DNA from: Nitratidesulfovibrio sp. SRB-5
Lineage (GTDB): Bacteria > Desulfobacterota > Desulfovibrionia > Desulfovibrionales > Desulfovibrionaceae
Length of the DNA: 64,000 bases
Reading direction: 5' to 3'
Assembly: GCF_019931275.1 (NCBI RefSeq)
Contig: NZ_JAIOTY010000001.1
Coordinates: 248,001 to 312,000, forward strand
The notes beneath the pieces were generated by a model that saw only the letters and a list, made by a program, of their open reading frames with translations, ran no database searches and had not been told where the DNA came from. This document shows, piece after piece, positions 1 to 64,000 of the stretch. Within the stretch, counting starts at the first letter, position 1. Each line of letters starts with the position of its first letter. The position numbers and the translations under genes are program-made.

Positions 1-1
1 G

Positions 2-1576
2 GGCGGCTGCGCCGTGGCGCGGCCGTCCGACAGCGGCGGCACGGCGCGTGCGCCCATTGTAGCACCGGCGAGGGCGACCGCGACCGCAACCGCACCGGGG
101 GACGCGCGCATGGGCATGACCATCCCTCGCCTGCCCGACGGCACGCTGGTGACGGTGTCCCCGGCGGGCGAAATCCGCGCCATGGACCCGGCGGACGCCG
201 CCCGGCTGGCCCTGCGCCACGACTACATCCTGCTGGGTGAATCGCACACCAGCGCGTGCGACCACCGGGCGCAGGCCGCGTTCATCACCGCCCTGCTGGC
301 GGAGGGCGCGCGCCCGGCCATCGGGCTTGAAATGGTGCCCCGCGACGGGCAGCCCGCGCTGGACGAGTTTTCGCGGGGGGCCACCCTGCTGGACAAGCTT
401 TCCGATGCCCTGGACTGGCCGAAGACCTGGGGCTACGACTTCGCCTTGTATAAGCCCGTGTTCGCCGTGGCCGACTGGGCGCGCCTGCCCGTGCACGGCC
501 TGAACGTGCCGCAGCGCGTGGTGCGCCAGGTGAGCCGGGGCGGGCTGGAATCCGTGCCCGAGGCCGACCGGGGCTGGCTGCCGCCGTCCATCATCGCGCC
601 CGCGCCGGAACAGCGCGCCACGCTGACCGCCATCTTCCGCGAGCACGCGGCCATGCGGGCGGGGCGGGCCGAGGGTGCGAAGGGCGTGACCAGGGATGCC
701 GCGCCGCAGGGCGGAACCCCCGCCGCGCCGCAGGGTGCGCCAGCCACCAATCCGGCACTGGCCGTGCCCGCCGCGCCGCCTGTCGCGCCGTCTGCCCCTA
801 CCGTGGCTGGCCCTGTCGTGGCTGGCCCCGTCCCGGCAGCGGACAACGACGCCGCAGCCCTCGAACGGTTCCTGCTGGTGCAGTCGCTGTGGGATTCGGC
901 CATGGCCCATCAGGCCGTGCGGGTGCGCGTGGCCCACGGTGGCCCGGTGGTCATTCTGGCGGGCGGCGGACATGTGGAGTTCGGCTGGGGCATTGCCCGG
1001 CGCATCCGTCTGCTGGACCCGGATGCCCGCGTGCTGCTGGTGATGCCGTGGCGCATCGCACCGGATGCGGCTGCCGGGCCCCCGGTGACCGACGCCAAGG
1101 GCGCGCCCGCTGGTGCGTCCGCGAATGTTTCCTCCCCTTCCTCCGCTCCTGTCGGCCCTGCCGCTCCCGTCCCTCCCGCTTCCGGACAGGGCGACACCCC
1201 GCCCGACGCGGCGCAGGCCGATATCTTCTGGGTGTGCCGGGCCGAGCCGGAACCGCCGCGCCCCATGCCCGGCATGCCCGGAACCGCCATGCCCGCCGCG
1301 GGCGGCCCCGCGCGGCCCCGGCTGGGACTGCTGTTGCAGCAGGAAGCGGACGGCGCGCGCGTGCAGCAGGTGGAGCCCGGCTCCGTGGCCGAGCGCGCCG
1401 GGTTCCGCCCCGGCGACCTCATCCTGCGCGTGGGTGACCGCCCGGTGGACTCCATGCGCGTGCTGCACGAGGCGGGCGCGGCAGCCGTGGCCGCCGGGCA
1501 GGACGTGCGCTTTACCGTGCGCGGCCCCGGCGATGCCGACGCGGAACGGGTGCTCACCGTACCCGGCCTGAAGTAG
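2..1576 (+). CDS. ChaN-family lipoprotein with C-terminal PDZ domain (5' partial)
   Basis: The reading frame is open to the window edge. It reads GGCAVARPS at the start, which looks like the end of a lipobox, so the true start and signal peptide probably lie upstream; the first ATG here is at 14. Counting from that ATG, residues about 70-355 match the ChaN/Tiki-like 'haem-binding uptake' fold: YILLGESHTS near the start, a GLEMVPRD segment, and AGGGHVEFGWGIA near the end of the domain. A low-complexity Ala/Pro stretch interrupts it at about 220-280. Residues about 430-520 form a PDZ domain (LGLLLQQ, GSVAERAGFRPGDLILRVGDRPV). ChaN proteins are outer-membrane-associated and were linked to heme or iron uptake; the exact role here is inferred. 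No partner gene is in view. Confidence 0.8.
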   Translation, partial: GGCAVARPSDSGGTARAPIVAPARATATATAPGDARMGMTIPRLPDGTLVTVSPAGEIRAMDPADAARLALRHDYILLGESHTSACDHRAQAAFITALLAEGARPAIGLEMVPRDGQPALDEFSRGATLLDKLSDALDWPKTWGYDFALYKPVFAVADWARLPVHGLNVPQRVVRQVSRGGLESVPEADRGWLPPSIIAPAPEQRATLTAIFREHAAMRAGRAEGAKGVTRDAAPQGGTPAAPQGAPATNPALAVPAAPPVAPSAPTVAGPVVAGPVPAADNDAAALERFLLVQSLWDSAMAHQAVRVRVAHGGPVVILAGGGHVEFGWGIARRIRLLDPDARVLLVMPWRIAPDAAAGPPVTDAKGAPAGASANVSSPSSAPVGPAAPVPPASGQGDTPPDAAQADIFWVCRAEPEPPRPMPGMPGTAMPAAGGPARPRLGLLLQQEADGARVQQVEPGSVAERAGFRPGDLILRVGDRPVDSMRVLHEAGAAAVAAGQDVRFTVRGPGDADAERVLTVPGLK

Positions 1577-1836
1577 GAATTTTCCGCAGCCGCCCGCGCT
1601 GCCCCCGTCCCATGGCGTTTCGGCCACGGATGGCGACTGCGCAGGGGAGGGTTGCGTTGCGGAATCGGACGAATTGGAGTTTGATTGCGCCGCCCCGAAT
1701 ACCCCCAATGCGCCGGAGCAGCGGGACACGCCGTACCGGACTGCGCCCCCTTTGGGCATGGGAATCCGGGTGCCGACGCCACAAATCAGAAGCACAATCC
1801 GCGAGCATGCGCCGGATACCCCGGCCGGAGGATGGA

Positions 1837-2244
1837 ATGCTGTATTGCGCCGTGCTGACCCCCCTTGGCGATGACGGATTCGCCGTGGACTTTCCCGATT
1901 TTCCCGACGCCGCCCCCGGCGACGTGGGTGCCGATACTCTGTGCGAGGCCTATGGCGTGGCCGAGGAAGCGCTGGCCGAGCACGTGCGCGGGCTGCTGGC
2001 CCGTGGCGAAACCCTGCCCGAACCCACCCCGCCGGACCGGTTGCCCGTGGCCCCGCCCGCCGGTGCCGCCCTGTTCATGGTGCCCGTGCGTCTGGAGCCG
2101 CGCCGGGTGGTCAAGGTAACCCTGACCATGACCGAGCAGGAAAAGGAAAAGCTGGATGCCGTGGCCGCCGACTGGAACATGAGCCGGTCGCAGGTGGTGG
2201 TGGCGGCGATTCGAGATCTCTGCGACCGGATGGGCTGCCCTTAG
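1837..2244 (+). CDS. Orphan HicB-like antitoxin / ribbon-helix-helix protein
   Basis: A 135-residue protein. The start at 1837 is chosen because GGAGG lies at 1827-1831, five bases before it; an in-frame extension upstream to 1612 is arginine-rich and looks like noise. The N-terminal half (YCAVLTPLGDDGFAVDFPDF) resembles the partly degraded RNase H fold of HicB. The C-terminal part (TLTMTEQEKEKLDAVAADW, then MSRSQVVVAAIRDLCDR) resembles a ribbon-helix-helix DNA-binding domain. HicB normally neutralises the small mRNA interferase HicA encoded beside it, but no hicA-like gene (short, with a GSH motif) is visible on either side. It may be a solitary DNA-binding regulator. The family call is fairly firm; the function is open. 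Confidence 0.7.
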   Translation: MLYCAVLTPLGDDGFAVDFPDFPDAAPGDVGADTLCEAYGVAEEALAEHVRGLLARGETLPEPTPPDRLPVAPPAGAALFMVPVRLEPRRVVKVTLTMTEQEKEKLDAVAADWNMSRSQVVVAAIRDLCDRMGCP

Positions 2245-2630
2245 CGTTTGCCGCGTCTTCCGACCGATAGCTGCGTCAGGCGGCCCTGACGTATCGGGCG
2301 AATACGAGAAGAGCGCGCTGCGGTCGCCACTCGTAATGCTCGAAGACGCGCATAACGATTGCCGCTATGCGCCCTCACGTCAGGGCCGCCTTCCTTGCTC
2401 TCGGCACGAAATCCGCGCCAAACGCAAGGTCGCGCCTTGGGCTGGAAAGATGATGACGCCGGGACAAACGCCCTCGCGGGCTGTGCCACGCGGTGGGATG
2501 CGGCCTTCCCTGTTCCCTCGCCAATTCCGCCCCGTCATGCGCGGGCCTGCTGACAGGCCGCGTCGGCGTGCCTATGGTGTGCCGATGCGGCGTTTTTCGT
2601 TCATCGCACGCCAGTTACGCGGAGTTGCCC
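2245..2630. repeat. Gene-free stretch with nested inverted repeats
   Basis: No credible gene is seen. CGTCAGG at 2274-2280 pairs with CCTGACG at 2285-2291 in a short hairpin. The 14-base arm at 2279-2292 recurs as its exact reverse complement at 2377-2390, so the two local and distant pairings are mutually exclusive. No T-run follows, so this is not a standard terminator. Confidence 0.5.
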
Positions 2631-3692
2631 ATGCCTGAGTTGCCAGAGGTGGAGACCATTGCCTGCGGTTTGCGGCCCCAGTTGACGGGGCGGCGCATCG
2701 TGTCCGTTTCGGTGCGCAACGAAGGGACGGTGCAGGGCGATGCGGCGGCGTTCGCCCGGTGCGTGCCGGGGCGTGTCATTGCCGGGGTGGGGCGGCGTGG
2801 CAAGTTGCTGCTGATGGAACTGGCCCCGCCGGGCGGCCCGGATGCCACGGGCGGTGGAGCGGGCGGGACGGATGCGGCACGGTCCGCCGGGAAGGGGACC
2901 GATGTTCCGCCCGATGCTCCGCCCGATGTTCCGCCAGACGCGGCAGACCTGATGGCCTGCCGCGACGCGGCGGGCAAGATGGCCGGTTCCGGCGCGTCCG
3001 GCGCGACAGGCGCGTCAGGCGCGACAGGCGCGTCAGGCGCGACAGGCGCGGCGGGCGGCAACCGCGAGCCGCATCTGCTGGGCGTGCATCTGAAGATGAC
3101 CGGGCGGCTGTTTGTCTACGGGCCGGAGGTGGCGCCCAACACCCACACCCGCGTGGTCTTCGGGCTGGATGACGGCAATCGGCTGTTTTTCGACGATGCG
3201 CGCAAGTTCGGTTACGTGCGCACCCTGTCCGACGCGGATCTGGCCACGTGGGACTTCTGGCGGTCGCTGGGGCCGGAGCCGCTGGAGATTGCCGCGCCGG
3301 ACTTCGCGGCGCTGTTCCGGGGGCGGCGGGGGCGCATCAAGGCGCTGTTGCTGGACCAGACGGTCATCGCGGGCATCGGCAACATTTACGCCGACGAATC
3401 GCTGTTCCGGGCGTCCATCCGGCCCGATGCGCAGGCCGGGGAGCTTTCGCCCGAGCGGCTGTGCGTGTTGCACGGGCATCTGGTGGACGTGCTGCGCGAA
3501 TCCATCGCCGAGTGCGGCAGTTCCATCCGCGACTACCGCGATGCCCACGGCGATGCCGGGGCCTTCCAGAACCGCTTCCGGGTGTACGGCAGGTCCGGGC
3601 AGCCGTGCGTGGCCTGCGGGCGCACGCTGGCCACGGGCAAGGTGGCCGGGCGCACCACGGTATTCTGCGAACACTGCCAGAAGTTGAAATAG
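2631..3692 (+). CDS. mutM: Formamidopyrimidine-DNA glycosylase MutM (Fpg)
   Basis: Removes 8-oxoguanine and ring-opened purines from DNA and nicks the resulting abasic site (base excision repair). The start at 2631 gives the required N-terminus MPELPEVET, in which Pro2 is the catalytic nucleophile and Glu3 the general acid. The helix-two-turn-helix region (LLDQTVIAGIGNIYADESL) and the C-terminal zinc finger (CVACGRTL...CEHCQK) are intact. At 353 residues it is about 80 longer than usual. The excess is one insertion at residues about 66-145, between GKLLLMEL and LLGVHLKMTGRL, built of Pro-Asp-Ala and Gly-Ala-Ser-Gly-Ala-Thr repeats. All catalytic elements flank the insertion intact, so activity is likely kept. 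Confidence 0.96.
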   Translation: MPELPEVETIACGLRPQLTGRRIVSVSVRNEGTVQGDAAAFARCVPGRVIAGVGRRGKLLLMELAPPGGPDATGGGAGGTDAARSAGKGTDVPPDAPPDVPPDAADLMACRDAAGKMAGSGASGATGASGATGASGATGAAGGNREPHLLGVHLKMTGRLFVYGPEVAPNTHTRVVFGLDDGNRLFFDDARKFGYVRTLSDADLATWDFWRSLGPEPLEIAAPDFAALFRGRRGRIKALLLDQTVIAGIGNIYADESLFRASIRPDAQAGELSPERLCVLHGHLVDVLRESIAECGSSIRDYRDAHGDAGAFQNRFRVYGRSGQPCVACGRTLATGKVAGRTTVFCEHCQKLK

Positions 3693-3892
3693 CCAGAAGC
3701 CGAAATAGCCGGAGAGGGACAGGGCGGGGCAGGGCAAAGGGCGTGCCGTGCAGGCCGTGGTCGGCATTACGCGATGTGGCCGCGCAGCCACCCGGTACGG
3801 GGGAATCGAAGCCACATTCCGACCCCGCACCTTCGGTATATTTTGCGTAGAGGGCAGAGGCCTGTTCGTCAAGGCTGGCCGTTTGCCTGGCG

Positions 3893-6800
3893 TTACTGTC
3901 CGCCGTCGGCGTCGCCGCCGTCCCCGTCGCGGGCGGTGGTGACGGTGGCCGGGCCGGGCCAGACGCGCGTTTCGGCCATGTCGCGCGCCTTTTCTGCGTC
4001 CTTCGTTCCCCTCGCATCCCACCGGGCCTGTATCTGGCCCGATTCCGCCGTCACCAGCAGGGGGATGTTCCGGGCCGCCAGCGCGGCGCGGGTGTCCGCC
4101 ACGGGAAATCCCCAGCGGTTGCGGTAGCCCGCACTGGCCAGGGCCACGGAGGGACGCACCGCATCCAGCAGTTGCGGCAGCAGTTTGCGCCTGCCGCCGT
4201 GGTGGGGCAGCACCAGCACTTCCGCCGAAAGGTCCGTGCCCGCGTCCAGCAGGGCGCGGATGGCCGGGTCGCCCGCATCGCCGGGAATCAGCGCCAGGCC
4301 GCGCCGTCTACCACGTCCGTCCTGCCCATTTGGCCCGCCTTGTCCATTTGGTCCATCCGGTCCATTCAGTCCATCCGGTCGATTCGGCCCGTCCTGCCGA
4401 TTGCTGTCGTCGCGCGCCGTCAGGCGCAGCACCAGCGAGGCGTCGTTGCCGTCAAAGGCGGGGCCAGCCGCCTCCGGCAGGGGTGGGTGCAGCACTTCCA
4501 GTTCCAGGCCGTCTGCAAGGGGAATGCGCTGCCCGGCATGCCAGCGTTCCTCGTGATGTCCGACCAGTCGGGCATGGCGCAGGATGGCGGCCAGCCGCGC
4601 GCCGTCCTCGCCGTGCGGCGGTTCGCCGTTGCCCGCCACCCGGCGCACGGCAAAGGCGTCGATGACGTACAGAAGCCCCCGCAAATGGTCGCGGTCCGGG
4701 TGCGACCAGACCACCGCGTCCAGCCGGGGCGGGCGGTTGTCGGTCAGCGCCGGGGCCACCACGCGGCGTCCGGTGTCCCACGAGCGCGAGGCCGTGCCCC
4801 CGCCATCCACCAGCATGCGGCCAGCGCCCCAATCCAGCGCCACGGACTGCCCCTGCCCCACGTCCAGCACGGCCAGCCGCACGGCAGGGTCCGTGGCGGC
4901 GGCAAGGCGCGGCCACACCGGCCCCAGCATCAGCAGCGCCCCGGCTGCCAGCAGCAGGGCGGCGCGACGGCGTGTGGAGCCTGTTGCCTGACCGGTCGCG
5001 CCCCCGGATGTCTGGTCCGATACCCGCTCCGATACATGCAGCACCGCCGCGCCCAGCAGCACCCACAGCCCCAGCATGGCGGCGGGGTGGGGGCGCAGCA
5101 ACTGGGGGTTGCCCAGCAGGCCCGCGCCGTCCAGCCAGCGCAGCGAAACCAGCAACAGATCGAACGGCCAGCGGGCCACCAGCAACAGCCATCCGGCCAC
5201 CTCCGGAGCCGCGGGGGCCATGGCCATGCCCGCAAGGCCCAGCGGCAGCGCCACTCCGTCGATGAGCGGCAGGAACAGCAGGTTCAAGGCGAACCACGGG
5301 CTGGACGTGCCGAATACCCGCGCGGACAGGGGCAGCAGGATCAGCTGGATGCACAGGGTCACCCACAGGGTGCGCGCGGCGTACACCATGAGGCGGGAGC
5401 GCCACGGGTGCGCGGTGCGCCGGTGCATGCGATGCGCCGGTGCCGTTGCGGTGGGGCCGCCGTATCCATCATGGCTGGCCGCACCGCCCCGTTCGGCCAG
5501 ACCATCCTGTTCGCCCACCCCCCCCAGCCCACCCAGTTCACGCAGTCGACGGGGCAGCAGGGCGGCCAGCGGCCTGGCCAGGGCAATGCCCGCCACGGCG
5601 CAGGCGGAAAGCTGCAACGACAGGTCGTCCGCCGCGCCGGGGTCGAACAGCACGATGACGCACACCGCCCACAGCAGGCCGTCCAGCAGCACCTGCGGCC
5701 TGCCCCGCCAGTACAGCCACGACCAGAACACCAGCATCAGCGCCGCGCGCACCAGCGAGGGCGGCGCGCCGCCCAGCCAGACATAGGCCAGCGCGGGCGG
5801 CAGCGAGCAGGCCAGGGCCAGCTTGCGGCGCGGAATGCGCAGGTACACGCCGGGGGCCATGCGTCCGGCCAGCAGGGCGACTGCGGCGCCCAGCGCGGCG
5901 GCGGCGCACAGGTGCATGCCCGACAGGGCAATGGCATGGATCAGCGAGGCGCGGGCCACAAGGTCCAGGTCGCGGCTGTCCAGATGAAAGCGGTCGCCCA
6001 GCACCAGCGCGGGCAGAAACGCCCCCGCCGGGGTGGGCGGTTCGGGGGCGTGGCCGGGCTCGGCGGCAGCGGCGGATTCCGGCGCGGGCGCTCCCGGCCC
6101 GAATGGCTCCTGTCCTGACGCGCCCTGCCCCGACGGTTCCTGCTTGGGCCCCCCCGATGGGAATGTCCCCGATACCGGCGCCCCCGCTCCGGACGCCTCT
6201 GCCGTGGCCTTGCGGCGGAGCTTTGCGCCGGTGCCCTTTTTGGCGGGCGTCTCCGTGGCAGCGGCTGTCGTCGCGTCGCCGTTTTTGGCGTCCGGCCCGG
6301 CTGCGGCGTCCGATCTGCCGTTCTCCGGCGCGCCGTGCAGGGCAATGGCCCGCAGCATGGCGGTGCGCAGGTTCTCGCGGAAGCTCCATCCTGCGGATGG
6401 GGTTCCCTCCACGCGGGGCATCCCCTTGGCGTGGGTGGTCCAGGCGCGGAAGCGCACATCGCGAGAGGCCCAGAACGCCGCGCTGTCGTCGCCGCCGGGG
6501 TTGGCCAGCCCGCGCATGGGGGCCACGGCGGCGGTGACGGTCAGGCGGGTGCCTGGCGCGGGCCGCAGTGGCGGGCTTTGCCATGACAGGGCCAGCAGCC
6601 CCGGCAGTGCCGGGTGCTCCATCGGTTCCGTTGGGGCGGGCGATTCGGTGACGGGCAGCAGTGCTCCCGGCGTGTCATCCGGTGTCGCGCCCGGTGTCGC
6701 GCCCGATGCCGCTGCGGACGCTGTTGCAGCGGAGCCGAACGGCGCGGCAGGTCCGCCAGCGCCGTTCGCCTGCCGTGCGTTCGTCTCTGGCCGCACATCG

Positions 6801-7183
6801 CGCAGCAGCAGCCGGATGCGCCCGTCGGTGGTGGGGGTGCACTCGGCCACCGTGCCGCTGAAGCGCACCGGGCGGTCGGTGTCGGCCCAGGCGGGTGTTG
6901 GCGGGGGCGGTCCGGGTTCACGCAGCCATGCCGCCCCCAGCCCCACGCAGAAGCACAGCGCGTATACGGCCACCCGCGCCGCCCCCCGCGCCCGCGCGCC
7001 CATGCCCAGCCACAGCAGCGTCGCCGCCGTGACGGCCCAGACGGGTTCGCCCCGTGGCGGCAGCGCGGCCAGACCGGCCAGCGCCGCCAGCAGGCAGGCC
7101 TGCCGGAACAGCAGCGGCGGCAACAGTGGCGGAGCCAATGGTGGTTCCGGTCGGGGCTGAGGCTGCGAGGACGGCTGGTGCAT
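3893..7183 (-). CDS. comEC: ComEC/Rec2-type DNA internalisation channel protein
   Basis: A 1096-residue inner-membrane protein of the ComEC family, which carries single-stranded DNA into the cytoplasm during natural transformation. Order: N-terminal membrane segments and an OB-like DUF4131 region (to about residue 160), a long low-complexity insertion (about 280-380), the polytopic Competence domain (ALVLGDRFHLDSRDLDLV, HAIALSGMHLCAAAALG), and a C-terminal metallo-beta-lactamase-like domain (LAVLDVGQGQS, SHPDRDHLRGL, LPHHGG). A second repeat insertion of RPDGLNGPDGPNG type lies inside the lactamase-like domain. It is convergent with mutM. No other competence genes are nearby. Confidence 0.92.
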   Translation of the reverse strand: MHQPSSQPQPRPEPPLAPPLLPPLLFRQACLLAALAGLAALPPRGEPVWAVTAATLLWLGMGARARGAARVAVYALCFCVGLGAAWLREPGPPPPTPAWADTDRPVRFSGTVAECTPTTDGRIRLLLRDVRPETNARQANGAGGPAAPFGSAATASAAASGATPGATPDDTPGALLPVTESPAPTEPMEHPALPGLLALSWQSPPLRPAPGTRLTVTAAVAPMRGLANPGGDDSAAFWASRDVRFRAWTTHAKGMPRVEGTPSAGWSFRENLRTAMLRAIALHGAPENGRSDAAAGPDAKNGDATTAAATETPAKKGTGAKLRRKATAEASGAGAPVSGTFPSGGPKQEPSGQGASGQEPFGPGAPAPESAAAAEPGHAPEPPTPAGAFLPALVLGDRFHLDSRDLDLVARASLIHAIALSGMHLCAAAALGAAVALLAGRMAPGVYLRIPRRKLALACSLPPALAYVWLGGAPPSLVRAALMLVFWSWLYWRGRPQVLLDGLLWAVCVIVLFDPGAADDLSLQLSACAVAGIALARPLAALLPRRLRELGGLGGVGEQDGLAERGGAASHDGYGGPTATAPAHRMHRRTAHPWRSRLMVYAARTLWVTLCIQLILLPLSARVFGTSSPWFALNLLFLPLIDGVALPLGLAGMAMAPAAPEVAGWLLLVARWPFDLLLVSLRWLDGAGLLGNPQLLRPHPAAMLGLWVLLGAAVLHVSERVSDQTSGGATGQATGSTRRRAALLLAAGALLMLGPVWPRLAAATDPAVRLAVLDVGQGQSVALDWGAGRMLVDGGGTASRSWDTGRRVVAPALTDNRPPRLDAVVWSHPDRDHLRGLLYVIDAFAVRRVAGNGEPPHGEDGARLAAILRHARLVGHHEERWHAGQRIPLADGLELEVLHPPLPEAAGPAFDGNDASLVLRLTARDDSNRQDGPNRPDGLNGPDGPNGQGGPNGQDGRGRRRGLALIPGDAGDPAIRALLDAGTDLSAEVLVLPHHGGRRKLLPQLLDAVRPSVALASAGYRNRWGFPVADTRAALAARNIPLLVTAESGQIQARWDARGTKDAEKARDMAETRVWPGPATVTTARDGDGGDADGGQ

Positions 7184-7215
7184 GGCTGGCGCTGCCTGCG
7201 GGGTTTTCCGGGTGC

Positions 7216-7252
7216 AAAAAAAGGCGGGCCGCGCCGCGTGGCGGGCCCGCCC
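7216..7252 (-). terminator. Rho-independent terminator of murA
   Basis: On the minus strand an 8-base stem (GGCGGGCC with GGCCCGCC, 7244-7251 and 7223-7230) is followed by seven T residues. It lies 14 bases after the murA stop codon and separates murA from comEC. Confidence 0.9.
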
Positions 7253-7265
7253 GGAAGGCGTGCGG

Positions 7266-8519
<1,254 letters not shown>

Positions 8520-8675
8520 GTGGTCGTGGGTATCCTTTACGGGTAGTCGCGGCGGAAATGTTCCGCGCGGGTGATGGCTTTGGCTGCGCCGCGTCGGGTT
8601 GTCCCGTGGCGGCATGGGGGCATGGTCGGAAACGGGCGTCAGTAACGAAAGGGGCCGAAAGGGGGCGATTGCCTC

Positions 8676-8704
8676 TTGACCGGTCCCCGCGCCGGGTGTA
8701 TATG
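8676..8704 (+). promoter_or_regulatory. Sigma-70-type promoter of tRNA-His
   Basis: TTGACC (8676-8681), a 17-base spacer, and TATATG (8699-8704) preceded by TG. The tRNA begins about 14 bases downstream. This is one of the best sigma-70-type matches in the window. Confidence 0.85.
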
Positions 8705-8717
8705 CGCTCTCTCTTAC

Positions 8718-8794
8718 GGCGGATGTAGCTCAGTTGGCAGAGCACCTGGTTGTGGCCCAGGTGGCCGTGGGTTCAAGTCCCATCATTCGCCCCA
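8718..8794 (+). tRNA. tRNA-His (GTG)
   Basis: A complete cloverleaf: acceptor GCGGATG/CATTCGC, D-arm AGCTCAGTTGGCAGAGC, anticodon stem CCTGG/CCAGG with anticodon GTG at 8752-8754, and T-arm with GTTCAAGTC. The extra 5' G (8718) faces C73 (8791), the G-1:C73 identity pair of histidine tRNAs. The 3' CCA is encoded. Confidence 0.98.
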
Positions 8795-8805
8795 TTGATT
8801 CCGTG

Positions 8806-8832
8806 CCCCGCGAAAGCGGGGCTTTTCTTTTT
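8806..8832 (+). terminator. Rho-independent terminator of tRNA-His
   Basis: CCCCGC, a GAAA tetraloop, GCGGGG, then CTTTTCTTTTT. It starts 12 bases after the tRNA. Confidence 0.95.
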
Positions 8833-8846
8833 CCGGAACCCGGCCC

Positions 8847-8905
8847 GACTTGTCCGGTGTGACTTGTCCGGGCGTGACTTGTCGGGGCGTGACTTGTCCG
8901 GGTGA
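8847..8905 (+). repeat. Four tandem 15-bp repeats
   Basis: Units begin GACTTGTCCGG at 8847, 8861, 8876 and 8891 (14 or 15 bp period, one or two changes each). They lie in the 355-base gene-free gap between the tRNA terminator and the 3' end of the kinase gene. Nothing else was recognised in that gap. Confidence 0.85.
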
Positions 8906-9187
8906 GGACGCCCGGCGCGTGCCGGAGCTGATGGGTGGAATTTCCTCTGCGCATGTCGGGCGGACCATACCCCTACCGGCCCCGGAACGGAACCCCGTCC
9001 ATGGGGGCAACCGCTGGCGTGCGGCGCGGCCTGCCGTTTTCCTTCACGAAATTTGTGACGGTGCGCCGTGCGGCGGTGGAGCAGGCAGCCCGGGCATGCC
9101 CGCGCGTGCGGTGCGTCGGCCTGCTCCGCCCGATTGGCCTGTTCCGCCCGTTTCGTTTGTCCCGCCGGTCCGCTCCCGTTGGCCCTG

Positions 9188-12100
9188 TCAGCCGCCGTGG
9201 GTGTCCAGCAGGGTATGGATGCTGCGGCAGGTGGTGCGAACCGCCGTGTCAAAGCGTTCCACAAGGTCATGCACGGACGCATGTCGTGCGTCCTCCGCAT
9301 CCCCTTCATTCTCCGCGTCCGGGGGCAGGTCGCCCGCCAGCAGCAGCCCCAGGCGCTCCAGGGCGCGGGCGGCATCGTGCACCTCGTGGGCGGATATGCT
9401 GCCCGCCGCGCCCGCCATGGCGTGTGCACGCTCCGACAGGGCGCGCCAAGCGGCGGCGTCCGGTCCAATGGCGTTCGGTCCGGTCGTGTCTGGCCCAATG
9501 GTGTCCGGCCCGATGGTGTCCGGTCCCATGACGTCCGGCTTGGCGGTGGCCACCAGCCCGCGCATTTCCTCGCCCGCTCCGGAATAGGTATTCACAAAGC
9601 TGCCCAGCACCCGCAGGTACAGCCAGGCCTTGCCGTTCATGCGGCGCACGCCGCTGGCCACGTCCAGCCCCGGCAGGGATGCGGGCAGGTCTTCCGGCGC
9701 GGGGCGGTGCCCCGTGGGGGGCTTGCCGTTGCCCGTCTGCGGTCGGGATGGCGCTTGCGCGGGCCGTGCAGGGGCGGCAGCCGTCGGGTCCGTTTCCGCC
9801 TGCGGTTCCGCTACGTTCGCAACCGGCTTGGCGGGCAGGTGGTGGTGCAGGGTTGCCAGCAGTTCCTGCCGGTCCACGGGTTTGGGCAGCCTGCCGACAA
9901 TGCCCGCCCTGTGCAGGGCCTCTTCGTCCTCGCCCTCCACCCGTGCGGTAAAGGCGATGACCGGCGCGCCGGGCCGCAGCCGCAGGCCGCCGGAGGCATT
10001 GCGCGCCCGGATGGCGGCAGCGGTCTGGTAGCCGTCCATGCCCGGCATCTGGATGTCCAGCAGCACCGCGTCGAAGGCAACGTCCTGCGTGTCCTTCTTG
10101 CGGACGTCCGCCCTGTCTGGCTTGTCTGGCCCGTTTGGCCTGTCTGGCCTGTCTGACCTGTCTGGCCTGTCTGGCCTGTCCGGCTCACCTGGCTCACCCT
10201 GCTCACCGGGCCCATAAGCGGGGCGGGCGCTGCGGGCCAGGGTGTCCAGCGCCGTTTCGCCCGAGGGGACCGCCTCCACCTCCACGCCTGCGGCATGCAG
10301 CATTTCGGTGGCCACGGCGCGGTTGATGGGGTTGTCGTCCACCAGCAGTACCCGCGTTCCGCGCAGGTCCGGAACCGGCTGGGCCGGATCGGACCCGACC
10401 TGATCGGGTCGGGTTGAATCAGGCCGAACCGGATATGATTGGACCTGATCTGGCCGAACCTGAGATGGCCGAACCTGAGATGGCCGGGCCTGATCTGGTT
10501 GGACTGGGGCGCTCCCGCCGGGGGGCGCGTGGCCGGTGGCGGCCTTGGCATTGCTGTTCCTGGCCGTGGCGGCAGCCTGCCCGGCGGCGGATTTCGCGCC
10601 GCGCGTGCCCGTTCCGGCGCATTGTTCCGCTGCGGGGCTGACGGCGCGCAGGGCGGCCTCGCGCAGGGCGCTCAACTTCACCGGCTTGATCAGCACGGCC
10701 AGCACGCCGAGGCGGGCGGCGGTTTCCGCATCCGGTTCGCGGCCCATGGCGGCGGCCACCAGCAGCGGCGGCACGGCCACCCCTTCCTCGCGCAGGTGCA
10801 TGAGAATGGTGGAGGCCGCGCAGGCACTGGGTATGTCACCCGGTTCACCCGCGCATTCCGTTGTCACGGTATTGGACGCCCCGGCATTGGTGGCGCCGAT
10901 CACCGGCAGGTACAGGCCGCAGAGCACGAAATCCCAGGCGCCCGGCGTGGGGCGGACATGCTGCCCCGTGTGCGGGGCTTGCTCCGCGTGGACCGCCGAC
11001 CGGGTATCCATGGGGTCCGTCACGTGCTCAAGGGCGGTGACCGGCGTGGGGCCGTGATGCAGCGCCGTGCGCAGGGCGGCCACGTCGGGCGCCACCTGAC
11101 AGCGTACCCCCAGTTGCGCCAGCAGCCGGGCCAGTACGCGCGCGCAGGCGGGGTTGGCCTCGGCCACCAGCGCCTGCTTTCCCGCCAGTTGCGGCGGGGG
11201 CGGGACGGGGGCTTCCTGCTCCTGCGGCAGTCCGAACCGGGCGGTGAAGCGAAAGGTGCTGCCCCGGCCCGGCTCGCTGTCCACACCCACGTCGCCGCCC
11301 ATGAGCTGCACCAGCGCCCGCACTATGGACAGCCCAAGGCCGGTGCCGCCGAAGCGGCGCGACACCGAAACGTCGGCCTGGCTGTACGACTCGAACAGCC
11401 GTTCGCGCGCTTCCGGGGCGATGCCGATGCCCGTATCGCGCACCGAAAAGGCCAGTTCCACGCCGTTGCCGTGCGCGCCACCGGCCCGCGTGCTGTCCGT
11501 CGTGCCGTCCGCCGGTGCTGCCGGAATGCTTTCCACCCCGGCCCCCGCGTCCCTCCACATGTCTGGCTCCGTGTCGGCCCGCCCCACGCGGATGACCACC
11601 TCGCCCCGTTCGGTGAACTTGAAGGCGTTGGCGGCCAGGTTCACCAGCACCTGCCGCAACCGCAACGGGTCGCCCACCAGCACAGGGGGCACGCCGGTGT
11701 CGATGTCCACCACCAGTTCGATGTCCTTGATGGCCAGGCGGTCGTGGAACAGGTCGGTGACCTCTTCCAGCAGGTCGCGGGTGCGGAAGGGGATGGCCTC
11801 CAGGGCAAGCCGCCCGGCCTCCAGCTTGGAAAAGTCCAGCACGCCGTTCACCACGCCCAGCAGCGAACGCGCCGACGAGCGGACCAGATTCAGGTATTCC
11901 CGCTGCTTGGGCGCAAGGTCGGTGCCAAGGGTAATGTCCACCATGCCGATGACGGCATTCATGGGGGTGCGCAGTTCGTGGGTGACCCCGGCCAGAAATT
12001 CACTCTTGGCGCGGCTGGCGCGATCCACGCGGGCCTGCGCGGTGTCCAGCGCCGTGGTGCGTTCGCGCACCATGCGTTCCAGTTCGGCCTGCTGCACGGT

Positions 12101-12811
12101 CAACTGGCGTTCGTGGCGTTCCACCTGTTCGAGCATGGTGTTGAAGGCGTCCACCAGCCGACCGATCTCGTCATGGCCGTGTCGGGCGGCGCGCAGGGCG
12201 TAGTTGCGTTCTTCCGCCACCTTGCGGGCAACCTGGGCCAGCCCGGCCACGGGCACCACCACCGTGCGCCGCAGGATGAGGATGATCAGCACCACCAGCA
12301 CGAAGCCCACCAGGGTCACGCGCACGGCGTTTTCGCGCACCATGGCGGACAGGGCGTCGTGGATGCCGCGCGGCGAGACCATCACCACCACGCTGCCGAG
12401 TTCTTCACCCTGGTAGGCCAGCACTTCACGCTCGGTGACGAAGTCGCCGCCTGTGGCGCCGCTCCAAGGCACGGGGCGCCAGTTGCCGTCGCGCTGCATG
12501 CCGCCGAGCAGGGTGGTGCCGTCGCGTTCGAACAGGGCCACCGCATACACCCGCTGGTCTTCCATTTCCGCCGCGATGACGGAGGAGATGGATACGGCGT
12601 CCAGGTTCCACGCGGGCACCTGAAGCTGGCGCGCCACGCGCACGGCCTGCCGCCGCGCGAAGTCCTCTATGTCGCGGTGCAGCTTGCCGCTGGCGGCGGT
12701 GTAGTCCATGACCATGAACACCACCAGCATGACGGTGGTGACCAGCGTGATAAGCAGGCCGAGCCGGGTCTGGATGCCGGTGAGCAGATGGCGTGGGGCC
12801 TTTTGGGGCAT
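9188..12811 (-). CDS. Hybrid sensor histidine kinase with receiver and Hpt domains
   Basis: A membrane sensor of 1207 residues. Order: TM helix ([15 protein letters not shown]), periplasmic sensor, second TM ([14 protein letters not shown]), HAMP and coiled coil, histidine kinase core with phospho-His at about 279 (THELRTP), N-box ([10 protein letters not shown]), ATP-lid boxes ([14 protein letters not shown]), a degenerate receiver, a full receiver (VLLVDDN, phospho-Asp at about 920 in DIQMPGMDG), and a C-terminal Hpt domain with His at about 1130 ([11 protein letters not shown]). This forms an internal phosphorelay. The start at 12811 is an ATG with AAGGGA 7 bases upstream; the alternative at 12934 is TTG. 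Several linkers are tandem repeats ([26 protein letters not shown]). No output regulator lies beside it, so its target is unknown. Confidence 0.93.
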
Positions 12812-12967
12812 GCGGCGTCCCTTGTGCGTGCCTGGTGCGTGCCTTTCGTGTGCGCGCCATTCGTGCGCGGAAGGAGCGGCTGCCGGAGCGTTCCGGTTGC
12901 GTCGTTTCCGTGCGGTTGGCGCCTTCCGCCGCAAGGGGCGGGGCGCAAGGCGGGCATACCGGCCAGC

Positions 12968-14752
12968 CTAGCCTGTTTTCTTGCGTCGCACAACGCGCAG
13001 CAGCGCGCGGGCGTCCCGGCTGCGGCAGCACAGCGAAAGGGCCAGGTACAGCGCGGCGGCCAGGGGCACCCCCAGGGCCAGACGCACGGCGGGGTGCAGC
13101 GCGGGCGCGGCCCATGCCGCGCCTGCCCCGGCACCCGCCAGCCACCATGCGGGCAGGCAGGCCGCGCAGGCCAGCGCCGCGTGCAGCAGCGCGGAACGCG
13201 GGTACAGGTCCACGGGAATGCCGCCGCGCCGCAGGGCCAGGACCAGACAGGCGGTGTTGACCCATGCCGCGCAACTGGCGGCCAGGGCGGGTCCGGCGAC
13301 CCCCAGCGGCTTCAGCAGCAGCGCGCCAAGGGCCAGCGTGACCACCACCGACACCAGCCCCGCCGCCACCGGGGCGCCCGTGGCCTGGCGGGCGTTGCAG
13401 GCGGCCAGCAGCGGGCGGGTGACGGCAAAGGCGGGGATGCCGGGGGCATAGGCCAGCAGCGCCGCCACCGTGGCGTCCACGGCCTGACGGTCGAAGGCCC
13501 CGTGCCCGAACAGCAGGGCCACCAGCGGCACGGCCACGGCGGCAAGGCCCAGGGCCGAGGGCAGGCTGATGAACAGGGAAAGGCGCAGGGCATCGCCCAG
13601 CACCCGGCGGAATCCGTCGTGCGGGTGCGCGGAGCCAGCTGAGCCAACTGAGCCAACTGAGCCAGATGAGCCGGATGCGCCAGTTGGGCCGGACGTGGCC
13701 GGTTGTCCGGCCTGTGCGGCCTGTGCGGAAAGGACGGGCAGGGCGGCCACGCCCACGGCCACGCCAAAGACCCCCAGCGGAAATTCCATCAGCCGCTCCG
13801 CGTAGTACAGCGCGGTGACGCTGCCCTCGGACAGGAACGAGGCCAGCAGGGTGCAGGCCAGCACGTTGAGTTGCTGGGCGGACGCGCCGAACACCCCGGC
13901 GGGCAGGGCGCGGGCCGCGTCACCGGCCTGCGGGTCGCTACGGGGCAGGGGGGCGCGCCAGCGCAGCCCCAAGGGGTGCAGGGCGGACAGTTGCAGGCCC
14001 AGTTGGGCCACGCCGCCCGCCAGCACGCCGCAGGCCAGCAGGGTTGCCGCATCGCCGAACCCGGCCAAAGCCAGTCCGCCGGTGGCCATGACGACCAGAT
14101 TGAGCACCGCCGGGGCCAGCGCGGGGGGCAGAAAGCGACCGTGGGCGTGCAGCATGCCAGCGCACAGTGCGGCGCAGGTGGCGGCCACCCCGTAAGGTAG
14201 GCAGATGCGCAGAAGGTGGGCGGCCCGGTCCGTCATGCCCGGGGGGGCACCCTGCGCGCCAAAGCCGGGGGCCAGCAGCAGGGCCAGGGGATGGGCCAGG
14301 GCCATGCCCGCAAGGCACAGCAGGGCCAGCGGCAACAACGCGCGCAGCACCACCCCCCGCCCGAAGGCGAAGGCCCGCGCGTTGCCCTCGCCTTCGCGCA
14401 GGCGCACGTAGGCCGGGGTGAACGCCAGTGACACCGCCCCTTCGCCGAGCAGGCGGCGCATGAGGTTGGGCAGGCGAAAGGCCACGAAAAAGGCGTCGGC
14501 CCCGGCGCCCGCGCCCAGGATGTGCGCGGTCAGCGCGTCGCGCGCGTAGCCCAGCACCCGCGACACCAGCGTGGCCCCGGCCACTGTGGCGGCGTTGCGG
14601 GCCATGGAAGTGTTGTCCGGTGACGTGTTGCCCGGTGCCGAACCGTCCGGTGCCGAACCGTCCGGGGGCATGCCGTCCGGGGGCATGCCGTCCGGACCGG
14701 CGTTGGCGGAATGCGTGCTGGCCGGTGCGGCCTGGGCTGTGGGTGGCGTCAT
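12968..14752 (-). CDS. murJ: Lipid II flippase MurJ (MviN)
   Basis: A polytopic inner-membrane protein that flips lipid II for cell-wall synthesis. The body starts at ARNAATVAGATLVSRVLGYA and contains FFVAFRLPNLMRRLLGEGA, the family hallmark, followed by a ladder of about 14 hydrophobic helices to the C-terminus. The start at 14752 (ATG, weak AAGGAT upstream) gives 594 residues with a 50-residue hydrophilic leader of GMPPDGMPPDG repeats. A start at 14605, just before the conserved MARNAATV, is equally possible and gives the usual length. A second repeat (GSVGSVGSAGSA) sits in a cytoplasmic or periplasmic loop. It is followed by the kinase gene on the same strand. Confidence 0.93.
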   Translation of the reverse strand: MTPPTAQAAPASTHSANAGPDGMPPDGMPPDGSAPDGSAPGNTSPDNTSMARNAATVAGATLVSRVLGYARDALTAHILGAGAGADAFFVAFRLPNLMRRLLGEGAVSLAFTPAYVRLREGEGNARAFAFGRGVVLRALLPLALLCLAGMALAHPLALLLAPGFGAQGAPPGMTDRAAHLLRICLPYGVAATCAALCAGMLHAHGRFLPPALAPAVLNLVVMATGGLALAGFGDAATLLACGVLAGGVAQLGLQLSALHPLGLRWRAPLPRSDPQAGDAARALPAGVFGASAQQLNVLACTLLASFLSEGSVTALYYAERLMEFPLGVFGVAVGVAALPVLSAQAAQAGQPATSGPTGASGSSGSVGSVGSAGSAHPHDGFRRVLGDALRLSLFISLPSALGLAAVAVPLVALLFGHGAFDRQAVDATVAALLAYAPGIPAFAVTRPLLAACNARQATGAPVAAGLVSVVVTLALGALLLKPLGVAGPALAASCAAWVNTACLVLALRRGGIPVDLYPRSALLHAALACAACLPAWWLAGAGAGAAWAAPALHPAVRLALGVPLAAALYLALSLCCRSRDARALLRVVRRKKTG

Positions 14753-15186
14753 GCCGGATCCTTGCGTACGGGGCGACGTTGGTGATGGGGCGTGCGTAGG
14801 GGACGGGGCGCAACCGCCCGGCGCGCAGTGTAGCGCAGCGCCCCCGGCCTGGGAACCCGGCGGACCTTGCCGGAATGCGGGTGGCGGATACCGGAAAACC
14901 GTCCGGAAATTCCGGATTGCCATGCCAAGCGGTGAAGGCGGATGTGCGGTCTTCGTGAATACGTCATGAAACAAGCGTGTTGCGTGGCAAGGTGGGCGCG
15001 CCCCCGCCCATCTGCGGGAGTTGTTATTTCCGGCTGCTTGTATTACGCCCACGTGACGGGTCGTTGCGGCCCCGTCGAATAGTCGAACAGTCGAACAGAC
15101 GAGCACTCATCCTTCGGCCGCCCGCGTGGTGGGCCGCACGCGCGTGGCACGCGCGGCAAGCTGGCAAGGCATAGGGGGTATGCCGC
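14753..15186. promoter_or_regulatory. Divergent intergenic region with a hairpin-framed ribosome site
   Basis: Separates divergent murJ and the GGDEF-EAL gene; no gene is seen. GGCATA (15168-15173) and TATGCC (15179-15184) form a 6-bp stem whose 5-base loop is GGGGG, the only Shine-Dalgarno-like bases before the GTG at 15187. Short direct repeats of GTCGAACA occur at about 15075-15100. Confidence 0.45.
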
Positions 15187-17178
15187 GTGAGCGACCAGAA
15201 GGGACAGGACTCTGCGGAAAGCGTGTGGCACGCCGCAGCCACCGGACACGGCCAGGCGCCGGGTCCGTCGAACAGGCACGACCCGCGCTCCGGCGGCACG
15301 CCGCCTGATTCCGGGCGGGACCCCCTGCCCGACCTGCCCCCGCCCGCCGCCCCTCTTTCCGTAGTGGCTTCCGCCCACGCCCCGCCCGCCTCGCCGCAGA
15401 TTTCCCCGGAACCCGCACCGTACGACGACGCCCCCTCCCGCGCCCGCCACGCCGTGCCCTTTCCGCATGCGCCGTCCCCACTGCCCGATGGCGACACCGC
15501 GCAGAGCTTCCGCGTGCTGGCCGATCATCTGGCCGACTGGGAAAGCTGGGAGGACGCCGACGGCAAGGTGGTGTTCGTCACCCCCGCCTGCCAGCGCATC
15601 ACCGGCTATTCCCTGGAATCGTTCCGCGCCAATGCCCGGTTCATCGAGGGCATCATGCACCCCGAGGACCTGCCCCTGTGGCGCAAGCACCGCGAGATGG
15701 TGGCGTCCGGCGCCGAAATGGTCGAGGTGGAGGTGCGCGTGCGCACCCAGGATGGCCGCGAACGCTGGCTGGCCTGCACCAGCCGCCGCCTGCACGACGC
15801 CGAGGGCACGTCGCTGGGGGTGCGTTTCAGCGGGCGCGATGTCACCGACCGCAAGATCATGCTTACCCAGATGAAGCACCAGGCCTGGCACGACCCGCTC
15901 ACCGGGCTGCCCAACCGCGCCCTGTGCCTGGACCGCATCGACCGTTCGCTGCACCGCGCCCGGCGCGGGGTCGACAACGTGTGCGCCGTGGCCTTCCTGG
16001 ACCTGGACCGCTTCAAGGTGGTCAACGACTCCATGGGCAACTCCGCGGGTGACCAGGTGCTGCGCGAGGTGGCCCGGCGCCTGGCCGAGAACACCCGCAC
16101 CATCGACACCGTATCGCGCCTTGGCAGCGACGAATTCATCCTGCTGCTGGACGAGGTGCGCTCTGAGGAAGAGGCCCTGATCACGGTGCAGCGCATCTGC
16201 ACCTCGCTCGAGCCGCCGCTGGAGGTGGCGGGCCGCCAGATCCGCATTTCCGCCAGCGTGGGCGTGGTGATGAACCGGGGCGGCGGCAACGCCGACGAGA
16301 TGCTGCGCAACGCCAACATCGCCATGCACCACGTGAAGGAACACGGCGGCGACGGCATGGCGGTGTTCCAGCCTTCCATGCTCGAACAGGCCATGAACCT
16401 GATGCAGCTGGAAATCGACCTGCACCGGGCGCTGGACAACAACGAATTCTTCCTGGTCTACCAGCCCATCATGTCGCTGCACGACCGCAGGCTGACCGGG
16501 TTCGAGGCGCTGGTGCGCTGGAACCACCCGGACCGGGGCATCGTGGGGCCGTCGGAATTCATTCCCGTCTCCGAATCCACCGGGCAGATCCACCAGGTGG
16601 GCCACTGGGTGCTGGCAGAGGCGTGCCGCGCCCTGGCCGCATGGCGCGAACAGCAGCCCTCCATGCGCGGCGTGATCATGCACGTGAACCTTTCGGCGCG
16701 GCAGCTTTCGCAACCGGGCCTTGTGGAGCAGGTGGCCGCCGTGCTGCGCGAAACGGGCCTGCCCGCCAGGTGCCTGAAGCTGGAAGTGACCGAAACCATG
16801 CTGATGGAAAACCCGGACTACGCCAATCTGGTGCTGCGCAGGCTGAAGGAAATCGGCGTGCGGCTGTGCATCGACGACTTCGGCACCGGCTATTCCTCGC
16901 TCAGCTACCTGCAACAGTTCCCCATCGACACCCTGAAGGTGGACCAGAGCTTCGTGGCGCGCATGTGCCGCGAGCCGGGGCACTTCAAGATCGTGCAGGC
17001 CGTTGTGGCGTTGGCGCACAGCCTTGGCCTGGACGTGGTGGCCGAAGGCGTGGAGGAAGAGGAACAGCGCATCATGCTGTCCGAACTTTCGTGCGAGGGC
17101 GGCCAGGGCTATCTGTTCTCGCGTCCGGTGCCGGGCGAGGACGTGCCCGGCCTGTTCGTCGATCGGTCCAGACACTAG
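15187..17178 (+). CDS. PAS-GGDEF-EAL cyclic-di-GMP signalling protein
   Basis: A 663-residue soluble protein with no membrane segment. A disordered Pro-rich leader (to about 100) is followed by a PAS domain (about 105-225), a GGDEF domain (about 235-395) and an EAL domain (about 415-660). The GGDEF signature is GSDEF at about 312, with Ser in place of the second Gly, so cyclase activity is doubtful. The EAL domain keeps FEALVRW, NLSARQL, ETMLMEN, DDFGTGYSSLSYL and EGVE, so it probably hydrolyses cyclic-di-GMP, perhaps with the GSDEF domain as a GTP sensor. The GTG start at 15187 is preceded by a small hairpin holding GGGGG in its loop. Confidence 0.9.
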   Translation: MSDQKGQDSAESVWHAAATGHGQAPGPSNRHDPRSGGTPPDSGRDPLPDLPPPAAPLSVVASAHAPPASPQISPEPAPYDDAPSRARHAVPFPHAPSPLPDGDTAQSFRVLADHLADWESWEDADGKVVFVTPACQRITGYSLESFRANARFIEGIMHPEDLPLWRKHREMVASGAEMVEVEVRVRTQDGRERWLACTSRRLHDAEGTSLGVRFSGRDVTDRKIMLTQMKHQAWHDPLTGLPNRALCLDRIDRSLHRARRGVDNVCAVAFLDLDRFKVVNDSMGNSAGDQVLREVARRLAENTRTIDTVSRLGSDEFILLLDEVRSEEEALITVQRICTSLEPPLEVAGRQIRISASVGVVMNRGGGNADEMLRNANIAMHHVKEHGGDGMAVFQPSMLEQAMNLMQLEIDLHRALDNNEFFLVYQPIMSLHDRRLTGFEALVRWNHPDRGIVGPSEFIPVSESTGQIHQVGHWVLAEACRALAAWREQQPSMRGVIMHVNLSARQLSQPGLVEQVAAVLRETGLPARCLKLEVTETMLMENPDYANLVLRRLKEIGVRLCIDDFGTGYSSLSYLQQFPIDTLKVDQSFVARMCREPGHFKIVQAVVALAHSLGLDVVAEGVEEEEQRIMLSELSCEGGQGYLFSRPVPGEDVPGLFVDRSRH

Positions 17179-17327
17179 GGGCTGCCCCGGCCCTGCCGGT
17201 ACCGCCACGGGGCGTTTCCCCCATGTGCTTTCGTGACTAACCCCCTTTCGCAGCGGCTCTTCCGCAGTGTATGCTGGCCGGACGCGGGAAGGAACTGTAC
17301 CCCGCGCCACGCATCCAAGGAGCCGTC

Positions 17328-17783
17328 ATGCGTCATGTGGAGTGGTCGAACCGGTTCAGCGTGGGCATTACCGAGCTGGACGCCCAGCATGCCCGCATCA
17401 TCGAACTGCTGAACGACATGGCCGAGGCCGCCGCCAGCCCGGAGGACGGCAGCCGCCTGCGCGCCGTGCTGTCCGGCCTGAAGGCCCATGCCGCCGCGCA
17501 TTTTTCGGCGGAAGAAGCCGTGGTGGGCCAGGTGGCGCCGGAGTTGCTGACCTTTCATCAGGGCGAGCACCTGAAGTTTCTTTCGCGGGTGCGCGAATTC
17601 ACCCTGGCGCTCGACGCGGACGCGCACCCGCCCATGCTGCCGCTGGAGATGTTCCACTTCCTGAAGTCGTGGTTCGAAGACCACATCCTGGGCGTGGACA
17701 TGCAGTACGCGGCGCGGTTGCGCCACGGATTCGACGAGGCGCACGAACCCGCCACGGGGACGGATTCCGGCCCGTCGGCATAG
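17328..17783 (+). CDS. Bacteriohemerythrin
   Basis: A 151-residue non-heme diiron oxygen-binding protein. Ligands appear in order: His21 (DAQHARI), His58 and Glu62 (AAHFSAEE), His77 and His81 (FHQGEH), His119 and Asp124 (EDHILGVD). The start at 17328 has AAGGAG at 17317-17322 and gives the usual MRHVEWSNRFSVGI N-terminus. Such proteins may store, deliver or buffer oxygen; the detoxification role in an anaerobe is inferred from the family and from the other oxygen-defence genes in this window. Confidence 0.95.
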   Translation: MRHVEWSNRFSVGITELDAQHARIIELLNDMAEAAASPEDGSRLRAVLSGLKAHAAAHFSAEEAVVGQVAPELLTFHQGEHLKFLSRVREFTLALDADAHPPMLPLEMFHFLKSWFEDHILGVDMQYAARLRHGFDEAHEPATGTDSGPSA

Positions 17784-17836
17784 CCGCCCCGCCTCGCGCT
17801 GTCCGCACCGCATGCGCCCCATGTGTCCATGCGCCC

Positions 17837-17887
17837 CATGAGCCGGAAGGGCGCATGAACCGGAAGGGGCCATGATCCGGAAGGGCC
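17837..17887 (+). repeat. Three tandem 17-bp repeats
   Basis: Units start with CATGA at 17837, 17854 and 17871, each followed by a CCGGAAGGG core. They lie between the hemerythrin and exonuclease genes, ending 80 bases before the latter. Confidence 0.85.
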
Positions 17888-17967
17888 GTGCTGGCGGTGC
17901 AGAGCGTGCCGCCGCCCATTCGTCATCTCCTCACCACATCCGTCACGTCCGCACGCAGGGAGGCCCC

Positions 17968-18747
17968 GTGCTGCTCAAGCTGTATTCCTGGAACGTCAAC
18001 GGCATCCGCGCCCTGAGCGGCAAGCCGGAATGGAACTGGTTCGCCGGGTGCGACGGCCACATCGTGGGCTTGCAGGAAACCAAGGCCGAGCCGGAACAGG
18101 TGCCCGCCGCCCACCGCGATCCGGAGGGCTGGAAGGCATGGTGGCTGGCCTCGCGGGTGAAGAAGGGCTACTCCGGGGTGGCCGTGTTCAGCCGGGTGGA
18201 GCCGCTGGCCGTGCATCTGGACATGCCGGACCCCGCCTGGCAGGGCGAAGGCCGGTGCATCCATCTGGAATTTCCGGCCTTCCACTACTTCAACATCTAC
18301 TTTCCCAACGGCGGGCAGGGCGAGGAGCGGCTGAACTACAAGCTGGGCTTCTACGACGCCTTCCTGAACCACGCCGAAGACCTGCGCCGCCACAAGCCCA
18401 TCGTGGTCTGCGGCGACTTCAACACCGCGCACCGGCCCATCGACCTTGCCCGGCCCAAGGACAACGAGGACATTTCCGGCTTTCTGCCCATCGAACGGGC
18501 ATGGATGGACCGCTTCACGGCGGCGGGCTACGTGGACACCTTCCGGCTGGTGCAGGGCGACACGCCCCACGCCTATTCGTGGTGGTCGTACAAGACCCGC
18601 GCCCGCGAGCGGAACGTGGGCTGGCGCATCGACTATTTCTTCGTATCCGAGGAACTGCGCGGCGCGGTGCGCGACGCGTGGATAGACATGCACGTCATGG
18701 GGTCGGACCACTGCCCGGTGGGGCTGGCGCTGGACGTGGACATGTAG
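17968..18747 (+). CDS. xth: Exodeoxyribonuclease III (AP endonuclease)
   Basis: Cleaves DNA 5' to abasic sites and removes 3' blocking groups in base excision repair, complementing MutM. Family motifs are present: LYSWNVNGIRA, LQETK, CGDFNTAHRPIDL, YSWWSYK, WRIDYF and SDHCPVGL. The GTG at 17968 is chosen because GGGAGG lies 5 bases upstream and it yields 259 residues, normal for the family; upstream in-frame codons have no conserved sequence. It ends before a strong bidirectional terminator. Confidence 0.95.
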   Translation: MLLKLYSWNVNGIRALSGKPEWNWFAGCDGHIVGLQETKAEPEQVPAAHRDPEGWKAWWLASRVKKGYSGVAVFSRVEPLAVHLDMPDPAWQGEGRCIHLEFPAFHYFNIYFPNGGQGEERLNYKLGFYDAFLNHAEDLRRHKPIVVCGDFNTAHRPIDLARPKDNEDISGFLPIERAWMDRFTAAGYVDTFRLVQGDTPHAYSWWSYKTRARERNVGWRIDYFFVSEELRGAVRDAWIDMHVMGSDHCPVGLALDVDM

Positions 18748-18951
18748 CGGGCGGGATTGGCGACGGAACTGGCGGCACGGTTGGCGGTGCGTCTGGCCGT
18801 GGTCTGGCCGTGGTCTGGCCGTGCCCGGTCGGCTGGCCGCATGGCCTCCGGCCTGCGGGCGCACTGACGCGCACGACGGACCGACGCGGGGCGCACCAGT
18901 GCGGCGCAGCCCGTGCGCCGTGCGCAAGGGTGCGGATTACACGAGAAAAAT

Positions 18952-18993
18952 CAAGGGGCATGCCCGTCATGATGGCGACGGGCATGCCCCTTG
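18952..18993. terminator. Bidirectional terminator between xth and a small gene
   Basis: A perfect 17-base stem (18952-18968 with 18977-18993) and an 8-base loop. TTTG follows on the plus strand and GATTTTTCTC on the minus strand. It lies between two convergent genes. Confidence 0.9.
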
Positions 18994-19003
18994 TTTGCGT
19001 GCG

Positions 19004-19195
19004 CTATTTGCAGGCGGCGGGAACGGCAACCCCGCCGAGCCCGGCGAGGATGTGGTTCAGCGCTTCGCACAGGTCGGGCGACAGGTGCGCGTCGCTGCCC
19101 AGCAGTTGCACCACCTCGGTCACCGAGGCGTCCACCGGCACGGGCAAGCCCGATTCACGGGCCAGCCGGATGAGTTCTTCACGTATTTCGCGCAT
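19004..19195 (-). CDS. Small hypothetical protein (62-63 aa)
   Basis: I do not recognise this family. The ATG at 19195 with a GAGGGGGG stretch upstream gives a compact, mostly helical protein: a charged N-terminal helix (MREIREELIRLARESG), VTEVVQLLGSD, and a C-terminal LCEALNHILAGLGG. A longer frame to 19303 adds only Pro/Arg-rich sequence. It is convergent with xth and shares its terminator, which together with normal codon use argues that it is a real gene. Confidence 0.6.
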   Translation of the reverse strand: MREIREELIRLARESGLPVPVDASVTEVVQLLGSDAHLSPDLCEALNHILAGLGGVAVPAACK

Positions 19196-19935
19196 TGAGG
19201 CCCCCCTCAAAACGATATCTCCGACGGATGCGGACCGCAGGCGAACCGCAGGCGAACCGGGCGGCGTCGGGGCAGGCCGTGGCGGTCTGCGCATGCTGGC
19301 CATGTCCTGCTGTTGCGGCCCGCTGGTGTCGGGAAATTTCCCCCCTATCCGCAGCCGCCGCGAATTGCAAGTGCCCGTGATTTTCGGGCCGTGGCCGACA
19401 ACAACTTTTTCCGGGGCCGGGGGCTTGCCTGCCTTCCGTTCGCAAGCACCCCGCCCCGGCCCGCGAGCGCCCCGGCCTTATGGGGTGCGCGGCAGCGTTG
19501 CCGACCGGTGCATCTCACATGCGCCCGGCACCGCCCGTCAGGTACCGCCCGTCAGGCAACCTCTGGCGGGCACAGTCCGCCCGGCACCGCCCGTCCGGTA
19601 CCCGACGACGGCAGGCGGCAAACAGGCCACATCCTTCCATGCCCCCCGCATGATTTGACATGCACGGGCGCGTCGGCCATAGTCCAGCGCACAGGAAAAG
19701 GTATGGAAATTGGGTGGTTGGGCAGTCAATCCGCCGCATTGCAGTGGATGCTGTCCGACCCGGTCGCGCGCGCTTCGCCGCTTGTCCGCCTGTACCGCGC
19801 GCCCGGCATCGGCATCCGTTTCCCTGCCCCGCCGCCGTCATCCTCATGTCCGGTCCTGCCCGGCCCTGCCAAGCCTTGCCCCGCGTTGCTTGGTATTGCC
19901 CGGCGTCGACCGTCTCAGGTTCGCAAGGAGGCTCA
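19196..19935 (+). promoter_or_regulatory. Long upstream region of the frd operon with candidate promoter
   Basis: No gene is seen in 740 bases. TTGACA at 19655-19660, a 17-base spacer and CATAGT at 19678-19683 make a good sigma-70-type match, which would leave a 5' leader of about 245 bases before frdC. The rest is GC-rich with short repeats of ACCGCCCGTC around 19535-19600. Confidence 0.55.
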
Positions 19936-20589
19936 ATGGAAACGGACTGCATCGCCCCGGCCCGGCCACGCTCCCGTGCCGACGGCTGGCTCGACTGGGT
20001 GCAGATGGCCACGGGGGCGGCGCTGGCGCTGTTCGCCTGCATGCACATGATCTTTCTTTCCAGCGTGCTGTTCGGCCCGGGTGCCCTGAACGGGCTGTCC
20101 GGCGTCATGGACGCCCTGCACCTGGAAACCGTGGGCGGCGTGCTCATCGCCATCGTGTTCTGCGTTCACGCCACGGTGGCCGCCCGCAAGATTCCCTTCA
20201 AGGCCGCGCAGGCCGCCACGGCCTGGCGTCACGCGCGCCTGCTGCACCACCCGGAAACCTGGGCCTGGGTCGCGCAGGTGGTTACCGCGTTCATCCTTGC
20301 GGTGTTCATCACCATCCACATCTGGACGGGCCTTACCGACCTGCCGGTGCAGGCGCTGAAAAGCGCGGTGCGCGTGCAGCATGGCGGCTGGTTCTGGGTG
20401 TTTCTGCTGGTGCTGCCCGCGCTGGCGCTGCATCTGGTCATCGGGGCGTGGCGCGCCGGGGTGAAGTGGGGCCTGATTACCCGCGAAAACCGTGCGGACA
20501 TCACCCGCAAGGGCCTGTACCTGCTGGGCGGGTTCCTGTGCCTGTCGCTGCTCACCCTGCTGCGCTTCCGGCTGCTGCCGCTGGAATAG
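19936..20589 (+). CDS. frdC: Fumarate reductase / succinate dehydrogenase cytochrome b subunit
   Basis: The membrane anchor that passes electrons between the menaquinone pool and FrdAB. At 217 residues it has five hydrophobic helices and His37, His78, His128 and His166. These match in order and spacing the four heme-b ligands of the di-heme Wolinella-type FrdC. The start at 19936 has AAGGAGG at 19925-19931. The stop is 13 bases before frdA, whose ribosome site overlaps it, so the three genes form a tight frdCAB operon. Confidence 0.93.
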   Translation: METDCIAPARPRSRADGWLDWVQMATGAALALFACMHMIFLSSVLFGPGALNGLSGVMDALHLETVGGVLIAIVFCVHATVAARKIPFKAAQAATAWRHARLLHHPETWAWVAQVVTAFILAVFITIHIWTGLTDLPVQALKSAVRVQHGGWFWVFLLVLPALALHLVIGAWRAGVKWGLITRENRADITRKGLYLLGGFLCLSLLTLLRFRLLPLE

Positions 20590-20602
20590 GAGACCCACGC
20601 CA

Positions 20603-22426
20603 ATGCAGATCATCCACACCGATCTTCTGACCATCGGCGCGGGCCTTGCCGGAGAGCGCTGCGCCATCGAAGTGGCGGGCGCGGGCTTTTCCGTGGTCTG
20701 TCTTTCACTGGTGCCCGCGCGGCGCTCGCATTCCGTGGCCGCGCAGGGCGGCATGCAGGCGGCCCTCGGCAACGCCATCATGGGCGACGGCGACAGCCCC
20801 GACGTGCACTTTCTGGACACCGTGAAAGGCTCCGACTGGGGCGCGGACCAGGAAGTGGCCCGCATGTTCGTGGAAGCGGCCCCCATCGAAATGCGCCGCC
20901 TGGCCCACTGGGGGGTGCCGTGGAACCGCGTTGTCGCGGGCACGCACACCTACTGGAAGGGCGGCAAGCCCTTCGACGCCACCGAAAAGGCCGAAAACCA
21001 CGGCCTCATCCACTCGCGCGCCTTCGGCGGCACGGCCAAGTGGCGCACCTGCTACGCATCCGACGGGGCTGGCCACGCGGTGCTGTACACCATGGACAAC
21101 CGCGCCGCGCAGCTTGGCGTGACCGTGCACGACCGGTCGGAAGCCGTCTCGCTGATCCACGACGGCGAAACCTGCCACGGGGCCATCGTGCGCTGCCTGC
21201 GCACCGGCGAGTTGCGCGCCTACCTCGCGCGGGCCACGCTGATCGCATCCGGCGGGTACGGGCGCATCTACCGCGCCTCCACCAACGCCATCATCTGCGA
21301 AGGCACGGGCCTGTCGCTGGCGCTGGATACCGGCGTGGCGAAGCTCGGCAACATGGAGGCCGTGCAGTTTCACCCCACCGGCACCGTGCCCACCGATATC
21401 CTGGTCACCGAAGGGTGCCGGGGCGACGGCGGCACCCTGCTGGACCGTGACGAATACCGCTTCATGCCCGACTACGAGCCGGACAAGGCGGAACTGGCCT
21501 CGCGCGACGTGGTTTCGCGCCGCATGATCGAGCACATGCGCACCGGCAAGGGCGTGCAAAGCCCCTACGGCGAGCACCTGTGGCTGGACATCCGGCACCT
21601 TGGCGAGCAGCACATCCGCACGAAACTGCGCGAGGTGGACGAGATATGCCAGAACTTCCTGGGCATTGATCCGCTGCACCAGCTCATCCCCGTGCGGCCC
21701 ACCCAGCACTATTCCATGGGCGGCGTGCGCACCGACAAGACCGGCGCGGCCTATGGCCTGAAGGGCCTGTTCAGCGCGGGCGAATCCGCCTGCTGGGACC
21801 TGCACGGCTTCAACCGGCTGGGCGGCAATTCGCTGGCGGAAACCGTGGTGGCGGGCGGCATCGTGGGCCGCAACATCGCGGAATTCTTGCAGGGGTACGA
21901 CACCGCCTTTTCCACGGCGCACGTGCGCGAGGCGGCAACACGGGACGAGGCGCGCATCGGGCGCATCGTCTCTGGCGCGGACGGCAAGGAAAGTGTCTAC
22001 GCCGTGCGCGAGGCCATGTACGACATCCTGGAACGGGCGGCCTACGTGTTCCGCAACGGCAAGGACCTGACGTGGGGCGTGCAGGCCCTGCAAGAGGTGC
22101 ACGAGCGGGCGCAGCACATTGGCCTTGCCTCCGACGGGGTGGGGGCCAACGCGGAACTGGCGCTGGCCATCCGCATGCCGGGCATGGTGCGGCTGGCGCT
22201 GTGCGTGTGCCACGGCGCGCTGATGCGCACCGAAAGCCGCGGCTCGCACACCCGGGAGGACTTCCCGGAACGCAACGACCGCGACTGGCTGAACCGCACG
22301 CTGGCCTCGTGGCGTCCGGGGGCGGATTTGCCGCACCTCGACTACGAACCGGCCACCAGTTACGTCGAGTTGCCTCCCGGCGACCGGGGTTATGGCGGCG
22401 GCAAGATCATTCCGGCAGCTTCCTGA
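20603..22426 (+). CDS. frdA: Fumarate reductase / succinate dehydrogenase flavoprotein subunit
   Basis: The catalytic subunit interconverting fumarate and succinate on the cytoplasmic side. It is 607 residues. It has the dinucleotide-binding turn (TIGAGLAGE), His43 in RRSHSVAAQGG, the covalent FAD attachment site, the substrate-binding FHPTG region, the HYSMGGV motif and the C-terminal RLGGNSLAE segment. The start at 20603 follows TAGGAGA. In sulfate reducers the complex can run as fumarate reductase or, with reverse electron transport, as succinate dehydrogenase; sequence alone does not decide. Confidence 0.96.
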   Translation: MQIIHTDLLTIGAGLAGERCAIEVAGAGFSVVCLSLVPARRSHSVAAQGGMQAALGNAIMGDGDSPDVHFLDTVKGSDWGADQEVARMFVEAAPIEMRRLAHWGVPWNRVVAGTHTYWKGGKPFDATEKAENHGLIHSRAFGGTAKWRTCYASDGAGHAVLYTMDNRAAQLGVTVHDRSEAVSLIHDGETCHGAIVRCLRTGELRAYLARATLIASGGYGRIYRASTNAIICEGTGLSLALDTGVAKLGNMEAVQFHPTGTVPTDILVTEGCRGDGGTLLDRDEYRFMPDYEPDKAELASRDVVSRRMIEHMRTGKGVQSPYGEHLWLDIRHLGEQHIRTKLREVDEICQNFLGIDPLHQLIPVRPTQHYSMGGVRTDKTGAAYGLKGLFSAGESACWDLHGFNRLGGNSLAETVVAGGIVGRNIAEFLQGYDTAFSTAHVREAATRDEARIGRIVSGADGKESVYAVREAMYDILERAAYVFRNGKDLTWGVQALQEVHERAQHIGLASDGVGANAELALAIRMPGMVRLALCVCHGALMRTESRGSHTREDFPERNDRDWLNRTLASWRPGADLPHLDYEPATSYVELPPGDRGYGGGKIIPAAS

Positions 22427-22440
22427 GGGGGACCACGCAC

Positions 22441-23184
22441 ATGCAACGCTCGCTGACCTTCAACATCTTCCGCCACAATCCGCAGGACCCGGCGTCCGTG
22501 CCGCACATGGACACCTACCGTCTGGACGAGACGGACAGCATGACGCTGTTCATCGCCCTGCACCGCCTGCGCGAGGAACAGGACCCCTCGCTGAAGTTCG
22601 ACTTCTGCTGCCGCGCCGGGGTGTGCGGCTCGTGCGCCATGGTCATCAACGGGCGGCCCGGCCTGGCCTGCCACACCAAGACGCGCGACCTGCCCGCCAC
22701 CATCACCCTGTTGCCCCTGCCGGTGTTCAAGCTGGTGGGCGACCTGGCGGTGGATACGGGCACGTGGTTCCGCGCCATGTACCAGCGCACCGAATCGTGG
22801 ATTCACACCCGCGCGGAATTCGAGCCCGCCGCGCAGGAAGCGCGCATGGAAAACGAGGTGGCCAACGCCATCTACGAACTGGACCGCTGCATCGAATGCG
22901 GCTGCTGCGTGGCCGCCTGCGGCACCGCCAACCTGCGGCCCGACTTCCTGGCCCCGGCCGGGTTCATCCGCGTGGCGCGCTTTGCCGCCGACCCGCGCGA
23001 TGAACGCACCGACGCGGATTTCTACGAGATCATCGGTTCCGACGAGGGCATCTTCGGCTGCATGGGCCTTCTGGCCTGCGAGGATGTCTGTCCCAAGCAC
23101 CTGCCGTTGCAGAACCAGTTGGGGTATCTGCGGCGCAAGATGGGGCTGACCGTGCTGAAAAAGCTGCTGCCGTTCGGGGGGTAG
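22441..23184 (+). CDS. frdB: Fumarate reductase / succinate dehydrogenase iron-sulfur subunit
   Basis: Carries electrons between FrdC heme and FrdA flavin. It is 247 residues. The [2Fe-2S] ligands are Cys57, Cys62, Cys65 and Cys77 (CRAGVCGSCAM). Two further sets (CIECGCCVAAC at 150-160 and CMGLLACEDVCPKH at 207-217) supply the [4Fe-4S] and [3Fe-4S] clusters. The ATG at 22441 lies 14 bases after the frdA stop. Confidence 0.96.
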   Translation: MQRSLTFNIFRHNPQDPASVPHMDTYRLDETDSMTLFIALHRLREEQDPSLKFDFCCRAGVCGSCAMVINGRPGLACHTKTRDLPATITLLPLPVFKLVGDLAVDTGTWFRAMYQRTESWIHTRAEFEPAAQEARMENEVANAIYELDRCIECGCCVAACGTANLRPDFLAPAGFIRVARFAADPRDERTDADFYEIIGSDEGIFGCMGLLACEDVCPKHLPLQNQLGYLRRKMGLTVLKKLLPFGG

Positions 23185-23280
23185 CAGGACGTAAGGGGAG
23201 AAGGCGGAAAAAGAAGGGAGCGGGTAGTGCCCTGTCGGACGGGCTTCTACGAATGCACGCCAGCAGATAACTTGCCGCTT

Positions 23281-23512
23281 GATTTCGTTATATTGCGAGG
23301 GGCTGCCAAGGGGAACCTGCGGTTCCCCCTGCGAGCCAGCGTTGCTATCGTCATCCGTAAGATTCGCGCGTTGCGTTCATCTAACGGCTGACGTCCTCGC
23401 GCTCCCCGCCGCCCCCCTCCCTTTGGCCTCATGCGCGCATTCCCCGTGCCGGGCAGCTTCCCTGCGGCGCAGGGCGCCTTCGGGTGATCTGACCGGCGGG
23501 AATGCCATGCGC
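23281..23512 (+). repeat. Dispersed intergenic repeat, family A, copy 1
   Basis: This shares a series of blocks with 58343-58582: a GATTTCGTTAT start, a variable GC-rich hairpin (here GGGGAACC/GGTTCCCC, 23310-23328), CATCCGTAAGA...CTAACGGC, and a long 3' block with GCCGGGCAGCTTCCCT and GGCGCCTTCGGGTGATCTG. It lies in the 733-base gap between frdB and the fumarase alpha gene; nothing else was recognised in that gap. Confidence 0.85.
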
Positions 23513-23917
23513 GCGGTGCTCCCGCCGCCTTGGCCCCGCGCGTGCGCGTGTCTTGTCCGCAGCATTGTTCCCGGTGCGCCCGCCACGCCGGAGCTTCCGC
23601 CGCTTGCGCGGCGGTGATCTCCGGCGGCGGGCGCAATCCGTTCGGCGGTTGGCGCTGCCGGGTGACGCGGGAAAGACCGCATACCCGCCACTGCTTGCGC
23701 TGCTGTGCGGTTGCGGTGGTTGCTTCGGCCCGTACCGTGCGCGGACGTCCGGGGTGCTGCGCAGCCTTGTTGCGGTGGGCACTCAAGGCTTGCTAGGGTG
23801 GCGCGGCGGCAACAGACAGGGCCGCATGGACGCAACGTCCGCAGCCGAATCGAAAGTATGGAGGCACGGGGCCATTCCCCGGTTCTCCCCCGTTCATACC
23901 GGACAAAGGAGCCAGAC

Positions 23918-24757
23918 ATGCGCCGCATACCGGCGACACGAGTTGTGGAGGAAGTGGCGCGGCTGTGCGTGGAGTGCAACCGCTACCTGCCCAAGGACGT
24001 GCGGTGGGCCTTCTGCCGCGCGCAGGCGGAAGAGGAAAGCGACGTCGCCAAAGAGGTGTTCCGGCAACTGCTGGAAAACGCCGACCTGGCGGCCACCACC
24101 GGCCTGCCGCTGTGTCAGGACACGGGGCTGGCCGTCTTTTTCGTGGAGCTTGGCGAGGACTGTCGCGTGGACGGCATGACCCTGCGCGAGGCCATCACCG
24201 AGGGCGTGCGCATCGGCTATGCCGAAGGCTTTCTGCGCAAGTCCGCCTGCGACCCCATGACCCGCAAGAACACCGGCGACAACACTCCGGCGGTCATCCA
24301 CATGGACCTTGTGCCCGGCGACCGGCTGCGCATTGCCTTCATGGCCAAGGGCGGCGGCAGCGAGAACATGTCGCGCGTGACCATGCTGGCCCCCGCGCAG
24401 GGGTGGCAGGGCATCAAGGACTTTGTGGTGCAGCGCGTGCGCGAGGCGGGGCCCAACCCCTGCCCGCCCACCATCATCGGCGTGGGCGTGGGCGGCACCT
24501 TCGACTACGCGCCCATCCTGGCAAAGAAGGCGCTGCTGCGCCCGCTCACGGACATCCACCCCGACCCGGACATGGCCGCCAAAGAGGCGGAACTGCTGGC
24601 CGCCATCAACGAACTGGGCATCGGCCCCATGGGCCTTGGCGGCAAGACCACCTGCCTTGGCGTGAAGATGGCCTTTGCCCCGTGCCATCTGGCCAGCCTG
24701 CCGCTGGCCGTGAACGTGCAGTGCCATTCGGCCCGGCACGGCGAGATAGAGTTGTAG
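23918..24757 (+). CDS. Class I fumarate hydratase, alpha subunit
   Basis: The iron-sulfur-binding N-terminal half of the two-subunit class I fumarase (tartrate dehydratase-like), which interconverts fumarate and malate. It is 279 residues. Conserved sequence includes PLCQDTGLAVFF, KNTGDNTPAVIH, AKGGGSENMS, CPPTIIGVGVGG and GLGGKTTCLGV; the Cys in these motifs are the candidate [4Fe-4S] ligands, which would make the enzyme oxygen-sensitive. The start at 23918 has AAAGGAG at 23905-23911. It sits with frdCAB and links succinate, fumarate and malate. Confidence 0.95.
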   Translation: MRRIPATRVVEEVARLCVECNRYLPKDVRWAFCRAQAEEESDVAKEVFRQLLENADLAATTGLPLCQDTGLAVFFVELGEDCRVDGMTLREAITEGVRIGYAEGFLRKSACDPMTRKNTGDNTPAVIHMDLVPGDRLRIAFMAKGGGSENMSRVTMLAPAQGWQGIKDFVVQRVREAGPNPCPPTIIGVGVGGTFDYAPILAKKALLRPLTDIHPDPDMAAKEAELLAAINELGIGPMGLGGKTTCLGVKMAFAPCHLASLPLAVNVQCHSARHGEIEL

Positions 24758-25161
24758 CAGAGGCGACGAGCCGGGACGTGGGCTGGGCGGAAAAGTCGGG
24801 CGGAATAGCCGGGCAGAGCAACCCGGCGGACGCTTTCCGGCAAGTGCTCGGCAAGCTGCGCAACTGTTGCGGATTTGTTGCGGCACATGGCGCAGCACGG
24901 TCGTAAGCCGGTTGCGGTGACGTTGCGGCAGGGGTTCGGGTCACCTGCGAGTGAGCTGCGGCCCGGTTGAGGCCCGGTTGTTGTCCAGCCATTACCGGAT
25001 GGCGCGGGATTGCGAACCTACCCGACGCGGGTGCCACGCACGGTGCGGATGCCCGCACCTCGCTGACCGATGCGGCGTGCGGCAACGCAATCGTCAGTCA
25101 TCCACAATAGCCTCATTGCGGTCCCGCCTCGGGACATGTACGGAAATACAAGGAATCAGAT
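24758..25161. other. 404-base gap between fumarase subunit genes
   Basis: Alpha and beta genes of this enzyme are usually adjacent. The gap has no credible gene, terminator or repeat from the families described here. GC-rich direct repeats (GCCCGGTTG, about 24960-24980) are the only pattern seen. Confidence 0.4.
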
Positions 25162-25689
25162 ATGGCTACCCACCACCTTACCACCCCCCTGACCGATGAG
25201 GCCGTGGCACAACTGCGCAGCGGCGACGTGGTCTTTCTGTCCGGCACCATCTACACCGCGCGCGATGCGGCCCACCGCCGCCTTGCCGAATCGCTGGACC
25301 GGGGCGAAGACCTGCCCTTCGACCTGCGCGGTGCGGTGATCTACTACGTTGGCCCCAGCCCGGCCCCGCCCGGACGTCCCATCGGTTCCGCCGGTCCCAC
25401 CACCAGCTACCGCATGGACAGCTACGCCCCCCGCCTGCACGCGCTGGGACTGAAGGCCACCATCGGCAAGGGGCGCCGCAACACCGAAGTGCGCGACGCC
25501 CTGAAAGAACATACCGGGGTCTATCTGGGGGCCACCGGCGGCGCGGGCGCGCTGCTTTCGCAGTGCATCACGGCCGCCACCGTCATCGCCTACGACGACC
25601 TTGGCCCGGAAGCCATACGTGAATTGACCGTGAAGGACTTCCCCCTGCTGGTCATCAATGACTGTGTGGGTGGGGAGTTGTATGTATAA
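25162..25689 (+). CDS. Class I fumarate hydratase, beta subunit
   Basis: The C-terminal half of the heterodimeric fumarase. It is 175 residues and starts at 25162 after AAGGA. Conserved sequence includes GDVVFLSGTIYTARDAAHRR, YYVGPSPAPPG, GPTTSYRMDSY, GLKATIGKG and LGPEAIRELTVKDFPL. The protein stops at NDCVGGELYV, which I expect to be a few residues short of the usual C-terminus. The AT-rich island begins exactly at the stop codon, so the original tail may have been replaced when the island inserted. The catalytic part appears intact. Confidence 0.93.
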   Translation: MATHHLTTPLTDEAVAQLRSGDVVFLSGTIYTARDAAHRRLAESLDRGEDLPFDLRGAVIYYVGPSPAPPGRPIGSAGPTTSYRMDSYAPRLHALGLKATIGKGRRNTEVRDALKEHTGVYLGATGGAGALLSQCITAATVIAYDDLGPEAIRELTVKDFPLLVINDCVGGELYV

Positions 25690-26800
25690 TTTTGAGAACT
25701 ATTATAGTGTGTGCGTTGCCAGGAGTTGTTTAAGAAATAGTACGTGGGATAACTATGGAAAAAAATATTTCTCAAGCTTTGAAAAGAGTGCATGAATGTG
25801 TTGAAAGTGATGATGTTGAAGGCGCTACAATGGTCTGTCTTAGGATTGCGCGGTATATAAATGATTACTTGAACGCTGCTGTGTTTATGCAGGAGCTGTG
25901 TTTTGGGATGGAAGATACGGTGAGGGCGATATGCGATATGGCTCCGCAAATAGAAAAGGAGACTCAAAAATTTATATGGGAAAGATCGAAGGCGCGATGG
26001 AGGGAAATACATGACATGGGTTATCTCTTAACAGGAAGGCGCTCTAAAGAAGAGGATTGTCAGGTGCTTGCCGTTGCAGCGGGAGAAATTGAGTCTGAAC
26101 TTAAATGCTATCAGGCAATGATTGATGATATGACTCCTCCGCAAGGGATGCATCACTTTGATGTTGCAAAATTTTATCATGAAAATGTAGGGCCAAAAGT
26201 ACAGCTGAGGCAGCGCATGCAAGCGCTTAATAGATTAAAATCAAGGATAAAAACGCGTTGTTTAAATTATGCGATTCTCGTTGAATCGCACCAGCAGCCA
26301 AAAAAAATAAACGCATCTCCACTTTGGAAACTCCAGGACAGTGTGGATGCACATTTCAAACAAAATTCAAGGGTTGTGTTTGAAAAATTACAAAAAGTAT
26401 CGGTGCTTGCTTCTTCGCAGGAAGGAGAAGACTGTGCATTGCTGCTCACCGAGGTTAGGCGAACTTTGAGCGCTGTGGCAGATATGTATTATCCAGCGTC
26501 ACGAGACACGATCGTCTGCTCTGACGGTCAAGTGCGGAAACTCACAGAGGATAGATGTCTAAACAGGCTTGAAGAATATTTGCGTACAGAATGTCTGTCC
26601 ACAACATCTACAGAATTAGTTCAAGCAGAGTTGAACCTGTTGGCTAATTTTATGCGTAAACTTTATGGCCTAGCTTCGAAGGGAGTCCATGCCGATGTAA
26701 CTCAAGAAGAAGCACACCAAGGCTTTGTCGGAATGTATCTCTTTTTATCCACCTTCATTCGACTAGCAAAGAAAACAGGCTAACCAACACGGAGGGGCAT
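25690..26800. mobile_element. AT-rich island (probable horizontal insertion)
   Basis: Base composition drops abruptly at the fumarase beta stop codon and returns just before 26800. AT-rich codons (AAA, ATA, TTA) dominate, unlike all neighbours. It carries one gene. No transposase, terminal repeats or tRNA attachment site were seen, so the mode of entry is unknown. Confidence 0.75.
25755..26783 (+). CDS. Hypothetical protein in AT-rich island
   Basis: I do not recognise the full protein. It is 342 residues, almost all helical by composition, soluble, with no signal peptide. The N-terminal part (SQALKRVHECVESDDVEGA) resembles a helical-repeat start. The middle is Arg/Lys-rich. The C-terminal region (LYGLASKGVHADVTQEEA) resembles a motif I associate, with low certainty, with the C-terminal helical domains of some defence-island proteins; the full HEPN RxxxxH motif is not evident. 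The ribosome site is weak (GGGAT). The gene is intact, which suggests it is under selection. An accessory or defence function is only a guess. Confidence 0.65.
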   Translation: MEKNISQALKRVHECVESDDVEGATMVCLRIARYINDYLNAAVFMQELCFGMEDTVRAICDMAPQIEKETQKFIWERSKARWREIHDMGYLLTGRRSKEEDCQVLAVAAGEIESELKCYQAMIDDMTPPQGMHHFDVAKFYHENVGPKVQLRQRMQALNRLKSRIKTRCLNYAILVESHQQPKKINASPLWKLQDSVDAHFKQNSRVVFEKLQKVSVLASSQEGEDCALLLTEVRRTLSAVADMYYPASRDTIVCSDGQVRKLTEDRCLNRLEEYLRTECLSTTSTELVQAELNLLANFMRKLYGLASKGVHADVTQEEAHQGFVGMYLFLSTFIRLAKKTG

Positions 26801-26801
26801 A

Positions 26802-28100
26802 GTGTCTGTCGTTTTGGCTAATTGTCCCGCCGACGGCGTAGCCCCCGACAACTACCACGCCACGTCCATCTATCCGGAGTTCGTGCAGGTGGAACCGGGG
26901 CGCTGGGTGCTGCTTGCGGAGTCGCGCATGGATTGCGTCATCCGCAAGAACCCGGACGGCACGCTGGAGGTGGTGGAGTTCCGGCGGCTGAAAAAGGGCG
27001 ATCTGGTGGCGGTGGGCCGGGGCGAAAACGGCGAGGACGGCATCTATGTGCATGCCGGGCCGCTGGACCGGTTGCCGGACTTTCTGGCCGGGTGGACTCC
27101 GGCCAACGTGTCTGGTCGCATGTCTGGCCCCATGTCTGTCGATGCTCAACCGTCAGCTTCCCAAGCTGACACTCAACCGGCAGACAACTTCGCCACGACT
27201 TCCGCTGGGCATCTTGCGGACGGTGCCGCCGCGTCTGGCGCACCCGGCTTACCCGGCACATCGGGCGCATCCGCCTCATCGGGCACTGTCACCGCCCCAT
27301 CCGCATCATTCGCCTCGCCTTCCCCTGCCGCTACTGCCGACAAGTTCGCCTTCCGTACCGGCGTCAGCCGCGAAACGTCCTTTTCGCTCGATTACGACAC
27401 CCTGTACGAAGTGCTGCGCCACGACAGGGAGCACGGCCACATCGTGTGGGTGGCCGGGCCTGCCGTGGTGTTCGATGCCGACGCCCGCCGCGCCTTTGCC
27501 GGGCTGATCGACGCGGGCTACGTGCATGGGCTGTTGGCGGGCAACGCCCTTGCCACGCACGACCTGGAGGCCGCCCTGTACGGCACCGCGCTGGGGCAGG
27601 GGCTGTACGACAAGCGGCAGGCCCCGCGCGGGCACTACCATCATCTGGACGCCATCAACACCATCCGGGGCTGCGGGTCCATCCGCGCCGCCGTGCAGTC
27701 TGGCCGCGTGCGTGACGGGGTGATGCACGCGCTGGAAACGCGCTCCGTGCCCTACGTGCTGGCCGGGTCCATCCGCGACGACGGCCCCCTGCCGGAAGTC
27801 ATCGCCGACGTGTACGCCGCACAGGACGCCATGCGCGCCCATGTGCGCCGCGCCACCACGGTGGTGGCGCTGGCCACCGCCCTGCACACCATCGCCACCG
27901 GCAACATGACCCCCTCGTATCAGGCCGGGCCGGGGGCCAGCCTGCGCCCGGTGCATTTCTTCATCGCGGACATTTCGGAATTCGCGGCGGGCAAGCTGGC
28001 GGATCGTGGATCGCTGACCTCGCGCTCCATCCTCACCAACGTGCAGGACTTCGTGGTCAACGTGCACCGGGCGCTTACCGGTGCGTGCCGCACGGAATAG
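26802..28100 (+). CDS. TIGR00300-family protein (LOR/SDH domain; ornithine cyclodeaminase-like)
   Basis: A 432-residue protein with GTG start at 26802 after GGAGGGG. Residues about 1-100 match the LOR/SDH bifunctional-enzyme conserved domain (YHATSIYPEFVQVEPGRWVL, ESRMDCVI, FRRLKKGDLVAVG). A Ser/Ala/Pro-rich insert covers about 105-185. The C-terminal half is a Rossmann-like domain (IVWVAGPAVVFDADARRAF, HHLDAINTIRGCGSI, YVLAGSIRDDGPLPEV, GNMTPSYQAG). Relatives include archaeal-type ornithine cyclodeaminases and the C-terminal part of cyanobacterial ArgZ/AgrE. The NAD-dependent conversion of ornithine to proline is plausible but not shown by sequence. Confidence 0.85.
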   Translation: MSVVLANCPADGVAPDNYHATSIYPEFVQVEPGRWVLLAESRMDCVIRKNPDGTLEVVEFRRLKKGDLVAVGRGENGEDGIYVHAGPLDRLPDFLAGWTPANVSGRMSGPMSVDAQPSASQADTQPADNFATTSAGHLADGAAASGAPGLPGTSGASASSGTVTAPSASFASPSPAATADKFAFRTGVSRETSFSLDYDTLYEVLRHDREHGHIVWVAGPAVVFDADARRAFAGLIDAGYVHGLLAGNALATHDLEAALYGTALGQGLYDKRQAPRGHYHHLDAINTIRGCGSIRAAVQSGRVRDGVMHALETRSVPYVLAGSIRDDGPLPEVIADVYAAQDAMRAHVRRATTVVALATALHTIATGNMTPSYQAGPGASLRPVHFFIADISEFAAGKLADRGSLTSRSILTNVQDFVVNVHRALTGACRTE

Positions 28101-28538
28101 CCAGGTATTCCAATATATTCCAGGGTGTTTCGGGCGATGATCCGCCCGGTGCATGCCTGTTGCGCACTGATTGCGCATTGATGCCGGGTGTGCAGGCTGC
28201 CGTCATATTTGCCGTCCCGCCCCCGTCACGCCTGTCTTCCTTCCTGTCGTCCCACCCAGCCGCGCTGCGCTGCGCCCTTGCCGTGAATGCGGGGTGGCGC
28301 GCACGTGAAGCGGTCGCGTCCTTCCCTTCCGCCGCTTTGCGCGGTTACTCGGCGTAGTCCTTCAGCGCCGTGCTCGCTGCCGTCCGTCCCCTTCCTTCCG
28401 CCTTCCGCCGTCCGCCTGTCATGCAATCTTCGGCAATGACAGTGCCGCGTAAGGAAATGTGAGCGGTTGCTGTAAACTCTTCAGGCAAGCCGTCGATAGG
28501 TTGACTGAAGGTCGCGCATCCGCGCGAAAGGAGGTCCC
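28101..28538. other. 438-base gap, no gene recognised
   Basis: Pyrimidine-rich GC sequence with short CTTCCTTCC-type runs. The only confident element is the AAAGGAGGT ribosome site at 28527-28535 of the following gene. Confidence 0.4.
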
Positions 28539-29021
28539 ATGGTCGAAGCACTGGACGGAACCCAGGTCGGCATCGCCTACAGCACCTTGCAGGTGCAGGC
28601 GGGCACGGAACGCACCGGCACGTTGCGCACCGCATCCACTGAGGGCGCGGAAAGCGGCGGCGACACCGTGACCATCTCTGACGAAGGGCGTCAGAAGGCG
28701 GCGGGGATGGCCAGCAGCGGCGCGGGCGGCGCCGCGTCCACCGAGGAGTCGGACTCCAGCGAGGAACTGGCGTCGCTGAAGGAGCAAATCCAGAACCTGC
28801 GCGAACAGATCAAGGAAAAGCAGCAGGAAATGGAGGAAGTCCAGCAGGACGCCAACCTGGACGACGAGCAGCGGCAGCAGCAGGTGGCCATGAAGATGTC
28901 GGAAGTGACCATGCTCCAGAGCCAGCTGACGGAACTGCTGGAACAGAAGAGCAAGCTGGAATCCGCCAGCGGATCTTCCGGCTCTTCCGGCGGGGCAGCG
29001 GGCGTCAGCATCAACGTGTAA
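28539..29021 (+). CDS. FlxA-like coiled-coil protein
   Basis: A 160-residue soluble protein preceded by a near-perfect ribosome site (AAAGGAGGT, 28527-28535). The N-terminal 70 residues are Ser/Thr/Gly-rich. Residues about 80-145 form a long heptad coiled coil (ELASLKEQIQNLREQIKEK, then SEVTMLQSQLTELLEQKSK). The C-terminus is Gly/Ser. The pattern resembles FlxA-like proteins, whose function is poorly known. No flagellar genes are adjacent. A GC-rich hairpin follows at 29039-29061. Confidence 0.7.
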   Translation: MVEALDGTQVGIAYSTLQVQAGTERTGTLRTASTEGAESGGDTVTISDEGRQKAAGMASSGAGGAASTEESDSSEELASLKEQIQNLREQIKEKQQEMEEVQQDANLDDEQRQQQVAMKMSEVTMLQSQLTELLEQKSKLESASGSSGSSGGAAGVSINV

Positions 29022-29038
29022 CGGATGCTGGTCATGAC

Positions 29039-29061
29039 GGGGCGCGAGCACGGCGCGCCCC
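29039..29061 (+). terminator. Terminator-like hairpin after the FlxA-like gene
   Basis: GGGGCGCG (29039-29046) pairs with CGCGCCCC (29054-29061). No T-run follows, so termination is uncertain. The rest of the gap to 29484 holds only imperfect GTTGAGCCGG repeats at about 29346-29390. Confidence 0.5.
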
Positions 29062-29484
29062 AGAGGGTGAGGGGGGCCTGACGGGGTGCCCGACGTGTCC
29101 CCGGCAGCGTGTCCCGGCATCATTGTATCGTGTGCGGCTGTGGCCGTACGGAATGAACGCGGTTTTCGCCTTGGCGGGGGCCGCGTTCGGCGTTGCGGGG
29201 GCACGCAGCGCGCGACGCCGTGAGAGGCGGGGGCGTTACGGAGTGAGCGTGGCTGTGGAAGCGGGGTGAACAGGGTGCAGGGCGACGCGGGGGAAGGCAC
29301 CGCGCAGGGCATCATGCCTTGGCGGGTTCGGTCGGGCCGGAACTAGTTGAGCCGGGTTGAGCCGGTGTGGACCGGGTTGAGCCGGTGCGGATCAAGGGGG
29401 CGGGGTGAACAGGGGCGACGTGCTGAACAGGGGCAGCGCGGGGAAAAGAGGGAGAGACAGGTGCCCCCGCGTCCGGCGGCGCGT

Positions 29485-30765
29485 CTACTTCCACACGGCG
29501 CGGGCGGCCTCCACCAGCGCGCGCAGGGCCGGGTCGTCGCTGCGGTCGATGCGGTGGGCGATGCACAGCGGCACGGACAGCGGCTCCGGCCACACGTACA
29601 CCCCGTGGTCGCGCACCATCTGGGCGGTTTCGTCGGCGCGCAGCACGGCCACGCCCTTGCCGGTGGCCACCAGCTGCTTGACGATGGGTTCGTCGATGGC
29701 AACCGCCGCCGTGCGCGGACGCAGGCCGTAGGGGGCCATGCGCGCGGCCACGGTGCGGTGAAAGGGGCAGTCGCAGGTGGGCCAGATCCACGGCAGCTGC
29801 GACAGGGCGTGCCAGGCGTTGGCATCGTGCACGGGCAGGCGAGGCAGGTCGGACGGTGCGTAGTCCGGCCTGGGCGCGGGCATGCCGCCGTGGCGGGCCA
29901 GCAGCGCGGCCAGCAGGCCGGGGCCGTTCTCATTGGACACATTGGACGCATTGGGCGCAGCGGGGGCGCCGTCCGCGTCATGCTGGTCGGAACCGGTGCC
30001 GAACGGCATGTCCGGTCCCGAGGTGCCCAGAGCGGATGTGCTGGAGCCCGGCACGCGCGCATCCGTGGCCTCAGCGAGCTGCGGCGCGCCGTGGCGACGC
30101 ACGGCGGCGGACCATTCCGGGCGCTCCGGCGGGGGGTGCGATTCCGCGCGGGCACGGCCCTTGCGCGGGGCGCGGACGGAGGCGGCAGCAGCCGCACCCG
30201 GCATGGCGGCACCCATGAGCGGGGACGGCACGGGCAGCGCGGGCAGCATGCCCGCCGGAACCACGATGCGGATTTCCACATCGCGCAGGGGGTGCTCCAC
30301 GATGTCGGGCGAAAATTCCTGTCCGTAGCGGTAGCCCGCGTCGATGGCCGATTCGCGCAGCAATTCCGGCGTGGTCATGGTCTGGGTCATGGTGAATTCC
30401 AGCGCCACGTCGGGGCAGGCCGCACCAAGGGCTTCGTGCAGGGCCACCATGCGCAGGAAGGGGGGGTCGGTGTTCAGGCCCAGCACCAGTCGCCCGGTGG
30501 GCTGTGCGCGCAGGCGTTCGGCCTTGCGGCGCAGAGCCGTGGCGGCATCCAGCGCCTTTCTGGCCAGGGGCAGCAGGTCGGTGCCCGCGTCGGTCAGGTC
30601 CATGCCGCGCGCGCGGCGGCGGAACAGGGTCACGCCCAGGGCGTCTTCCAGCGCGCGAATCTGCCCGCTGAGGGCCGACTGGCTGAGGTGCAGCTCTGCG
30701 GCGGCGCGGGTGAGCGTGCCGGATGCGGCCACGGTGGCGAAGGCGCGGAGCAGGTGCAGTTCCAT
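29485..30765 (-). CDS. LysR-family transcriptional regulator
   Basis: The start at 30765 gives MELHLLRAFATVAASGTLTR and a classic LysR winged helix-turn-helix (AAELHLSQSALSGQIRALED, GVTLFRRR) at residues 1-65. The effector-binding domain follows (GRLVLGLNTDPPFLR, VATGKGVAVLRADE). The protein has 426 residues against the usual 300. The excess is a low-complexity insertion at about 160-290, between the two lobes of the effector domain. It is divergent from an amino-acid transporter gene, the usual layout when a LysR protein controls an exporter, so that gene is its likely target. Confidence 0.9.
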   Translation of the reverse strand: MELHLLRAFATVAASGTLTRAAAELHLSQSALSGQIRALEDALGVTLFRRRARGMDLTDAGTDLLPLARKALDAATALRRKAERLRAQPTGRLVLGLNTDPPFLRMVALHEALGAACPDVALEFTMTQTMTTPELLRESAIDAGYRYGQEFSPDIVEHPLRDVEIRIVVPAGMLPALPVPSPLMGAAMPGAAAAASVRAPRKGRARAESHPPPERPEWSAAVRRHGAPQLAEATDARVPGSSTSALGTSGPDMPFGTGSDQHDADGAPAAPNASNVSNENGPGLLAALLARHGGMPAPRPDYAPSDLPRLPVHDANAWHALSQLPWIWPTCDCPFHRTVAARMAPYGLRPRTAAVAIDEPIVKQLVATGKGVAVLRADETAQMVRDHGVYVWPEPLSVPLCIAHRIDRSDDPALRALVEAARAVWK

Positions 30766-30873
30766 AACGGTGCGCGGGGTTGCGGACGCGGGGGAAAGGC
30801 CGGTGACGCCGAAGGCCGAGGGGAAGGGCGGAAGCGCCATGTGATCGCCGGAGAAACCCGGCACATCCAGCCA

Positions 30874-30966
30874 GACCGACTCACACCGACTCACATCGGG
30901 TCACATCGGGCCACATCGCCATATCGGGCCATGCCGGGCCATATCGGGCCAGGCCCGGCCATATCC
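30874..30966. repeat. About nine 10-bp tandem repeats in the LysR/transporter divergent region
   Basis: Degenerate units alternate between ACCGACTCAC and ATCGGGCCAT forms with a constant 10-base period. They occupy the middle of the 314-base region between the divergent LysR and transporter genes. No clear sigma-70 promoter was recognised there. Confidence 0.75.
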
Positions 30967-31079
30967 AGTCGGATCGGGCGGGCATTCGCCCACGCCGAAC
31001 GCTGCCTTCGGGAAATACCGTTGGATTTCCGGGCGCTATGGGGCCAAGGATGGCACGGAAACAACAGGAGGGCAACCCC

Positions 31080-32642
31080 ATGCGCAGCGCGCAACTTGGA
31101 CCGTGGCTTCTGGCGGGATTGATCGTGGGGCCGGTATTGGGTTCGGGCATCATCATCCTGCCGCCCGTGGTGCTGGGCGTGGCCGGGGCGTGGGCGCTGC
31201 CCGCGTGGCTGGTCATGATCGCAGTGGGGGTGGTGTTCGCGCTGGTGTTCGGCGAGCTTTCCGTGCTGTTCCCCGGCGACGGGGGCGTTTCCGTGGCCGT
31301 GGGGCACGCCTTCGGCCCGCAGGGGCGTCGGCTGGCCTCGCTGTACCTGGTGGTGGCGGTGCTGTTCGGCCCGGTGGCCGTGCTGCTGACCGGGGTGCGC
31401 TACCTGCCGCTGGGCGGGCTGCCGCCGGTGGGCGTGGCCTACGGGCTGCTGGTGGTGTGCGCCGGGCTGTTGCTGCGGCAGGTGGCCTCGCTGGGCCGGG
31501 TGGCGCTGGTGCTGTCGTCGGTGTCGGCGGGGGTGCTGTTCGCCGGGGGTGTGGTCACACTGGGCGATGCGGCGTCCGTGCTGTGGCGGGGTACGGGCGG
31601 GGGCATGGCGGCCAGCGCAACGCCGGGTGGGCCAATGTCCGGGGGAATGTCGGGCGGCCTGTCGGGGGGCATGTCGGGGGCGGAAATCCTGTCCGCGTTC
31701 GCCCTGCCCGCGCCCGACTGGGCCATGCTGGGGCACGCGTTGCTGCTGCTGTTCTGGATCGTGGTGGGCTGGGAAGTGGTGGGCAACTACAGCGCAGAGG
31801 TGCGCAACCCGCGCCGCACCATCCGCAAGGCGGTCATCCGTGCGCTGGCCGCCGTAACGGCTGTGGACCTGGCCGTGGCGGGGGGCATGCAGTGGCTGGC
31901 GGTGCGTGGCGCGGCGTCCCCTGTCCTTGGGGCATCTGGGGCATTGGGTGCCTCTGGGGCACCGGGAACATCGGCTAGTGCGGGGGTTGCCGGGACGATG
32001 ACGGTGACGAACGCGGCTGGCGCGGTTGGCGGCATCGTCGTGCCGCCGGACGGGGTGGCCGCGTTGCTCACGCCGCTGCTCGGCGCGTGGGGCGGCCCGG
32101 TGCTGGGGGCTCTTGCGCTGGCCCTGTGCGCCACCACCTACCTGATGTTCGTGGGCGGGGTGGCGCGGTTGGGGGCATCGCTGGGGGCGGACGGCATCCT
32201 GCCGCGCGCGGTGGGGCTGCGCGCCCGTACCGGCGCGCCCGCCGGGGGCATAGGGCTTTTGTGCGGCGCGCACGTGGTGGTGCTGGCCGCCGTGGGCCGG
32301 GGCGTCATCGACGTGACCGGGCTGGTGGCGCTGGCCGACGGCTTTCTGCTGGCCAATGCCCTGTGCGGGGTGCTGACCGGCGTGCGCCTGCTGCGCGGCC
32401 CGCTGCGCTGGGGGGCGGCGATACTGGCGCTGGTGCTGGGCGGGGTGCTGGCCCATGCCGCGTGGTGGGTGCTGGGCGTGGTGGCGGGGCTGGCCGTGTG
32501 GATGTACCGCGTCCGCATCGGCAACTGGCTGCGCGCCCTGTGCATGGCGCGGGGGCTGCGCCGCGTGTGCGACCGTGTACTGCCCGACCCGCGCCGCGCG
32601 CCGCTGCACGATGCCCGCTCGGTGGAGCGTTCGTTGAAATGA
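31080..32642 (+). CDS. APC-superfamily amino-acid transporter, YjeH-like
   Basis: A polytopic inner-membrane protein of 520 residues with about 12 hydrophobic helices. The N-terminal motif GPWLLAGLIVGPVLGSGIII matches the first-helix unwound region of YjeH-type amino-acid exporters; other APC features are NYSAEVRNPRRTI and the SLGADGILPRAV segment. The start at 31080 has AGGAGGG at 31066-31072. Two periplasmic or cytoplasmic loops hold repeat insertions (SGGMSGGLSGGMSG and GASGALGASGAPG). Substrate is not shown; methionine or branched-chain amino-acid export is suggested by the family. Confidence 0.85.
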   Translation: MRSAQLGPWLLAGLIVGPVLGSGIIILPPVVLGVAGAWALPAWLVMIAVGVVFALVFGELSVLFPGDGGVSVAVGHAFGPQGRRLASLYLVVAVLFGPVAVLLTGVRYLPLGGLPPVGVAYGLLVVCAGLLLRQVASLGRVALVLSSVSAGVLFAGGVVTLGDAASVLWRGTGGGMAASATPGGPMSGGMSGGLSGGMSGAEILSAFALPAPDWAMLGHALLLLFWIVVGWEVVGNYSAEVRNPRRTIRKAVIRALAAVTAVDLAVAGGMQWLAVRGAASPVLGASGALGASGAPGTSASAGVAGTMTVTNAAGAVGGIVVPPDGVAALLTPLLGAWGGPVLGALALALCATTYLMFVGGVARLGASLGADGILPRAVGLRARTGAPAGGIGLLCGAHVVVLAAVGRGVIDVTGLVALADGFLLANALCGVLTGVRLLRGPLRWGAAILALVLGGVLAHAAWWVLGVVAGLAVWMYRVRIGNWLRALCMARGLRRVCDRVLPDPRRAPLHDARSVERSLK

Positions 32643-32645
32643 AAA

Positions 32646-32670
32646 ACGGTCCCGCTCAGCGCGGGACCGT
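32646..32670. terminator. Bidirectional terminator
   Basis: ACGGTCCCGC (32646-32655) pairs with GCGGGACCGT (32661-32670). On the minus strand TTTTTC follows, giving a good terminator for the secreted-protein gene that ends at 32716; on the plus strand it follows the transporter stop. Confidence 0.85.
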
Positions 32671-32715
32671 GATTTCGATGCGCTCCCCGAACACCTGTTC
32701 GGGTGGTGCGCCGCC

Positions 32716-33237
32716 TCAGGAAATCGGGCCTTCGCGCATGCCGCGCACTTCGATGACATAGGCCCCCGGCTGGCGGGGCACCATGCGCACGGTGCGACCG
32801 TCCACGGTGATGTCCGCCGCGTCCGTCTCACGCGGCACGTCCATCTCCTCTGGCACATCCGGCCCATCCGGCCCATTTGGCCCATTGGGCAGGACCTTGC
32901 CGGGGCCGGACAGCAGTACCGCCTGCACGGTGTAGGTTCCTTCGGCGGAGCCGCCTTGGGCCACGGGGATGACCAGTTCCTTGCCCACCGCGCCGCGCAG
33001 GGGGCCGGGCGGGGTGTGCCGGAAGGCCGTGGCGACAGATGCTGCGGCCTGCTCCGTCTTGATCGCCTGGTCCGTCTCGATCGCCTGCGCTGGCTGAGCC
33101 GCCGTGACGGACGGCAGCGTCGCCGCCGCCAGCATCAGGCACAGGATCAGCACCAGCGTGACAGGCCGCGCGCCGGGTAGCGCGCTGGCCGGAACCGTCG
33201 GCCATGCGGCCTTCGGGCACGGACTGCGTCCGTTCAT
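32716..33237 (-). CDS. Hypothetical secreted protein at the end of the Mo-enzyme operon
   Basis: A 173-residue protein with an N-terminal hydrophobic segment (VTLVLILCLMLAAATL) followed by SVTAAQPAQA, a plausible signal-peptidase site. The mature part resembles an immunoglobulin-like or beta-sandwich domain by pattern (GTYTVQAVLL, AYVIEVRGM), with a GPNGPDGPD repeat in a loop. I do not recognise the family. It is last in the DMSO-reductase-like gene set, separated from the membrane subunit by a strong hairpin, so it may be a periplasmic partner; that is inference. Confidence 0.65.
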   Translation of the reverse strand: MNGRSPCPKAAWPTVPASALPGARPVTLVLILCLMLAAATLPSVTAAQPAQAIETDQAIKTEQAAASVATAFRHTPPGPLRGAVGKELVIPVAQGGSAEGTYTVQAVLLSGPGKVLPNGPNGPDGPDVPEEMDVPRETDAADITVDGRTVRMVPRQPGAYVIEVRGMREGPIS

Positions 33238-33253
33238 GGTCGTGTCCTCGCAT

Positions 33254-33289
33254 CCCCGCCCCGCGTGCAACGGGGCACGCGGGGCGGGG
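33254..33289 (-). terminator. Intercistronic hairpin
   Basis: A perfect 15-base GC-rich stem (33254-33268 with 33275-33289) and 6-base loop between the membrane-subunit stop and the secreted-protein start. No T-run follows, so it may act as an attenuator or RNA-stability element. Confidence 0.65.
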
Positions 33290-33295
33290 CATTGG

Positions 33296-34093
33296 TCAGA
33301 ACGGGTTGCCGATGTTCACCGAAGCGTGCACCGGCAGCATGAAGAACAGCGCCCGGCCCAGCAGTTCCTGCGCGGCCAGCAGCGGCAGCATCCACGCGGG
33401 CATGCGCCCGCCGCGCGCCAGCGCGTACGACGCGCCCAGCAGGGCCAGGCGCAGCCAGTACAGCGGCGCGGTCAGGAAGGCCTCGCCGGTCAGGCGCATC
33501 ACCGTGCCGCCGGAAAGCCATACGCACGGCACCACCAGATTGATGACCAGCGACACCAGCAGGGCCGCGCGCAACGCGCGCATGGCGGCGGGCTGGTGCG
33601 CATCGGGCAGGAAGGGGGCCGCCAGCGCCGGTCCCAGCACCGCCGCCGTGAGCAGGAAGAAGACCCCCGGCAGCGCGTTGTTCAGGGCCGGGAAGCCCGC
33701 AGGGGCGTAGGTCATGCTGGTGACCAGCACGGCCGTCACGCCCAGCACGGCGGCCACCGTGGTCGCGCCGCGCGCCCGCAGCCCGGGCGACAGGTACCCC
33801 GCCAGCAGCAGCGCGCCGGTGGCGCCAAGGGCCAGCCCTTCACGGCTGAGCCACGCCGATTCCAGGTTGGCCAGGGTGCGCACCGCGCCGCCCATGTGGC
33901 CCAGATGGAACATGGCGGCGAACGCGCCCAGCGCCAGTAGCGCCACGGCTGTCAGCCATGCCGTGCGCGGGGCCTGGGCCATGCCGGACCCGCCATCGCT
34001 CGCCCATTGCCGGGCCGCCGTCAGGGCAACCAGCCCCACGGCGCCCTGGCTGAGCACCGTGAAGATCACGAGGGGAAGTTCCATGGAGTTCAT
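33296..34093 (-). CDS. DmsC-like membrane anchor subunit of Mo oxidoreductase
   Basis: A 265-residue polytopic protein with eight hydrophobic helices (LPLVIFTVLSQGAVGLVAL and others), resembling DmsC, the menaquinol-oxidising anchor of DMSO-reductase-type enzymes. The start at 34093 overlaps the upstream stop codon as ATGA, and GGAGG lies 7 bases upstream. Electrons would pass from quinol here to the Fe-S subunit. Confidence 0.85.
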   Translation of the reverse strand: MNSMELPLVIFTVLSQGAVGLVALTAARQWASDGGSGMAQAPRTAWLTAVALLALGAFAAMFHLGHMGGAVRTLANLESAWLSREGLALGATGALLLAGYLSPGLRARGATTVAAVLGVTAVLVTSMTYAPAGFPALNNALPGVFFLLTAAVLGPALAAPFLPDAHQPAAMRALRAALLVSLVINLVVPCVWLSGGTVMRLTGEAFLTAPLYWLRLALLGASYALARGGRMPAWMLPLLAAQELLGRALFFMLPVHASVNIGNPF

Positions 34094-34656
34094 GCGTCGT
34101 TCCTCCGTACCTCGCGCGGCTGGCGCGGGGCCTTGAAGCGGGTGGAGGGGTTGAGCCGCCTGGATTCGGGGTAGCCCGCCGGGTACTGCACCCAGCCGTC
34201 CAGCCGGGCGGTGGAGATGTCCGCGATGGACAGCGCCCCCACCGGGCAGCTGTGCACGCAGGCCGGGTCCAGCCCGGCGTCGATGCGCTGCCAGCACATG
34301 CTGCACTTTTCGGCGCGCTTTTCCACGGGGTTCATCCTGGGCGCGCCGTACGGGCACGAACGCACGCAGTTGCCGCAGCCGATGCAGGCGTCCTGGTCGT
34401 GCACCACGATGCCATCCTCGCGCTTGGTGTACGCCTTTACCGGGCACTGTTCGAGACAGACCGGGTTTTCGCAGTGGTTGCAGGCCAGCGAAAGCCACGC
34501 CCGTTCGCGGTGGGGGTAGATGGATTCACCCATGGGGTGCACCTGCCGCCACACGATGCCCTTCTGTTGGTGGTACACGTTCTTGCATGCCATGGCGCAG
34601 GTGAAGCAGCCGATGCACTTTTCCGTATCCACGAGGAAACCGAGTTGCTTTTTCAT
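34090..34656 (-). CDS. DmsB-like four-cluster iron-sulfur subunit
   Basis: A 188-residue electron-transfer protein with four Cys groups for four [4Fe-4S] clusters: CIGCFTCAMAC, CNHCENPVCLEQCP, CIGCGNCVRSCPYG and CSMCWQRI...CVHSCP. This is the standard DmsB/PsrB/NrfC layout. It has no signal peptide of its own, so it is probably co-exported with the Tat-signal catalytic subunit. It overlaps the next gene by four bases. Confidence 0.94.
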   Translation of the reverse strand: MKKQLGFLVDTEKCIGCFTCAMACKNVYHQQKGIVWRQVHPMGESIYPHRERAWLSLACNHCENPVCLEQCPVKAYTKREDGIVVHDQDACIGCGNCVRSCPYGAPRMNPVEKRAEKCSMCWQRIDAGLDPACVHSCPVGALSIADISTARLDGWVQYPAGYPESRRLNPSTRFKAPRQPREVRRNDA

Positions 34657-34667
34657 GATTCCCGCTC

Positions 34668-36923
34668 CTAGACGCGCGCCACGTCGGCAAACTGGTCATG
34701 GATGGCCACGCCGGGCGCCCCGGTCTTCCACGCGCCCATGTCGGCGCTCTCCTCGTCCACCAGGTTCTGGCAGTTGTACGTGTTGTTCCGGAACCACGCC
34801 TCGTACAGCAGGATGTGGTCGCGCGGCATGTTGCCGGTCAGCCGCGCCCGCAGCCGGGTGGCCCCGGTGCGCGCCTTGACCTCGACCATGTCGCCGTCGC
34901 GGATGGAGCGGGCCGCCGCCGTTTCCGGGTGGATGTACACGATGGGTTCTGGGTTGAAGTCTTCCATCCATTCCAGGTTGATGAACTGCGAATGCAGGCC
35001 GAACTTGGCGTGCGGGGTCAGCACCCGCAGCGGGCCGAAGGGCTTGCGCCCGGGCACGTACACCGGCAGGGCGTTGAAGCCGTTCTTGGCGCAGATGTCC
35101 GACTTGAACTCGTACCTGCCGGAGGGGGTCAGGTACTTGCCGTCGGACCACGCCGGGCCGGGCTTCCTGGCCTTGGCCGGGGCCTTCAGCAGGTCTTCCA
35201 TGGAGGCTATGCCGAAGTGGTCCCTCATGGCCTGGCCGCATTCGGCCATCAGCAGGGCGCGCGGGTCCGCGTCTGCCGGGAAGGTGCAGAAGCCGGGCGA
35301 CAGCTGGTTCAGCCGCGTGGTGAGCAGTTTGGCGATGTCCACCTGGCACTTGGCCTCGTGCAGCGGCTCGATGGCCTTTTCGTTGATGCCCACCCAGCGG
35401 TGCCAGTAGCCGGCGTTGGCGTTCCATTCCTCGAACAGGGTGGTCACGGGCAGCACGATGTCGGCCTGTTCCACGGTCTGGTTGAAGAACAGGTCCACCA
35501 CCACGGTCATTTCCATGCGCGCCAGGGCCTTCAGCATCTTCTGGTGGTCGAATATCTGCGAGACGGGGTTGCACCCGGTGACCCACAACAGGCGCACGGG
35601 CGGGTTGTCCGCCGTCAGCAGCATTTCGGCCATCTTGTTGATGTTCAGCATGCGGCGGGCGTTTTTCACGCTGCCGTCGGGGGCGGTGGTCTGCACCCCC
35701 ACGGACCCTGCGGGCGGCTGGAACGCGCCGTGCGCCCCGGTGAACACGTAGTTCAGCAGACTGCCGTAGCGCGCGCCGCCACCGGTGACGCCGATGTTGC
35801 CGGTCATGGCGCACAGGGCGTCGATGCTGCGGATGGTGGCCCCGCCGTTGGTGTGGCGTTGCAGGCCGTAGCCCATCCAGATGGTGGCGGGTTTCGCCGT
35901 GGCGAATTCCTCGGCCACGGCGCGGATCTTGTCCTCGGGGATGCCGGTTTCCTTGCTGGCCCATTCCACGGTGACGTTGTCGCGCAGGTAGGCCACGAAT
36001 TCGTCGTAGCCGCTGGCGTTGGCGGCCAGCCAGCTCTGGTCGGCCAATCCCTTGTCCAGGATGTGGCGGCACATGCCCAGCGCCAGCGCGCCATCGGTAC
36101 CGGTGCGTATCTGCCAGTATTCGTCGGCCTTGGCGGCGGTCTGGGTGAACACCGGGTCGATGCACAGGATCTTGGCCCCGCGTTCGCGGGCGGCGTAGAC
36201 GTACTTCATGGAGTGGATGGAACAGTATGCCGGGTTGCCGCCCCACAGGATGACGTAGCGCGATTCCGGCATTTCCTCGGGGTCGTCGGCCAGCATCTTG
36301 CCCATGTCGTACGACTGGGCGTCGATGCCCGCGGGCCAGCACGGGGTGCCCACCAGCCGGGTGATGTAGCCCATGGAGGCGAACATGCCGTCAGCCACGT
36401 TGGGGGTGACGCCCTGGTGCCCGGAGAGGCGGTTCAGCCCCACGCCCAGCAGCGAGCCGTCCTTCTGTTTGCACTCGACGATCTTGCGGGCGATCTTGTC
36501 GATGGCCTCGTCCCAGCTCAGGCGCTTCCACTTGCCGGTGCCGCGCCCCTGCTGCTCCATGGGATACTTGATGCGGTCGGGGCTGTAGGCGCTGCCCACG
36601 TACGAGTTGCCCTTCACGCACAGCCCACCCCCGGTGAAGGTGCAGGCGGTGTCGCCTTCCACGAACTCCACCCGCCCGTCCTTGACGTGGGACAACATCA
36701 TGCAGGTGTCGTAACAGTTGCGCGGGCACACCTGCCGGTGCACGGCATAGCCGCCCGCGTAGCCGCCGCCCTTCAGCGGGGCCGCCTGCGCCGGCCGCAG
36801 CAGGCCGCAGGGGCCGGAGCCCAGTGCGCCCAGCGCGCCCAGCGTACCCATGGCGGCCGTCCCCTTGAGGAAGAAGCGCCTTCCGTTGTCGCAGCCGCGT
36901 GCTGCCCGATCGGTCTTGTTCAT
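34668..36923 (-). CDS. Molybdopterin oxidoreductase catalytic subunit (DMSO-reductase family)
   Basis: A 751-residue periplasmic enzyme with a Tat signal (RRFFLKGTAAMG, residues 15-26). Cys66, Cys70, Cys74 and Cys102 bind a [4Fe-4S] cluster. Molybdopterin-guanine-dinucleotide contacts include YVILWGGNPAYC, WVTGCNPVSQ and NNTYNCQNL. In the place of the metal-ligand residue I see TPCWPAG (Cys195), which suggests a Cys rather than the Ser ligand of true DMSO reductase; this assignment is tentative. There is no in-frame TGA, so no selenocysteine. Substrate cannot be told; polysulfide, sulfoxide or another S/N compound are possible. The start overlaps the chaperone stop as ATGA. Confidence 0.9.
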   Translation of the reverse strand: MNKTDRAARGCDNGRRFFLKGTAAMGTLGALGALGSGPCGLLRPAQAAPLKGGGYAGGYAVHRQVCPRNCYDTCMMLSHVKDGRVEFVEGDTACTFTGGGLCVKGNSYVGSAYSPDRIKYPMEQQGRGTGKWKRLSWDEAIDKIARKIVECKQKDGSLLGVGLNRLSGHQGVTPNVADGMFASMGYITRLVGTPCWPAGIDAQSYDMGKMLADDPEEMPESRYVILWGGNPAYCSIHSMKYVYAARERGAKILCIDPVFTQTAAKADEYWQIRTGTDGALALGMCRHILDKGLADQSWLAANASGYDEFVAYLRDNVTVEWASKETGIPEDKIRAVAEEFATAKPATIWMGYGLQRHTNGGATIRSIDALCAMTGNIGVTGGGARYGSLLNYVFTGAHGAFQPPAGSVGVQTTAPDGSVKNARRMLNINKMAEMLLTADNPPVRLLWVTGCNPVSQIFDHQKMLKALARMEMTVVVDLFFNQTVEQADIVLPVTTLFEEWNANAGYWHRWVGINEKAIEPLHEAKCQVDIAKLLTTRLNQLSPGFCTFPADADPRALLMAECGQAMRDHFGIASMEDLLKAPAKARKPGPAWSDGKYLTPSGRYEFKSDICAKNGFNALPVYVPGRKPFGPLRVLTPHAKFGLHSQFINLEWMEDFNPEPIVYIHPETAAARSIRDGDMVEVKARTGATRLRARLTGNMPRDHILLYEAWFRNNTYNCQNLVDEESADMGAWKTGAPGVAIHDQFADVARV

Positions 36924-37687
36924 GCTGCTCCTCGCTTGGTGACCGGTTGTTCCGGTTGAGCAAAGGCCCCGCACCCCATGGACACGGCGTCGGCAAGCCA
37001 GCGGGCCAGGTCGTCGCCCGCGCGGCCCATGACGGCGGACGTTGCGCCTGCCCGGCGCAGGGCATCGAGAAATGACGGCACCCACACGGCCATGTGCCCG
37101 GCCACGAAGGCGTCCCACCACGGGGCGAGGTCTTCGGGGGCGGGCTTGCGCGCGCCAGGGCCGGATGGTGCGGACGGTGCGGATGGTGCGGACGGTGCGG
37201 ATGTGGCGGATGTGGCGGGGGCCGGGGAATCCGCCGGGCCTGCCGCATCCGGCTGCAGGGCGGCGAACACGGCCAGGACGGCGTCCAGTTCCAGGCCGAT
37301 GTGGTCGTCGGGCAGCGACCCCTGCCACGGCGAGGCAAGGCCCAGCGCCGCGTAGGCTTCGCGGGCGAACAGGGTGGCCTCGCCCATCAGGCGGCGCTCC
37401 GTCTCCAGATAGACGGAGGCATAGGGCGGCGCGGCCACCGGGCCCGGACCCACGAACAGCCGGTTGAACAGGTATTCCTCTTCATCCCACGCAGGCACGG
37501 GCGGCAGGGGCGGGGAGCCCGGCAGGGCCAGTGCCTCGAAGGCCCGGCGCAACGCGGCGCCGGCGGTGGCGAAGAAGAAGTCGCGCAGGGCGGAGCCGCG
37601 CCGCGCGAAGGCCTCGGCGTCCGTCATGCGGGTGCTGGCCGGGGCGGGCGCGGGCGGGGAGGGGACGGGAAAAATGGTGGGCGACAT
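36920..37687 (-). CDS. TorD/DmsD-like chaperone of the Mo oxidoreductase
   Basis: A 255-residue cytoplasmic, helical protein. Family features are EEEYLFNRLFVGPG, ASVYLETERRLMG and the helix with LPDDHIGLELDAVLAVFAAL. Such chaperones hold the catalytic subunit until cofactor insertion and Tat export. It is the first gene of the operon and overlaps the catalytic gene by four bases. A repeat insertion (TSAPSAPSAPSAPSG) lies in the linker between helices. Confidence 0.88.
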   Translation of the reverse strand: MSPTIFPVPSPPAPAPASTRMTDAEAFARRGSALRDFFFATAGAALRRAFEALALPGSPPLPPVPAWDEEEYLFNRLFVGPGPVAAPPYASVYLETERRLMGEATLFAREAYAALGLASPWQGSLPDDHIGLELDAVLAVFAALQPDAAGPADSPAPATSATSAPSAPSAPSAPSGPGARKPAPEDLAPWWDAFVAGHMAVWVPSFLDALRRAGATSAVMGRAGDDLARWLADAVSMGCGAFAQPEQPVTKRGAA

Positions 37688-37764
37688 GGCATTCCTGCTG
37701 CGATGTGCGGTTCAGGCCCCGTTGCTGGCGCGCGGGGGCCGCCACCGGAGTGGCTTTAATTTGC

Positions 37765-37792
37765 GTAATACCATGTCGATTGGGGCGTGCAA
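37765..37792 (-). promoter_or_regulatory. Candidate promoter of the Mo oxidoreductase operon
   Basis: On the minus strand TTGCAC (37792-37787), a 16-base spacer and TATTAC (37770-37765). It would give a leader of about 70 bases before the chaperone gene. Confidence 0.55.
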
Positions 37793-37817
37793 TGATTGTC
37801 GGATGCTGTAGGAAGTC

Positions 37818-37835
37818 TGTAGGACGCGTCCTACA
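37818..37835. promoter_or_regulatory. 18-bp perfect palindrome, likely operator
   Basis: TGTAGGACGCGTCCTACA, centred about 35 bases upstream of the candidate -35 box. A further TGTAGGA half-site lies at 37807-37813. The position fits an activator site. Confidence 0.6.
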
Positions 37836-37895
37836 TGCGGCGTTGCGGTGACGTTGGCGCCGTGGGCCGGAAAACGCCATTGATGTCCGGGAAAT

Positions 37896-37922
37896 AAAAC
37901 GGGGAGCCCTTGCGGGCTCCCC
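37896..37922 (-). terminator. Rho-independent terminator of cydAB
   Basis: GGGGAGCCC and GGGCTCCCC (37901-37909, 37914-37922) with a TTGC loop, followed on the minus strand by GTTTTATTTC. It lies 50 bases after the cydB stop. Confidence 0.9.
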
Positions 37923-37970
37923 TGTGCATCCGATGTGTTGCGTGCGGCGCGTGTCGCGCCGCTTCACCGT

Positions 37971-38996
37971 CTAGTAGGCGTGCTCGTCTTCCAGGTCCTC
38001 GTCGGTGATCTTGTGGGTGAACACGGAATACACCCACGCCTGATACGCCAGCACGATGGGCACGAAGATCGCCACCACGGTGAGCATGATCTTCAGCGTC
38101 AGCGGGCTGGACGCGCCGTTGGCGATGGTGACGCTGAAGGCCGGGTCCATGCTGGACGGCAGCAGCGCCGGGTACATGCCGAACACCCCGAAGAAGGTCA
38201 CGCACACGATGAACACCGCGTTGCACACCCAGGCCATGCCCACCGAGTTGGAGGCGATGAAGAACCGGGTGGTCAGCAGCGAGGCCACGGCCAGGATGGG
38301 GAACACCAGCAGCGGCGGGAACTTCATGTAGTTGACGTACAGGCTGGTGTACACGGCGGTGGCCGTCAGGAAGGCCAGCGCGGCGCACAGCAGCAGCGGC
38401 CAGATGCCGCGCGCCAGGGCCACGGCCCTGTCGTGCAGGTCGCCCGTGGACTTGATGGCCATCCACAGCGCGCCGTGCAGGGCGAACATCAGCACGAAGA
38501 ACACGCCGCCCAGCAGGCCGTACAGGTTCAGCAGCTTCAGCAGGTTGCCGTGGTACACGCCGTTGCCGTCGACGGGAATGCCCATGAACAGGTTGGCGAA
38601 GGCCACGCCGAACAGCAGCGCGGGCACGAAGTTGCCCAGGAACTGGAACACGTCCCACACCTTGCGCCAGCCGGGGCTGTCGATCTTGTTGCGGAACTCG
38701 AAGGACACCGCGCGGAAGATCAGCGCGAAGAGCAGGATCAGCAGCGGCGCGTACAGCGCGCTGAACATCACCGCGTACGCCTTGGGGAACGCGGCGAAGG
38801 TGACGCCGCCCGCGGTGATCAGCCACACCTCGTTGCCGTCCCAGAACGGACCGGCGGCATTGTAGATGGTACGGCGCTCGGCTTCGTTGCGCGCGGCGAA
38901 GGGCAGCAGGGTGCCCAAGCCGAAGTCGAAGCCGTCAAGGACGAAGTATACGGCCCACAACAGGCCCCACAGGACGAACCAGATTGTCTCCAACAT
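37971..38996 (-). CDS. cydB: Cytochrome bd quinol oxidase subunit II
   Basis: The structural subunit of the bd oxidase in the inner membrane. It is 341 residues with about nine hydrophobic helices. Family motifs at the start are YFVLDGFDFGLG and AAGPFWDGNEVWLITAGG. It follows cydA by 54 bases on the same strand and ends at a strong terminator. Confidence 0.96.
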   Translation of the reverse strand: MLETIWFVLWGLLWAVYFVLDGFDFGLGTLLPFAARNEAERRTIYNAAGPFWDGNEVWLITAGGVTFAAFPKAYAVMFSALYAPLLILLFALIFRAVSFEFRNKIDSPGWRKVWDVFQFLGNFVPALLFGVAFANLFMGIPVDGNGVYHGNLLKLLNLYGLLGGVFFVLMFALHGALWMAIKSTGDLHDRAVALARGIWPLLLCAALAFLTATAVYTSLYVNYMKFPPLLVFPILAVASLLTTRFFIASNSVGMAWVCNAVFIVCVTFFGVFGMYPALLPSSMDPAFSVTIANGASSPLTLKIMLTVVAIFVPIVLAYQAWVYSVFTHKITDEDLEDEHAY

Positions 38997-39050
38997 GTTT
39001 CCGATCCTCTCGGTTAGCTGTTCATGCGGCTATGCGGCACGTCGTGCGGG

Positions 39051-40352
39051 CTAGGCTGCGGGGCCTTTGCGCGCGTACTTGCGAAGCAGGTAGATGTCGA
39101 GCACGCCGAGCAGGGTGTACACCGCCCCGAACGCCAGCAGCGATACGGCCACGGACGAGGCGGGCACCGGCGACACGGCGTCGGTGGTGCGCATCATGCC
39201 GTATACGATCCACGGCTGGCGGCCTATTTCGGCCACGGCCCACCCGGCCATGATGGCCAGGTACGGCAGCGGGATGGCCCAGGGCAGCGCCTTCAGCAGC
39301 CACGGCTTGTCCTGAAGGCGGTTGCGGAACAGGAAGGCGGCGCCGGCCAGCAGCGGGAACAGCGTGCCAAGGCCCACCATCACGCGGAAGTTCAGGAAGG
39401 TCAGCAGCACGGGCGGGCGGTCTTCCTTGGGGAAGTCCTTCAGGCCCTTCACTTCGGCGGAGGGATCGTTGAAGGCCAGCAGGCTGAGCACGCCGGGAAT
39501 GCCGAAGGCCTGGATGGCGTTGCCTTCCGCGCTTTCGTTGGGCACGGCCAGCAGGTACATGGGCGCGGACTTCTGGGTTTCCCAGTGCGATTCCATGGCC
39601 GCCAGCTTGGCGGGTTGCAGCCTGGCCACGGTGTTGCCGTGGTTGTGGCCCTGCAACGCCACCAGAAGGGCCAGCGCCAGGGTGAACCCGGCGGCCAGCT
39701 TGAACGAGCGGTTGAAGAAGTCTTCCTCGTTGCGACGCAACAGGTGCCAGGCAGAAATGCCCAGCACGAAGAAGCCCGCCAGCATCCACGAGGCGAACAT
39801 GTTGTGGAAGAACTGGCCCCATGCGTAGGGGTTGCTGAGCACGGTGAAGAAATTGTCCAGTTCCGCGCGGTTGTTGCGGATCACGTAGCCCACGGGGTTC
39901 TGCATCCAGCCGTTGGCCAGGATGATCCACAGGCCGGACATGTTGGAAGCAAACGCCACGGCCCAGATGGCGAACAGGTGCATCTTTTTCGAGACGCGCT
40001 CCCATCCGAACACCCACACGGCCAGGAAGGTGGATTCCAGAAAGAAGGCCAGGGTGGCTTCAATGGCCAGCAGCGAACCGAAGATGTCGCCCACGTATTC
40101 CGAGTAGCGCGACCAGTTGGTGCCGAACTGGAATTCCAGGGTGATGCCGGTAACCACGCCCAGGGTGAAGTTGATGAGGAACAGCTTGCCCCAGAACTTG
40201 GCCATGCGTTTGTAGGTTTCGTTGCCGGTGCGGTAGTAGATGGTCTGCATGACCGCGATGAGCACCGAAAGGCCCAGTGTCAGCGGCACGAAGATGAAAT
40301 GGAAAAAGACGGCTACCGCGAATTGCAGCCGTGACAGCATGACGACATCCAT
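39051..40352 (-). CDS. cydA: Cytochrome bd quinol oxidase subunit I
   Basis: Oxidises quinol and reduces oxygen to water with high affinity; in strict anaerobes it removes oxygen. Heme ligand candidates are His18 (FFHFIF) and His183 (QFFHNMF), with Glu98 (IEATLAFF) near the oxygen site and the GRQPWIVYG motif present. At 433 residues it belongs to the short Q-loop type rather than the long E. coli type (522). The start at 40352 follows an AAGGGGGAAAGC stretch and gives MDVVMLSRLQFA; upstream in-frame sequence to 40460 is not conserved. Confidence 0.96.
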   Translation of the reverse strand: MDVVMLSRLQFAVAVFFHFIFVPLTLGLSVLIAVMQTIYYRTGNETYKRMAKFWGKLFLINFTLGVVTGITLEFQFGTNWSRYSEYVGDIFGSLLAIEATLAFFLESTFLAVWVFGWERVSKKMHLFAIWAVAFASNMSGLWIILANGWMQNPVGYVIRNNRAELDNFFTVLSNPYAWGQFFHNMFASWMLAGFFVLGISAWHLLRRNEEDFFNRSFKLAAGFTLALALLVALQGHNHGNTVARLQPAKLAAMESHWETQKSAPMYLLAVPNESAEGNAIQAFGIPGVLSLLAFNDPSAEVKGLKDFPKEDRPPVLLTFLNFRVMVGLGTLFPLLAGAAFLFRNRLQDKPWLLKALPWAIPLPYLAIMAGWAVAEIGRQPWIVYGMMRTTDAVSPVPASSVAVSLLAFGAVYTLLGVLDIYLLRKYARKGPAA

Positions 40353-40982
40353 GCTTTCCCCCTTTGCAGCGGGTCCGGCGGTGTGGCCGCCCGTAAGCCC
40401 GGCAAGGTTAAACGGTGAAATAGGCGCGTTGCCCGGTCTGCTTCCGCCGAAGGCCGGCAACGTGTGTGCATCAAGCGATAATGGTTGCTACTACCATTTT
40501 TCCGCCAATATGCAAGCATGGTGGAAGATTGCAGCCAGCGATAACGGAGGGACTGTGCGTAATCTAGCACGGTTGCGGAGAAACTGTCAGCAAAAAATGC
40601 ATGGCGGCGGCAAGTTGGCGCTGCGGGCCGTTTTGCGGGGGAACCGGCCCGGACAGGGGAGCAGGACGGGGCGAGCGGGATGGGTCGAGTTGGACGAGTC
40701 GGGCAGGACGGGCCGGACGGGATGAACCGGACGGGATGACTCGGGCGGGATGGGGTGGCCAGCATGGTCGGACAGGGCGGGTCGGGCAGGACGGGCCGGA
40801 GGGGGGAGCTGGCTAGGCCGGGCCGTGCGCATGCACGGGAGCGGAGTGTGCGGATCTGCCCGTACTGCCCGCATGGGGCAGGGACCGTTTGGGGCGCACG
40901 CCGTGCACCCACGCGCAACGGGCGTCGGCCATGTGGTCGGCGCCCGTTGGTGTTGGCGAGGGAATCCGGGGGGATGCTGCCG
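40353..40982. promoter_or_regulatory. cydAB upstream region with candidate promoter and repeats
   Basis: No gene in 630 bases. On the minus strand CTGACA (40590-40585), an 18-base spacer and TAGATT (40566-40561) form a candidate cyd promoter with a leader of about 200 bases. Near 40474-40500 an AATGGT/ACCATT hairpin sits in the leader. From 40660 to 40810 there are degenerate GGACGGG and GTCGGGCAG repeats. CAACGGGCG/CGCCCGTTG at 40916-40949 is a terminator-like inverted repeat after modA. Confidence 0.5.
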
Positions 40983-41765
40983 CTACGGCTTGCCGAAGCC
41001 GTACTTGTCCAGCACGGCCATGCCTTCGGGGCCGGTGACGTACTTGATGAACGCGGCGGCGGTGGCCTTGTCCCTGGCCCCGGACAGGACGGCGATGGGG
41101 TAGGTGATGGGGGCGTGCCCCTTGACGGTGGCCACCACCTTCACCTTGTCGCCCGCGATCCTGGCGTCGGTCATGTACACGAAGCCCGCTTCGGCTTCGC
41201 CGCGCGCCACGTAGTCCAGGGCCTGGCGCACGCTTTCGGCCAGCACGGACTTGCCGGAAAGGGCATCCCACGAACCGGCGGCGGTCAGGGCGGCCTTGGT
41301 GTAGCGGCCCACGGGCACGGAGTCGGGGTTGCCCACGGCGATGCGGTGCACGTCGGCCTTCTTCAGGTCATCCACGGAGGCGATGGCCAGCTTGGAATCG
41401 GCGGGCACGATGAGCACCAGGCTGTTGGACACGAAGTCGATGCGGGTGGCCACGTCGATGAGCTTGCTTTCCACGGCCTTGTCCATGGTGGCCTGGTCGG
41501 CGGAGGCGAACACGTCCACCGGCGCGCCTTCCTGCATCTGCTTCAGCAGCGGGCCGGACGCGGCGAAGTTGGTCTGCACCTTGCTGCCGGGGTTGGCCTT
41601 TTCGAACATGCCCTTGATGTCGGTGAAGGCGTTGGTCAGGCTGGCGGCGGCGGACACGGTGATCTCGCCCGCCTGGGCGGCAAGGGGAGCGCAGACCAGC
41701 GCGGCCAGAACCAGTGCGGCAAGAACGCGGCGGCCGGTGCGAAACGGACGGAATCCGGAAATCAT
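40983..41765 (-). CDS. modA: Molybdate-binding periplasmic protein ModA
   Basis: A 260-residue protein with a signal peptide (VLAALVLAALVCAPLAAQAG). Oxyanion-binding features are EITVSAAASLTNAF, NFAASGPLLKQM, VDVFASADQATM and VGNPDSVPVGRY. It captures molybdate (or tungstate) for ModBC. Its ATG overlaps the stop of the TrmO-like gene as ATGA, so translation of the two is coupled. modBC lie 3.7 kb away beyond tunR, on the same strand. Confidence 0.95.
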   Translation of the reverse strand: MISGFRPFRTGRRVLAALVLAALVCAPLAAQAGEITVSAAASLTNAFTDIKGMFEKANPGSKVQTNFAASGPLLKQMQEGAPVDVFASADQATMDKAVESKLIDVATRIDFVSNSLVLIVPADSKLAIASVDDLKKADVHRIAVGNPDSVPVGRYTKAALTAAGSWDALSGKSVLAESVRQALDYVARGEAEAGFVYMTDARIAGDKVKVVATVKGHAPITYPIAVLSGARDKATAAAFIKYVTGPEGMAVLDKYGFGKP

Positions 41766-42652
41766 GAGGCGCCTCCTGTCTGAGGTTGAGTGGTGTCTGC
41801 GGGGACGAAACGGTCGTCGGCCCTGCACTGCACGGCGTTGTCCGCCACGGTGGCGAACCAGCCCGTCCTGTCGGCGTCCCAGACGTCGAAGGTGGGGACG
41901 TACGGCTTGATGTCCAGCACCGGGGTGCCGTCCAGCATGTCCACGTTTTCCACGTGCAGCCTGTTGCCGGTCACGCCGGTAAGCCGCAGGACGGAAATGC
42001 CGATGGGGTTGGGCCTGCGCGGCGAGCGGGTGGCGAACACGCCGTGCTCGTCGTTGTCCAGAAAGGGCTTCACGCGCAGGGTGAAGCCCTTGCATTCGTG
42101 CAGGTGGTAGATGACGAGGAGGTGCGAGAAGCCCTCGATGTCGGCGAGGCCTTCGGCGAATTCGGGCAGCACGTCGATGCTGCCCGCAACCCCCTGCGCG
42201 CCCACGGGCTGGATGGGCATGCCGCGCACGTTGGTGAACGGGGTGCGCATGTGGGCCACCGGGGCGTAGGAAATGTGCGGGGTTTTCGGATCGGCTGCCT
42301 GCTGCGGGGGCGAATGGGGCGCGGCATGGGCGGCGGCGGGGCCGCGCAGCAGGTGCAGCGCCGTGGCCGTGGCCAGCAGGGCCACCCCGGCTTCCGGTTC
42401 CGGCCACAGCAGGGGCACGCCCAGTCCGGCCAGCATCAGGGCCAGCGGACCGCCGCACAGTTCACGCAGGCGCAGGCGCATGGCCGCGTCGCGTCCCGTC
42501 GTCAGCCCCAGTTCGCCGTCATGGGCGTTGCCGCGCGGCGCGCATCCGGTCTCGAAGGCCAGCAGCACGGCCAGGGCGGCCAGCGCGAGCAACAGCACGG
42601 GCAGCACGGGAACAAGCACGGCGGGCAGGAAGGAGGCGAAGGGCATGGGCAT
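41762..42652 (-). CDS. Membrane-anchored TsaA/TrmO-family protein
   Basis: A 296-residue protein from the ATG at 42652 (another ATG at 42646). Residues 1-105 hold about three hydrophobic helices (ASFLPAVLVPVLPVLLLAL and GGPLALMLAGLGVPLLW). Residues about 125-270 match the TsaA/TrmO beta-barrel, which in TrmO methylates the N6-threonylcarbamoyl group of tRNA with S-adenosylmethionine: ISYAPVAHMRTPF, SHLLVIYHLHECKG, VFATRSPRRPNPIGIS, LDIKPYVPTFD. The membrane fusion and the position as first gene of a modA operon are unusual. A role connected with Mo uptake rather than tRNA is possible but unproven. Confidence 0.8.
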   Translation of the reverse strand: MPMPFASFLPAVLVPVLPVLLLALAALAVLLAFETGCAPRGNAHDGELGLTTGRDAAMRLRLRELCGGPLALMLAGLGVPLLWPEPEAGVALLATATALHLLRGPAAAHAAPHSPPQQAADPKTPHISYAPVAHMRTPFTNVRGMPIQPVGAQGVAGSIDVLPEFAEGLADIEGFSHLLVIYHLHECKGFTLRVKPFLDNDEHGVFATRSPRRPNPIGISVLRLTGVTGNRLHVENVDMLDGTPVLDIKPYVPTFDVWDADRTGWFATVADNAVQCRADDRFVPADTTQPQTGGAS

Positions 42653-42852
42653 CTCGTCGGTGGCGCAGGGAAGCCGGGAAACAGGCCGCCCGGTGGATGC
42701 CGGTGGCATTCCGGGGGCGATGAAGGCGGCACGGGGTGCCGGCCCGGTGCGCATTCCGGGCCGGACCTCGTCGGGGCACCGGCGCGGCAGGCACGTGCGA
42801 CCGGGGCCCCTTCCATCTTCCGGGTAGCTGCTGCCCGCACGGCAGGCAATAC

Positions 42853-42880
42853 GGTCACCTGGGTTGTTTTTTTCGTGACT
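42853..42880. promoter_or_regulatory. Inverted repeat in the tunR / TrmO-modA divergent region
   Basis: GTCAC (42854-42858) and GTGAC (42875-42879) flank a T-rich spacer between the two divergent genes. As the only inverted repeat with AT-rich spacing there, it is a candidate operator. The remaining sequence of this 307-base gap is GC-rich without other signals. Confidence 0.4.
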
Positions 42881-42959
42881 GTGTTCCCTTTCCGGCCAAA
42901 ACCGACCAAGACTTCCGGCAGGGTGGCGGCGGCAACGACACTGCGGAGGCAGATCGACC

Positions 42960-44321
42960 ATGCATGCTCCTTTGGCCGGTATCGTCGGCGCACTGGACGA
43001 GACACAACTGGAACTGATGCGGGCCTGCATCGAACGGGAACTGGAGGCGCGGCTTGGCGGTGGCGTTTCCGGCTTGCCCGTGGAATCCGGCGCGTCCCCA
43101 CTTGACCCCGCAGCCGATCACGCGGGCGCGGACGGCCTTGGCGCGGCAACCTTGCACTCCATCGTCACCGCGTTGTCCGGCGTGCCGGGCATGGGCGGCG
43201 GTGGTGCCTGCACGCGTGGCGCGCTCCGTGAAGGGGCTGGCGCAGATGGCGCGGGCGCATGCCCCCGCCCAGCACCCAAGGCAGCGGACGTGCCCTGTCC
43301 TGCCCAAAGCTTCGAGGTGCCGGAAGGGGTCAAGCACCTTACGTCGGAACAGCTCGACGAACTGACGGCCACCTTCCTTGCCTGGTTCGGCGCGGCGTCC
43401 ACGCCGGTGCAGCGCCGTTCGCGCGGGCGGCTGTGGGTGGCCTTCCTGATGATGCGCCACGGCGCCCTGCGCCTTGGCGAGGTGCTGGCCCTGGACGATG
43501 CCGCCGACCTTGACCCGGTGCGCCAGCAGGTCATCGTGCGCGGGCACGGCGGGCGCGAAATCCAGCTGCCCGGCCCGGTCATGCGCGAGGTGCAGCGGGT
43601 GCTGGACGACCCCATGATGTTCGGCCTGCGCGGGCGCGTCTTTCGCATGGATCAGGGCTACGTGCGCCGCAAGTTCTACGAGCGCGCCGCGGAATGCTCC
43701 ATCCCCAAGGAATACCTGAACCCGCGCGTCATCCGGCATTCGCGGGCCGTGGAACTCTTGCGCGGCGGCGTGCCGCTGAAGATCGTGCAGGGTATCCTGG
43801 GCCACCAGAGCATGAACCAGACGGCCAGCTACCTGCGCTTTTCAGACGATGACGTGCGGCGTATCGTGCATCATTACCTGAACAAGGAGACCCGGATGAA
43901 GACCAGCGCACGCAACGCGTTCACCGGCAGGGTCACGTCCGTCGTCAGGGACGGGCTGCTGGTGGAGGTGGAACTGACCACCAACAGCGGGCTGAAGGTG
44001 GTTTCGGTGATTACCGAGGAAAGCGCCCAGAACCTGGGCGTGGGCACCGGCAGGGTGATGACCGCCACGGTGAAGGCGCCGTGGGTGATCCTGGCCCGCG
44101 AGGAAAACCGGCTGAAGACCAGCGCGCGCAACCGCTATGCGGGCAAGGTGGCGCGGGTGAACCTTTCCGAGATCGCCGCCGAGGTGGTGGTGGACCTGCC
44201 CGAAGGCACCACCGTGTGCGCCCTGCTGACCGTGGAAAGCGTGAAGGCGCTGGACCTGGCGCCGGGCACGGACATTCTGGTGATGTTCAAGGCGTTCTCG
44301 GTGATCCTGAACGTGGAATAG
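42960..44321 (+). CDS. tunR: TunR-type regulator: tyrosine-recombinase fold fused to two TOBE domains
   Basis: A 453-residue protein, ATG at 42960 with GGAGG 9 bases upstream. Residues about 120-310 resemble a phage-integrase catalytic domain: ALRLGEVLAL (first Arg), NPRVIRHSRAVELL, VQGILGHQSMNQTASYLRF (His and Tyr). The second box has Arg where active recombinases usually have His. Residues about 312-453 are two TOBE (Mop) oxyanion-binding domains, each starting KTSARN. This architecture matches TunR, the tungstate-responsive regulator of molybdate and tungstate transport in sulfate reducers, which takes the place of ModE. It sits divergent from TrmO-modA and beside modBC, its expected targets. 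Confidence 0.9.
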   Translation: MHAPLAGIVGALDETQLELMRACIERELEARLGGGVSGLPVESGASPLDPAADHAGADGLGAATLHSIVTALSGVPGMGGGGACTRGALREGAGADGAGACPRPAPKAADVPCPAQSFEVPEGVKHLTSEQLDELTATFLAWFGAASTPVQRRSRGRLWVAFLMMRHGALRLGEVLALDDAADLDPVRQQVIVRGHGGREIQLPGPVMREVQRVLDDPMMFGLRGRVFRMDQGYVRRKFYERAAECSIPKEYLNPRVIRHSRAVELLRGGVPLKIVQGILGHQSMNQTASYLRFSDDDVRRIVHHYLNKETRMKTSARNAFTGRVTSVVRDGLLVEVELTTNSGLKVVSVITEESAQNLGVGTGRVMTATVKAPWVILAREENRLKTSARNRYAGKVARVNLSEIAAEVVVDLPEGTTVCALLTVESVKALDLAPGTDILVMFKAFSVILNVE

Positions 44322-44395
44322 CGCGGTGGAAAACGCCCGGATTTGCGGGCATGGCATGTGAGCATGACGTGCGGGCGCATGCCGCCCGCCTGCGG

Positions 44396-44432
44396 AAAGA
44401 GCCGCCGTCTCCCGAGGGGACGGCGGCTCTTT
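44396..44432. terminator. Bidirectional terminator between tunR and modC
   Basis: A perfect 14-base stem (44396-44409 with 44419-44432) ending in CTTTC on the plus strand and its mirror on the minus strand. It serves the convergent tunR and modC. Nothing else is seen in this 319-base gap. Confidence 0.9.
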
Positions 44433-44640
44433 CACATGGAGGGGCGGACGGGCGGATGGCGGTCTCCGAAGGCCCGTGGGAAACCGGACGCGCGAGGCGG
44501 CGCGTCGGCAAGCCCGCCCGGAACCATGTTGACGCGCATGGCCCGGCGGGAAAGGAAACGCGGGGAGCAAAAAGCGGGCGTCGGGTAATTACCCTGAAGC
44601 GTTCAATGCATCTTCGCCTGGTTCGTCACCGGTTCGTCAC

Positions 44641-45426
44641 CTAGTTCATCAGGGCCATGAGCAGCCCCAGCGCAGGCCTTCCTTCCGCCCGCAGTTCGCG
44701 GAAGTTCAGGCGGTGGCGGATGCGTCCGTCCTCGTACAGCACCAGGGTGTCGGCAAATGCGTCCACGTCGTCCGGGTCGTGGGTGATGATGATGGCCGGA
44801 ATGTCGAAGTGGGCGAACAGCCGGGTGAACTCCTTGCGCATGCGCACCCGCAGCAGCGGGTCCAGGGCAGAGAACGGCTCGTCCAGCAACAGCGCGCGCG
44901 GGTTGGTGGCCAGGGCGCGGGCCAGCGCGGTGCGCTGGCGCTGCCCGCCGGAAATGTTGCCCGGCAGGTTGTGGGCCACGTGGTCTATCTCGAACAGTTC
45001 CAGCAGTTCGTCCACGCGTTGCTTGCCGCTTGCGCCGTCGGCCCCGCTTCCCTTCCCGGCTCCTGACTGCCCGGCAACGGACGCGCGCCGCCCGGCCCCC
45101 AGGCCGAACTCCACGTTCTTGCGCACCGACAGGTGCGGGAACAGGGCATAGTCCTGAAACACGTAGCCGATGCCCCGGTCGCGCGCGGGCATGTCGATGC
45201 CCGCCGCCGTGTCCAGCAGGGTGGTGCCGTTGATGACGATGCGCCCCTCGCGCGGGTGCATCAGCCCGGCGATGGCTTGCAGGGTCAGGGTCTTGCCCGA
45301 GCCGGAATGGCCGAACAGCACCAGGGTGCGGTCTTCTGTGGCGAAGGACACGTCTATCTTGAAGCCCTTGCCGCCCGCGCCCCGGGCCGGAGGCAGGCGG
45401 TGGGTGATGGAAACGTCTATCATCAT
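44641..45426 (-). CDS. modC: Molybdate ABC transporter ATP-binding protein ModC
   Basis: A 261-residue ATPase with Walker A GHSGSGKT, Q-loop VFQDYALFPHL, signature ISGGQRQR, Walker B ALLLDEP and the switch His in IITHDPDD. It lacks the C-terminal TOBE domain of E. coli ModC (352 residues), so oxyanion sensing is left to TunR. An insertion (GAGKGSGADGASGKQ) lies between the Q-loop and the signature. The start at 45426 overlaps the modB stop as ATGA. Confidence 0.94.
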   Translation of the reverse strand: MMIDVSITHRLPPARGAGGKGFKIDVSFATEDRTLVLFGHSGSGKTLTLQAIAGLMHPREGRIVINGTTLLDTAAGIDMPARDRGIGYVFQDYALFPHLSVRKNVEFGLGAGRRASVAGQSGAGKGSGADGASGKQRVDELLELFEIDHVAHNLPGNISGGQRQRTALARALATNPRALLLDEPFSALDPLLRVRMRKEFTRLFAHFDIPAIIITHDPDDVDAFADTLVLYEDGRIRHRLNFRELRAEGRPALGLLMALMN

Positions 45427-46130
45427 GCCCCCCTGCCGAAGGAAAGCCCGCCGGTGGCCAGCTTGTCCGCAAGGATCAGCACGCCCATGCACAACAGCGA
45501 GGTGGCGATGACCAGCGCCAGCGCCTGTGCGTCGTCCCCGGCCTGAAAGGCGGAATAGATGGCCAGCGACAGGGTTTGGGTGCGGCCCGGCAGGTTGCCC
45601 GCGATCATCAGCGTGGCGCCGAATTCGCCCATGCCCCGCGCAAAGGCCAGCATGATCCCGGCCAGTATGCCGCGCCACGCAAGGGGCAGCGACACCCGCA
45701 GGAACACCTTCCATTCCGATGCGCCCAGGGTGCGGGCCGCGTTTTCCAGGTTGTGGTCCACGGCTTCCAGCGCGGCGCGGGCCGATTTGTAGATGAGCGG
45801 AAAGACCACCACCGTGGCCGCCACCACGGCGCCTTCCCACGAGAACATCAGGTTGATGCCGAATTCGGCCAGCCACGGCCCCAGCAGGCCGCGCCGCCCC
45901 ACCAGCAGGATGAGGTAGTAGCCGATGACCGTGGGCGGCAGCACCAGCGGCAGTGCGCACAGGGCATCCACCCAGGTGCGGCCCGGAAAGGGGCGGCGGG
46001 CGATGCACCACGCCGTCAGGATGCCGAGCACGGAGGACACCACCGTGGCAATGCCCGCCACCTTCAGCGTGAGCAGGATGACGGAGATTTTCAGCGTGTC
46101 CGCCGTCAGCAGGGGGGAAAGGAAATCCAT
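45423..46130 (-). CDS. modB: Molybdate ABC transporter permease ModB
   Basis: A 235-residue inner-membrane permease with five or six hydrophobic helices. The coupling motif EWKVFLRVSLPLAWRGILAG and the ARGMGEFGATLMIAGN segment are diagnostic for ModB/CysU-type permeases. It overlaps modC by four bases. It forms a separate transcript from modA. Confidence 0.95.
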   Translation of the reverse strand: MDFLSPLLTADTLKISVILLTLKVAGIATVVSSVLGILTAWCIARRPFPGRTWVDALCALPLVLPPTVIGYYLILLVGRRGLLGPWLAEFGINLMFSWEGAVVAATVVVFPLIYKSARAALEAVDHNLENAARTLGASEWKVFLRVSLPLAWRGILAGIMLAFARGMGEFGATLMIAGNLPGRTQTLSLAIYSAFQAGDDAQALALVIATSLLCMGVLILADKLATGGLSFGRGA

Positions 46131-46262
46131 GGCCCGACTGTGGCGAAAAGGCCGGGGGGCCGCAACAGAGGCACGAAAACTTTCGTCTTGGTGACCGTGG
46201 CACGGGGCAGTGACACGAGCCGCCTCGGCGGGTTGCTTTGGTCATCTGTCGATGCACCAGCC

Positions 46263-46293
46263 AAAAAGGGGAAGGACCGTGTGGCCCTTCCCC
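46263..46293 (-). terminator. Rho-independent terminator, probably of the roo transcript
   Basis: GGGGAAGG and CCTTCCCC (46268-46275, 46286-46293) followed on the minus strand by TTTTT. It lies about 230 bases after the roo stop; the family B hairpin element lies between them, so that element would be in the roo 3' untranslated region. Confidence 0.85.
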
Positions 46294-46378
46294 GTGTGTC
46301 ATCATGGCGTGAACATGGCGTCAACCCGGCTTGCTCCGTGCGGCGTGACCGTGGGCGTCGCCATTCCTTCTTCTCTCA

Positions 46379-46523
46379 GGGGCTGTTTCCAAATTAGGAT
46401 TTTCGTTCGTTGGCGAGGAAAACGAGCCTGCCATGAGGGAGTATACTCTTCTCGTATTCGACCGACATGGCAGGCGAAGTTTGACGACGCCAACGGGCGA
46501 AAGGACAATTTGGAGACGGCCCC
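46379..46523 (-). repeat. Dispersed hairpin element, family B, copy 1
   Basis: A 145-base imperfect palindrome with three stacked helices: outer GGGGCTGTTTCCAAATT with AATTTGGAGACGGCCCC, middle around GTTGGCG/CGCCAAC, inner GCCTGCCAT/ATGGCAGGC. Unpaired AGGAAAACGA and GAAGTTTGACG are shared almost exactly with copy 2 at 55010-55140. The outer arm touches the roo stop codon (46523-46525). Confidence 0.85.
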
Positions 46524-47731
46524 TACCCTTCGCACTTGGCGGTCAGCGCGGCGGCCACGGTCTTGCCCAGTTCGAAGCACTTTCCGTAGGTGTCGTGGGT
46601 GGGCACGTGCTTCACCTTTACCGGTTCGGCGGGCAGTTCCATGCCCATGGATTCCAGCCATTCGGTGATGGCCTTCACCGATTCGCCGGACCAGCCGAAC
46701 GAACCGAACGCCGCGCCGATGCGGTTTTGCGGACGCAGGCCCTTCATGTAGGTGAGCATCTTGGCCACTTCGGGCAGGATGCCGTTGTTGTGGGTGGGCG
46801 AACCCACGATCACCGCGCCGCAGTCGGCCAGTTCGGTCATCACCGCGCTGTGGTGGTTGGCCTTCAGCCACATGATGCGGGTGGGCACGCCGCCCGCCTC
46901 CAGCCCGTCGGCAATGGCGCGGGCCATCTTTTCGGTGGAGTGCCACATGGTGTCGAACACGATGACGGCGCGCTTCTGCGGCTTCTGCTCGGCATAGCGG
47001 CGGTAGGTGTCGAAGGCGAACTGCACTTCGTCATGGCCGCGAAAGATCAGCCCGTGGTCGGGGGCCAGCATGTCGATGTCCAGCTTCAGCTCGGCGATGG
47101 CGTCCAGCGTCTTCAGCACGATGGGCGAGAAGGGCAGCACGATGTTGTGATAGTACTCCTTCATGGCGTGCAGCAGCGCGGAGCGGTCTATCTCGTCGGC
47201 GTAGCGTTCTGTGCTGGCGATGTTCTGGCCGAAGGCGTCGTTGCAGATCAGCAGCTTGTCTTCGGGAATGTACGACACCATGCTGTCGGGCCAGTGCAGC
47301 ATGCGCGTTTCCACGAAGGTCACGGTGCGCTTGCCGAGGCTGATGGAGTCGCCGGTCTTGACCACCTGCACGGGCCAGCCGGTGATGTCGAAGTGGGCTT
47401 CCATGGCCTTCAGGCCCATGGGCGAGCAGAATATCTTTTCGGGCTTGCAACGGGCCACCATTTCGGCCAGGGCACCGGCGTGGTCGGGCTCCAGGTGGTT
47501 GCAGACGATGTAGTCGATCTTCTCGGGCTCCACCACCTGGGACAGGCGGCAGAGCAGGGTGGGCAGGAATTCGTGCTTCACCGTGTCGAACAGGGTGACC
47601 TTTTCGTCCATGACCACGTAGGCGTTGTACGTGGTGCCCTGCGGCGACAGGGAATAGCCGTGGAAGTCGCGGCTGTTGTGGTCGACGACGCCGACCCAGT
47701 GGATGTCCTTCTTTATTTCAAGGGCGTGCAT
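46523..47731 (-). CDS. roo: Rubredoxin:oxygen oxidoreductase (flavodiiron protein)
   Basis: Reduces oxygen to water (and often NO to N2O) with electrons from rubredoxin, in the cytoplasm. The length, 402 residues, equals that of Desulfovibrio gigas ROO. The diiron site in the lactamase-like half is His79, Glu81, Asp83 and His84 (HLEPDH), with HWPDS, CNDAFGQ and APDHGLIF. The flavodoxin-like half starts about residue 255 (VIFDTMWHSTEKMA) and contains VGSPTHNNG and FGSFGWSGE. It is downstream of rbo and rub, its electron donor. Confidence 0.97.
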   Translation of the reverse strand: MHALEIKKDIHWVGVVDHNSRDFHGYSLSPQGTTYNAYVVMDEKVTLFDTVKHEFLPTLLCRLSQVVEPEKIDYIVCNHLEPDHAGALAEMVARCKPEKIFCSPMGLKAMEAHFDITGWPVQVVKTGDSISLGKRTVTFVETRMLHWPDSMVSYIPEDKLLICNDAFGQNIASTERYADEIDRSALLHAMKEYYHNIVLPFSPIVLKTLDAIAELKLDIDMLAPDHGLIFRGHDEVQFAFDTYRRYAEQKPQKRAVIVFDTMWHSTEKMARAIADGLEAGGVPTRIMWLKANHHSAVMTELADCGAVIVGSPTHNNGILPEVAKMLTYMKGLRPQNRIGAAFGSFGWSGESVKAITEWLESMGMELPAEPVKVKHVPTHDTYGKCFELGKTVAAALTAKCEG

Positions 47732-47984
47732 GTTCTACCTCGCGATGCGGGTGCGGTGGGTGTGCGCGGGGGGCGCGGCATGCCGGCGAGCATGCGCAAG
47801 AGGGCTGACCAAAGGAGTAAGTAAATTCCGTGGGTGGGGCAAGGGGGGCGATGCCTGATGCGTGGTGCGGGCTGGCGCGCGGGCATCCGGGTGCCGGGCT
47901 GGCCGCCATTCGTGTAGCCGTCTGGACTGCCTGCGGGCGGCACCGGCGTGTCGCCTCTGCGGAACCCGAGGGCGCGGACGCAAA

Positions 47985-48021
47985 GGGGAGGCGCACCGCC
48001 CTGCGGCGGTGCGGCCTCCCC
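47985..48021 (-). terminator. Attenuator-like hairpin between rub and roo
   Basis: A 16-base stem with one mismatch (GGGGAGGCGCACCGCC with GGCGGTGCGGCCTCCCC) and a CTGC loop, 24 bases after the rub stop. Only three Ts follow on the minus strand, so partial read-through into roo is likely. The rest of the 313-base rub-roo gap shows nothing. Confidence 0.65.
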
Positions 48022-48044
48022 TGCCGGTCGGAAGCCGGAACCCG

Positions 48045-48203
48045 CTAGGCGGGTTCGAATTCGGACTTGGGCGCGCCGCAGATGGGGCACACCCAGTCGG
48101 CGGGCACGTCTTCGAAGGCGGTGCCGGGCTTCACGCCGTTGTCGGGGTCGCCTTCGGCGGGATCGTACTCGTAGCCGCAAACGGTGCAGACGTACTTTTT
48201 CAT
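48045..48203 (-). CDS. rub: Rubredoxin
   Basis: A 52-residue electron carrier, [19 protein letters not shown] to KSEFEPA. A single iron is bound by Cys6, Cys9, Cys39 and Cys42 (CTVCG, CPICG). It donates electrons to desulfoferrodoxin and to Roo, both encoded beside it. The start at 48203 is the family start. Gap to rbo is 123 bases. Confidence 0.98.
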
Positions 48204-48326
48204 GATGCGTTCCTCGTTGTCGGGTGGTTGCGTTGCGGGCGCGCGCCGCGCCCTGTCACCAGGCTGCCGTCCGCCGGGTGCGGCGGGTGGGCGGTTGCCC
48301 GTCGGGCAAGGGCCGCGCGGACCGGC

Positions 48327-48701
48327 CTACGCCTTCCAGTGCCCGTGCAGGTTGCAGTATTCGCGGGCGGAAACTTCGGTGGCCTGGATGCAGAATTCGG
48401 CCTCGGGGGCGTCGCCGGGCTTCAGGAACCTGGTGTAGCTGCGACCGTCGGCAATGAGTTCGATCCACTCGATCCAGTGGGTTTCCTCCATGGGATGGGC
48501 CACGGAGCCGACCTTCACCTTGTAGCCGGTGGCGGTCTTTTCGATGACCGGCACGTGCTTTTCCTTGGCGCCGTCGCTGGTGCCTTCCTTCATGAACTTC
48601 ATGGGTTCGCCGCAGCAGACCAGGTCGCCGCCGCCGGCGTGCATGACTTCGACGATGTTGCCACAGTGAACGCACTTGTAGACTTCGAGCATGTTCGGCA
48701 C
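48327..48701 (-). CDS. rbo: Desulfoferrodoxin (superoxide reductase)
   Basis: Reduces superoxide to hydrogen peroxide without making oxygen. It is 124 residues. The N-terminal desulforedoxin-like centre I uses Cys10, Cys13, Cys29 and Cys30; the catalytic centre II has His49, His69, His75, Cys116 and His119 ([11 protein letters not shown]). The GTG at 48701 is chosen because AAGGAGG lies 7 bases upstream and the family begins MPN-LEVYKC; an ATG three codons later would lose this. First gene of the rbo-rub-roo set. Confidence 0.97.
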
Positions 48702-48792
48702 GGGATGCCTCCTTGAAGGGCCTTTGGGGCCTGTATCGGCCCGGTGATGTTCGTGCGGTGCCGGGTGCCTGCGCTGGTGCTGGCGGTCCGGG

Positions 48793-48877
48793 TGACCGTG
48801 ATGTCCGCTTGACCGTGATGCCCGTTTGACCATGATATCCGGGTGACCGTGATATCGGGGTGACCGTGATATCGGGT
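48793..48877 (-). repeat. Five 17-bp iterons upstream of rbo
   Basis: TGACCGTGAT-type cores begin at 48793, 48810, 48827, 48844 and 48861, an exact 17-base period. They lie 92-176 bases upstream of the rbo start in the 428-base rbo-dcrA gap. The remaining part of the gap shows no clear promoter. Confidence 0.9.
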
Positions 48878-49129
48878 GTACCGGGGTGTCTTGTCGCTCC
48901 CGCGCGCTCGTGCTCCGTGGTGTTCCGTGCCGCCCCGCAGGGGGCTGGGCCGCCGGTGCGGGTGCGCCGCCCGGGGCGTGCCGCGGGACGGAACGGAGGG
49001 AACACGCGGTATCGCCATCTATACATCAGGTCGGTGGACTGTTCAATCATTCTCCGCGAACTGGCGGAAAGATTGCGCGAAATTCCGCCCGCACCCGGAC
49101 TGCGGGCGCGATGTGGCGCGGCCCGGAAC

Positions 49130-51151
49130 CTACTGGCGGAACCGTTCCACCAGTTCGCCCAGCCGCCGGGCCATGCCGGACACCTCGTTGATGGAGGCTT
49201 CCGCCGTGTGGATGCGCTCGGCGATGTCGCGCGACAGGTCGTTGATGCGGGTGACGTTGCGGTTGATCTCGTCGCTGGTGGCCGATTGCTGTTCCGACGC
49301 GGTGGCGATGTTGCGCACCATGTCGGCAATGTTCACGGCCCGCCGCACGATGCGCCCCAACGCCTCGCCTGTGCCTTCGGCCTTGTCCGCCGTGGCTTCC
49401 ACCTGGCCGCGCGTGCGGGTCATCTCGTCCACGGCCTGGGCCGTGCCGGTCTGGATGTCCTTGATGGCGTGCTCCACTTCCTTGGTGGCGGTCATGGTCT
49501 TTTCGGCCAGTTTGCGCACCTCGTCGGCCACCACGGCAAAGCCGCGCCCGGCATCCCCGGCGCGTGCCGCCTCGATGGCGGCGTTCAGCGCCAGCAGGTT
49601 GGTCTGGTCAGCGATTTCGTTGATCACGTCGATGACCCGGCCAATGTTGTCGGCCCGCGCCGCCAGGTCGTTGAGCGATGCGGCAAGCCCGGCGGCCCGT
49701 TCGGCCACCTGGCGGGTTTCGGCCACGGTGGCCTGCATTTCGTTGCCGCCCTGTTGAGCCTCGTTGTTGGCAAGGTCGGCGGCCTCTGCCGTGGCCGAGG
49801 CGTTGCGGGTGACTTCCACCACCGTGGCGTTCATCTCGTCCATGGCCGTGGCCACCTGGGCTGTCTCGTCGGTGGATTCCACGACGTTGCGGGCCAGTTC
49901 GCCCATGCGCACGGAAAGCTCACCGGCGGCGTCGGACAGGGCGCGTGCCACCCCGGTCACTTCCTCGGCCACCTCCAGCAGGTTGCGGCGCTGGGTCTCT
50001 ATGCGGACCTTGTCCTCTTCCTCCTGGGTCAGGTCGATCATCACGGTGATGGCCCCCACGGCCTGCCCGGCGGTGTCGCGCAGGGGCGACGCCTCGTAGT
50101 GCAGCGGAAAGCCCACCCCGTCCCGCCGCACGAAGCGCAGCATGCCGCTGGTGCTGGTGCCGGTGGACAGCACCTGGGTCACCGGGTCGCATTGCAGGGT
50201 GCAGTCCTGCCCACCCTTTTCCAGTACCTCGCGCAGTGAAAGCCCCATCAGGTCCTTGCAGGCGGACCCCAGGATGGCGCACATGGGCTGGTTGGCGAAC
50301 TCGATGCGCCCCGCCTTGTCCATGACCGCCAACGGCACGATGATGCCGCCAAGTACGGATTTGTTGTATTCCAGCTGGTTGCGGATGGTGGATACCATGG
50401 ACGCCAGGTTGGCGGACAGCACGCCCAACTCGTCGCGGGACTCGTCGGTGAAGGACACGGCGTAGTTGCCGCGTTCGATCTCGCTGCTTACCCGGGCGAT
50501 GGTGCGCACCCGGCCCACCACGGCGCGGCGCATGAACAGCGAGAGCACGGCGGTAAGGGCCAGCATGCCCGCCAGCGAAAGGGCCCCGCCCTGCCACTGC
50601 CGGGTGCGCAGCAGGGCCGCGTCGGCGGAGATGTCCTGCAACATGACCATGGCCCCCAGGATGGGCTGGCTGGCGCCGTGGCAGTGATGGCATTCCGGCG
50701 CATTGGGGATGGTCTTGAGTTCGGTGTAGTACGGCACGCCGCCCAGTTCCAGCAGTTGCCCCTCGTCCACCGGCTTTTGCAGCGCGGTAGTGAACAGCGC
50801 GGCAAAGCGCGGATCGCGGACCACGTCCTGCATGGGTTTGCGGGTGGCCTCGTGCCGGGTGGAATAGGTGATGGAGCCCCGAAAATCGGTCAGGTGCACG
50901 CTGATGGTGGGATAGCGCGCGGCGATGGCGCTGAACTTTTCCTCGGTGCCTTCGTCGTTGCCCTTGGACATGGGGTCGTTGATGGCCTCAAGCAATATCT
51001 GGGCGGTACGGGCGGAGGAATCGTGGATGAGGTGGAGGGTGGTTTCGCGTTGCCAGTAGGAGTTGGCGAGGAACAATGCCGCAAAGACGATGACCGCGGT
51101 GCCCACGACGAGCATTTGCACCTTGGCGCCCAGCGAACGGGTGAACAGCAT
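49130..51151 (-). CDS. dcrA: Heme-c methyl-accepting chemotaxis protein DcrA
   Basis: A 673-residue transmembrane chemoreceptor. Two TM segments ([17 protein letters not shown] and [17 protein letters not shown]) bound a periplasmic domain that contains CHHCH (Cys154, Cys157, His158), a covalent heme-c site. HAMP, a PAS domain (about 265-385) and the signalling domain ([21 protein letters not shown] hairpin tip) follow. This is the layout of D. vulgaris DcrA, an oxygen/redox sensor, which also lies next to rbo-rub-roo. It is on the same strand, upstream of rbo. Confidence 0.94.
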
Positions 51152-51483
51152 GCGACCCCCCCCGGTTTGTCCTGCGGCGTGAATGCGCAGGGTGCCCGCC
51201 CCCGTGTTCGGGGCGGCGTGCCAATGGGTGTCGACGCGCGTGCGGCGGGCGCTTGATGCAGCGCGCCGCGCATGGGGGGGCAGGCTGTGCCCGACTTCAG
51301 ACCGTCCCCCGCCGCGAGCCGATAAGACCCGGTATGGCGCCGTTCTTGTTTGCTTTCGCTGTACCCAAGGGGAGGGGTTGCGTCAAGCGGGTGAAGGAAA
51401 AAACGCAGGTTGTGCGTACAGTTGGATTATGCTTGGCTCGGCATGTTGCAGGACGCGCGAGGTCGGTGCGCACCAGAGGGGAT

Positions 51484-51507
51484 GGGCGGGCAGGCGCCTG
51501 CCCGCCC
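51484..51507 (-). terminator. Perfect 24-bp palindrome after the second hybrid kinase
   Basis: GGGCGGGCAG, GCGC, CTGCCCGCCC, starting 8 bases after the kinase stop. It would form a very stable hairpin, without a T-run. The rest of the 364-base gap to dcrA holds nothing recognised. Confidence 0.7.
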
Positions 51508-51515
51508 GCAAAGGG

Positions 51516-54500
51516 TTATGCATGACTGCGCGGCGGGCTGTTCAAGTGGGCCCGCAACCGGGCGTCCAACTGGTCGATTTCGATGGGTTTGGCCAGGTAG
51601 TCGTTCATGCCCGCCGCCAGAAAGCGTTCGCGGTCGCCCAGCATGGCATGGGCGGTAAGGGCCAGCACCGGCACCCACGGCGGGGTGGTGCCGGGGGGCA
51701 CGGCCTCGCGCATGCGAATGTGCCGGGTTACCTCCATGCCGTCCATGTCGGGCATCTGGATGTCCATGAGCACCGCGTCGTAGCGGTCGCGCCCCAGCAT
51801 TTCCAGGGCCTGCCGCCCGGAGGCGGCGCGGTCTGCGATATAGCCCAGCCGGGTCAGCAGCCGCTGCGCGGTGATCAGGTTCACCTCGTCGTCATCCACC
51901 ACCAGGATGCGCGGCGGCGTCCCGGCGGCGTCTGGCGTCCGGTTCGCTGGCGCCCCGGGCGTTGCGTCTTCCTTTCCCGCCGCTGCGTCCGCCACCGGTG
52001 GCGTTGCCGCCTGGGGGTGGGGCGGGGCAACGTTCGGGGCCACGCCTGGGGCCGCGTCTGGGGGGCGGGCTGCCTGCGCGACCCCGGCGGCTTGCGGGGC
52101 AGGGCCTGCCGTGCCCGGTGATGCGCTTGGCGATGCGGTCCGCCGCGCCGCTCGGCTTTCCCTGGGGGGCTCTTCTTCCGCGCGCAGGGGCAGGGTGATG
52201 TGGAATTCCGTGCCCTCGCCGGGGGCGGTGGCCACGCAGATGGTGCCGCCCATGAGCAGGACGAGCCGCCGCACGATGCCGAGGCCCAGGCCCGTGCCGT
52301 CGGGCCGGGCCGTGGCCGCGCTGCCCGTGGCGTAGTTTTCGAACAGGGTGCGCAGCCGTTCCGGCGCGAAGCCGATGCCCGTGTCGATGACCGCCATGTG
52401 GATGCAGGTGCGCTCTGCCTGTCCGCAGCGCGGCAGCGGGTACATCTCCACGCGGACTCCGCCCGTGTCCGTGCACTTGACCGCGTTGGACACCAGGTTC
52501 ACCAGCACCTGGCGGATGCGCCCGGCATCGCCCGCAAGTTCCGGGGGCAGGTCCGGGGCGACCTGCATCTCGAAGGTCAGGCCCTTGGACCGGGCCTGGG
52601 GGGCCAGCATGGCATGCACGGGTTCGGTCACCTGGGCCACGGTGAACGGTTCTTCCACCAGCGGCAGGGCGCCCGCCTCCATGCGCGAGATGTCCAGAAT
52701 GTCGTCGAGGATGCGCAGCAGGTTGCGGCTGGCGCCCAGTGCCGTGTCCACGCAGTCTTCCTGGTCGCCGGAAAGGTGGCTGCCGCGCAGCAGTTGCAGC
52801 ATGCCCATGATGCCGTTGATGGGGGTGCGCACCTCGTGGCTCATCACCGCGATGAATTCCGACTTGGAACGGTTGGCCTTTTCCGCCGTATCCCTGGTCT
52901 GGCGCAGTTCGTCCTCGGCGCGGGTGCGCCGGGTGACGTCGGCGAACATCACCGCGATCTGGCGGTTGCCGGTGCGGAACACCCACAGGTCCACAAAGGC
53001 CCATCCGGCGGGCAGCCACCCGGCGCTGGCATGGGCCGTGACGCTGAATTCCCCGCCCTTGCGGGCGATGCCGCCGAAGATGGTGGGCAGGTTGGTGGCG
53101 GCGATGCCGGGCAGGGCTTCGGTCAGCCGCCGCCCCAGCATGCCCCGCCCGGTGACGTGCAGGGCCGTGTCGGCCGTTGGGTTCACCGCCTCTATGCGCA
53201 GGTGCTCGGCCTGGTCCAGGGCAAGCAGCAGCAGGCCCAGCGGCGCGCCTTCGACGATGGAGCGGAAGCGGGCCTCCACCTCGCGCAGCTGCTGCTCCGA
53301 CTGCCTGCGCTCGGTGATGTCGTGGATCATGGCCACGGCCACCTCGCGGTTGCCCACGCGCAGTACCTTGGCCTTGACCAGCATGTCGCGTTCGATGCCC
53401 GTTCTGGTGCGCATGGGCATTTCCGCAGGAATTTCCAGGGGCTGTTCGCGCAGGGTGTTGAAGCGCCCGCCGAAGCCGTTGCGGTGCGTTCGGTCCGGAT
53501 GCAACTGGCGCTGGTGCATGCCCAGCAGTTCGTCGCGGGTATACTCGAATATCTGCTGGGCCGCCCGGTTGGCGTCCAGGATGATGCCGGTATCCGCGTC
53601 GGCCAGCAGAATGGCGTCCATGGCGTTGTCGAACACGGCGCGGTAGCGGGCCTCGTTGTCGCGCAGTTCGGCGGTGAAGGCCTCTCGTTCGCCTTGGCGG
53701 CTGGCGAGTATGGCGGCCATGGTGTCCACGCTGAAGGCCAGCTGGCCGATTTCGCCCATGTCGTGGCGGATGCCGGTGCGTGCGCCCAACTGTCCCTCGC
53801 CGATGCGGGTGGCCGTGGCGGCGATGTGCGACAGGGGCCGGGCCACCAGTCTGCCGCCGATGCTCCAGGCCACGGCCAGGGTAACGGCCATGGCGCCGCC
53901 GAGCAGCAGCAGGGCATGGTTGCGCGCGGCCCGCATCGGGGCCAGCACGGCATCTTCGGGAATGCCTACCATTACATTCAGATAGGGGGCGGATTCCGGG
54001 TGCAGGCGGATGCGGGTGAAACCGTACAGCCGCACCGCGCCGTCGGAACTTACGCGGGTGAACAGCCCCTCGTCGGGCATGGTGCGCAGGATGTTCAGTA
54101 TTTCTTCCCGGATGGGCTTGCCCACGGGATTGGCGTCGTTCTGCGGGTGGTAGGCCAGACGAACGCCGCGATGGTCGGACACGCTCAGGACCGAGCCGGG
54201 GGGCAGGTTCAGCTTGTCGAAAAGAGGGTCGTACTGGTCCAGCCGCAAGGGGGCAGCCAGCACGCCGTATACCCGGCCCTCGCCGTCCACCAGCGGCAGC
54301 GCGAAGTGAAAGGTGGACTCGTGCAGGGTGCGCGCCACCACGTATTCGCCGTTGGAAAAGCGCTTGTCGCGCACCGCCGCGCGAAAGTAGAGGCGATCCG
54401 CAAGGTTGAAGGGCGCCTGGCCGGGGGGGGACATGGTCTGGCGGCCCGAGGCGATGAGGTCGCCATTGGCGTCGAGGGCCATCAGGTTCAGCAGGGTGGT

Positions 54501-54788
54501 GTTTCCGGCCAGCACCTCGCGGAATATCGCTTCGCAGGCGGTGGGATCCAGTCGGCGCACGTCGGGCAGGGCGGCCAGGATGGTCAGGGTCTGGCGGGCG
54601 TCGCTGCCCACGCGTTCCTGCAGGGCGGCGATGCTGCGGACAGCCCGGGTGACCGAGGCCTCCGCCTCGACCTTCAGTTGCGAGGCGAGACGGTGGGAGT
54701 CGTACAGGATGACCCCGAACGAGGGCAGGGCCGCCAGAAGGGCGACCCAGACCAGGGTGACGCGGATGGAGAACATGTGCGGCCGCAT
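51516..54788 (-). CDS. Hybrid sensor histidine kinase (Cache/HAMP/PAS/kinase/receiver)
   Basis: A 1090-residue membrane sensor. A TM helix (VTLVWVALLAALPSFGVIL) is followed by a large periplasmic Cache-like domain (LADRLYFRAAVRDKRF, GVLAAPLRLDQ), a second TM (ALLLLGGAMAVTLAVAW), HAMP, two PAS domains, a kinase core (His at about 649, MSHEVRTP; DTGIGF; GTGLGLGI), an Ala/Pro linker and a receiver (DDDEVN, Asp at about 1009 in DIQMPDMDG). Start at 54788 has GGAG 5 bases upstream; further upstream codons are not membrane-protein-like. It is monocistronic; partner and ligand are unknown. Confidence 0.93.
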   Translation of the reverse strand: MRPHMFSIRVTLVWVALLAALPSFGVILYDSHRLASQLKVEAEASVTRAVRSIAALQERVGSDARQTLTILAALPDVRRLDPTACEAIFREVLAGNTTLLNLMALDANGDLIASGRQTMSPPGQAPFNLADRLYFRAAVRDKRFSNGEYVVARTLHESTFHFALPLVDGEGRVYGVLAAPLRLDQYDPLFDKLNLPPGSVLSVSDHRGVRLAYHPQNDANPVGKPIREEILNILRTMPDEGLFTRVSSDGAVRLYGFTRIRLHPESAPYLNVMVGIPEDAVLAPMRAARNHALLLLGGAMAVTLAVAWSIGGRLVARPLSHIAATATRIGEGQLGARTGIRHDMGEIGQLAFSVDTMAAILASRQGEREAFTAELRDNEARYRAVFDNAMDAILLADADTGIILDANRAAQQIFEYTRDELLGMHQRQLHPDRTHRNGFGGRFNTLREQPLEIPAEMPMRTRTGIERDMLVKAKVLRVGNREVAVAMIHDITERRQSEQQLREVEARFRSIVEGAPLGLLLLALDQAEHLRIEAVNPTADTALHVTGRGMLGRRLTEALPGIAATNLPTIFGGIARKGGEFSVTAHASAGWLPAGWAFVDLWVFRTGNRQIAVMFADVTRRTRAEDELRQTRDTAEKANRSKSEFIAVMSHEVRTPINGIMGMLQLLRGSHLSGDQEDCVDTALGASRNLLRILDDILDISRMEAGALPLVEEPFTVAQVTEPVHAMLAPQARSKGLTFEMQVAPDLPPELAGDAGRIRQVLVNLVSNAVKCTDTGGVRVEMYPLPRCGQAERTCIHMAVIDTGIGFAPERLRTLFENYATGSAATARPDGTGLGLGIVRRLVLLMGGTICVATAPGEGTEFHITLPLRAEEEPPRESRAARRTASPSASPGTAGPAPQAAGVAQAARPPDAAPGVAPNVAPPHPQAATPPVADAAAGKEDATPGAPANRTPDAAGTPPRILVVDDDEVNLITAQRLLTRLGYIADRAASGRQALEMLGRDRYDAVLMDIQMPDMDGMEVTRHIRMREAVPPGTTPPWVPVLALTAHAMLGDRERFLAAGMNDYLAKPIEIDQLDARLRAHLNSPPRSHA

Positions 54789-55009
54789 GGCGACTCCGGG
54801 CACGGACGGCTTTACGGCCAGGCTGAGGCCGTGGGAAGCAGTACGATCATGGCACGCTTTTTTTCCGTGCGCCACCGCAAATCATGCGGCGGACACCAGG
54901 TGACACGGCGGCCCCGGGGAGCGGGCCGGGCCAACGCAACCGGGGCGGGCCTTGCGGCCCGCCCCGTCGTGGATACGTGTGTTTTCAGCCTGTCGTGCCT
55001 CAGCGGCGA

Positions 55010-55140
55010 TCCCCAACGCCGGACTTTTGACTGTTGGCGAGGAAAACAAGCCTGCCATGAGGGAGTATACTTTTGTCGTATTCTACCGATATGGCAGGCG
55101 AAGTTTGACACTGCCAACGGTCAAAAGGACAAGTTGGGGA
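55010..55140 (-). repeat. Dispersed hairpin element, family B, copy 2
   Basis: A 131-base imperfect palindrome matching 46379-46523. Outer TCCCCAAC/GTTGGGGA, middle CTTTTGACTGTTGGC/GCCAACGGTCAAAAG, inner GCCTGCCAT/ATGGCAGGC. It begins 9 bases after the purL stop codon. The remainder of the gap to the kinase start (55141-55148 and 54789-55009) shows no other element. Confidence 0.85.
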
Positions 55141-55148
55141 ACTCCCGG

Positions 55149-58100
55149 CTACCAGTTGAAGGTAGCCTTGAACGAACGGGCCAGCCCTTCCACGCCTTCC
55201 GCCAGCAGGGGCGCGCCCTGAGCGGTGACGGCAAGGACCGCGTCCGCCGTCACCTCGCCGATGCAGGCGCAGGCGGACCCGGCAAACCGCGCCTCGAAGG
55301 CGGCGGCGTTGCCCGGCTTCACGGTGACCAGCAGGCGGCTGGCCGATTCGGAGTACAGCAGTTCCGTGGCGGTCATGTCGCATACGGCGGGCACTGCGGC
55401 GATGTCGCAGCGGGCGCCCAGCCGACCGCCCACGGCCATTTCGGCCAGGGCAACGGCAAGGCCGCCGTCGGACAGGTCATGGCAGGCGGTAACCAGGCCC
55501 GCGTTGATGGCCCCGTACAGCGCGCGGTAGCGGGCCATGGCGGCCAGCGCGTCCACCTGTGGCACCTGAGCGCCCACGGTGTTCAGCTGGTCGGCGATTT
55601 CGCTGCCGCCCAGTTCGCGCAGGGTGTCGCCCAGCAGGTACACCTTGTCGCCGGGCTGCTTGAAGTCGGAGGTGACGGCCCGGTTCACGTCGTCCATGAC
55701 GCCCAGTACCGAGTACAGCACCGTGGGCGGGATGGATATCTTCACCCCGCCGCCGAAGTAGTCGTTCTTCATGGAGTCCTTGCCGGAAACGCAGGGCACC
55801 CCGTAGGCAAGGCAGAAGTGGGCCAGGGCCTGGTTGGCGCGCACCAGCTGGGCCAGCTTGTACTGGCCGTCGGGCGTCTTTTCCGACTGCACCGGGTCGC
55901 ACCAGCAGAAGTTGTCTGTGCCGGCCATGCGGTCGGGGTCGCCGCCCACGGCCACGGCATTGCGCACCGCCTCGTCGATGGCGTTGGCCATCATCCAGTA
56001 GGTGTCGTAGTCGCTGAACTTGGGGCAGATGCCGTGCGAAAGCACGATGCCCGCCTGGCTGTCCAGCAGGGGGCGCACCACGGCGGCGTCCGCCGGGCCG
56101 TCGCGCTTGACGCCCACCAGCGGCTTCACCACGCTGCCGCCCTTCACCTCGTGGTCGTACTGGCGGATCAGGTATTCCTTGCTGCAGATGTTCAGGCGGC
56201 CCAGCATGGCGTGCAGCAGCGGGCCCTGTTCGGCGGGGGCCGGGTTCAGCCTGCATTCGCATTCCGGGGCGAAGGACGGGCGTTCCCACACGGCGGAAAG
56301 TTGCATCTGGGGCACGCCGTCATGCAGAAAGTCCATGTCCAGACAAGCCACATGCTTGTCGCCGTAGACCACGTGGAAGCGGCCCGATTCGGTGAATTCG
56401 CCCAGCGGGGTGAGCTCCACGTCCATCTCTTTGGCCAGGGCCATGAAGGCGTCCAGCTTTTGCGGCGGCACGGCCAGGGTCATGCGTTCCTGCGCTTCCG
56501 ACAGCAGGATTTCCCACGGGCGCAGGCCGTCGTACTTCAGCGGCGCGCGCGAAAGGTCCAGGCGGCAGCCGCCGGTATCCTGGGCCATTTCGCCCACGGA
56601 CGAGGACAGGCCGCCCGCGCCGTTGTCGGTGATGGCGTTGTACAGGCCCATGTCGCGGGCGCGCATGATGCAGTCGTACATCTTGCGCTGGGTGATGGGG
56701 TCGCCGATCTGCACCGCCGTGGCCGGGGAGCCTTCGTGCAGTTCTTCGGACGAGAAGGTGGCGCCGTGGATGCCGTCCTTGCCGATGCGCCCGCCCGCCA
56801 TGACGATGACGTCGCCGGGCAGGGCCTTCTTGTACCAGCCGGGACGCCCGTGGATTTCCCGGGGCAGCATGCCCACGGTGCCGCAGTACACCAACGGCTT
56901 GCCGAGGTAGCGTTCGTCGAACACGATGGAGCCGTTGACGGTGGGGATGCCCGACTTGTTGCCGCCGTGCTCCACGCCTTCACGCACGCCTTCCATGACC
57001 CGGCGCGGGTGCAGCAGGCGGGGGGGCAATTCACCCTCGTGGAAGGGCGAGGCAAAGCAGAACACGTCGGTGTTGCACAGCAGTTCCGCGCCGAGGCCGG
57101 TGCCCATGGGGTCGCGGTTCACGCCCACGATGCCGGTCAGCGCGCCGCCGTAGGGGTCCAGCGCCGAGGGGCTGTTGTGGGTTTCCACCTTGATGCACAC
57201 GTCGTGGGTGTCGTTGAAGGCGATGACCCCGGCGTTGTCCTTGAACACCGAACGGCAGAAGTCGCGCTCGCCCAGGCGCTGGCGGATGGTCTTTGTGGAG
57301 CCCTGGATGTACGTCTTGTACAGGCTGTCCACCACCTCGCGGCGGCCCGTTTCGCGGTTCTCGTAGTCGATGCGGGCAGAAAATATCTTGTGCTTGCAGT
57401 GCTCGGACCAGGTCTGGGCCAGCACCTCGATTTCCGCGTCGGTGGGGTCGACGGGCAGGCCGAGGGTGGCGCGGTCGGCGCGCACGGCGGGGTCCGCGTA
57501 GTAGGCGCGGATGGCGTGCAGTTCTTCCAGGCTGAGGGCCAGGGTGTTCTCGCGGCTGAAGGCCAGCATGGCCGCATCGTCCATGGAGGACAGCGGGATT
57601 ATGGCCACCTCGTCGCTGGATGCCCCGGTCACCTGCGCGGCCTGCGGGACGAAGCCGGGTTCGGCGGCCCATTCGTCGCGGCTTTTCAGGGCAAAACGCT
57701 GGATAAGCTCGTTGGCCAGCAGGTCGCGGGCGATGTGCTCCATGTCCGCGCGGGACAGGGGCGTGTCCGCGGCGCAGGTCACGTGGAACTGGGCCGAGGT
57801 GTACACGGCGATGGAGCGGCGGTCGGCCCCCAGCACCAGGGCCAGGGTGTCGCGAGCGGTGCGGCCCTCGTTGTCGGTGACGCCGGGGCGAAAGCCCACT
57901 TCCAGCACCCAGTCCGCCGGGGCCGTGCCCTGCGGGGCGGGCAGCAGGTCCAGCGCGGCGTCCTGCAGCACGGGGTCGTGCAGCACGCCCTGGGCCACCA
58001 TGCTGGCCAGTGCGTCTTCGGAAAGGCCATCCACGGTGAACACCCTGACAAGGCGCACGGATTCAACGTTCAGGCCCAGCGAGGCCCGGATCTTGGCGGC

Positions 58101-58163
58101 GACGTTGCGGCCCACGGTATCGGTGACCTGCGGCCGAAGGCCAACTTCTATGCGCCGAAGCAT
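55149..58163 (-). CDS. purL: Phosphoribosylformylglycinamidine synthase, PurL with N-terminal PurS-like region
   Basis: Converts FGAR to FGAM with ATP and glutamine-derived ammonia in purine synthesis. It is 1004 residues. The N-terminal 180 residues contain two PurS-like ferredoxin folds (LRRIEVGLRPQVTDTVG and WVLEVGFRPGVTDNEG). The two PurM-like halves follow, with TWSEHCKHK (catalytic His), KVETHNSPSALDPYGG, NGAGGLSSSVGEM and VSGKDSMKND. It lacks the C-terminal glutaminase domain of E. coli PurL (1295 residues), so a separate PurQ must exist elsewhere. Confidence 0.95.
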   Translation of the reverse strand: MLRRIEVGLRPQVTDTVGRNVAAKIRASLGLNVESVRLVRVFTVDGLSEDALASMVAQGVLHDPVLQDAALDLLPAPQGTAPADWVLEVGFRPGVTDNEGRTARDTLALVLGADRRSIAVYTSAQFHVTCAADTPLSRADMEHIARDLLANELIQRFALKSRDEWAAEPGFVPQAAQVTGASSDEVAIIPLSSMDDAAMLAFSRENTLALSLEELHAIRAYYADPAVRADRATLGLPVDPTDAEIEVLAQTWSEHCKHKIFSARIDYENRETGRREVVDSLYKTYIQGSTKTIRQRLGERDFCRSVFKDNAGVIAFNDTHDVCIKVETHNSPSALDPYGGALTGIVGVNRDPMGTGLGAELLCNTDVFCFASPFHEGELPPRLLHPRRVMEGVREGVEHGGNKSGIPTVNGSIVFDERYLGKPLVYCGTVGMLPREIHGRPGWYKKALPGDVIVMAGGRIGKDGIHGATFSSEELHEGSPATAVQIGDPITQRKMYDCIMRARDMGLYNAITDNGAGGLSSSVGEMAQDTGGCRLDLSRAPLKYDGLRPWEILLSEAQERMTLAVPPQKLDAFMALAKEMDVELTPLGEFTESGRFHVVYGDKHVACLDMDFLHDGVPQMQLSAVWERPSFAPECECRLNPAPAEQGPLLHAMLGRLNICSKEYLIRQYDHEVKGGSVVKPLVGVKRDGPADAAVVRPLLDSQAGIVLSHGICPKFSDYDTYWMMANAIDEAVRNAVAVGGDPDRMAGTDNFCWCDPVQSEKTPDGQYKLAQLVRANQALAHFCLAYGVPCVSGKDSMKNDYFGGGVKISIPPTVLYSVLGVMDDVNRAVTSDFKQPGDKVYLLGDTLRELGGSEIADQLNTVGAQVPQVDALAAMARYRALYGAINAGLVTACHDLSDGGLAVALAEMAVGGRLGARCDIAAVPAVCDMTATELLYSESASRLLVTVKPGNAAAFEARFAGSACACIGEVTADAVLAVTAQGAPLLAEGVEGLARSFKATFNW

Positions 58164-58342
58164 GACTGACTCCTGAGGGTGTTTTGGGGTGCGAGCGGTT
58201 GGCTCTCCATAAAGGCAAACGCCGCGCTTTGCAAATACGTGAAGGGGGTGGGCGGCGGGGCTGGCGGAGCGGGGGGAGGGAAGGTAGCAGCTTGATTGAA
58301 GGCGTTTTCTACGGAAAATCTCCAGTACGTTCGGAGACGCTC

Positions 58343-58582
58343 GATTTCGTTATGCCTCCGGCGGGCAGGGGGCCGCTGAGCGGCAGCCCCCTGCACCCCC
58401 GCGCTCCAGGGGGGCTTCGCCACAGCTCTGCTATTTTCATCCGTAAGACTCGCGCTTCGCGCTCGCCTAACGGCAGAAGTCCTGGACCCCCGGCGTTTCT
58501 TGCGCCGCATTCCTAATGCCGGGCAGCTTCCCTTCGGCGCAAGGCGCCTTCGGGTGATCTGCCCGGCTGAATGCGCATGCGC
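58343..58582 (+). repeat. Dispersed intergenic repeat, family A, copy 2
   Basis: Matches 23281-23512 block by block: GATTTCGTTAT, a variable GC hairpin (here GCAGGGGGC/GCCCCCTGC, 58365-58394), CATCCGTAAGACTCGCGC...CTAACGGC, and GCCGGGCAGCTTCCCTTC to GGGTGATCTGCCCGG, the last two forming an 8-base stem. It fills the middle of the 581-base gap between purL and pstB. No gene was recognised in that gap. Confidence 0.85.
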
Positions 58583-58744
58583 ACGCGGCTCCTGCAGTTT
58601 TGGCGGTAGCGGCCTTTGTCGCGCTGGTCGTGAGCACTTCAGCGCCATTCTCATGGGGATCAGGCGTGTGCACGGTTGGCCGCAGCGCGCCGCAGGCCAT
58701 GACGTGGCAGAAAATCAAAACCGGAGCAATGTTCCCATGGGGGG

Positions 58745-59611
58745 CTACAGCAACGCCTGCATCAGGGCTTCGCGGCCCGCGTCGCCGCCAAGGTCGGCGG
58801 GGGTGAATTCCCGCTGCGGCCTGCCGTCGGCGAATATGACCACCCGGTCGGCCAGGCGCATGGTCTGGCCCAGGCTGTGCGACACCATCAGCACCGGGCG
58901 GTCGGTCGCCAGGCGGCGCACCAGTTGTTCCACGTCGCGGGTGGTGGCCGCGTCCAGCGAGGCGGTGGGCTCGTCCAGCAGCAGCACGTCCGGTTGCAGG
59001 ATCAGCATGCGGGCCAGACACAGCCGCTGCTGTTGCCCGCCGGAAAGCTGCGCGGCGGGGCGGTCCAGCCGCTGGCGCACGTCGTCCCACAGGCCCACGT
59101 CGGCCAGCACGGCCTGCATGCGGGCCGGGGCGTCGGGCAGTGGCCCGCGCACCAGTTCCAGCGGCAGCAGCAGGTTGCGGCGGACGCTCATGGGCAGCAC
59201 GTTGGGCGTCTGGAACACCATGCCCACCCGGCGGCGCAGTTCGGTCAGGGCCGGGCCGTCAGGCCCCAGTACGTCGCACGGACCGTCAGGCCCCAGTACG
59301 TCGCACGGACCGTCAGGCCCCGGCACGTCGCACGGGGTGCCGGGGGTGCCGTCCGCATGCCGCCCACCATGGGGGCCGCCGGGGTACAGCAGGATGGAGC
59401 CGGTAGTCTCGCAGCCGGGAAAGCATTCGTTCAGGCGGTTCAGGGCGCGCAGGAAGGTGGTCTTGCCCGAGCCGGAGCGGCCCAGCAGCACGGTGACCCC
59501 GGCGCGGGGCAGGTCCAGCGAGGCGTCTTCCACCGCCGGGCGGCCATGGAAGGACACGCGCAACCCGGTGACCCGCAGGCTCGGCTCGGGATCGCGTATG
59601 TTCAGTTCCAT
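58745..59611 (-). CDS. pstB: Phosphate ABC transporter ATP-binding protein PstB
   Basis: A 288-residue ATPase with Walker A GRSGSGKTT, RRRVGMVFQTPNVLPMS Q-loop, signature LSGGQQQRLCLARML, Walker B VLLLDEPTASLD and VSHSLGQ switch. The start at 59611 has GGGGGAGGAT directly upstream. Between Walker A and the Q-loop lie three near-identical 27-base units coding GPDGPCDVL. It is the last gene of pstSCAB; there is no phoU following in view. Confidence 0.9.
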   Translation of the reverse strand: MELNIRDPEPSLRVTGLRVSFHGRPAVEDASLDLPRAGVTVLLGRSGSGKTTFLRALNRLNECFPGCETTGSILLYPGGPHGGRHADGTPGTPCDVPGPDGPCDVLGPDGPCDVLGPDGPALTELRRRVGMVFQTPNVLPMSVRRNLLLPLELVRGPLPDAPARMQAVLADVGLWDDVRQRLDRPAAQLSGGQQQRLCLARMLILQPDVLLLDEPTASLDAATTRDVEQLVRRLATDRPVLMVSHSLGQTMRLADRVVIFADGRPQREFTPADLGGDAGREALMQALL

Positions 59612-60558
59612 GCATCCTCCCCCTTGTGGCGGCGCGCCATCACCCGCTGCAAGGCCCCGGCACCCAGCATCATGGAGCCGGAAAGGACCAGCAGCACCAG
59701 CGCCGCGCCAAAGCCGCGCGCCAGTTCGTCCTCGGTCTGGTACTGGGCGGCGGTGTAGTAGATGGTGAAGGGCAGGGCCTCGAACTTGGCCAGCAGCCCG
59801 GCGGGCAGCCCGGCGTTGGCCACCACCCCGGTGAGCAGGATAACCGCCGTGTCTTCCGCAGCGCGGCCCATGGCCAGCATGACCCCGCCCAGAATGCCGC
59901 GTCCGGCCTCCGGCAGCAACACCCGGAACACGGTCTGCTCGCGGGTCAGCCCCAGGGCCGCCCCGGTCAGCCGCAAGCCGTGGGGCAGCGATTCCAGCGC
60001 GGCGCGGGTGGACACCACCAGCGGGGGCAGCACCAGCAGGGCCAGGCACCCCGCCGCCAGCAGCAGGCAGGTGTTGGCCTGCGGCACGAAGGTGCGGCGC
60101 AGCACGAGGATGAGCGTGAACCCGAACAACCCCATGACGATGGACGGCACCCCGGCCAGCAGTTCCACGGCCAGCCCCAGGTGGCGGCGGGCGCGCGGGC
60201 CCGCGTATTCGGCAAGGTAGATGCCGCAGCCCACGCCCGGCCCCAGCACCAGCAGGGTGGCCAGCCCCACAAGGTACAGGCTGCCCGCGCAGGCGGGCCA
60301 TATGCCGTCCCACACCGGGCGCAGCCCGGCCATGGCCAGCAGGGGCGGCGCATCGCCGAAGAACAGCGCGCGGCCCAGTGTGGGCACCCCGCGCCACAGC
60401 AGGTAGCCGCAGCCGACGGCGGCCACGGCGGCCACCAGTAGCGCGGCCAGCCAGGCCGCGACGGTGAGGGCATGTTCGCGGGTGCGGGGCCGGGCACCGG
60501 GCGGGATGCGCCGGTCCGGCAGATGCCGGGGCTCTGGCGAGATCGGGCGTCCGGTCAT
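59602..60558 (-). CDS. pstA: Phosphate ABC transporter permease PstA
   Basis: A 318-residue inner-membrane permease with six hydrophobic helices. Family motifs are YLAEYAGP, AGVPSIVMGLFGF, ALESLPHGLRLTGAALGLTR (the coupling region) and GRAAEDTAVILLTG. Its stop overlaps the pstB start by ten bases and its start overlaps the pstC stop as ATGA, so the genes are translationally coupled. Confidence 0.93.
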   Translation of the reverse strand: MTGRPISPEPRHLPDRRIPPGARPRTREHALTVAAWLAALLVAAVAAVGCGYLLWRGVPTLGRALFFGDAPPLLAMAGLRPVWDGIWPACAGSLYLVGLATLLVLGPGVGCGIYLAEYAGPRARRHLGLAVELLAGVPSIVMGLFGFTLILVLRRTFVPQANTCLLLAAGCLALLVLPPLVVSTRAALESLPHGLRLTGAALGLTREQTVFRVLLPEAGRGILGGVMLAMGRAAEDTAVILLTGVVANAGLPAGLLAKFEALPFTIYYTAAQYQTEDELARGFGAALVLLVLSGSMMLGAGALQRVMARRHKGEDAWN

Positions 60559-61529
60559 GGCCGCCACTCCGCGTCGGAAAGGGATTCCTGCCCCGTGCCG
60601 CGCAGGCGGCGCACGGCCAGGCTGACGCCCGCGCTCACCGCCAGCAGCAGGATGCCCGCCGCGAACAGCGAATGGTAGGCGGTGCTGCCCGCATCGGTGG
60701 ACATGACCAGTGCCATGTGCGCGGTAAGGGTGCGCAGGGCGTCGAAGGGCGATGCGGGCACGCCGGGCGCGTTGCCCGCCAGCATCAGCGGAATCAGCGT
60801 GTCGCCCACGGCCCGGCCAAAGCCGAACACCCCCGCCGTGATCAGCCAGCGCCGCGCCCCCGGCAGCATGACGTGGGCAAATACCTGCGCGGGCGAAAGG
60901 CCCAGCGCCGCGCCGGTAAGCCGCAACGACCGCCCCTGTTCCCGCAGGGCGGCATCCATGATCACCACCATGGTGGGCAGCACCAGCAGGGCCAGCACCA
61001 GCGCGGCGGACAGCCAGCACAGGCCGGACCCCTGTCCCGCCTGCCGCACCAGCGGCACCAGCAGGAACACCGAGACGAATCCGTAGACCACCGTGGGCAC
61101 AGCCGCCATGCCGTGCACCAGTTGGCGCAGGGCGCGGGCGGGCCGGGCGGGGCCAAGCCCGTGCATCCAGCCGCACAGGCAAAGGGCCAGCGGCCAGCCC
61201 AGCAGCAGGGCCGAACAGGCCAGCAGCACCGAGCCGCAGACCATGGGCAGGATGCCGAACTGCCCGGCGGCGGGCAGCCAGCGCCAGGACAGCACCGCAA
61301 GGCCCTGCCCGCTCAGCAGCACGGGCAGGGCATACACGGTGACGAAACCGAACACGGCGGCAATGCCCAGCACCGTGATGGCGGCGGCGCACCGCAGCGC
61401 CGGGGGCGCGCTTGCGTCATGCCCTGCCGGAACCGACGGGCGGGCCGGGCCGGTCAGGCGGGCCGGGCGGGCCGGGCGGTTTGGACAGGACGGGCGGGAT
61501 GGGCCTTGCACGGCGGGGTTCTGCTTCAC
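60555..61529 (-). CDS. pstC: Phosphate ABC transporter permease PstC
   Basis: A 324-residue inner-membrane permease. A Pro/Arg-rich leader of about 45 residues precedes six hydrophobic helices. Diagnostic segments are AAVPTVVYGFVSVFLLVP, LRLTGAALGLSPAQVF and GFGRAVGDTLIPLMLAGN. The start at 61529 lies only five bases after the pstS stop; a later start cannot be excluded because the leader is repetitive. Confidence 0.92.
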   Translation of the reverse strand: MKQNPAVQGPSRPSCPNRPARPARLTGPARPSVPAGHDASAPPALRCAAAITVLGIAAVFGFVTVYALPVLLSGQGLAVLSWRWLPAAGQFGILPMVCGSVLLACSALLLGWPLALCLCGWMHGLGPARPARALRQLVHGMAAVPTVVYGFVSVFLLVPLVRQAGQGSGLCWLSAALVLALLVLPTMVVIMDAALREQGRSLRLTGAALGLSPAQVFAHVMLPGARRWLITAGVFGFGRAVGDTLIPLMLAGNAPGVPASPFDALRTLTAHMALVMSTDAGSTAYHSLFAAGILLLAVSAGVSLAVRRLRGTGQESLSDAEWRP

Positions 61530-61534
61530 GGAAC

Positions 61535-62377
61535 CTAGCGGTCGAGAGGGATGTAGCCGCTGGCCTTGGTGATCTCCTGCCCTTCGGGGCTGAAGATGTA
61601 GTCGATGAAGGCCTTGGCCAGGCCCTGCGGCGCGCCCTTGGTGTTCATGTACAGCTTGCGGGTGACGGTGTACGCGCCGCTGGCGGCGTTTTCCTGCGTG
61701 GGCACCATGCCGTCGAAGTGCAGGCCCTTGATGCTTTCGCCCAGGTGGCCGATGCCCACGTAGCCGATGGCGTTGGGGTCCTGGGCGATGGCGGTCTTCA
61801 TGGCGCCGTTGGAGTTCACCACGTTGGCCGTGGCGGCTTGCGGACCCTTCTTCAGGGCCTTTTCCACGAACACCTCGCGGGTGCCGCTGCCGTCCTCGCG
61901 GGTGTACAGGGTGATGGGGGCATCCTTGCCGCCCACGTCCTTCCAGTTGGCGACGGTGCCCGCGAAGATGTCGGCCACCTGCTTGCCGGTCAGGCCGTTG
62001 ACGGGGTTGGCCGGGCTGACCACCACGGCCACGCCGTCGATGGCGAAGGGAAAGGACACCAGGCCGTACTTCTGCACTTCTGCCTCGGTGAGCGGGCGAC
62101 CGGTATTGCCGATGGCCACCAGCCCTTCACCCACCTGCTGCACGCCCACGCCGGAACCGCCGCCCGCCACCGAGATGCGCAGGGCCGGGTTCACGGTCAT
62201 GATGCGTTTGGCGGCTTCCTTCATGACCGGGATGTGCGCGGTGCCCCCGGCGATGTCGAGGGAACCGGTGAGGCCGGATTGGGGCGCGAAGGCATCCAGC
62301 GGCGCGGCGGTGGCGGCGGTGGCAAGGCCAAGAGCCAGAACCACGACCAGGGACAGAACGGCACGAAGACGGCGCAT
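61535..62377 (-). CDS. pstS: Phosphate-binding periplasmic protein PstS
   Basis: A 280-residue protein with a signal peptide (VLSLVVVLALGLATAATA). Phosphate-contact motifs are ISVAGGGSGVGVQQV, GNTGRPL and TREDGSGTREVFVEKAL. AGGAGGG precedes the ATG at 62377. It heads the pstSCAB operon. No clear PhoB box was seen upstream. Confidence 0.94.
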   Translation of the reverse strand: MRRLRAVLSLVVVLALGLATAATAAPLDAFAPQSGLTGSLDIAGGTAHIPVMKEAAKRIMTVNPALRISVAGGGSGVGVQQVGEGLVAIGNTGRPLTEAEVQKYGLVSFPFAIDGVAVVVSPANPVNGLTGKQVADIFAGTVANWKDVGGKDAPITLYTREDGSGTREVFVEKALKKGPQAATANVVNSNGAMKTAIAQDPNAIGYVGIGHLGESIKGLHFDGMVPTQENAASGAYTVTRKLYMNTKGAPQGLAKAFIDYIFSPEGQEITKASGYIPLDR

Positions 62378-62470
62378 ACACCCTCCTTGCGGTGATCGGG
62401 ATGAAATGATGTGTGAGCGGATGCTAACAGCGTCGGGAGGTTACGTGAAATAGGCTGTTTGAATGAAGCA

Positions 62471-62507
62471 AGGCCGCATGCATAGATTCTGTCTATGCAT
62501 GCGGCCT
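62471..62507. terminator. Perfect 16-bp hairpin between pstS and the GGDEF gene
   Basis: AGGCCGCATGCATAGA (62471-62486) and its reverse complement (62492-62507) with a 5-base loop, 37 bases after the GGDEF stop. It probably terminates the GGDEF transcript before pstS, though no T-run follows. Confidence 0.7.
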
Positions 62508-62543
62508 GAAATGGTCGCGGGGGGCGTTGGTGATGTGCGCGCC

Positions 62544-64000
62544 CTACTCGGCCCAGCGCACCTTTACCCCTTCCAGCTTCTTGGCGGCATAACTGGCCCT
62601 GTCCGCCCGCTGGACCAGGTTTTCGCCCGTGTCCGCCGGCGCCAGCAGGGCCAGGCCCATGCTCAGGTCCACGGCGCCCTTGCAGCTGGTCACCACGCCT
62701 TCGCGGATGCGCCGGGCAAGGCCTTCCATGATCTCGGGGGTCACCTCGGTGACCACCACGGCAAATTCGTCGCCGCCGTAGCGGCAGGGAAAGTCCATTC
62801 CCTTGCGCACCACCGCGCTGATGCCCGCCGCCACCCGGCGCAGCACGGTATCGCCCGCCTGATGGCCATAGGTGTCGTTGATGGCCTTGAATCGGTCAAG
62901 GTCGAAGAAGATCAGCCCCAACTGGCGGTTGGTGCGACGGCTGCGCTCCATTTCGCGTTCCAGGATCATGTGGAACTGCGAATGGTTGAACAGCCCGGTC
63001 AGGCCGTCGTACATGGCCTGCTGCTTCACCTTTTCCTCCAGGCGGCGGATGCTGGTCAGGTCGCGCCCCACCACCAGGAAGGCCGGACCCTCGTGCTCGC
63101 GCGAGTCCAGCGCGGAAAAGACCAGTTCGAACAGGCCCATGCTGCCGTCGCCCAGCTCCAGTACCGCCTCCACCGGGGCAGCCGGTGACGAGCCGGACAG
63201 GTAGGCCGCGTCCCAGGTATCGGTAAAGGTGGCCGAGGGGCGCGACGAGGCGAACAGGTTCTTGCCCCGCAACCCGGCGCAGCGGCGCGAGGCCCACGAT
63301 ATCTGCCCCGTGCGGTCCACGGTGAGCACGATTTCCTGCATGGAATCCAGCAGCCGCTCCAGAAAGTCGCGCTGGCGCAGGCTCTGCACGTCCACGTCGG
63401 AGATTTCCGTCACGTCCTCGATGAGCAGCAGCACGTCATCGTGCGAGGCATCGCGGCGGCGGTGCAGCGAAACGTAGGCGCAGGGCGCGCCCATGCGCTG
63501 GCCCGCCGCGTCGGTGGGGCAGAACAGGCGGCTGATGAACGAAGGGCCGCCGTCGTCGGTGAAGGCCTGCCACTCCGGGCCGAAGTCCAGCCCCAGCGAT
63601 TCGGACAGCAGGGGTCGCACTGGCGTGCGGGGGGCCAGGTCGTCGCGGCCCACGTAGTCCAGGAAGCGGCGGTTGGTTTCCACCACCAGCCCTTCGCGGT
63701 CCAGACGGGCCACGCCCAGGGGCAGGGCGTCCAGGGTGTCGGCCTTGGCCTCCAGCACGGCCTGCTGGTGATAGTAATTCTCCAGCGCCATGGCCATGAA
63801 GTGGCAGTACACCAGCAGGGCCGACTTGCGGGCCGGGGCCAGGGCGTCCTTGGGCAGGCGCAACTGGCCCCAGTCGGTGCCCGAGGCGGACAGAGGCACC
63901 CGTTCCTGGCCGGTCTGCCAGGGCAGCCGCGCGAAGGGGGCGGGGCCGGACTGCCGGGGCGTCGGGGTGGTCTCGTCGCCGCTGAATAGCAGGTACTCTT
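62544..64000 (-). CDS. PAS-GGDEF diguanylate cyclase (5' partial)
   Basis: The frame stays open to the window edge and the added residues (SGDETTPTPRQSGPAP) look like real protein, so the start lies outside; the GTG at 63899 is an unlikely internal start. Counting from there, a PAS region covers about 50-170, a second PAS about 180-290, and a GGDEF domain about 295-451. The signature is intact (RYGGDEFAVVV), with FDLDRFKAINDTYGHQAGD, so cyclase activity is expected. The inhibitory RxxD site is not clear. No membrane segment is seen in the visible part. Confidence 0.9.
   Translation of the reverse strand, partial: EYLLFSGDETTPTPRQSGPAPFARLPWQTGQERVPLSASGTDWGQLRLPKDALAPARKSALLVYCHFMAMALENYYHQQAVLEAKADTLDALPLGVARLDREGLVVETNRRFLDYVGRDDLAPRTPVRPLLSESLGLDFGPEWQAFTDDGGPSFISRLFCPTDAAGQRMGAPCAYVSLHRRRDASHDDVLLLIEDVTEISDVDVQSLRQRDFLERLLDSMQEIVLTVDRTGQISWASRRCAGLRGKNLFASSRPSATFTDTWDAAYLSGSSPAAPVEAVLELGDGSMGLFELVFSALDSREHEGPAFLVVGRDLTSIRRLEEKVKQQAMYDGLTGLFNHSQFHMILEREMERSRRTNRQLGLIFFDLDRFKAINDTYGHQAGDTVLRRVAAGISAVVRKGMDFPCRYGGDEFAVVVTEVTPEIMEGLARRIREGVVTSCKGAVDLSMGLALLAPADTGENLVQRADRASYAAKKLEGVKVRWAE

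Follow-up and report, generated by a model that had tools for sequence, protein, structure and literature searches.

A dispersed hairpin element at stop codons in Nitratidesulfovibrio and other Desulfobacterota, probably a non-autonomous mobile repeat

The sequence analyzed here is a 64,000-nt stretch of genomic DNA (the window; window coordinate = genome coordinate minus 248000, with the window's genome designated G000). It contains a roo-type gene, whose name we took from an initial annotation of the same DNA, and a hairpin-forming element whose end overlaps the roo stop codon (Table 1). The initial annotation had described this element as structured, with covarying helices, and its structure proved to be real. 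As RNA, 46379-46523 is predicted to form a single long hairpin much more stable than its shuffled counterparts (-88.4 kcal/mol on the + strand, with none of 200 shuffles as good; z in Table 1). The - strand also folds strongly (-67.7 kcal/mol, z -8.9, 0 of 200 shuffles as good), and when the same stretch was folded as DNA the + strand was again the stronger (-43.7 versus -36.3). The internal loop at 46415-46419 corresponds to conserved columns in the alignment of copies, and the same loop is present in other genera. A covariance model of the element matched this copy at 46378-46527 with 175 bits.

Table 1. Copies of the element in the window, parts of the copy beside roo, and neighboring genes
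Feature	Position	Strand	Remarks
Copy 3, with internal palindromic module	2234..2432	-	63.3 bits; genome G000:C1:250234-250432
Copy 1, 3' of roo	46379..46523	+	Fold z -12.2; + is the strand with preserved fold, antisense to roo
Outer helix P1, 5' arm	46379..46395	+	Partner 46507-46523; sequence very variable among copies, pairing mostly kept
Helix P2, 5' arm, 15 bp	46400..46414	+	Partner 46489-46503; two U.G pairs that are C.A on the opposite strand
Internal-loop strand, conserved	46415..46419	+	GAGGA in copy 1, AAGGA in most copies; opposite GACGAC 46483-46488
Helix P3, 5' arm	46420..46423	+	Partner 46479-46482
Helix P4, 5' arm (GCCTGCCAT)	46426..46434	+	Partner 46467-46475
Apical part	46435..46466	+	GAGGGAG / GACCG internal loop and short hairpin
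roo stop codon TAG	46523..46525	-	Overlaps the end of copy 1
roo-type gene	46523..47731	-	ODP beta-lactamase and flavodoxin domains
Copy 2, after purL	55002..55151	+	151.5 bits; extent includes outer stem
purL-type gene	55149..58163	-	AIR synthase and FGAR-AT linker domains; TAG stop 55149-55151

Two further copies lie in the window. The copy after purL had been placed at 55010-55140; it exists, and with its outer stem it is longer at both ends. Its fold has z scores of -8.4 and -6.6 on the two strands (0 of 200 shuffles as good on either). The middle-helix changes reported between copies 1 and 2, from C-G to T-A and from T.G to A-T, are both present in the sequences. The account of the outer helix was right in part, the purL copy also lacking pairs at the inner end of that helix relative to copy 1. 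Only these two copies had been noted, and a third was missed. It lies at the TAG stop of a + strand gene (1837-2244; stop offset +8), and its folded strand, the - strand, is antisense to that gene. Allowing up to 3 mismatches, the window has two occurrences of a 20-mer, GCCTGCCATGAGGGAGTATA, compared to a mean of 0.00 in 100 shuffles. At gathering scores, Rfam models identified nothing in the window beyond one tRNA gene (8719-8791; RF00005).

The element is dispersed in many copies. BLAST detected many full and split copies in G000, and copies in all seven other genomes of the genus. A covariance model built on 36 copies (R1) gave 96 matches at E ≤ 1 in G000, of which 92 were distinct once three opposite-strand echoes and one weak row had been removed. 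When relatives were searched with this model, as the initial annotation had suggested, there were 64 to 105 matches per genome at E ≤ 0.001 in all 8 genomes of the genus, with at most 150 candidates scored per genome. A second model, built from 44 diverse copies (R2), matched 47 of 150 genomes and 13 of 36 genera in the order, and 48 of 297 genomes and 35 of 199 genera in the phylum; these scans had stricter filters and were limited to 20 and 10 scored candidates per genome, respectively, so their copy numbers are lower bounds. No Rfam family was found for the element at E ≤ 5 or for 17 loci at E ≤ 0.1. For an exact 21-base piece of the element, the named records among the matches listed were Nitratidesulfovibrio or Desulfovibrio sp. 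There was no element match in plasmids or phages, and one exact 21-base pattern of the element was absent from viral contigs; we therefore rejected a plasmid, phage or virus origin. Tandem arrangements also occur, with five head-to-tail copies (unit ~152 nt) after one stop codon in one genome (L329 1501-2256; G063:C1:13110-16259) and three adjacent copies at another locus (L264 818-1175).

Pairing in the stems is maintained while their sequence varies. Among the 44 diverse copies, in an alignment fitted to the covariance model and thus favoring the structure, 93.5% of 2,104 cells pair versus 69.4% in shuffles, and both sides have changed in 44 of 49 pairs. The covariation score was 0.640, compared to 0.205 when shuffled and at most 0.159 when partners were slid. 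In this test, of the kind proposed in the initial annotation, 0 of 500 shuffles reached any of the measures (kinship among sequences can beat shuffles even without structure). A similarly fitted alignment of 57 matches from other genera, 2 of them echoes, gave 93.1% pairing, changes on both sides in 45 of 49 pairs, and a score of 0.713 (slid, ≤0.156). The slid controls and a free MAFFT alignment agree with the result from the model-fitted alignments. Three loop motifs, AGGA/GGAC, AAGGAA/UGACG and GAGGGAG/GACCG, are kept while the stems vary, the last being altered in more distant genera. Loop columns are strongly conserved across the 36 copies, as had been stated for the unpaired strands of the first two, and the view that the element is more than a simple terminator was borne out by covarying structure together with conserved loop bases.

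The two strands are not equivalent in how well they keep the fold. Wherever one strand forms a G.U pair, its complement has an A.C mismatch. In 79 copies from G000, read antisense to the upstream gene, there were 271 G.U and 65 A.C cells, and without the four dominating columns there were 129 and 62. In 32 copies mostly from outside the family, the antisense reading gave 113 G.U and 21 A.C. The cells in all of these counts are not independent events. Judged by this asymmetry, the strand with the preserved fold is antisense to the gene, which is the window's + strand for both roo and purL. The initial annotation had proposed an RNA of the roo 3' untranslated region; the preserved pairing lies antisense to roo and not on the mRNA strand.

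The position and orientation of the copies relative to genes are strikingly constrained. Using gene calls from a codon score trained on four window genes, and counting a copy as at a stop when the offset from the model start was -5 to +14, we found that 56 of the 64 copies in G000 with ≥60 bits start at the stop of a same-direction gene, none at that of an opposite gene, and 8 at neither. For all 92 copies the numbers were 64, 0 and 28, and many of the 28 are low-scoring and module-split, with a same-direction stop 41-146 nt upstream. Non-coding TA sites in the window are stops in 28 of 260 cases, compared to the 56 of 64 copies at stops (p 1e-45), and non-coding CTAG sites in 7 of 14, a half that falls short of the 88% for copies. 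The frequency of stops at TA or CTAG sites was thus rejected as the sole explanation, being too low for the position and silent on the orientation. The 56 stops beside copies comprise 44 TAG, 9 TAA and 3 TGA, and 68 other stops comprise 38 TAG, 11 TAA and 19 TGA. TGA is scarcer beside copies (3 of 56 versus 19 of 68, p 0.0009), which a requirement for TA would predict. Among 55 copies from outside the genus, 31 lie against a sense open frame of ≥100 codons (2 of them against an opposite one as well), compared to 2.8% of random windows; none adjoins only an opposite frame, and 24 adjoin neither. In five genomes a copy, of two subtypes, directly follows the same gene (L203 1501-1648 and the orthologous L295, L296, L297 and L309), which resembles rpmI by its C-terminus.

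Comparison of orthologous gene ends revealed both filled and empty sites. We read 50 loci (24 sites, four genomes) of roughly 96 orthologous hits by eye and found 28 filled, 5 with remnants, and 17 without a copy at the stop. The covariance model confirmed 26 of the 28 filled ends; the other two, both module-split, had no match at E ≤ 1 (L319) and a match with E 0.045 (L324). One of the 17 copy-less ends had a weak match (L317, E 0.22), and two hold an opposite-orientation element further downstream (L363, L366). By eye, the 17 end in TAG (12), TAA (4) or TGA (1), so a missing TAG is unsupported as the explanation of copy-less sites. G004 and G005 lack a copy at the roo site, G007 has a remnant, and in G001 the site is filled by a copy bearing extra hairpin modules. 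At purL, G004 again lacks a copy, the G007 site shows an internal deletion, and the G001 site is filled by a copy with modules. Because copies are dispersed and the element is absent or a remnant at roo in three of the four relatives, it is not a conserved RNA of the roo 3' untranslated region; with ~90 copies beside many different genes and roo sites lacking one, a regulatory RNA specific to roo, or to roo and purL, was rejected.

The boundaries of the insertions were also apparent from such comparisons. At L193 the filled site reads TA-GGGACTG..CAGCCCC-TA-GGATATCACC and the empty site TA-GGGGAATCGCC. By analogy with filled and empty sites, we infer that, of the roo TAG, the T and A come from the gene and the G is where the element begins. 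In older copies the second TA has often changed (TG, TT, CG). One stop codon can carry different subtypes in different species (e.g., L197, L239, L250) where the gene ends are 92-98% identical. At one site (L189 versus L357), the copy and its downstream flank appear identical in two genomes where the gene end is just 93% identical; judging by its C-terminus, this gene resembles mraY.

A young burst of copies was found in a genome of another genus, G139, where 32 of 51 matches are ≥97% identical. Matching dinucleotides flank all 27 distinct copies that were parsed (30 loci), 26 with TA and 1 with TC. The copy with TC on both sides points to a duplication rather than to a fixed end of the element. 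The orientation of this burst, counted from open frames without a coding score, was less strict than in G000: with frames of ≥70 codons, 10 copies were sense only, 5 opposite only, 2 both and 10 neither, and with frames of ≥150 codons the numbers were 10, 2, 0 and 15. Because the young burst is less strict, the strict orientation in G000 is not explained by insertion alone, and these open-frame counts suggest that, elsewhere, selection following insertion has filtered the orientation. Several G139 copies adjoin palindromic repeats of another kind, which begin CTAGAGC, at shared CTAG sites (L371-L387, L391-L420), so this target may serve more than one family of repeats. G139 also has two oppositely oriented full copies ~1.2 kb apart (G139:C1:2723388-2724844; L404, L411), and the stretch they enclose resembles a small composite element.

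The element occurs many times per genome, is present or absent at orthologous sites, lies in one orientation on stop codons in G000, and, on the strand antisense to the gene, keeps a specific secondary structure whose internal loops are conserved. It is probably a non-autonomous, MITE-like mobile element of ~145 nt that inserts at TA, has spread in part of the Desulfobacterota, and has kept its folded strand. An enzyme acting in trans would insert it at TA dinucleotides and thereby duplicate these 2 bp. Where the TA is part of a stop codon, the insertion would be harmless, since the element begins with G (or A) and the stop would become TAG (or TAA) and survive. Inserts elsewhere, or oriented so that the stronger fold is in the mRNA, would tend to be lost. 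Loops and stems would be kept on one strand if the element passes through a folded single strand (ssDNA or RNA) for recognition and copying. Like MITEs, the element is short, high in copy number and dispersed, with paired ends as terminal inverted repeats and a 2-bp duplication that is concordant in the G139 copies and degraded in older ones. No autonomous IS sharing its terminal repeats was found among element-end pairs at IS length in G139, G000 and G007, save for neighboring full copies, or by a search for the IS630-type DDE_3 domain (PF13358) in G000 and G139. The transposase families searched were the IS630-type DDE_3 and Y1. The outer inverted repeats differ in sequence between copies and are thus ill-suited to a transposase that reads them by sequence, while the conserved loops would fit recognition of the folded strand. 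We consider mobile-element status likely, a grading from which the molecular route is left apart. A bolder version, which we regard as rather doubtful, is that this is a new kind of bacterial mobile element, recognized as a folded single strand with conserved internal loops (a protein-bound RNA or ssDNA) and inserted repeatedly, preferentially into stop codons and in a fixed orientation, across the phylum; if true, it would be a bacterial counterpart of a SINE, or of an attC site without its cassette.

It is unlikely that the element is REPIN-like and moved as folded ssDNA by an HUH (Y1/RAYT-type) transposase, with the asymmetry marking the strand that the enzyme reads. Such an enzyme would fit the strand-specific folding, and GTAG-REPs, as described in PMC3733652, lie 3' of genes and often supply the TAG stop. 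The likeness thus extends to gene-end placement, TAG supply and a possible folded single strand. However, REPs are palindromes of 20-40 bp with a one-sided GTAG tag, whereas this element is one 145-nt hairpin with internal loops and matching dinucleotides on both sides, including the TC copy in G139; there is no fixed GTAG tag at one end and, in a comparison with palindromes of 20-40 bp carrying a GTAG or CGTC tag, the base before the TA of the stop varied. Y1_Tnp matches were present in G139 (13), G033 (4) and G123 (6), but there were none in G004, G005 and G007, all of which have element copies, and G000 has only a decayed one. Of 20 Y1 transposase loci retrieved, 18 were searched, just two of which (L435, L436) hold elements, and these loci were rejected as the source. 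The decayed gene in G000 (G000:C1:239748-240005; L424) is of the Y1 (IS200/RAYT) type, has one in-frame stop, and lies 8 kb before the window.

A host function as an antisense structured RNA, which would meet transcripts entering the gene from its 3' end, bind a protein and stop antisense transcription, is quite improbable. The strict orientation of 56 to 0, the position at gene ends and the pairing kept on the antisense strand would all be in keeping with it, as would the changes between same-site copies of different species (34 G.U changes versus 13 A.C changes, in overlapping pairs that are not independent). Against it, copy-less sites beside the same genes are frequent, and the gene downstream of the 56 stop copies is about as often same-direction (18) as convergent (15), with none called for 23. 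There was also no promoter-like base bias in 120 antisense positions upstream of 64 copies, where just a C at -2 (58%) stood out, and an independent antisense RNA gene with a promoter at a fixed distance was rejected.

The initial annotation had proposed an element of the mRNA 3' end, which could be a terminator, a stabilizer or a processing site on the sense strand. We think this very unlikely. The copies do stand immediately after stop codons and the sense strand still folds strongly, but it has C.A mismatches where the antisense strand keeps U.G pairs. Intrinsic terminators consist of a GC-rich hairpin with a U tract, and among 40 copies a U tract did not consistently follow the stem (there is a T run in L033). 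Moreover, in 3 of 3 relatives without a full copy at roo, a GC-rich, terminator-like hairpin with a T-rich tail lies ~35-80 nt past the stop. A GC-rich hairpin with a T tract is also present 3' of roo in the window, at 46263-46296 on the - strand, and because of the similar hairpins in these three relatives, it is the more likely roo terminator. Finally, it is extremely improbable that template switching perfected imperfect palindromes and paired changes arose without selection on structure: stems do change wholesale (L206 and L312 differ by 15 pairs changed on both sides, with gene ends 97% identical), but switching would also perfect U.G pairs, two adjacent ones of which are retained in 48 of 77 and 45 of 76 copies, and the loop motifs are kept across the phylum.

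The ~90 hairpins in G000, and the similar numbers in the genus, are thus explained as one family, and further evidence would be needed before any of them is interpreted as a regulatory RNA of a particular gene. Paired changes between copies of a repeat do not alone imply a host regulatory RNA. As a mobile repeat, the element covaries very strongly, has a clear strand and is tied almost absolutely to stop codons. Two questions thereby become testable: which factor recognizes the fold, and why the surviving inserts are mainly those on stops and in one orientation.

The probable mobile element shares features with several known systems. Integron attC sites lie directly after a stop codon, fold from the strand opposite to the gene, and are sequence-poor and structure-rich with a variable tip. 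In attC, a gene and its site move as a cassette, with an integrase nearby; here the gene ends occur with and without the element, which alone is gained next to resident genes. The MIRUs of mycobacteria are small repeats that follow the orientation of the operon and occupy stop codons between genes of the same direction; their targets are TGA-containing overlaps, and they are not known to have the structure of this element. ERIC sequences have TA ends. Correia elements have terminal repeats, target duplication and TA at their ends, RUP has TA-containing targets, and ERIC has orientation-dependent effects on transcripts, according to PMC2229807. RUP, Correia/NEMIS and ERIC resemble the element in being ~100-200 bp, high in copy number and able to form a long stem-loop. 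Unlike these, the element has covarying stems instead of a kept sequence, internal loops kept across the genera of a phylum, and one orientation on stop codons, and an IS630-type enzyme was not found in G000 or G139. In the open-licence literature we found no description of the repeat in Desulfovibrio or its phylum, which does not prove absence.

PMC3049150 describes the streptococcal BOX repeat as modular, with inner units that vary, and as predicted to fold as RNA. BOX, which is made of boxA, boxB and boxC sequence modules, has tandem boxB units, whereas the palindromes of this element are placed at several junctions. In split copies, extra palindromic modules lie at the tip (the apical part of copy 1) or at the junctions. 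A second palindromic module, with a core like CCGTTAGGCGAGCTTGCGAGCCTTACGG, was seen at the tip and junctions of many copies in G000. There are sometimes several CCGTTAGGCGAGCTTGCGAGCCTTACGG-like modules per copy, giving nested hairpins, as at L018, L023, L024, L027 and L029 and in the window at 2234-2432.
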